IMG/VR virus record: IMGVR_UViG_3300024258_000097 | Coordinates: 1 to 28,100 of that record | Strand: one strand, 5' to 3' | DNA from: a virus | Length of the DNA: 28,100 nucleotides | Shown here: piece by piece, positions 1 through 28,100 of the stretch | How the letters are laid out: every line of letters starts with the position of its first letter | How positions within the stretch are numbered: position 1 is the first letter of the stretch | Program-made: the position numbers and the translations under genes | Notes under the pieces: generated by a model | Told to the model about the DNA's origin: nothing | The model's database searches: none | The model's input: only the letters and a program-made list of their open reading frames with translations

Positions 1-1113
1 GACAGCACCACTTAGTAATCTAGCATACTTTAATAATTTAGCACCAGCCGCAATTGCGAGTGCTTTTGCAGAATCCATCATGGCAATAGATGTTGCCACA
101 ACTGCGTTTCTAAGCCACTTTGCCCAATGAACAAGTTTTGCCCATGCAGATGCAGCGAGTGCTTTTGCAGAATCCATTAGATTGATCCAAGCGATGCCGA
201 TTGCAGTGGTGAACAATCCAGCCCAATGTTTTAGTTTTTTCCACATGGTGGCACCACCAATGGTTGTGGCAGTTCCCGAAAGATAGGCTCCAGCAACTTT
301 CACACCTGCCGCAAATGCAACACCTGCTCCCCACAAAAAATTTAACCATCTAAATACTTTAGCACCAATCCAAAATGATGATATTACTAATGCGATTTCG
401 GCGATATTATCGATAAGCAACCCAAGCATCCACTCCAATCCATATTCTGAATCCCAAACGACATCATACAACTCGTCCAATGTTGGTTTTAACTCTTCCC
501 AATTCAATGCTGCTGTTAAAGCAGTTGCTAAGAATCCGATGTTCAATAACCAATTCTTAATCTTATCCCAAACAGTTTCCTTGCTTAACATTTTTGCCAC
601 TTTGTCTAATGACTGTTTAATCTTTCTAATAGCAACGAAGAATATCAATTTACCAAAACCACCAAGACCTCTTTGTTCTTCAAGATCTTGTTCAAGTCGA
701 CCAGCCATGCTGTGCTCTTTTTTTTCCATTCTGTCTTCATTCTTCTTATCGAATAATAAAGAACTAGCACTGTTCTTAGCAATAGTAACTAAGGATTCTT
801 TCATCATGCCAAACACATCACCAAAACCCATATCATTATCTTCAACTAATCGTTGAGCATTAACTGGTTTCCATTCAGTTAGGTTGTCATAGAACCCCTC
901 TAAAGAATCGTCTATACTTTCCCACTGACCGGTTGTATCTTTTAATAGGTGTTCTTTAAGAACTTTAGAAATATTATCTGTAGACTTTTTAATGGCGAGC
1001 ATACCAGTTCTGAGACTTTTTTGAAGACGTTTTCTCCCCTCATCTGCTGACTCCATTTGCTCACCAATTGCGTTTACAATTGGTAGATTTATTTGACTGT
1101 TATTTGCTGCCAT
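1..1113 (-). CDS. Tape-measure-like tail protein (partial, N-terminal 371 residues)
   Basis: An open frame starts at an ATG at 1113 and stays open to the left edge, so only the first 371 residues are visible. A purine-rich stretch (AGAAGAGAGACAGAAGA) lies just before the ATG. The N-terminal half is charged and helical. From about residue 185 it becomes hydrophobic, with several likely membrane-associated segments rich in Trp, Ala and Gly. A motif MDSAKALA occurs twice, 33 residues apart. Tape-measure proteins set tail length, are helical with hydrophobic patches, and are normally encoded directly after the tail assembly chaperones. This gene follows a gp26-like gene and a small overlapping ORF, which is that position. 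In T4 the equivalent is gp29. I infer the role from position and composition, not from a motif unique to the family. A large structural protein of another kind is possible. Confidence 0.6.
   Translation of the reverse strand, partial: MAANNSQINLPIVNAIGEQMESADEGRKRLQKSLRTGMLAIKKSTDNISKVLKEHLLKDTTGQWESIDDSLEGFYDNLTEWKPVNAQRLVEDNDMGFGDVFGMMKESLVTIAKNSASSLLFDKKNEDRMEKKEHSMAGRLEQDLEEQRGLGGFGKLIFFVAIRKIKQSLDKVAKMLSKETVWDKIKNWLLNIGFLATALTAALNWEELKPTLDELYDVVWDSEYGLEWMLGLLIDNIAEIALVISSFWIGAKVFRWLNFLWGAGVAFAAGVKVAGAYLSGTATTIGGATMWKKLKHWAGLFTTAIGIAWINLMDSAKALAASAWAKLVHWAKWLRNAVVATSIAMMDSAKALAIAAGAKLLKYARLLSGAV
56..177 (-). repeat. Two exact 23-bp copies 99 bp apart inside the tape-measure-like gene
   Basis: The same 23 bases occur at 56-78 and 155-177. 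The 99-bp offset equals 33 codons, so the repeat is in frame and encodes MDSAKALA both times, followed by Ala/Lys/Leu-rich helix. This looks like a repeated helical unit of a tape-measure protein. More copies may lie beyond the left edge. Confidence 0.7.
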
Positions 1114-1273
1114 TCTTCTGTCTCTCTTCTTGTTCTTCTAAAAAGTTCTTTAAAAATATAATGTATATTTCCCTTTCAAAAGGAATCATATTATCAAGTT
1201 CGGACAACGAGTATTTATGGTGTTGCATTAATGCGAAATTTAACTGGTAGTGATTCGCTAACGAATCATGCAT
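1100..1273 (-). CDS. 57-codon ORF downstream of gp26-like gene; probable frameshift-expressed chaperone extension
   Basis: This small frame begins at an ATG at 1273, six bases past the gp26-like stop, and ends with TAA at 1100, overlapping the tape-measure start by 14 bases. The product contains MIPFEREIYIIFLKNFLEEQ, an amphipathic helical stretch with a Pro-Phe-Glu-Arg motif, and ends in a highly charged tail. No Shine-Dalgarno sequence lies before the ATG. The frame is open without a stop back through the end of the gp26-like gene, in the -1 frame, to a TTTTTTT run. It is therefore best explained as the C-terminal part of a -1 frameshift fusion. By position it matches the T part of lambda GT and sits where T4-type phages keep small baseplate assembly factors such as gp51. 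Independent translation by coupling remains possible. Confidence 0.6.
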   Translation of the reverse strand: MHDSLANHYQLNFALMQHHKYSLSELDNMIPFEREIYIIFLKNFLEEQEERQKNGSK

Positions 1274-1291
1274 TAATGCTACATAAAAAAA
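1225..1291 (-). promoter_or_regulatory. Candidate programmed -1 frameshift signal: slippery heptamer plus nested stem-loop
   Basis: Read on the minus strand, positions 1291-1285 are seven T residues phased as T TTT TTT with respect to the gp26-like frame, followed by ATG and the TAG stop. Bases 1284-1280 (ATGTA) form a 5-nt spacer. The 10-base palindrome GCATTAATGC then occurs at 1279-1270 and again at 1234-1225; the copies can pair as a 10-bp stem. Enclosed is a perfect 7-bp hairpin, TGATTCG-TTAG-CGAATCA (1268-1251). Heptamer, spacer length and structure match the classic layout of a -1 frameshift site. Slippage would give a fusion of about 293 residues (232 from the gp26-like frame plus 61). 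Efficiency cannot be judged from sequence. Confidence 0.65.
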
Positions 1292-1980
1292 CTTTGTAAT
1301 CCTTCAAGTTTAATAGAATCCTTCTTACCACATTCTTCACATGTCCATTCAACTTCATGAGAAAGTTTTGGAAGATTGTTAAAGAATTCAGTCATCTTCA
1401 TAAATTGAGATTGGTTAAGTCCATCTACCCAGTCTTTAATTTCTTTCTTAGTAAATTCGTTGTAAACATTATTATCATCAAAAACATATTCAACACAATT
1501 ATTTATTACATCAAACATTGATTCTGGTGATTTTTCGTCAATTAAATTAACATCATCAACCCCAGGATATCTAAGGAAAACACCGATATCATCAGTAATC
1601 ATTATTTTATTCTCAACTTCCTTATCAGTAACTTTAATATCATCAATGTTAATTTCAATTTCAGTAGAATGTTTACATTCCGATTCTTCATCTGGATGAC
1701 CAATCTTAAGTTTGATCACTTCACCAACAGACTTTCCTCTAAGTTTCATGAATAGATATTCAATATCAAAGGTTGCTAGTTTCTTAACATTAATATCAGT
1801 GAGCACACATGCCTTGATAATATTTTGTGTTGCTTTAGATATTTCTTTCTGAGAACCACCTTCTAGTGCCATCAAAAGAACCTTTTCTTCTTTTACCAAA
1901 AATGGGCGATATTCTATTTCTTGTCCAGTTGATGGTATTGTTGTACTAAATTGTGGTGCTGCTATACTTGGTAGGTTCAT
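1279..1980 (-). CDS. 26: T4 gp26-like baseplate hub assembly protein / tail assembly chaperone
   Basis: The 233-residue product has the N-terminal signature of the T4_baseplate family (PF12322 by recall): a short extended start, then an Ile-Glu-Tyr-Arg-Pro-Phe-Leu-Val-Lys-Glu-Glu-Lys-Val-Leu-Leu motif near residues 22-36. T4 gp26 is about 208 residues. In T4 it is needed for hub assembly but is not thought to be a major virion component. The C-terminus has a CxxC pair (Cys214, Cys217) of zinc-knuckle appearance. The start at 1980 is preceded by a good GGAG ribosome binding site. The stop lies immediately after a poly-T slippery run, and the gene sits just before a small overlapping ORF and the tape measure. 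That is the arrangement of tail assembly chaperones, so the short and frameshifted forms may both be made. Confidence 0.8.
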   Translation of the reverse strand: MNLPSIAAPQFSTTIPSTGQEIEYRPFLVKEEKVLLMALEGGSQKEISKATQNIIKACVLTDINVKKLATFDIEYLFMKLRGKSVGEVIKLKIGHPDEESECKHSTEIEINIDDIKVTDKEVENKIMITDDIGVFLRYPGVDDVNLIDEKSPESMFDVINNCVEYVFDDNNVYNEFTKKEIKDWVDGLNQSQFMKMTEFFNNLPKLSHEVEWTCEECGKKDSIKLEGLQSFFM

Positions 1981-2001
1981 TATATTCTCCGTTCATTATT
2001 A

Positions 2002-3012
2002 TTATTTTAAATTAGCATTGTTCACAGTTCCGTGAACTTGTTGTGTTAGGTTGGGATGTTCTTTCTTCCATTGCCTCGCTCTGGCTCTGGAATCATCTTC
2101 CATTGACATCATAGTTTTATAATAGTCGGTATTATCGGTTTTATAATAGTCGGTATTATCGGAAGGTGTGGGGTTATATGTATCTGATTCTTTCACATAA
2201 TTCGGGTTTCCGGATATTCTATTGTTGGAATCCGGATCTTCTTTGTATCCGTGAGATACTACACCATCATCATATTGTACATTTGATCCAGAACCCATAG
2301 ACAATAGGTTATTAAAATCTAAATTTGCCAACGTTCCTATTCCAGACATACTTGATATGTTTCCTATCCCAGGAAGTCTTAATGCTCCTGCTAATCCATC
2401 TTTACCTAAATTGAACGAGAATCCCATTCCCAGCCCAGATTGATTACTGTTATCGTGAGTAATATATCTATAATTCCTATAAGCGAATGTCACTGTTAAT
2501 TTTGCAGGATCAGAACTTCCCCATGCCATAGAAACATCACCCATCAAAATTGGATATGCTTCTTGCAGAATGTGAATAGTTCTTAACCCACCATCAGCAC
2601 CGAATTGCCTAATAGTAACGGTGCTGGCATAATCGTCAAAATATTTTACATTATAGTTTGACGACCCATCCATTTTGTGGTGTTTGTAGTCATAAGCACC
2701 TGTGCCAACCATTTGATTTTGCCATTTCTCAAAAAATTCCTTCTCTCTTAGATCTTCACTTAATATGAATGAGATTGTTGAGTCACCATACACTTGACCA
2801 TAAGGCACTTTATTAATCGGTCCATAATTTGAAAACTTATGTTCCGTTGTCATTATCGTTCTTCCTGGAAGGTTTGCTGTGTCAGCACGATATGACATTC
2901 CTCTAGAGTTCTTATCTGTGTTAGTTATCCAAACTTCAAAATGACTAGAAGAAGCCACTCCAGAAGTATTCAAAGACGATACCATATTTTGTATGTTAAA
3001 ACCAGTTGCCAT
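2002..3012 (-). CDS. 54: gp54-like baseplate tail-tube initiator (gp19-fold)
   Basis: The 336-residue product carries the tail-tube (T4 gp19) type domain over roughly residues 15-185. Visible features are the LPGRTI segment, NKVPYGQVYGDSTISF, and FFEKWQ, a set seen in tail-tube and tube-initiator proteins. Beyond residue 190 there is a Gly/Ser/Asn-rich tail that true tube proteins (about 163 residues in T4) lack. T4 gp54 is about 320 residues and starts tube polymerisation on the gp48 cap, so gp54 is the better call. The start codon overlaps the preceding stop (TAATG), suggesting coupled translation with the gp2-like gene. The tail contains an exact 8-residue duplication (DNTDYYKT). A second tail-tube paralogue is the main alternative. 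Confidence 0.7.
   Translation of the reverse strand: MATGFNIQNMVSSLNTSGVASSSHFEVWITNTDKNSRGMSYRADTANLPGRTIMTTEHKFSNYGPINKVPYGQVYGDSTISFILSEDLREKEFFEKWQNQMVGTGAYDYKHHKMDGSSNYNVKYFDDYASTVTIRQFGADGGLRTIHILQEAYPILMGDVSMAWGSSDPAKLTVTFAYRNYRYITHDNSNQSGLGMGFSFNLGKDGLAGALRLPGIGNISSMSGIGTLANLDFNNLLSMGSGSNVQYDDGVVSHGYKEDPDSNNRISGNPNYVKESDTYNPTPSDNTDYYKTDNTDYYKTMMSMEDDSRARARQWKKEHPNLTQQVHGTVNNANLK
2114..2161 (-). repeat. Perfect 24-bp tandem duplication in the gp54-like C-terminal tail
   Basis: Bases 2114-2137 and 2138-2161 are identical and directly adjacent. The unit is 24 bp, so the frame is kept and the residues DNTDYYKT are doubled. Complete identity at the DNA level suggests a recent slippage event in a disordered linker. 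Confidence 0.9.
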
Positions 3013-3599
3013 TAGAATTTTTTCCTGCTGTCTGAATAAACTTTCTGTGTTGTAGCATGTTTGAATCTGCTAGTTGGTAAGAATAAAGCAATATCCCATT
3101 CTGCTGAATCCACCTTAATAAACTTCGACTTAACGTGGTCTGCTAGATAATGCTTAAAGGTGGGTTTAAAGTATTTCATTTTACTCGCACTCTTTAATAG
3201 ATTATATGAAATCATCAATTTTGTTTTCTCATCATATCTATTGTTACTTGCTAGACTGTATAATTCGTCCATTAACTTTGCTCTTAATTTAGGTGGTAAA
3301 TAATGAAGATTAATTCCATAGAATCCACCTTCTGCAGCACCAACCATAAAGATTAAAGGGAATGTATCATAATAAGGTAATGTCTTTTTACCTTTTGGAT
3401 CATATTTAAAATGATACATATGACCGACATCAACCTTATCAACCTTTTTATTCTCACGAAGCAAATCTTCAGGTTGTACTCTAGTTCTTCCAACCTTGCT
3501 TGCCTTAGTTCTAAACCACTCACGTGCGTTTTTAGTCCTAGCAGGGATATGTCCTTGCCTTACACCTTTTACTAATAAATCGTCGAATACTGTTGCCAT
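3012..3599 (-). CDS. gp2-like (DNA end protector) candidate, 195 residues
   Basis: The product begins MATVFDDLLVKGVRQGHIPAR and contains LPYYDTFPLIF, then GINLHYLPPKLRAKLMDELY in the middle, and ends with WDIALFLPTSRF. I recall this motif pattern from conserved proteins of marine T4-like phages annotated as DNA end protector (T4 gp2), which guards packaged DNA ends and lies next to gene 4 in T4. The neighbour here is indeed gp4-like. The protein is shorter than T4 gp2 (about 274 residues), so the assignment is moderate; a conserved virion protein of unknown role is the alternative. No ribosome binding site is visible. A perfect late promoter lies only five bases before the ATG, so the message may be leaderless. 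Its stop overlaps the gp54-like start. Confidence 0.5.
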   Translation of the reverse strand: MATVFDDLLVKGVRQGHIPARTKNAREWFRTKASKVGRTRVQPEDLLRENKKVDKVDVGHMYHFKYDPKGKKTLPYYDTFPLIFMVGAAEGGFYGINLHYLPPKLRAKLMDELYSLASNNRYDEKTKLMISYNLLKSASKMKYFKPTFKHYLADHVKSKFIKVDSAEWDIALFLPTSRFKHATTQKVYSDSRKKF

Positions 3600-3604
3600 T
3601 GATA

Positions 3605-3612
3605 TATTTATA
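3605..3612 (-). promoter_or_regulatory. T4-type late promoter (TATAAATA), gp2-like gene
   Basis: The minus strand reads TATAAATA at 3612-3605, an exact match to the T4 late promoter core. In T4 this box covers about -13 to -6, which would place +1 on the A of the ATG at 3599. The box lies in the 19-bp gap after the gp4-like stop. Confidence 0.6.
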
Positions 3613-3618
3613 ACGTTT

Positions 3619-4050
3619 TTACTTATACTTAAAGAGATCTTTCTCTGTTATCACTTTGAATGTCCACCCACGTTCTTGACAATAAGCAGTCGCAGCAACC
3701 CACTTTGCCTGATTAACACCCCAAGTCTTAACTTCGTTTAAGTATTTCTTTGTTACTCTACTCTTCTTTTTAGGTGGTTGAGATTGAGCAGCAGGTTTTA
3801 TTTCAATAAGATATACACCACCCTTCCGATTCTTCATCCATATGTCAACAAAGTATCTGTGCTTCCTTCCATCAATCGGGGACACATAAGGCACTATGAC
3901 TTCTTCACTGTTCCAAGAAACTACATCTGGATTCTTATCCATATACACAAATACTTGAAGTTCCCAACTAGATCTGTATTTAATTGTATTAACGTTTCCG
4001 TTATATTTTTGGGGGAATTTGGGGTTAAACTTTCCTTGATGGAATTTCAT
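3619..4050 (-). CDS. 4: gp4-like head completion protein, PD-(D/E)XK nuclease fold
   Basis: The 143-residue product matches the T4 gp4 (gp50/65 locus) head completion family, about 150 residues. It reads MKFHQGKFNPKFPQKY, then RSSWEL, RYFVDIW and YLIEIKP. Glu30, Asp69 and the E83-x-K85 pair look like the core of a PD-(D/E)XK nuclease site, as in TnsA-like and Vsr-like endonucleases. gp4 acts on the packaged head before tail joining. The start at 4050 fits the conserved N-terminus. It is the first gene of the leftward unit, with an AATAAATA box 32 bases upstream. In T4 gene 4 neighbours genes 2 and 53; here the gp2-like gene follows it and gp53 is close by on the other strand. Confidence 0.8.
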   Translation of the reverse strand: MKFHQGKFNPKFPQKYNGNVNTIKYRSSWELQVFVYMDKNPDVVSWNSEEVIVPYVSPIDGRKHRYFVDIWMKNRKGGVYLIEIKPAAQSQPPKKKSRVTKKYLNEVKTWGVNQAKWVAATAYCQERGWTFKVITEKDLFKYK

Positions 4051-4061
4051 TCACTTGACGT

Positions 4062-4069
4062 TATAAATA
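4062..4069 (+). promoter_or_regulatory. Late promoter (TATAAATA) for the rightward baseplate operon
   Basis: Exact TATAAATA on the plus strand, 33 bases before the gp48 ATG. The predicted start near 4075 would leave a leader of about 27 bases. Confidence 0.75.
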
Positions 4070-4081
4070 TACAATAATATC

Positions 4082-4089
4082 TATTTATT
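4082..4089 (-). promoter_or_regulatory. Near-consensus late promoter (AATAAATA) for the leftward operon
   Basis: The minus strand reads AATAAATA at 4089-4082, one mismatch from TATAAATA, giving a predicted leader of about 26 bases before the gp4-like ATG. It overlaps the transcribed leader of the opposite unit, so the promoters face away from each other with their boxes crossed over. Confidence 0.5.
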
Positions 4090-4101
4090 CTAAAAAATCA
4101 C

Positions 4102-5295
4102 ATGGGTCTGAATAATCTCAAACAATTAAAAAGTCAAGCATTCAATCAATTAGGAAAGGCAGGATTAAATAAATTTGGTCTGGGTGATAAATTAAATCTT
4201 AATTTTGATTCTAATGGATTCAAATCAATCTCAGGAAATTTTAATGAATTGATAAAAAAGAAACAACGTGGTCGTGCTGGTCAATCACCTTTAAGAGAAT
4301 TATATGAAAGGGATTCTAAAGTTAAAAGACCAATAGTATTCCCTGAAGATATAGATGGTGAGAATTATATGATTTTTAATGTTATGGATCGGAAAAGACC
4401 AAGCAGAGACTCTGTTATTGAAGAAAGAGCAATGAAAAGCATAGTCCTACCAATTCCATCATCATTAAATAATCAACATAGTGTTGGATATAACAATGAA
4501 AACCTTGGTGCTATTGGTTGGATGGCATCTGGAAAGGGTCCATTCAGCAATGGTTCTGAAGTGGGGTCGGCGACGGATATCGCCGATCTGGTTGTTACTA
4601 AAGTTAAAAAATTAACTTCAGCATTTAATAAAATGGCTGTTGAAACAAAAGGGGAGAAATTGGCAGCAGACCAAACAACTGCTGGTGCAGCTGTGGGTGG
4701 TGCCACTTTAGCAGCAGCAAAGATTAAAGGTTTAGGTGCTGTTGCAGCACTCGGTGGTGCTATTGGTCTAGGTCAGATTGGTAAAGGTCTTGGTACGTCA
4801 GAAGGAATTGCGGTAAACCCACATACTGCTGTTCTATTTGATAATGTAAACTTCAGAGAGTTCCAATTCTCTTACAAATTTATAGCAAGGAACGAAAAAG
4901 AATCAGTAAGGATAACAAATATAATCGACACATTCAATTATTATATGCACCCAGATGTTAAATGGGGTGGTGGTTCTTTCTTCGAATATCCGGAGGAATG
5001 GGATATCGAATTTTCAACCCACTTAGCACCATCATTATTTAAAATTGGTAGATGCGCATTGAAGAATGTTAATGTTAATTATAATGGTGAGAGCATCCCA
5101 ATATTTTTTGAAGACACTGGAGCACCAGTATCAGTAGAAATATCATTAACATTCCAAGAGTTAGAAATTCAAACGAAACAAACTTTAGACATTGGATGGA
5201 ATTCAAGAGATGAAGCAAAATCTGCAGCAGAAATTGGCGTTGCTGATGCTAGTTATCAAGGTGAACCAATACCTTATGTCCCTGATCCAGAATAA
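4102..5295 (+). CDS. 48: gp48-like baseplate tail-tube cap
   Basis: The 397-residue product has a C-terminal half typical of T4 gp48 (364 residues): HTAVLFDNVNFREFQFSYKF near 241-260, then an AFNYY-like helix NIIDTFNYYMHP, and a final segment VSISLTFQE-like (SVEISLTFQELEI). gp48 closes the hub-wedge ring on top and receives the gp54 tube initiator. The N-terminus is basic and Asn/Leu-rich. Residues about 193-231 are an Ala/Gly-rich hydrophobic stretch, apparently an insertion relative to T4. The ribosome binding site is weak. The gene opens the rightward operon, directly downstream of a late promoter, and is followed 12 bases later by gp53. Confidence 0.8.
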   Translation: MGLNNLKQLKSQAFNQLGKAGLNKFGLGDKLNLNFDSNGFKSISGNFNELIKKKQRGRAGQSPLRELYERDSKVKRPIVFPEDIDGENYMIFNVMDRKRPSRDSVIEERAMKSIVLPIPSSLNNQHSVGYNNENLGAIGWMASGKGPFSNGSEVGSATDIADLVVTKVKKLTSAFNKMAVETKGEKLAADQTTAGAAVGGATLAAAKIKGLGAVAALGGAIGLGQIGKGLGTSEGIAVNPHTAVLFDNVNFREFQFSYKFIARNEKESVRITNIIDTFNYYMHPDVKWGGGSFFEYPEEWDIEFSTHLAPSLFKIGRCALKNVNVNYNGESIPIFFEDTGAPVSVEISLTFQELEIQTKQTLDIGWNSRDEAKSAAEIGVADASYQGEPIPYVPDPE

Positions 5296-5307
5296 GGAAA
5301 AATTAAT

Positions 5308-5883
5308 ATGTCAAACTACTTCTCATACTTCCCCACAACTGAACACGATCTAACGAATAATGGTCAGAAGGTTAAACTAACAAACATACTTAGACGATTT
5401 AAAATTAAGTCTTCAGTTAAGTCTGGTATCAATGTTTATTTTGATTACGAAATTCAGTCAGGTGACAGACCCGATACTATTGCTGAGAAGTATTATGGTT
5501 CTCCAGCATATGCTTGGATTGTATTGCACTTTAATGATATAATTGATCCAGTATTTGAGTGGCCTCTGTTTGACCAAGACTTTGCCAATTATATGAAAGG
5601 TAAGTATAATAGCATCCCTTCTGCTCAAGCAACTGTGCACGAATACAGACAAATATTAAACCAATCAAAAGTATTAAACAACGGAACACGTATCCCTAAG
5701 AGATGGGTGGTCGTAGACTTAACAACTTATAGTACACTTGCTGCAGCAGATAAAGAACTCATTACAAAATATAATTATGAGGTAGAAAAAAATGATTTTA
5801 AAAGAAGAGTTAAAATATTAGATAGGAAATATCTTCAGCAAGTTGAAGATGAAGTTGAAGATATCTTAAGAAATGGAATCTAA
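5308..5883 (+). CDS. 53: gp53 baseplate wedge protein
   Basis: The 191-residue product is close to T4 gp53 (196 residues) in length and motif order. It begins MSNYFSYFPTTEHD, then has YFDYEIQSGDRPDTIAEKYY and AYAWIVLHFNDIIDP. The segment around residues 45-85 resembles a LysM-like fold, as described for gp53. gp53 ties neighbouring wedges together around the hub in baseplate completion. The C-terminus is charged and helical. An AAGGAAAA ribosome binding site precedes the ATG, and the stop overlaps the next start (TAATG at 5881-5885). Confidence 0.88.
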   Translation: MSNYFSYFPTTEHDLTNNGQKVKLTNILRRFKIKSSVKSGINVYFDYEIQSGDRPDTIAEKYYGSPAYAWIVLHFNDIIDPVFEWPLFDQDFANYMKGKYNSIPSAQATVHEYRQILNQSKVLNNGTRIPKRWVVVDLTTYSTLAAADKELITKYNYEVEKNDFKRRVKILDRKYLQQVEDEVEDILRNGI

Positions 5884-7226
5884 TGAGTAATAAGGGTTAC
5901 AGATTCGCTGGTGATGTAGAGATAAAAAGTATAAATCTTGTACTGAGTGATGGAAGAAGTCTAGATATTTCTGATATGATATTAGAGGTTAATATTTACC
6001 AGAACATGTTCGAACATTATTTAAGAGGTAACTTTGTTGTTGAGGATGCACTTAATCTTAATAATATTATAAAGGGTAATAAAGAAGCAGGTATTGCTGG
6101 TGGTTTTAATGGTGGTGAATATATAATTATTTCTTATAGGGAAAGGACTGATCCAGGATATAAAGGAATCGCATACAAACAACACATGTTTGCTTTATAT
6201 GAAACAAGCAATAGAAGAAGAATCAGCGAATTTAATGAGTCTTATATGTTGTCTGGAATTAGTGCTGAAGCATATCAAACTATTCCTCAAAAGATTAACA
6301 AAGCATATGGAAGAGGTAGTGGCAGTACAATATCCAAAATGATTAAGTCTATTGTTGATGAATATGTTTTGACAAATGATATAAAAACGATTTATCGTTC
6401 TGCCAGAATCAATAAGAGTCTTGATATTGATGAGACTTCTGGATTACACAAATATATTATCCCGTCATTGTCAATTGACGGAAGTATCAACTTTCTGGCA
6501 AATGAAGCAAACTCTATTGACCATTATCCATACTACATTTTCTTTGAGGATAGTAGTGGATTTAAGTTTAAGAATGTTCCTCAAATGATAGCAGATGCTC
6601 CTATTGATTTTACCTACACATACTTTATGTCTAATGTGGGTGAGAGCGATACTAAAGAGGGTGTTGTGCAGGATGACCAATATAAAATTATATCATATGA
6701 TATATTGAAAGATGATAATATCTTATCAAATGTTAAGGGTGGTTTATTCAAAGCAAAGACTATTAATCTAGATATACTTAAAAAGAATAAGAAAGAAGTT
6801 ATATTTGATTATAATAAAGAATCTGATAATTTTCAAACGGTTAGTGATGGTAAGTTTGCTGTAGAGGTTGTGGGTGATCCAGTTATCAATTTAATATCTT
6901 CTAGAACGGGTCACGACAACGATGTATTGTTTCAAAAAGAAACAGCATTACCAAAAAAGACAAACACAACCCTCAATAGAAAGTTGTCATATGGTAAACA
7001 ATTATTTAATAAAATTATTCAAGTATCAATTCCAGGAAATTCATCAATCAACGTTGGTGGGTTAATCGATTTAGAATTCTTTATACATAATAATATAGGA
7101 ACAGATAAAGGGAATCTAGATAAATCGTTATCAGGACAATACCTAATAACAAAAGTAAGACAAAAAATAACTAATGACGTATTTACCACAATATTAGAAT
7201 GCGCAAGAACAACTAATTCATTATAA
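5883..7226 (+). CDS. 27: gp27-like baseplate hub subunit
   Basis: The 447-residue product has the gp27 pattern: an N-terminal beta domain with MILEVNIYQNMFEHYLRGNF (about residues 32-51), GGEYIIISY, then a middle domain, and near the C-terminus a second OB-like half with VSIPGNSSINVGGLIDL and GQYLITKVRQKI. T4 gp27 (391 residues) forms the trimeric torus on which gp5 sits; the order here (gp27, small gene, gp5) fits. Similarity to T4 is in the pattern rather than in long identities, so the name is an inference from motifs and position. It overlaps the gp53 stop by one base. Confidence 0.65.
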   Translation: MSNKGYRFAGDVEIKSINLVLSDGRSLDISDMILEVNIYQNMFEHYLRGNFVVEDALNLNNIIKGNKEAGIAGGFNGGEYIIISYRERTDPGYKGIAYKQHMFALYETSNRRRISEFNESYMLSGISAEAYQTIPQKINKAYGRGSGSTISKMIKSIVDEYVLTNDIKTIYRSARINKSLDIDETSGLHKYIIPSLSIDGSINFLANEANSIDHYPYYIFFEDSSGFKFKNVPQMIADAPIDFTYTYFMSNVGESDTKEGVVQDDQYKIISYDILKDDNILSNVKGGLFKAKTINLDILKKNKKEVIFDYNKESDNFQTVSDGKFAVEVVGDPVINLISSRTGHDNDVLFQKETALPKKTNTTLNRKLSYGKQLFNKIIQVSIPGNSSINVGGLIDLEFFIHNNIGTDKGNLDKSLSGQYLITKVRQKITNDVFTTILECARTTNSL

Positions 7227-7236
7227 GGAGCATATT

Positions 7237-7425
7237 ATGCCATTACCAGGATCGAACAGAAACCCAGTGTTTCTACAAGAAATAAAAGAACCAACTCACG
7301 AAACACCTGACCTTAACAGTATGACTAAGAAGCAGTTACAAGACTATGCTGAAGGTTTAGGTTTAGATTTAAGTAAAAAATTAAATAAGAATGCTTTATT
7401 GATGGAGATCGTAGGAGCACTTTAA
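7237..7425 (+). CDS. 62-residue protein with SAP/Rho-N-like helical motif, between hub and spike genes
   Basis: The gene has a strong ribosome binding site (AAGGAG, 8 bases before ATG) and its stop TAA directly abuts the gp5-like ATG. The product has a Pro/Asn-rich start and then MTKKQLQDYAEGLGLDLSKK, a helix-turn-helix pattern like SAP, LEM or Rho N-terminal motifs. Similar short helical domains occur in phage structural proteins such as lambda FI. I do not recognise a specific family. Its place between gp27 and gp5 suggests a part in hub assembly, but that is only inference. Confidence 0.75.
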   Translation: MPLPGSNRNPVFLQEIKEPTHETPDLNSMTKKQLQDYAEGLGLDLSKKLNKNALLMEIVGAL

Positions 7426-8322
7426 ATGCGTAACTTTATAGGTAGGAATGGATTCACTTGGTTCGTTGGTGTTGTTGAAGACCGTAACGATCCCATAGAA
7501 CTTGGTCGTGTACGTGTTCGTTGTTTCGGATGGCACACTGACGACAAGGGTGCGATTCCTACTGATTCTCTCCCTTGGGCAGTAATGATTAATAGTATCG
7601 ATTCTGCTTCAGTAAGTGGAGTTGGTAAATCCCCGACAGGTATTGTTGAGGGTAGTTGGGTGTTCGGATTCTTTATGGATGGTGACCGTGCTCAAGAACC
7701 TGCCATTATGGGTACTATCGCCAGTATGCCTTCTGACAAGTCCAACAGTGCGTTTGGTTTCAACGATCCTACCGAAAAATTCCCGAGATATACTAATGAG
7801 AGTGATGTAAACAAATTAGCACGTGGAGAGAACACAAGGACTCATACACCTGACACAGTTATCGGGGAACCTGCTGACCCATACAAAGCAAAGTATCCAT
7901 ACAACCATGTGTACGAATCAGAGTCTGGTCACACTAAAGAATATGATGATACTGAAGGTGCTGAACGTATTAAAGAAAGACATAAGACTGGAACGTTTTA
8001 TGAGATACATCCAGATGGGACTAAAGTAGAACATATTGTTAAAGATAATTATGAGGTGATTGCTGGTAATGATAGTATCCACGTCAAAGGTGATGTAAAA
8101 ATATTCATTGATAAAAATACAAATGTTACTATCGGTGGCAATTTAACTGCAGCAGTTGGTGGTAATATAAACGTTACTGCTGGTGGTAGTGCCACTGTTA
8201 CAACTGGAAGTTCTATGACATTGAATAGTGGTGGAAATTTCTCTGCTAAAATTGGTGGGTCTTGCCAAATGATAAGTTCTGGTCCAATGCGATTTATAGC
8301 ACCAACAATAGATATAAACTAA
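7426..8322 (+). CDS. 5: gp5-like central spike without the lysozyme domain
   Basis: The 298-residue product has an N-terminal OB-fold domain of gp5/VgrG type (residues about 8-125: GVVEDRNDPIELGRVRVRCFG, LPWAVMI, GSWVFGFFMDGD, PAIMGTIA). The C-terminal part (about 210-298) is a run of short beta repeats with V-x-G/GG spacing (NVTIGGNLTAAVGGNINVTA), expected for the trimeric beta-helix needle. T4 gp5 has 575 residues with a lysozyme domain in between; here only about 85 residues of linker stand in its place. The spike should pierce the outer membrane but not cut cell wall by itself. A TAGGAG ribosome binding site precedes the ATG. The stop overlaps the PAAR start. Confidence 0.82.
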   Translation: MRNFIGRNGFTWFVGVVEDRNDPIELGRVRVRCFGWHTDDKGAIPTDSLPWAVMINSIDSASVSGVGKSPTGIVEGSWVFGFFMDGDRAQEPAIMGTIASMPSDKSNSAFGFNDPTEKFPRYTNESDVNKLARGENTRTHTPDTVIGEPADPYKAKYPYNHVYESESGHTKEYDDTEGAERIKERHKTGTFYEIHPDGTKVEHIVKDNYEVIAGNDSIHVKGDVKIFIDKNTNVTIGGNLTAAVGGNINVTAGGSATVTTGSSMTLNSGGNFSAKIGGSCQMISSGPMRFIAPTIDIN

Positions 8323-8621
8323 TGCCAAATGCTTGCAGACATGGTGATGGATTATATACTGGTCACGGTTGTAGTCCGACTTCAACTGTTATTGCTACTC
8401 AAGGCAGAGTAAGAATTAATAAAAGACCTGCCGCAAGAATGAATGACCCAGTCGCACCACACACAATATTAGTTGGAATATATTGTGTTCCTCATAGTGC
8501 TAGAGTTAATAGAGGTTCTAGATCTGTTAGGATTAATGGAATACCTGCAGCAAGAGTTGGCGATTCGGCAGACTTTGGAGCAATGGCACAAGGTTCAACT
8601 AATGTCAGAATTGGTGGTTAA
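8322..8621 (+). CDS. 5.4: PAAR-domain spike tip (gp5.4-like)
   Basis: The start is set at 8322, where ATG overlaps the gp5-like stop (TAATG). A longer in-frame ATG at 8262 lies inside the spike gene and would add 20 residues foreign to the family. The 99-residue product has two PAAR motifs (residues 36-39 and 75-78) and Cys/His residues (Cys5, His7, His15, Cys17, His47, Cys55, His58), some of which could bind the metal at the cone tip. T4 gp5.4 has 97 residues. The protein sharpens the end of the gp5 needle; the adjacent genes make the pair. Confidence 0.9.
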   Translation: MPNACRHGDGLYTGHGCSPTSTVIATQGRVRINKRPAARMNDPVAPHTILVGIYCVPHSARVNRGSRSVRINGIPAARVGDSADFGAMAQGSTNVRIGG

Positions 8622-8626
8622 ACACT

Positions 8627-8634
8627 TATAAATA
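8627..8634 (+). promoter_or_regulatory. Late promoter (TATAAATA)
   Basis: Exact TATAAATA, six bases after the PAAR stop. The predicted transcript start near 8640 gives a leader of about 33 bases to the histone-like gene, with AAGGA as ribosome binding site at 8661-8665. It should drive the histone-like, gp25, endonuclease, gp6-gp7-gp8 segment. Confidence 0.75.
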
Positions 8635-8672
8635 TATTAATAATAATTTTTAAATAATAGAAGGAAAATGAA

Positions 8673-8846
8673 ATGAATAATCATGACAACATAGTAAACT
8701 TATTTGACACTTACAAAGCAGAGAATGAGAAGTTTGAAAACGGAAACAAATCTGCAGGTACACGTGCTCGCAAGGCACTATCTGAGATTACTAAGATTTG
8801 TAAAGAACGTAGAAAAGAAATACAAGAATCAAAAAATAATGCCTAA
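8673..8846 (+). CDS. Small histone H1/Hc1-like basic protein (57 residues)
   Basis: An ATG at 8673 has an AAGGA site eight bases upstream; an earlier ATG at 8668 stops after two codons. The product reads MNNHDNIVNLFDTYKAENEK, then FENGNKSAGTRARKALSEI and a basic helix to the end. The GNKSAGTRARKAL stretch resembles the N-terminal domain of chlamydial and Bacteroidetes Hc1-type histone-like proteins, and similar short proteins occur in marine T4-like phages. Its role is not known to me; DNA or RNA binding in the virion or the late-infected cell is plausible. Its stop overlaps the gp25 start (TAATG). Confidence 0.8.
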   Translation: MNNHDNIVNLFDTYKAENEKFENGNKSAGTRARKALSEITKICKERRKEIQESKNNA

Positions 8847-9235
8847 TGCCTAAACAAGAAATATTCAGTGACTTAGATTTATCATTTATCGCACACCCGA
8901 TTACGGGTAACGTGGGTAGAAAGACTAACAGAGAATCCGTAAGACAATCTGTTAAGTCATTAATCTTAACTGATTATTTCGAACGTCCATTTAAGTCAGA
9001 CATTGGATGTAGTATTCGGTATTTCTTATTTGAATTGTTTACACCACCTGTTAAACAGCAGATGGAAAGGGCAATTAAAGAAGTAATTAAAAACTATGAA
9101 CCTCGGGCAGATGTGTTCGAGGTTTTGGTAGAAGAAAGACCAGAAGTAAATGCATTGACAGTGTCAGTAGCATTTATGATATTAAACGATCCTGACCCAG
9201 TTATCCTGGATGTCATACTAGAAAGAGTTCGCTAG
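8846..9235 (+). CDS. 25: gp25 baseplate wedge protein (GPW/gp25 family)
   Basis: The 129-residue product is a typical gp25: NRESVRQSVKSLILTDYFER with the RPF segment, GCSIRYFLFEL, and the conserved EPR motif at residues 85-87 (YEPRADVFEV). T4 gp25 has 132 residues. It seeds sheath polymerisation by mimicking the sheath handshake, and contacts gp6 and gp53 in the wedge core. It starts in a TAATG overlap with the histone-like gene. Although the family has been called lysozyme-like, no catalytic residues are evident. Confidence 0.93.
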   Translation: MPKQEIFSDLDLSFIAHPITGNVGRKTNRESVRQSVKSLILTDYFERPFKSDIGCSIRYFLFELFTPPVKQQMERAIKEVIKNYEPRADVFEVLVEERPEVNALTVSVAFMILNDPDPVILDVILERVR

Positions 9236-9239
9236 AATT

Positions 9240-9848
9240 ATGGAAAATACTGGGTTTGTTTATATTTGGAGAGATAGAAAACATAATAGATACTATATTG
9301 GGTGTCATTGGGGATTTGAAGATGATGGTTATGTTTGTAGTTCAAGATGGATGAAATCTGCATATAAAAGAAGGCCTGAAGATTTTAAAAGAAAAATATT
9401 GAAATCAGAAATATCATCAAAAAAGATGATGATTGAAGAAGAAACTAAATGGTTGAGTTTAATACAACCAGACGAAATAAAAACTAAATATTACAACTTA
9501 GTAACACATCAATGGCATTGGTCTGGAAAGGATAATAGTTTAACCGTAAGAGAGAAAATAAGTAAGACTCAACAAGGAAGAACCCTCACTGAAGAGCACA
9601 AAGCAAATATTAAAAAATCTATGAAAGGTGTGATACAAAGAAGGGTTTGGACTAAAGAGCAAAAAACAGCAAAATCGGTTGAACAGACAGGAAGAAAGAG
9701 AACGGTTGAACACATAGAAAATTTAAAGGATTCCCTTAAAGGACTGAAACGAAAAATTGTTGAATGTACACACTGCGGGCAACTGGGTGGTGCGAATGGG
9801 ATGTCAAGATGGCATTTCGATAACTGCAAATTAAAAGGAAATGAGTAA
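9240..9848 (+). CDS. Free-standing GIY-YIG homing endonuclease with NUMOD3-like repeats
   Basis: The 202-residue product has the GIY-YIG core as GFVYIW (residues 5-10) and YYIG (18-21), with Arg36 and the Glu cluster 66-68 as candidate catalytic residues. The middle (about 103-170) is basic with KTQQGRTLTEEHKANIKKSM and a second similar unit, like NUMOD3 DNA-binding motifs. The C-terminus has a possible zinc finger, Cys176-x2-Cys179 with His192 and Cys196. It lies between gp25 and gp6, four bases after the gp25 stop, and its own stop overlaps the gp6 ATG. This is a mobile gene of the T4 Seg type that spreads by cutting genomes lacking it, not a structural gene. The reading frame looks intact. 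Confidence 0.9.
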   Translation: MENTGFVYIWRDRKHNRYYIGCHWGFEDDGYVCSSRWMKSAYKRRPEDFKRKILKSEISSKKMMIEEETKWLSLIQPDEIKTKYYNLVTHQWHWSGKDNSLTVREKISKTQQGRTLTEEHKANIKKSMKGVIQRRVWTKEQKTAKSVEQTGRKRTVEHIENLKDSLKGLKRKIVECTHCGQLGGANGMSRWHFDNCKLKGNE

Positions 9849-11614
9849 TGGCAACTGCAAATACATACTTACAAGTAAGTGAACTCGACTTTGATGATAT
9901 TAGAAAGAACCTAAAAAGTTATCTAAGCACACAAAATCAATTTAAAGATTATAATTTCGAGGGATCTGCTATGGCAGTTCTACTTGACGTTCTTGCTTAC
10001 AATACACATTATAATGCATATTACTTAAATATGGTTGCTAATGAGATGTTCTTAGATACCGCACAACAAAGAGATTCAGTTGTATCAAGAGCAAAGGAAC
10101 TGGGATATTTACCAGTATCAGCAATCGGTGCGAGTGCAAATGTTACAGTTGCATTTAGTGGCATTGCTAACACTGTGTCCCAATTCACTATTCCGAAGAA
10201 CTCTAAGTTCTCAACTACGATTGATGATATAACTTATACCTACGTTACACCAGAAGCAAGTGTGGTTCTTAACTCTGCTAATACCTTTTCTAAAGCAATT
10301 ACGATTAAAGAGGGAATTCCTTTAACTCATAAGTTCACAGTAAATACAAGCAATCCTATAAGATATATTTTACCAAATAATAATATTGATACTTCTAGTA
10401 TTACGGTGAGTGTTCAGGAATCTTCATCTGATACAACCACGACTGAATTTACAAGAGCAACTAATATCAAACAAGTGTATTCTACTTCACCTGTATTCTT
10501 TTTAGAAGAGTCTGCCGATGAAAAATATGAAATTTTATTTGGTCAAGGTGCACTTGGTAAGTCGTTAAAAAATAATAACATTGTAATTGTAGACTACTTA
10601 GTATGTAATGCTAATAAAACAAACAGTGCTAATGTATTCTCAGTAGATAGTTTAAGCATTGGTGTTAGTTATACAAGTGCTGTTATTACTACTAACGTCG
10701 ATTCACTTGGTGGTAGGTCTTCAGAGTCTATCGAAAGTATTAAGTTTAACGCACCAAGAAACTATCAAACACAAAACCGTGCTGTTGTGGATAATGACTA
10801 CCAAAGAATTCTTTTAACGGAGAATGCTGATTTACAATCAGTGATTGCCTTCGGTGGTGAAAATGCAACACCTGCTGTTTATGGTAAAGTTTATATTGCT
10901 GTTAAACCGTATGGTGAAAACTACGCAACAACTAATAGAAAGTCTCAAATTAAAGATTCTATTGCTGACAGAACTCCATTGGGTATCGATCCAGTTATCA
11001 TTAACCCAGAATATATCTATATTGTTCCTTCAATCACAACGTATTACGATAAGACTTCTACTACAGTTTCTGAGTCACAAATTCAATCTGATATAAGAGC
11101 AGCCACTTTAGCATATTCATCAAATAATCTTGAAAGGTTTAATAATAAACTAAGATACTCTAAATTCATTCGTTCTTTAGATAATATTACAACTGGTTCT
11201 ATTTTAAACAATGATGTGAGTATTAGTCTTGAGAAAAGGGTTGTTCCTAATATCAGCAAGTCTGAAAGGTTATTATTAAATTTCAATAATAAGATTAGAA
11301 AGGGTACACTGAGTTCAACTGAATTTACTTATCAAAATTTTCCTGCATATTTAGATGATGATAGTTTGGGTAATGTGAATATATACCGTTACAATGAAGC
11401 AAAGGTTAAAACTAATATTATTGCTAATGCTGGAACAGTTGATTATGATACTGGTCAGGTTGAAGTTAATGCCTTCGCACCAACTGCGTTTGCAGATACT
11501 CAATTGAAAGTTTCGATGACTCCAGATAGGTTTGATGTCATTCCAGTAAGGGAACAAATTCTAATTATGGACTCAGAAAATGGTGGTGTCACGATTACGG
11601 GTGAAACTACTTAA
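9848..11614 (+). CDS. 6: gp6 baseplate wedge protein
   Basis: The 588-residue product starts with the well-conserved gp6 N-terminus: LQVSELDFDDIRKNLKSYL, FEGSAMAVLLDVLAYNTHYN, LDTAQQRDSVVSRAKELGY. T4 gp6 has 660 residues. The middle carries the baseplate J-like part, including a PRNYQTQNRAVVDNDYQRIL segment near residue 300 and YGKVYIAVKPYG. gp6 dimers form the continuous inner ring of the baseplate and hold gp7 and gp53. Its ATG overlaps the endonuclease stop, and its stop overlaps the gp7-like ATG. Confidence 0.92.
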   Translation: MATANTYLQVSELDFDDIRKNLKSYLSTQNQFKDYNFEGSAMAVLLDVLAYNTHYNAYYLNMVANEMFLDTAQQRDSVVSRAKELGYLPVSAIGASANVTVAFSGIANTVSQFTIPKNSKFSTTIDDITYTYVTPEASVVLNSANTFSKAITIKEGIPLTHKFTVNTSNPIRYILPNNNIDTSSITVSVQESSSDTTTTEFTRATNIKQVYSTSPVFFLEESADEKYEILFGQGALGKSLKNNNIVIVDYLVCNANKTNSANVFSVDSLSIGVSYTSAVITTNVDSLGGRSSESIESIKFNAPRNYQTQNRAVVDNDYQRILLTENADLQSVIAFGGENATPAVYGKVYIAVKPYGENYATTNRKSQIKDSIADRTPLGIDPVIINPEYIYIVPSITTYYDKTSTTVSESQIQSDIRAATLAYSSNNLERFNNKLRYSKFIRSLDNITTGSILNNDVSISLEKRVVPNISKSERLLLNFNNKIRKGTLSSTEFTYQNFPAYLDDDSLGNVNIYRYNEAKVKTNIIANAGTVDYDTGQVEVNAFAPTAFADTQLKVSMTPDRFDVIPVREQILIMDSENGGVTITGETT

Positions 11615-14442
11615 TGAGTGTACCAAATAAAATATCCACTCTTGTAAAGAATCAATTCCCCGACTTCTATAAGGAAGACGGTGAAAACTTTCTTGCGTTC
11701 ATAGAAGCATATTATGAATATATGGAGCAGTCTGGCAAATTAACAGGCGGCATTCAAAACCTACAAGACTATCGGAATATTGATACTACTCTTGATGAGT
11801 ATATAGAATACTTTAGAAGGGATTTCCTCCCATCAATTCCTATTGATGTTCAAGCAGATAAGTCGTTGATGGTTAAATACATCAAGTTCTTCAATAACTC
11901 TAGAGGAACACTTGCTTCTTATAAGTTATTATTCAGAGCAATCTATAATGAAGACATTGATGTTGATTATCCTGCTGAACATATATTAAAAGTATCAGAG
12001 TCTGATTGGAGAATTGATAGATATCTTGTAACTGATTACAATACAAAGAATTATACATTCATTGGTAAGAGTATTATCGGTTCTGACTCAAGAGCAACTG
12101 CACTCGTTGAGAACGTTGTACGAAGAACTATTCGTGGTCGTGACTTAATGCAGATCTACTTATCAAATATCGTAGGAACGTTCGGTCACTTAGAACCAAT
12201 CAGACTAGTAACTGACACAAATAGCACTGGATTCATTCCAAATATTGAAGCAGGTATTAATAAGGTAACTGTGGACTCTGCTGGTGGTGAGTATGCAATT
12301 GGTGACATCATTAAACTCGAATCTAATATTATTGGCGACTTTGCTAAGGTAGTTGTGACTTCTGTATCAGACTTTGCTGGTGCCTTGACATTTACTATTG
12401 CTGATGGTGGTTCTGGTTATAGAGGTTCAACTGTATCTCCTGGATCTAAAATAACATTCTCAACTGTTACTAGATCTTCTGATGCATCATTCGTAATCGA
12501 ACCAAGCGACATCGTGGATACGAATACCCTGTTAATGATTAACAGCAACCTATTTGTAGATTCTAATATCTTTGGAACTAAAGCACCCCTTATTGTTAAT
12601 GCAGATGGTGTTAGTCGGTTGATGTCTGATTACTCTAATACTATTTTGTCTAGTCCAGATTTTGGATTCCCCGAGACAGTTGTATTCACACCGAACCAAA
12701 GTTTTAGAGATAATGCAAATGCTGTAATTGGTATTGCCAATACTAGAACAATTTCAGTTGGGCAATCTATATACGGTGCGACATCTGGTGCTAATGGCAT
12801 TGTTAAAGAAATCGTCAGTTCTGCTGCAAACAGTGGTGTATTTAGGGTAGACACATATAAGAATTTCACTACGACAGAAGTAGTTAAGGTTGGTACATCT
12901 GCTGGTTCTGCTGTTGGTAATGTAGTATCATTCTCTTCAAATACTATTGGGCACCATATCTTATCAGTCGGTAATGTGGTTGGACAAACAATATCTACTG
13001 GTGATGAATTGGTAGGTAGAACATCTGGAGCATTTGGTGTTGTTAAAAAGGTTGTGGTGGATACTGCTAATGGTTATGTACAAGGTGTTGGTGGTGCTGA
13101 CGACAGAAACTTAGTTGTATGTCAAGTAACTGCAAATACAACTGCCAATTTAACTAGTCAATTTTCAACTGGTCCAATGAAAGCATTTATTGCTAATGAA
13201 AGTTTAAGACTGGTTGGTGCCAATACGACTATCGGTAATGTTTCTATAACTACATCTAATTCTCAAATTGAAAACATCTATACTAAATTAGAAGATTCGT
13301 TTATATTTCAAGCACATTCTTCAGGAACGATCGCCGAATTGTCGTTAGTGAATGGTGGTCGTGGGTATTATACTCCACCAAATATTGACGTGGTTGATCA
13401 TGATATCAAATCGATGAATATTGGTGAGTCATATATTACAATTCAATCAGATAACGTAAACTGGGGAACAGGCAATTCATTCTTCACAATTCTTACGTCT
13501 GATGATAGGATAACACAAACGTCAAGTAGTGCGGGTGGTTACATTGTTGGTGGTGCAGGAGCAGGATTACCGATTGCTGTTGACCAATATGCTAACGGAA
13601 CATACGAATCTGTTGTTAGGGTGTGGGAAGACATGGGTAATAGGAAATTAGGAAAACTATTTTCTAATAATGCAACACTCATAGTTAAAACTTATTCTGG
13701 TTCATATATTCCTGGATATACTGATGACACAAGAACGGTAGAAAACACTGGTTCAGCTAAGATTGTTAAAATTGTGGACGAAGGTGTATTAGGAACTAAT
13801 GCGAATATTAATGCTAACGTTGGTGCGAACGGTGCTATTTCTTCAATAAGAATTTTAGATTCTGGATTCTCATACAAAGATGGTGAGAGTGTTACAATTG
13901 CTTCTTCTGGTAGGGCATTATCAACTCCAGGTGTTGGAACTATTTCGTTAAGAGGTGATGCTAATTCAGAAGGATACTATGCTACGAGTAAAGGACATTT
14001 GTCATCTAAACGTGGTTATTTGCAAGACGGTGAATATTATCAAGAATTCTCATATGAAATTATCTCACCACTATCATTAAACAAATATAAAGAAGTTGCT
14101 CTTCAATTAGTACATCCTGCTGGTCAAAGATTATATGGTAAGTACAGTGTTCAGAGTAATGTTGCCTTAGACATGGTGGTGACTTCTGATAATACCAAAC
14201 AATTAAAATCAAATGGTACTATCGCAGTTACCAACAACGCATTCGGTGTAGTAGGAACTGGGACTCAATTAAATTCAAGTTACGCAAATGGTGATACGTT
14301 AATTATTGAATATGGCAACAAACAATTCTATTCAACTGTTATAAATATAATATCGAGTAATACATCAGCAAATCTTAAATTTGCTTGGACTAAAGATACA
14401 CTTTCAAGTGCTAATGTTTACTATAAATCCGGAACAATATAA
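11614..14442 (+). CDS. 7: gp7-like baseplate wedge protein with the core module at its N-terminus
   Basis: The 942-residue product begins with a module matching, by pattern, the region near the C-terminal part of T4 gp7: FPDFYKEDGENFLAFIEAYY, then a long spacer and NNSRGTLASYKLLFRAIYNE (about residues 93-112). In T4 the equivalent motif reads SNFEAFCEAYIQYL and then TKGIEASYKFLFKVLYNE. The remainder is beta-rich with recurring GATSGANGIVKEI, GRTSGAFGVVKKV and GGSGYRGS-type units, unrelated by eye to the N-terminal domains of T4 gp7 (1032 residues). The position directly between gp6 and gp8 is that of gene 7. The role would be wedge assembly at the junction of gp6, gp8 and peripheral parts. 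It overlaps its neighbours by one base on each side. Confidence 0.75.
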   Translation: MSVPNKISTLVKNQFPDFYKEDGENFLAFIEAYYEYMEQSGKLTGGIQNLQDYRNIDTTLDEYIEYFRRDFLPSIPIDVQADKSLMVKYIKFFNNSRGTLASYKLLFRAIYNEDIDVDYPAEHILKVSESDWRIDRYLVTDYNTKNYTFIGKSIIGSDSRATALVENVVRRTIRGRDLMQIYLSNIVGTFGHLEPIRLVTDTNSTGFIPNIEAGINKVTVDSAGGEYAIGDIIKLESNIIGDFAKVVVTSVSDFAGALTFTIADGGSGYRGSTVSPGSKITFSTVTRSSDASFVIEPSDIVDTNTLLMINSNLFVDSNIFGTKAPLIVNADGVSRLMSDYSNTILSSPDFGFPETVVFTPNQSFRDNANAVIGIANTRTISVGQSIYGATSGANGIVKEIVSSAANSGVFRVDTYKNFTTTEVVKVGTSAGSAVGNVVSFSSNTIGHHILSVGNVVGQTISTGDELVGRTSGAFGVVKKVVVDTANGYVQGVGGADDRNLVVCQVTANTTANLTSQFSTGPMKAFIANESLRLVGANTTIGNVSITTSNSQIENIYTKLEDSFIFQAHSSGTIAELSLVNGGRGYYTPPNIDVVDHDIKSMNIGESYITIQSDNVNWGTGNSFFTILTSDDRITQTSSSAGGYIVGGAGAGLPIAVDQYANGTYESVVRVWEDMGNRKLGKLFSNNATLIVKTYSGSYIPGYTDDTRTVENTGSAKIVKIVDEGVLGTNANINANVGANGAISSIRILDSGFSYKDGESVTIASSGRALSTPGVGTISLRGDANSEGYYATSKGHLSSKRGYLQDGEYYQEFSYEIISPLSLNKYKEVALQLVHPAGQRLYGKYSVQSNVALDMVVTSDNTKQLKSNGTIAVTNNAFGVVGTGTQLNSSYANGDTLIIEYGNKQFYSTVINIISSNTSANLKFAWTKDTLSSANVYYKSGTI
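14340..14347 (+). promoter_or_regulatory. Possible internal late promoter (TATAAATA) upstream of gp8
   Basis: Exact TATAAATA inside the end of the gp7-like gene, about 94 bases before the gp8 start. In AT-rich coding sequence the match could be chance. Confidence 0.35.
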
Positions 14443-16223
14443 TGCCATTAAAATACGCAACAAAAGACATATCAATTAATAATGCAAAGGCATTCCTTCA
14501 TAGTTTAAATGCTGATGAAGACGGAAGATCTTCTAAGAAATCTACTATCCTTTATATGGCATTGGGTAAAAATAAACCATGGGCAGCCGATCCAACTCCA
14601 GATAATATGACGGATACAGACCAACATTTAAAGTTTGATATGAAACGTGATTGGATTGGTGCTAAGAAAATTAAAGATGGTGATGCTAGTCATGTGATTC
14701 CTAGACATGATTGGACTTCAGGTACTGTTTATTCAATGTACCGTGATACTGATACTAATGTTCACGCAAGAGCATTTTATGTATTGACTGATGAATTCAA
14801 TGTATATAAAGTTTTAAATAATAATAAGGGTGTAACATCTACTGAAAAACCAACTGGTTATTCTACGTTGCCTTTTACAACATCTGAAGGATATGTGTGG
14901 AAGTATTTGTTTACAATATCTGTAGACGATGCTGATAGGTTTTTAACAATTGATCATCTTCCTGTAAAAACTTTATCAGTAAGTGATGGTACTGCAGAAG
15001 AAGATAGACAATTATTAGTTCAAAATGCTGCAGTAAATGGATCTATTGAAGTTGTTGAGACTGTTAATATTGGTTCTAATTATCATATGATTGATAATGG
15101 TGTGATTGCTGCAGGTGGCAAGAATGATATCCAATTAAGTACAAGTGGTAATACTAACCCATCTCCTATTGATAATTATTATAACGGTGATTCTGTTTAT
15201 ATTATATCAGGAACAGGTGCTGGCCAAATAAGACGTGTTATTGATTATTCTGGTTCAACTAAAACTTTAACAGTTAATACTGCGTTTACAACAGTTGCTA
15301 ATACTGATTCTAGAGTTGTGATTTCCCCGACTGTTACTATTATTGGTGATGGTGCTGGAGCAAAAGCGTATTCAAGAGTAGATACATCAACTGGTGCTAT
15401 TTCAAACGTAAGTGTGATTGCTGTTGGTAGTAAGTATTCAAGAGCAGAAGCAATTGTTACATCTAATACTGTTCATGGTTCAGGTGCAAGTGCTAATGTT
15501 GTTATCAGTCCAATTGGTGGCCATGGTTCAGACCCAATTACTGAATTGTATTCTGATAAAGTTATGCTTAATTCTAAATTCGTAGATCCGGAAGGAGCAG
15601 TTATTACTGGTGCTGGATTTATTCCATCTAATACTGAATTCAGAACTATTAGTGTTGTTAAAGATCCAATCTTAAAGGTTAATTCTAATAACATCATTCA
15701 AGCAACTGAAACAATAGCAAATACTTCTAACAGTCCTGACTCATTAAGATTGACTACAAGACTAACTGCTTCTTATTTACAAATGAGTGGTGGATCTCCA
15801 GTAAATCCTCTTGCAGTAAAAGATATTATTACAAATGAAAGAAATTTATTAAGAGCAAAGAATGGTGCTTTAGAATTCGTAACAGAATTAGGTGCTGTAG
15901 GTAGAGAAACTGTTGCTTTAAGTAATGCAGTAAAGGCTGCTAATGCAGATATCGTTTATATACAAGATGACCCATCACAATCCGATGCATCTTACTATCA
16001 TTTCTATATAAATAATGTAGAGAGTTACGGTAATTACTCACCGTTCAAAATTGATGATAATATCATAAAGAGTACGAGTGAAACTAATATAGCACAAGTT
16101 ACTGCAATTAAAGGTCCTGAGGCAAATACTTTCTCAGGTGAAATATTATATACGGAACATGTAGAACCAGTTAGCAGAACTCCAGAACAAATTGAAGACA
16201 TAAAAATAGTCTTAGACTTTTAA
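14442..16223 (+). CDS. 8: gp8 baseplate wedge protein, enlarged
   Basis: The 593-residue product opens with a gp8-like domain: MPLKYATKDISINNAKAFLH, ILYMALGKNKPW, then FNVYKVLNNNKGVTSTEKPTGY and EGYVWKYLFTI (about 125-160). T4 gp8 has 334 residues and acts as a dimer on the outer wedge. The extra length is mostly in the middle (about 200-400), where Gly/Ser/Thr-rich beta units occur such as IIGDGAGAKAYSRVDTSTGA and ISNVSVIAVGSKYSRAEAIV. Similar units are seen in the gp7-like protein. The C-terminus again looks gp8-like (ILYTEHVEPVSRTPEQIEDI). It overlaps the gp7-like stop by one base. Confidence 0.85.
   Translation: MPLKYATKDISINNAKAFLHSLNADEDGRSSKKSTILYMALGKNKPWAADPTPDNMTDTDQHLKFDMKRDWIGAKKIKDGDASHVIPRHDWTSGTVYSMYRDTDTNVHARAFYVLTDEFNVYKVLNNNKGVTSTEKPTGYSTLPFTTSEGYVWKYLFTISVDDADRFLTIDHLPVKTLSVSDGTAEEDRQLLVQNAAVNGSIEVVETVNIGSNYHMIDNGVIAAGGKNDIQLSTSGNTNPSPIDNYYNGDSVYIISGTGAGQIRRVIDYSGSTKTLTVNTAFTTVANTDSRVVISPTVTIIGDGAGAKAYSRVDTSTGAISNVSVIAVGSKYSRAEAIVTSNTVHGSGASANVVISPIGGHGSDPITELYSDKVMLNSKFVDPEGAVITGAGFIPSNTEFRTISVVKDPILKVNSNNIIQATETIANTSNSPDSLRLTTRLTASYLQMSGGSPVNPLAVKDIITNERNLLRAKNGALEFVTELGAVGRETVALSNAVKAANADIVYIQDDPSQSDASYYHFYINNVESYGNYSPFKIDDNIIKSTSETNIAQVTAIKGPEANTFSGEILYTEHVEPVSRTPEQIEDIKIVLDF
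16007..16014 (+). promoter_or_regulatory. Possible internal late promoter (TATAAATA) upstream of the 1980-aa gene
   Basis: Exact TATAAATA within gp8, about 220 bases before the next start. Use as a promoter is uncertain for the same reason as other matches inside genes. Confidence 0.3.
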
Positions 16224-16235
16224 GGTAAAAATACA

Positions 16236-19200
16236 ATGGCAATCGAAACAAATTTAAACCAATCCCCATACTTTGATGATTTTAACGAGGACAAGAACTT
16301 TCATAGAGTTTTATTCCGTCCAGGTTATGCAGTACAAGCACGTGAATTGACTCAAATACAATCTATTCTACAAAACCAAGTAGAACGTTTTGCTAATGAG
16401 GTTATTGTTGATGGAACTGTTATTAGTGGTATTGGTTTATCAACTAAAACAATTGAATATGTTAAACTTAGAGATAAGGATGCTAACAACCGTGTATTAC
16501 TATTAAGTGACTTCTTTACAGGAAGTGCTATATCTAATGTTGTTGTTACTGGTGCTACTTCAGGTGTTACTGCAAAATTAATAGATGCTAGAGAAGGTTC
16601 TGAATCAATTGCTCCAGACTATTTTTCGTTATTCGTAAACTACACAAACTCAGGTGCTAATACTACAACTAAAACGTTTAATGATAATGAAACATTATTA
16701 GTAAGGCATTCAGGTAATAGCACATTCGTAGTTGCTGCGAACTCTATTTCTTCGGACTCAACTGGTTTAGGTTTTAGAGCAACTGTTTCTGATGGTGTTG
16801 TTTATCATAAAGGAACTTTCATTAAAGTTAATCCTCAAAGTGTAATCGTTGATAAGTATAATACATCTCCTGATAAGAAGATTGGATTTGAAACAAAAGA
16901 GAGTTTAGTCAACTCAAATGAGGATTCTTCATTACTAGACAACTCAACTGGTTCTACTAACTATGCGGCTCCAGGCTCTGATAGATTAAAGTTATCTGCT
17001 ACATTATCAGTAAGAAGTTTAACTTCTGCAAATACAACTACATTCTTTACGATTGCTGAAATCGAAAATGGTAATATCGTTCAAAAGTTTATCGATACAA
17101 CGTATTCTGATATTGGTAAATATATTAATGAAAGAGCATTTGAAACAAATGGTAACTTTGCTGTTGAACCATTTAATATTAGAATTAGAGAACACTTAAA
17201 GAATACTAACAACTTGGGTCGTTATTCTTCTGCAGATGGTGGTAGTGTAAATAAACTTGTAGCAGAAGTTGAAAGTGGAACTGGTTATGTTGGTGGTAAT
17301 AGAGTTTCTATCGAGGCATCTTTATTTAGAGATGTAGATAAAGCAACTGAATGGGACACTAAGGATGGTCGTGTAATCGGTCAAGCATATGGTAATTACA
17401 TTAATGCTAAAGAAGTTGTTGGTACTTGGGACTTCCAAGGTTTGAGAGAAGTTACTTTACAAGACGCTAAACAACGTGGTATCTCTGGTAAGAACTTAGG
17501 TATTCAAGGTGCGAGGGGTTCTTCTATTGGTACTGCTCGTGTACGTGGATTCCAATGGGATTCTGGTACTCCAGGAACTGCTTCTGGGCAATTTAGAATT
17601 TACTTATTTGACGTTCAAATGAATTCTGGTAAGTCATTCTCTGAAGTAAGAGGTGTTTATGAGAATAATACATCAGGTCCTAAAGCGATGTGTGATATTG
17701 TACTTGAAACTAACGGTACTGCTAAATTACAAGAAACTGGATTAAATACATTAATCTTTCCTTTCACACAAAACGGTACTAAAACTCTTAGAGATTCTGA
17801 TGGTAACATTGATACACAATTTGTTTACAGAACTGAAAAGTCGGTAAGTTTTGCCACAGATGGAACTGCTACTGTAACTGCGAATACTGCTCACTCTGGT
17901 GGTACTGAAGTTAATAATGATACTGGTGCTCCTCTATCAAATACTGACGAAAGAAATATTGTTGTCGTTTCTAGAGGCGCTGTTAGCACTGATGCTCATA
18001 CTGGGCAAGTAACAGCATTTACTGGAAATACAATTACTGGTTCTGCTACTACGTTTTCTACACAATACCAAGTTGGCGATTTTATCACCATTGAAGATGG
18101 TGCTAATACAGTAACAGAAAGAATTATGACTATCAACAGTGATACGTCTATTCAAGTTGCTAATACAGTTCCTTATACTAGAAGTTCTGCAGGTCTTGCT
18201 CATAAAACTACTTTCCCAAGTGGTTACATTTTTGATACAAGTGCTAATGGTACGATTACTTCAACTTCTACTCAACATCAAATCAACTTACAACAAGCAA
18301 ATCTTGCTTCAACGTTTACTGCTTCGGTTTACTTCAACCGTTTAAGAAGTAATGCTGTCCAATCTGCTAAGACTGTATTGAAAGATAAGTTTATTCATAT
18401 TAACACTAACACTAATACTGCGACAAATAAAGGTCCATGGTCATTAGGTGTTTCTGATGCATATAAAATAGTTGCTGTATATCACGGTTCTAATACTGGT
18501 GTTTCAACTTCAAGTAATGATGTCACCTCTCACTTTGAATTGAATGATGGTCAGAAAGATGCATTCTACGACACTTCCCTAATTAAACAAAAAGCAACAA
18601 GTTCTTTAGACTTGTCTAGCGCTGGTTTGATGGTTAAGTTCAATTACTTTGACAGAAACTTTTCTTCAGGTATTGGTTACTTATCTGTAGACTCATATCC
18701 TATTGATGATACTACTGCAGCTAATACTGCTGCTATTGTGACTCAAGAGATCCCTATATTCACTTCACCTACTAGTGGTAAGACATATGATTTAAGGGAT
18801 TCTGTAGACTTCAGACCTATTAAAACAAATACCGTCACACCGTCTGGTACAGGAACTGTTGCCTCAGCACCTACTAACCCTACTAATTCATCTACATTTA
18901 GTATTTCGTCAACTGGTGCTCATATGCCGACTCCTGATGAGAACTTCCAAGCAGATATTCAATATTACTTGCCTCGTAAAGACAGGATTGTATTGACTAA
19001 AGAGGGTGGAGTTGAAGTTGTTAAGGGTGTTGCTTCATTAACACCAAGAACTCCTGATGAATTAGCAGGTTCAATGACACTTGCTGTACTGAACATTCCA
19101 GTGTTCCCATCATTATCCCCATATGTTGCTAAACAATATAACAGAAATGATTATCAAGTTACATTAGATATTGAAAATAATCGTAGATATACTATGAAAG

Positions 19201-22178
19201 ATCTACGTGCTGTTGAGCAACGTGTTAAGAATTTAGAATACTACTCATCACTTAATGCTCTTGAGTCGTCTGCTAAGAATAAGCAAATCTTCGGTTCTAC
19301 TGGTATTGATAGATTTAAGAATGGTTTCTTAGTTGATAACTTTGATGGTCATAATATTGGTGATACAAGTAAGGTTGGATATCGAGTTGCGGTTGATAGA
19401 AACGAATCACAATTAAGACCATCGTTTAGCAGAACAGATGTTAATTTCAATCAGTCTGCGGTGCTAGCATCTTCAAATATTACGAAGTCTGGTGACTTAA
19501 TTACTTTATCATATACGCATACAAGTTTACACGGTCAACCATTTGCGAGTAAGATTAGAAACCCAGTTCAAGAATTATCATTCAACTGGAGAGGTGAGGT
19601 TACATTAAACCCTGCTGTTGATAATACACCAGACATAACTACATTACCAGATATTCAAATAGACTTTGGTGGTATGTATAATGCTATCGCACAAGTTGCT
19701 GATTTGGCAGGTGTGACTGGAACAGATTGGGGTAATTGGAATACTTCTTCAGTTTCATCTTCAACAAGAAATGCTGGAAATTGGAGTAGTGGTTGGTCTG
19801 GTGGTGTAAGAAGAACTACTACTACACAAACCAATCAAATTAGAAGTGGTATTCAAACTAACATTAGTCCTTCAACAGAAACATTTAGTATTGGTAATTT
19901 TGTAACTAACGTTGCTGTTAGGGATTATATCCGACCTAGATCTATTCAGTTTACTGCAAATCGTATGAAACCTAACACACGTGTTTGGCCATTCTTCGAT
20001 GGAGAGGCAGTTGCTGCATATTGTACACCTGCTAACTCATCATTTGCTAATACTGCTAATGAGGGTGCAAGTTTAACAACTGATGCAAACGGTAATGCTT
20101 ATGGTATGTTCCGTATTCCTAATGACGATAGTTTAAAATTCCGAGTTGGTACTAGACGATTTGAATTGAAAGATATTGCAAATCTTATTACTGAAGAAGC
20201 ATTGGTATCTACTTCTGCTCACGGTGACTATACAAGTATTGGTTTAGATGTATCTCAAAGAGGTTCGACTATTAATATGGTCACTCCTCAAATATCTCAA
20301 GCGAGTGTAACTAATAATAGAACCTTGACATCAGTCAATTCTAGAAACGTTACTACTTGGAGGAGAAGTCCACCTTCATCAGATCCAATTTCACAAACGT
20401 TTATTGTTTCTGCGGGTGACTCTGATGGTGCATTCATTACTAAGATTGACTTGTTCTTTGGTAGGAAGTCTGATACTTATCCTATCACTCTTCAAATTAG
20501 AGAAGTTGAGAATGGTTTCCCTACTACAACGATTGTTCCTTATGGTTCTAAAACGTTGCAACCAAGTGAAATTAATATTGACCCAACTACAGGTGATACA
20601 GCAACAACGTTTGAATTTGATTCTCCTGTATTCTTAAAGAATAACACGGACTATGTATTCGCAGTATTACCTGCTGGTAACTGTGATGAGTTCGGATTAT
20701 GGGTTGGTCGATTAGGTGGAACTGATGTGTTTACTGGAGAATTAATCCACAAACAACCAGCATCTGGTGTGATGTTTATGTCTGCTGATAATAAGACTTG
20801 GTCTCCAATTCAAAATGAAGATATTAAATATAGAATCCATAAAGCAAGTTTCACTACAAACACTGGTACGGTATATGTAGAGAATGATGATATTGAATTT
20901 ATGGCATCTGATAATTTCTACGGAACGTTTAACCACGGTGAGAAAGTTGTTGCCGAATCAGTATTAAGACTACAAGGTATTACTGGTAATGCTGCAGGTG
21001 ATTATATCACGGTTGGTACAACTATTGCGAATACAACTGGTACATCTGCTAATGGTGTTGTTAGAAGTATTATTAATGAATATGCTAATGGTACAGTTAT
21101 TGTTAAAGTAGATCCATATAATCCAACTAAGTTTGGTACTATGGCAACTGGTAATAATTCAGTTCTCATTTTAGGTTCTAACTTTACAAGTGGTAAGGGT
21201 AAGGTAGATTCATTTACTGCTAATACTAACAGTGGTTTTGTTAAGTTTATTGATGCACCAAATGGTAAGATCTATCTTGATAGTGCTACTGGCGCATTTG
21301 CTAACGGTTATGTTCGTGGCCAAGTTTCTGGTGCTGCGACAAGAATAACAACAGTTGATAATATTCAAATCAATACTCTTGTTCCTAAGATTCCTCAAAT
21401 CAATTATGGTAATACGGCATCTTCATGGTCAGTAAGAACTACATCTGATTCTGCTGTAATTGGTGCTTCATATACTAACATTGATGTTAGTGTTGATAAC
21501 AACTTCTTGGTTGGTGAAAAGAAAGTATATTCTAAGACTAACGAAACTGCATTAATTTCAGTTGATGGAAGTAAGAAGTCATTAGTAATGAAAGGTTCTT
21601 TCTCAACAAGTGATACAAATGTATCACCAGTAATTGATACTTCAAGAATTAATGGAATCGTTATCGGTAATGTAATAAATAATACTAACGTAGATGAACA
21701 TAAAGAAGTTGGTGATGCGTTGGTTAGATATATTACTAAACCAATTACATTGGATGACGGACAAGAAGCGGAAGACTTAACTGTATATTTAACTTCTTAT
21801 AAACCACAAGGTACTGATGTTAGTGTATATGCTAGAATTCATAATTCTGAAGATTCAGATGACTTTGGTGATAAAGATTATACACCATTGACTCAAATCA
21901 CTTCTAGTAATACTTATTCGGATAGTGTTGATACTACTGACTTGAAAGAATTTGAATATGGATTTAGTGCTAATGTTGCTGGTGGTGGGTTCTTAACAAC
22001 TGCTAACTCTCATGCTCATCTAAATAGTTCTAACAGTGAAGTTGTTGCTTATCGTTCTGCTGGTGGTGGTATATACCATACCTATAAGACGTTCGCAATT
22101 AAGATTGTTATGACGAGTACTGGAACTAATATTGTTCCGTTGGTTAAAGATATGAGGGCAATTGCTTTACAGAAATAA
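16236..22178 (+). CDS. Giant DUF4815-type tail/baseplate structural protein (1980 residues)
   Basis: The N-terminus has the pattern of DUF4815 proteins from marine T4-like phages: LNQSPYFDDFNEDKNFHRVL, FRPGYAVQARELTQIQSILQ and GTVISG. The central part (about 950-1060) has LRDSVDFRPI-like and NRRYTMKDLRAVEQRVKNLE, a coiled-coil stretch. A jelly-roll-like segment follows near 1390-1530 (ITKIDLFFGRKSDTYPITLQ, NNTDYVFAVLPAG, VMFMSADNKTWSP). Many Gly/Asn/Thr-rich beta units lie between. I take it as a peripheral baseplate or fibre-anchoring protein occupying the place held by genes 9-12 in T4, none of which is recognisable here. The exact role is unknown to me. It begins 12 bases after gp8, with a weak ribosome binding site (AAGGTAAAAA). 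Confidence 0.75.
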   Translation: MAIETNLNQSPYFDDFNEDKNFHRVLFRPGYAVQARELTQIQSILQNQVERFANEVIVDGTVISGIGLSTKTIEYVKLRDKDANNRVLLLSDFFTGSAISNVVVTGATSGVTAKLIDAREGSESIAPDYFSLFVNYTNSGANTTTKTFNDNETLLVRHSGNSTFVVAANSISSDSTGLGFRATVSDGVVYHKGTFIKVNPQSVIVDKYNTSPDKKIGFETKESLVNSNEDSSLLDNSTGSTNYAAPGSDRLKLSATLSVRSLTSANTTTFFTIAEIENGNIVQKFIDTTYSDIGKYINERAFETNGNFAVEPFNIRIREHLKNTNNLGRYSSADGGSVNKLVAEVESGTGYVGGNRVSIEASLFRDVDKATEWDTKDGRVIGQAYGNYINAKEVVGTWDFQGLREVTLQDAKQRGISGKNLGIQGARGSSIGTARVRGFQWDSGTPGTASGQFRIYLFDVQMNSGKSFSEVRGVYENNTSGPKAMCDIVLETNGTAKLQETGLNTLIFPFTQNGTKTLRDSDGNIDTQFVYRTEKSVSFATDGTATVTANTAHSGGTEVNNDTGAPLSNTDERNIVVVSRGAVSTDAHTGQVTAFTGNTITGSATTFSTQYQVGDFITIEDGANTVTERIMTINSDTSIQVANTVPYTRSSAGLAHKTTFPSGYIFDTSANGTITSTSTQHQINLQQANLASTFTASVYFNRLRSNAVQSAKTVLKDKFIHINTNTNTATNKGPWSLGVSDAYKIVAVYHGSNTGVSTSSNDVTSHFELNDGQKDAFYDTSLIKQKATSSLDLSSAGLMVKFNYFDRNFSSGIGYLSVDSYPIDDTTAANTAAIVTQEIPIFTSPTSGKTYDLRDSVDFRPIKTNTVTPSGTGTVASAPTNPTNSSTFSISSTGAHMPTPDENFQADIQYYLPRKDRIVLTKEGGVEVVKGVASLTPRTPDELAGSMTLAVLNIPVFPSLSPYVAKQYNRNDYQVTLDIENNRRYTMKDLRAVEQRVKNLEYYSSLNALESSAKNKQIFGSTGIDRFKNGFLVDNFDGHNIGDTSKVGYRVAVDRNESQLRPSFSRTDVNFNQSAVLASSNITKSGDLITLSYTHTSLHGQPFASKIRNPVQELSFNWRGEVTLNPAVDNTPDITTLPDIQIDFGGMYNAIAQVADLAGVTGTDWGNWNTSSVSSSTRNAGNWSSGWSGGVRRTTTTQTNQIRSGIQTNISPSTETFSIGNFVTNVAVRDYIRPRSIQFTANRMKPNTRVWPFFDGEAVAAYCTPANSSFANTANEGASLTTDANGNAYGMFRIPNDDSLKFRVGTRRFELKDIANLITEEALVSTSAHGDYTSIGLDVSQRGSTINMVTPQISQASVTNNRTLTSVNSRNVTTWRRSPPSSDPISQTFIVSAGDSDGAFITKIDLFFGRKSDTYPITLQIREVENGFPTTTIVPYGSKTLQPSEINIDPTTGDTATTFEFDSPVFLKNNTDYVFAVLPAGNCDEFGLWVGRLGGTDVFTGELIHKQPASGVMFMSADNKTWSPIQNEDIKYRIHKASFTTNTGTVYVENDDIEFMASDNFYGTFNHGEKVVAESVLRLQGITGNAAGDYITVGTTIANTTGTSANGVVRSIINEYANGTVIVKVDPYNPTKFGTMATGNNSVLILGSNFTSGKGKVDSFTANTNSGFVKFIDAPNGKIYLDSATGAFANGYVRGQVSGAATRITTVDNIQINTLVPKIPQINYGNTASSWSVRTTSDSAVIGASYTNIDVSVDNNFLVGEKKVYSKTNETALISVDGSKKSLVMKGSFSTSDTNVSPVIDTSRINGIVIGNVINNTNVDEHKEVGDALVRYITKPITLDDGQEAEDLTVYLTSYKPQGTDVSVYARIHNSEDSDDFGDKDYTPLTQITSSNTYSDSVDTTDLKEFEYGFSANVAGGGFLTTANSHAHLNSSNSEVVAYRSAGGGIYHTYKTFAIKIVMTSTGTNIVPLVKDMRAIALQK

Positions 22179-22378
22179 TGGAAGTGGTTAAGATACAAGA
22201 TAATGAGGACTTGATAAGGGATGTTGGTACTAATGCAGTATTAAATTCTAATATGTCCTCACTTGAAAAGTATAAAGCAAGAAGAAACAAAGAAAGAGAA
22301 ATGAACGATGATGTTCAAAATTTAAAGCAAGATGTTAATGAGATAAAATCTATGCTTAAACAATTATTAGAGAAATAA
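22178..22378 (+). CDS. 66-residue coiled-coil protein
   Basis: The product reads MEVVKIQDNEDLIRDVGTNA, then VLNSNMSSLEKYKARRNKER, and ends in a heptad-rich helix (VQNLKQDVNEIKSMLKQLLE). The 'DLIRD...AVLN...YK.RR' layout is one I recall from short conserved proteins next to structural genes in marine T4-like phages; no function is known to me. Its ATG overlaps the stop of the giant protein (TAATG), which supports it being real and co-translated. Confidence 0.78.
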   Translation: MEVVKIQDNEDLIRDVGTNAVLNSNMSSLEKYKARRNKEREMNDDVQNLKQDVNEIKSMLKQLLEK

Positions 22379-22379
22379 T

Positions 22380-22928
22380 ATGGCAGTAACAATTTCAAAT
22401 ACCAACTTAACCAGCAACTTCAATACTTGGAGGATGAATACAAACTTATTAGCAGAGTCAATGAGTAAGAACAGTGTTACTGTTTGGCGAGGTAATGCTA
22501 ACAGAGGTGGTTCGGTTACAGGTAATGGACACATTTCTGGAACGTTTTCTGCTAACGAATTAAGAACGACTTCTCTTAAAGGTGGCAACACTACAGTTGC
22601 TAGTGCGCTTACAATCAGTTCTAATACAAATATTTCTGGTCAGACACTTTCAGTATCTGCTAATACAACCTTTACTGGTAACGTAAACTTTACTTCAGTT
22701 GGTACTGATAGAATTATTATGGGTGATGTTAGTCGTGTCAGGATAACTGGTGGTTCTAATAATAACATTATGTATCAGAAGAATTCTGACGAAATTCAAT
22801 TTACAGCAGACCCAATCGCAAATTCAATTACGATTGCTGCTGGTAATGTTCAAACGTTACTAGATGCTAAGGAAAATGCTGGTGAATCTGCTGATCAATC
22901 AATAGCAATGTCAATTGCGTTAGGATAG
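22380..22928 (+). CDS. 182-residue virion or fibre protein, beta-rich
   Basis: The start ATG lies two bases after the previous stop. The product has a short N-terminal module (TSNFNTWRMNTNLLAESMSK), then Gly/Thr/Ser/Asn-rich beta repeats (ISSNTNISGQTLSVSANTTF, TGNVNF) like those in the 364-residue fibre protein downstream, and a compact C-terminal part (RIIMGDVSRVRITGGSNNNI). It looks like a trimeric fibre or fibre-linker protein. I do not recognise a named family; assignment rests on composition and neighbours. Confidence 0.72.
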   Translation: MAVTISNTNLTSNFNTWRMNTNLLAESMSKNSVTVWRGNANRGGSVTGNGHISGTFSANELRTTSLKGGNTTVASALTISSNTNISGQTLSVSANTTFTGNVNFTSVGTDRIIMGDVSRVRITGGSNNNIMYQKNSDEIQFTADPIANSITIAAGNVQTLLDAKENAGESADQSIAMSIALG

Positions 22929-22932
22929 AGAT

Positions 22933-23268
22933 ATGGGTGCAAAAGCAAATATAATCATTGACCAAGGTGCTGACTTCGCAACGTCTATCGCCGTTGCTGA
23001 TGTTGACGGAAACATTGTCGATTTATCTGGATACACCGCAAGAGGTCAAATCAGGAAACACTACACTTCTTCGACAAAGACTGATTTTATTATCACATTC
23101 GGGATTCCAAGAACGGAAGGAGTTGTTAATTTGACTCTATCAAACGCAAATACTGCTTCGATGGAGGCAGGTAGATATGTTTTTGATTCAGAATTAATAT
23201 CAGGTGCTGGCGTTGTTTCTAGAATGGTTGAAGGAATAGCAACAGTGACACCTGAGGTAACGAGGTAA
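22933..23268 (+). CDS. 111-residue Ig-like virion protein
   Basis: The product has an N-terminal beta-sandwich pattern common to small phage virion and adhesin-base proteins: IIIDQGADFATSIAVADVDG, NIVDLSGYTARGQIRK, then MEAGRYVFDSELI and a final strand. Such domains are found in proteins that anchor fibres. A ribosome binding site GGATAGAGAT precedes the ATG. The next gene follows three bases after the stop. The specific role is unknown. Confidence 0.75.
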   Translation: MGAKANIIIDQGADFATSIAVADVDGNIVDLSGYTARGQIRKHYTSSTKTDFIITFGIPRTEGVVNLTLSNANTASMEAGRYVFDSELISGAGVVSRMVEGIATVTPEVTR

Positions 23269-23271
23269 TAG

Positions 23272-23505
23272 ATGGCAAACTTTAAAGTCAAGTTGACACC
23301 AACAACTCCAAACTTTACATTAAAGAACACTTCAATTGCTGGTGCTAGAATTGATAAGATGGACGACATCGTAGAAGTTGCTGATAATAAGGTAGATGGT
23401 GCTGTACTTGTATATAAAGCAACGACGGATAAGTACGAATTGAAAAAGGTTTTAACTTGGGATGCTGCTGCTGACAATTATAAAGTTGACGGCGGTGAGT
23501 TCTAA
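23272..23505 (+). CDS. 77-residue small structural protein
   Basis: A short product with TPTTPNFTLKNTSIAGARID, DDIVEVADNKVDGAVLVYKA and a YELKKVLTWDAAADNYKVDG end. The 'VDGAVLVY...Y.L..VLTWD...Y.VDGGEF' pattern suggests a small beta domain also seen in fibre-associated phage proteins. It is tightly packed between virion genes: three bases from the preceding stop, and one-base overlap (TAATG) with the next ATG. No function assigned. Confidence 0.72.
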   Translation: MANFKVKLTPTTPNFTLKNTSIAGARIDKMDDIVEVADNKVDGAVLVYKATTDKYELKKVLTWDAAADNYKVDGGEF

Positions 23506-23903
23506 TGTCTGCTAATACTCTATTAACAATAAAACGCAGTCAATCGACTGCTGCTCCAGTTGCCCTTGCTAATGGTGAATTAGCATATTCATATTCTTCT
23601 GACAAATTATTTATCGGACAGACTGCTAACTCAAGTGTAGCAACAAGTGTTGAATATATTGGTGGTAAATTAGCAATGGATAAAATTGCTAATTTAGAAA
23701 GTATTGTTATTGAGGGAAATCAAATTCATAATAATATTACAATTAATGGTGAGATGACATTCTCTACTTACACTAACAATGCTGTACTTATTGCTAAGAC
23801 TGGTGGATTGGTGGATTTCGTAACTGGTACGAGTGGTAAAGTTATGCAGATTGCTGCGAATGGCACACCCACTTTTGATGATTTGAATGGTGGAACATAT
23901 TAG
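23505..23903 (+). CDS. 132-residue fibre-type protein with Mtd-N-like N-terminus
   Basis: The N-terminus reads LLTIKRSQSTAAPVALANGE, then LAYSYSSDKLFIGQ. This is the 'KRS...L..GELA....d.LfiG' motif of phage fibre and receptor-binding proteins, similar to the N-terminal domain of Bordetella phage major tropism determinant. It occurs again in three later genes of this window. The rest is beta-rich (ITINGEMTFSTYTNNAVLIA, GTSGKVMQIAANGTPTF), the latter resembling the end of fibre repeat modules. A short fibre or fibre-connector is likely. Confidence 0.75.
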   Translation: MSANTLLTIKRSQSTAAPVALANGELAYSYSSDKLFIGQTANSSVATSVEYIGGKLAMDKIANLESIVIEGNQIHNNITINGEMTFSTYTNNAVLIAKTGGLVDFVTGTSGKVMQIAANGTPTFDDLNGGTY

Positions 23904-23906
23904 ATA

Positions 23907-24209
23907 ATGTCATATACAGATGCTGAGGAAGTCTTTGGATTATATACAAAGGAATCGGAAAATCAACTTGTAGAATATAATAAGATGATTATTGCTTTGA
24001 GGACTAAGATAACTTTCCTTGAGAAACAAATTGAAGAACAAAATAAAATTCCAGTCCCAAGAATGATTGTCGAACAGATAATTGAGTTGGAACAAAAGAA
24101 TAGAAAATTACAGGATGATTTGAAATTTTACGAACCTCATATACCTGAGAATGTAAAAGCAAAAAGGAATAAACAGAAAGCACCAACCCGTAAAGGTGGA
24201 TTGCGATAA
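23907..24209 (+). CDS. 100-residue coiled-coil protein
   Basis: The product is mostly helical: an acidic start (MSYTDAEEVFGLYTKESENQ), a long heptad region (residues about 25-80: ALRTKITFLEKQIEEQNKIP, EQIIELEQKNRKLQDDLKFY) and a basic tail rich in Lys and Arg. It is unlike the beta-rich neighbours. It may be a coiled-coil virion linker or an assembly chaperone for the fibres; no family is recognised. It starts three bases after the preceding stop, and is the last gene before a late promoter. Confidence 0.72.
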   Translation: MSYTDAEEVFGLYTKESENQLVEYNKMIIALRTKITFLEKQIEEQNKIPVPRMIVEQIIELEQKNRKLQDDLKFYEPHIPENVKAKRNKQKAPTRKGGLR

Positions 24210-24221
24210 AAGGTATATTTT

Positions 24222-24229
24222 TATAAATA
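24222..24229 (+). promoter_or_regulatory. Late promoter (TATAAATA) for the 364-residue fibre gene
   Basis: Exact TATAAATA in the 56-bp gap, giving a predicted leader of about 30 bases that contains a strong AAAGGAG ribosome binding site eight bases or less before the ATG at 24266. Confidence 0.78.
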
Positions 24230-24265
24230 TATTAAATAACAAAGAATTAAACAAAGGAGTCCTCA

Positions 24266-25360
24266 ATGGCAAGTATAATTAAATTAAAAAGATCCGCAGT
24301 CGCAAGTGCTGTCCCATCTACACTACAAGAGGGTGAGATTGCAGTAAACATTGTTGACAAGAAACTATATGTCGGTGGTGTAAATGGTGGTTCAAATACC
24401 CAAACACTATCTGGAGACCAGTATAACTTAACATCATCTAACGGTTCTGATGCTGCAACGATTACGTTGACAGTTGATAACGATGTACTATCTAATGACG
24501 CAATTACGATTGCTGGTGGTGAAGGTGTTGATGTTTCAGAATCAGGTGGCACAATTACCCTTGCTGGTGAAGACGCAACTGTATCTAATAAAGGTATTGC
24601 TTCTTTTGCTACAGCAGACTTCTCAGTAACCTCTGGTGCTGTAAGTGTTAAGACTGGTGGTATTGCTACTGCTCAACTTGCTGCAGATGCCGTAGATGGT
24701 ACGAAGATTGCTAATGACGCAATCGCTGCTGAACATATTGCTTCTAATGCAGTTGTTTCTGATTCAATCGTAAATAAAACGATTGTTGGTGGTGACATTG
24801 CTGATGCTACTATTACTGCTACTCAACTAGCAAGTGGTGCAATTACTGCAAACACTGTTAGTAATAACTCTGTTGCTTTAGGAACTAAGACAACTGGTAA
24901 CTATGTTGCTACTGTATCTGGTACTGCTAATGAGATTACTGTATCTGGTTCGGGTTCTGAAACTGCTGGTGTTACAGTTAGTTTACCTGATAATATCACA
25001 GTTGGTAATAACCTAACAGTATCTGGAAACACTGCTGTTACTGGAAACGTAACTGTTGATGGTAACTTAACCGTTGAAGGATCTACTACTTATATTTCTT
25101 CATCTACTGTAAACGTTGATGATAGTGCAATTAAATTATCTGCTAACAACTCTGCTGATACAGTTGATATCGGTATGTATGGTAAGTATGTTGTTGGAGG
25201 AACTGCTACTTATGGTGGTTGGCATCGTGATGCTTCTGACTCTGGTATCTTCAAGTTCTATAAAGATATTACTGCAGAACCTACAACTACTGTTAATACT
25301 GGCCATGCTTCTTATGCAATCGGTCAAATCGAAGCAGTTATTGACGGTGGAAGTTATTAA
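24266..25360 (+). CDS. 364-residue tail fibre protein, Mtd-N-like start
   Basis: The N-terminus has IIKLKRSAVASAVPSTLQEG, EIAVNIVDKKLYVGG, the same anchoring motif as three other proteins here. Residues about 120-200 are repeats of the type DGTKIANDAIAAEHIASNAV, typical of beta-helical fibre shafts with 'I..DAI...' spacing. Next come NLTVSGNTAVTGNVTVDGNL repeats and a conserved block (STVNVDDSAIKLSANNSADT, DIGMYGKYVVGG, WHRDASDSGIFKFYKDI) that I associate with marine myophage fibre proteins. It has its own late promoter and a strong ribosome binding site, so high expression is likely. Whether it forms the receptor-binding tip is unknown. Confidence 0.82.
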   Translation: MASIIKLKRSAVASAVPSTLQEGEIAVNIVDKKLYVGGVNGGSNTQTLSGDQYNLTSSNGSDAATITLTVDNDVLSNDAITIAGGEGVDVSESGGTITLAGEDATVSNKGIASFATADFSVTSGAVSVKTGGIATAQLAADAVDGTKIANDAIAAEHIASNAVVSDSIVNKTIVGGDIADATITATQLASGAITANTVSNNSVALGTKTTGNYVATVSGTANEITVSGSGSETAGVTVSLPDNITVGNNLTVSGNTAVTGNVTVDGNLTVEGSTTYISSSTVNVDDSAIKLSANNSADTVDIGMYGKYVVGGTATYGGWHRDASDSGIFKFYKDITAEPTTTVNTGHASYAIGQIEAVIDGGSY

Positions 25361-25365
25361 TACGT

Positions 25366-25373
25366 TATAAATA
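25366..25373 (+). promoter_or_regulatory. Late promoter (TATAAATA) for the 162-residue fibre gene
   Basis: Exact TATAAATA, six bases after the preceding stop. The predicted start near 25379 is directly in front of a stem-loop. Confidence 0.75.
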
Positions 25374-25380
25374 GTATAAA

Positions 25381-25436
25381 GGGAACGTTAATGCTTATAT
25401 AAGCATGTTCCCATTAAATTTTGGACTATATAGTCC
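25381..25436 (+). promoter_or_regulatory. Two stem-loops in the leader after the late promoter
   Basis: The first stem pairs GGGAAC (25381-25386) with GTTCCC (25407-25412) and, inside it after a 4-nt bulge, ATGCTT with AAGCAT around an ATAT loop. The second is the palindrome GGACTATATAGTCC (25423-25436). They occupy most of the roughly 80-base leader before the ATG at 25461. The first hairpin is followed by ATTAAATTTT, so a weak terminator for upstream transcripts is also conceivable. Confidence 0.6.
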
Positions 25437-25460
25437 GTGAACAATTAGAGAACCATAGAT

Positions 25461-25949
25461 ATGGCATCAGTCGTAAAGATTAAACGTTCTTCCGTACTAG
25501 GGAAACGTCCTACTACAAGTGAAATTACAGGTGGTGAGTTAGCACTAAACACACGTGACGGAAAGTTATTTTCGTCAGACGGATCGTCTGTATTTGAAGT
25601 TGGTGCTAATGTACATTCTCTATCAGTTGGCACTGGTGGAATACAATTTGCTAATGGGTCGTTTACGATGCCTACCACTGATGGTTCAGCAGGGCAATTC
25701 TTAAAGACAGACGGTTCTGGTACATTAACTTTTGCTTCTGAATCAAGTAGTAGTGGTTATGATAATGATGGATTCACTGAAACAATACATTACACCACAA
25801 GTAAAATTTTAGATAACATAGATTTTGGTCTAGTATCAGCAACATATACTGCAGACCCATTTAATTCTGCGGACATAAGTATGCCGATATATGAATTACA
25901 AGAACCAATTGGTAGAACATCAACAATAGATTGCGGGAGCGTAGCATAA
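25461..25949 (+). CDS. 162-residue fibre-type protein, Mtd-N-like start
   Basis: The N-terminus reads VVKIKRSSVLGKRPTTSEIT, GGELALNTRDGKLFSSDGSS, VFEVG, the shared fibre-anchor motif. It continues with beta-rich sequence (FANGSFTMPTTDGSAGQFLK, TDGSGTLTFAS), a pattern common before fibre tips, and a distinctive C-terminal part (GFTETIHYTTSKILDNIDFG, NSADISMPIYELQEPIGRTS) ending in a Cys-containing tail. It has its own late promoter and a structured leader. The ribosome binding site is modest (GAGAA). It could be a short adhesin or fibre connector. Confidence 0.78.
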   Translation: MASVVKIKRSSVLGKRPTTSEITGGELALNTRDGKLFSSDGSSVFEVGANVHSLSVGTGGIQFANGSFTMPTTDGSAGQFLKTDGSGTLTFASESSSSGYDNDGFTETIHYTTSKILDNIDFGLVSATYTADPFNSADISMPIYELQEPIGRTSTIDCGSVA

Positions 25950-25950
25950 T

Positions 25951-28100
25951 ATGGCAAGTGTATTAAAACTTAGAAGAGGAACCTCATCACAAAACGATTC
26001 GTTTACTGGTGCTAATGGTGAGATAACTTATGACGTAACCAATAAAACTATCCGTGCTCATGATGGATTAACAGCAGGTGGTGTTAAACTTGCTAAAAAT
26101 TCAGATGTAACTACCAAGATGAGTGTTGCTAATACTCAAGCATTATTTGCTACTGTATCTGCTAACAATGCAACTATCAATAAGAAAATGTCAGTTGCTA
26201 ATACACAGACATTACATACATCTGTTACTGCTAACCTTAATTCATACATAGCAAATACTAATCCTAGAATAACAAATGTTCTAACATCAATATCTGGCAC
26301 TAATACTGCTATCCGTTCATTAGTTTCAGATGAATCTAGTAGAGTTAATTTAGTTAATACAAACTTAACAGGAACTAACACTGCTATTAGAACTTTAGTT
26401 TCTGATAGAATGCAGGTTGCTAATGTTGCATCAAGGTTCACTACCTCTGATGCATCTATTTCAACGAAGATGTCAGTAGCAAATACTCAGACATTACATG
26501 CATCTGTTACTGCTAACTTAAATAGTTATGTTGCTAACACTAATCCTAGAATAACAAATGTATTAAGTTCTATTGCTTCTACTAACACTGCTTTAAGAAC
26601 TTATACTGATGACTCGATTGCTGCATTAGCGAACTCTGCTCCAGTTACATTAAATACTTTAAATGAGTTGGCTGCAGCATTAGGAGATGATGCTAACTTC
26701 GCAACAACACTTACAACTAACTTAGGTCAGAAACTAGGTTCTGCTGCTTCAGTAACATTGACTGGTGCTGTAACTGGTACTGCTTCATTCAGTTCTAATG
26801 CTGTTTCTATTACAACTACTGCCACTGCAGATCCGACTATCACTTTGGGTGGCGATTTAACTGGTAATGTAACATTAACTAATTTAGGTAATGGAACTTT
26901 AACTGCCACAGTTGTAGACGATAGTCATAACCATGTGATCAGTAATGTTGATGGACTACAAACTGATTTAGACACAAGAGCAACTTGGTCTGGTTTAACT
27001 GGTACCAATACTGCTATCCGTTCATTAGTTTCAGATGAATCTAGTAGAGTTAATTTAGTTAATACTAATTTGACTAACACTAATACCGCAATCAGAACTC
27101 TAGTATCTGATAGAATGCAGGTTGCTAATACAATTGCACTTGCTAATGCTAGATTAGGGAAGTCATCAACTGTTACATTGACTGGTGATATTACTGCTTC
27201 GGCAACTGCATTTAGTGCTAATGCCGTATCAGTTGCTACAACCTTATCAAATTCAGGTGTATCTGCTGGCACATACGGTAATAGTTCTGCTATTGGTGTT
27301 GTTACAATCGATGCTAAAGGACGTGTTACTGCTGCTACAACTGCTGCAGTTGCTGGTGTTACGAGTGTAAACTACTATGGTGCTAATGCTACATTAAGAA
27401 TTGCTACTGCTGATGGTACGAATTTCGATACTGGAATTTCTACCAACGATAAGATGACGGTAGCAAATACTCAAGCATTACATACATCTATTACTGCTAA
27501 TCTGAATAGTTACATTGCTAACACTAATCCTCGTTTAACTGCTATACAATCTGATATTGATTCAAATGAGGTAATGGAACGTTCTGCACTTGCAAATACA
27601 AATGCATATATTGCATCTGTTCAATCTGATGTTGATACTAATGAAGCAACTGAAAGATCTGCTCTTGCTAATACAAATGCATATATTGCGACCAATTCTG
27701 CAACTGAAAGATCTGCTCTTGCTAATACAAATGCATATATTGCGACCAATTCTGCAACTGAAAGATCTGCTCTTGCTAATACAAATGCATATATTGCGAC
27801 CAAAGCAGATCTTGCTTCACCAACTTTAACTGGAGTACCATCTGCACCTACTGCTGCGAATACAACTAGCACTACTCAAATTGCTACTACTGCATTTGTA
27901 CAAAATGTAGTTGATATAGATATCGCAGCATTAGCAAACTCTGCACCTGTTACATTAAACACTTTAAACGAACTTGCTGCTGCACTAGGAGATGATGCGA
28001 ACTTTGCAACAACTCTTACAACTAACTTAGGTCAGAAACTAGGTGCTGGTGCTTCAGTTGCATTAACTGGCGATGTGTCTGGTACTGCTAACTTTAGTTC
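25951..28100 (+). CDS. Long repetitive tail fibre protein, Mtd-N-like start (partial, C-terminus missing)
   Basis: An ATG at 25951, two bases after the previous stop, opens a frame that runs to the right edge (716 full codons visible). It begins MASVLKLRRGTSSQNDSFTG, ANGEITYDVTNKTIRAHDG, the Mtd-N-like anchor. The body is repeats of helical or beta-helical fibre type: KMSVANTQTLHTSVTANLNS several times, TNTAIRSLVSDESSRVNLVN twice, and the block VTLNTLNELAAALGDDANFA twice. The last is a well-known motif of phage tail fibres. A run of 18-residue repeats lies near the end. This is a long shaft, with the receptor-binding tip presumably beyond the window. Confidence 0.85.
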   Translation, partial: MASVLKLRRGTSSQNDSFTGANGEITYDVTNKTIRAHDGLTAGGVKLAKNSDVTTKMSVANTQALFATVSANNATINKKMSVANTQTLHTSVTANLNSYIANTNPRITNVLTSISGTNTAIRSLVSDESSRVNLVNTNLTGTNTAIRTLVSDRMQVANVASRFTTSDASISTKMSVANTQTLHASVTANLNSYVANTNPRITNVLSSIASTNTALRTYTDDSIAALANSAPVTLNTLNELAAALGDDANFATTLTTNLGQKLGSAASVTLTGAVTGTASFSSNAVSITTTATADPTITLGGDLTGNVTLTNLGNGTLTATVVDDSHNHVISNVDGLQTDLDTRATWSGLTGTNTAIRSLVSDESSRVNLVNTNLTNTNTAIRTLVSDRMQVANTIALANARLGKSSTVTLTGDITASATAFSANAVSVATTLSNSGVSAGTYGNSSAIGVVTIDAKGRVTAATTAAVAGVTSVNYYGANATLRIATADGTNFDTGISTNDKMTVANTQALHTSITANLNSYIANTNPRLTAIQSDIDSNEVMERSALANTNAYIASVQSDVDTNEATERSALANTNAYIATNSATERSALANTNAYIATNSATERSALANTNAYIATKADLASPTLTGVPSAPTAANTTSTTQIATTAFVQNVVDIDIAALANSAPVTLNTLNELAAALGDDANFATTLTTNLGQKLGAGASVALTGDVSGTANFS
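26302..27065 (+). repeat. Exact 59-bp duplicate 705 bp apart in the long fibre gene
   Basis: Bases 26302-26360 and 27007-27065 are identical. The offset is 235 codons, so the frame is kept. The block encodes NTAIRSLVSDESSRVNLVNT. Identity at the DNA level, unlike the diverged flanks, points to recent conversion or duplication. Confidence 0.85.
26623..28100 (+). repeat. Diverged long direct repeat (26623-26795 and 27928-28100) in the long fibre gene
   Basis: Both blocks encode the same stretch around NTLNELAAALGDDANFATTL and then a similar TGxVxGTA strand. The offset is 1305 bp (435 codons). Many third-position changes separate the copies, so this is an older duplication than the 59-bp exact repeat, possibly continuing past the edge. 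Confidence 0.8.
27646..27803 (+). repeat. 54-bp tandem repeats (about 2.9 copies) in the long fibre gene
   Basis: Units start at 27646, 27700 and 27754 and are essentially identical; each encodes ATERSALANTNAYIATNS (18 residues). An older, diverged unit precedes them around 27580-27613. The perfect units suggest recent expansion of the fibre shaft. Confidence 0.9.

Follow-up and report, generated by a model that had tools for sequence, protein, structure and literature searches.

Probable programmed −1 frameshifting in the tail assembly chaperone gene of a T4-like phage

The window analyzed here is the whole 28,100-nt stretch of the IMG/VR virus record IMGVR_UViG_3300024258_000097, from an uncultured marine T4-like phage. 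It contains a gp26-family gene that ends on a run of T, and the C-terminal domain of the putative tail assembly chaperone (TAC) is present only as a −1-frame ORF after gp26. How is this second frame translated, and is the arrangement new for T4-like phages? The first-pass annotation, made from the letters alone, had proposed a programmed −1 frameshift and a new form of this system. The genes and signals that bear on the first question are the following.

2002..3012, minus strand: tail tube or tube initiator gene, upstream of the TAC gene (PF23849, E 5.4e-11; phrog_45 tail tube, E 4.6e-30)
1279..1980, minus strand: gp26-family gene, TAC-N (short tail assembly chaperone), 233 aa (PF12322, E 3.5e-63; phrog_150, E 8.8e-68)
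1285..1291, minus strand: slippery heptamer T TTT TTT, in phase as X XXY YYZ, read from the sequence
1284-1280, minus strand: spacer ATGTA, read from the sequence
1279..1281, minus strand: zero-frame stop TAG, which ends 6 nt past the heptamer, read from the sequence
1100..1291, minus strand: −1-frame extension, TAC-C ("gp51-like") domain, conserved from the slip site (phrog_634, E 1.1e-25)
1..1113, minus strand: putative tape measure gene, downstream of the TAC gene; an identical phage (L001) carries a complete copy of 619 aa

The gp26-like gene and its −1 frame

The TAC genes sit on one strand between a tail tube family gene and the putative tape measure gene. The latter is assigned on a weak match, since the 619-aa protein of L001 matches phrog_1535 ("tail length tape measure protein") with E 4e-5 and phrog_167 with E 1e-3. 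The phrog_634 family, matched by the −1-frame extension, is labeled "baseplate hub assembly catalyst". The extension also matches the far end of phrog_150, where the longer members of that family go on. Neither a second gp26-family gene nor a separate full-length gp51 gene is found in the 28-kb fragment, which represents an incomplete genome.

Proteins 99–100% identical to the gp26 of the window are encoded on six IMG/VR contigs (L001–L006), which points to a recurrent uncultured population. Elsewhere in the window, a 1980-aa ORF of unknown function (16236-22178; phrog_358) adjoins baseplate wedge genes.

The last codons of the gp26 frame, on the minus strand, are ...CAA AGT TTT TTT ATG TAG. 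The T TTT TTT heptamer noticed in the first-pass annotation lies exactly at 1291-1285, in the correct phase. The −1 frame has no stop from the slip site (FFYVALMHDSLANHYQLNFALMQHHKYSLSELDNMIPFER...) through the 57-codon ORF to TAA at 1102-1100, and its end overlaps the ATG of the downstream gene at 1113, as the same annotation had read. Together, gp26 and the extension form a virtual TAC-NC fusion of 293 aa. The junction peptide predicted for this fusion, as the product of a −1 slip, is LEGLQSFFYVALMHDSLANHYQLNFALMQHHK.

The AlphaFold model of gp26 has a pLDDT of 92.6. Among solved folds, a structural aligner ranks 3FGX first (Z 8.1) and then 2OB9, the tail assembly chaperone of HK97 (Z 7.6); the rows below these two have Z of 5.0 and 2.6. 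The match to 2OB9 comprises 84 residues within residues 1–85, and the top matches cover the first 85–95 residues. A PDB sequence search finds no relative. Foldseek against PDB gives the model no significant E-value, and the likeness to TACs stands out only in the structural aligner. In its modeled N-terminal part gp26 resembles the TAC fold, with moderate Z values, and a Z of 7–8 alone can reflect a common fold.

The slip site and the −1 frame in relatives

Relatives came from two scans that used gp26 rather than the slip site as their key, and from named phages. The 111 loci with a heptamer were reduced to 87 non-redundant ones at 90% identity of the extension. The heptamer T TTT TT[T/C/A/G] is in phase in all 87 non-redundant heptamer-bearing relatives, which are phylogenetically linked and do not stand for 87 independent events. 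The zero-frame stop ends 3–12 nt past the heptamer, and exactly 6 nt past it in 77 of the 87. Other Phe-Phe sites in gp26 have the slippery form in only 8 of 79 cases. The heptamer is seen in the cyanophages S-PM2, S-H9-1, S-CAM8 and Sf-CH8, in Vibrio phages nt-1 and D479, in Aeromonas phages phiAS5 and CC2, and in Stenotrophomonas, Sinorhizobium and Rhizobium phages; a Desulfovibrio phage carries it too. The loci without a heptamer are those of T6 and three distant phages, along with L076, for which the automated extraction missed the end of gp26. As a side observation, the tape-measure position is occupied in S-PM2 by a large ORF (L028:3386-5709) that is unlike the 619-aa protein of the window phage: a stretch of it resembles ADP-ribosyltransferases (Pfam ART, E 5e-6), and it matches peptidase and endolysin families.

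The composition of the heptamer bears on transcriptional slippage, by which RNA polymerase would stutter on the T run and leave a fraction of the mRNAs one base out. Seven T in the window and eight in six relatives would suit such stuttering. The heptamer types are TTTTTTC (53 of 87), TTTTTTT (30), TTTTTTA (3) and TTTTTTG (1), so that 57 of the 87 relatives have only six T, broken by C, A or G. Six T are short for polymerase slippage, while tandem slippage of the ribosome is still possible on them. The heptamer is conserved in its codon phase and not in the length of its run, and we consider transcriptional slippage exceedingly improbable.

The −1 frame shows no stop in any of the 87 relatives within the 50 codons scanned; the median length to the first stop is 1 codon in the 0 frame and 5 in the +1 frame. 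An open −1 frame could also be read as a separate small protein, the 57-codon ORF being translated by re-initiation at the ATG at 1273-1271 or at a later ATG, with no fusion. The window does have this in-frame ATG, 5 nt past the TAG stop. Stops and starts overlap (TAATG, TGATG) in the distant phages Vibrio nt-1, Stenotrophomonas BUCT608, Rhizobium I1_9 and Cygsa01, and annotators have called separate genes. However, no Shine-Dalgarno-like motif precedes ATG 1273 in the window, and only 3 of the 87 relatives have such a motif ahead of their first ATG. There is no ATG before codon 19 of the −1 frame in 43 relatives, and none of ATG, GTG and TTG in the first 19 codons in 27. Yet these codons are conserved: Leu10 is kept in 82, Asn17 in 82 and Phe18 in 84 of the 87. 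Among the 43 relatives without ATG, substitutions at the three codon positions of the −1 frame number 5384, 4138 and 7988, favoring the third. The slippery run is retained even where the zero-frame protein changes from Phe-Phe to Phe-Leu, as in three relatives with TTT TTA and a Rhizobium phage with TTT TTG. Because codons ahead of the starts are conserved and biased to third-position changes, and because Shine-Dalgarno-like motifs are rare, a separately initiated protein cannot explain the −1-frame data, and re-initiation without fusion is highly improbable. Some separate re-initiation is conceivable in the window, given its ATG just past the stop.

Relatives that keep both ORFs but lack the run, or carry it out of phase, would speak against frameshifting. 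Close and middle-distance relatives favor it. Only the distant Ackermannviridae (L116, L124, L125 and L126), Cygsa01 (L111) and Vibrio phage D493 (L114) have an open and conserved extension without the heptamer. At the end of gp26 they have ATTTTC (Ackermannviridae and Cygsa01) or CTTTTC (D493). Three of the Ackermannviridae (L116, L124 and L126) contain no ATG ahead of a conserved LIFEIDLLSYF segment, and their sequences suggest that a non-heptamer shift site may be used.

The claim of a programmed −1 frameshift in the gp26-like gene is strongly supported by the comparison, with in-phase heptamers in every one of the heptamer-bearing relatives. The locus very probably encodes a TAC in two forms produced by such a frameshift. 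Most ribosomes would translate the 233-aa TAC-N and terminate at TAG 1281-1279. A minority would pause on T TTT TTT, probably aided by the nearby stop codon and, in the clade of the window, by a stem-loop 5 nt downstream. Both tRNA-Phe would then slip back by one base, and reading in the −1 frame would give the 293-aa TAC-NC with the gp51-like C-terminal domain. If the parallel with lambda gpG/gpGT applies, the product of the next gene, the tape measure protein, would be coated by the chaperones, with the C-terminal domain recruiting the tail tube protein. For the window phage, slippage itself, its rate, a stimulating effect of the stem and a function as chaperone are inferred.

The downstream stem-loop

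Two further features lie downstream of the slip site.

1225..1279, minus strand: putative stimulatory stem-loop, with a 10-bp outer stem of 1279-1270 and 1234-1225 (fold z −4.96; role inferred)
1251..1268, minus strand: inner 7-bp hairpin TGATTCG-TTAG-CGAATCA with the loop TTAG (predicted fold)

The first-pass annotation had described two copies of GCATTAATGC, five bases after the heptamer, that form a 10-bp stem enclosing a 7-bp hairpin. The predicted fold of the minus strand has exactly this form. The copies lie at 1279-1270 and 1234-1225, 45 bases apart, and the outer stem starts 5 nt after the heptamer. The minimum free energy is −19.5 kcal/mol, none of 200 shuffles is equally stable, and about 1% of the 60-mers of the window reach a stability this high.

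Could the poly-T run and the palindromes be chance or coding by-products of an AT-rich genome? Read in the −1 frame, each GCATTAATGC copy gives Ala-Leu-Met (within ALMH and ALMQ), and the repeat is therefore due in part to coding. The z of the 60 nt downstream changes from −4.3 to −2.4 once the −1-frame protein is held fixed. The run itself is another matter: an in-phase T TTT TT is found twice in the 8,116 codons of the whole window, and it stands at the homologous position in the 87 non-redundant relatives. Chance or by-product as the origin of the whole arrangement has a next to negligible probability.

In the relatives, the mean synonymous z downstream of the slip site, with the −1 protein fixed, is −1.37, versus −0.18 to −0.30 in three control windows (Wilcoxon p below 1e-6). 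This structure is heterogeneous, with z below −2 in only 32–39% of the relatives. In the clade of the window (10 relatives), 94% of cells in the outer stem are paired, with little covariation, near chance. The inner hairpin is poorly conserved there, with 63% of cells paired. The cyanophage-like clade has a different 5-bp hairpin, in which both sides are changed in four of the five pairs, above most shuffles. Other clades have differing hairpins or none downstream of the slip site.

The palindromes were considered as a conserved defining element and rejected, the outer stem being limited to the clade of the window and the inner hairpin decaying even there. It is plausible that the stem-loop raises slippage in the clade of the window, although the structure is heterogeneous and the covariation in this clade is near chance. 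It can be speculated, tentatively, that the TAC frameshift sites of T4-like phages carry fast-evolving, lineage-specific stimulatory RNA hairpins, such as the nested GCATTAATGC stem and the covarying 5-bp hairpin of the cyanophage-like clade, behind an invariant U-rich slip site, with the heptamer replaced by an ATTTTC site in Ackermannviridae.

Relation to T4 gp51 and to known frameshifted chaperones

Frameshifting is reportedly conserved in several T4-like groups, with the group of T4 itself having separate genes 26 and 51. The gp26 of T6 ends GAA TTC TTT GAG, without a slippery heptamer, and its gp51 is one continuous gene of 249 aa on the opposite strand (divergent). The virtual fusion, built from the 87 relatives, aligns along nearly the full length of T4-type gp51, with E 2.7e-11 for T6, 1.5e-15 for an Aeromonas phage and 1.6e-18 for T6 and the Aeromonas phage together. 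The slip point maps to the VF-KLLVNPDEI segment of gp51. Residues 1–201 of gp51 are a PF12322/gp26-family domain in Pfam. Because the fusion aligns end to end and PF12322 occupies residues 1–201, gp51 looks, by its sequence, like the long form encoded in a single frame. In the T4/T6 arrangement gp26 corresponds to the short form and gp51, colinear with the fusion, to the long one, which agrees with the first-pass view of T4 gp26 and gp51 as separated counterparts of the fusion. The T4/T6 arrangement differs in that T6 lacks the heptamer, while the window lacks a separate gp51 gene in its 28 kb. The equivalence of single-frame gp51 to the fusion also speaks against re-initiation.

The slip site of lambda is G GGA AAG, unlike the U-rich Phe-Phe site of the window. 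The TAC-N of the window, at 233 aa, is also larger than that of the lambda type and continues C-terminally past the matched domain, and a strong downstream stem-loop is found in its clade. Otherwise the locus is like lambda gpG/gpGT and the −1 frameshift chaperones that long-tailed phages make (Levin 1993; Xu 2004; reviewed in PMC5009743) in its two predicted forms, its predicted −1 slip near the end of the first ORF, its place between the tail tube and tape measure genes, and its TAC-like fold (HK97, 2OB9).

The first-pass annotation had proposed a new form of this system or a missing link between the two arrangements. This did not hold: the arrangement is usual among the phages sampled (marine T4-like phages, cyanophages and Vibrio phages, as well as many others), and was previously reported. 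A missing link unique to the phage of the window is ruled out, the arrangement being general among its relatives. The TAC genes of T4-like phages were reportedly identified by Vladimirov, Gautam and Davidson (2022, Virology 566:9-15), and a 2025 paper (PMC12846349), citing them, describes poly-T slippery sequences in T4-like TAC-N genes. On these two sources, the central claim is already known. Other literature searches on gp26/gp51 frameshifting found nothing, and a 2016 review (PMC5009743) describes G-T frameshifting as widely conserved "except T4". The frameshifted TAC of T4-like phages is thus already known, and the window is a well-supported further example. It shares with the known T4-like TAC genes (gp26 / gp26-51) the gene family, the place before the tape measure gene, the C-terminal domain and a TAC-N whose 3′ end carries a poly-T slippery site, this last as cited in PMC12846349. 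Nothing essential is unlike, and the window has a clade-specific stem-loop. The TAC frameshift of Vandenendeviridae and Andersonviridae (phage Adele, PMC12846349) is also similar, with GTTTTT at the end of TAC-N and a −1 frame open in all genomes. These are other phage families than that of the window, and the likeness is one of motif and open frame.

In public records (L119, L122, L120, L124, L126 and others), the −1-frame domain often lacks an annotation or has been assigned a false internal start, and a joined frameshift gene is annotated in none of the records inspected. Joined gene calls are needed, since the C-terminal half has been missed or falsely started in these records. The slip scheme of the lambda type is used by most of the sampled relatives. 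The separate gp26 and gp51 of T4, the textbook exception to frameshifting in tail chaperones, are unusual even among T4-like phages.
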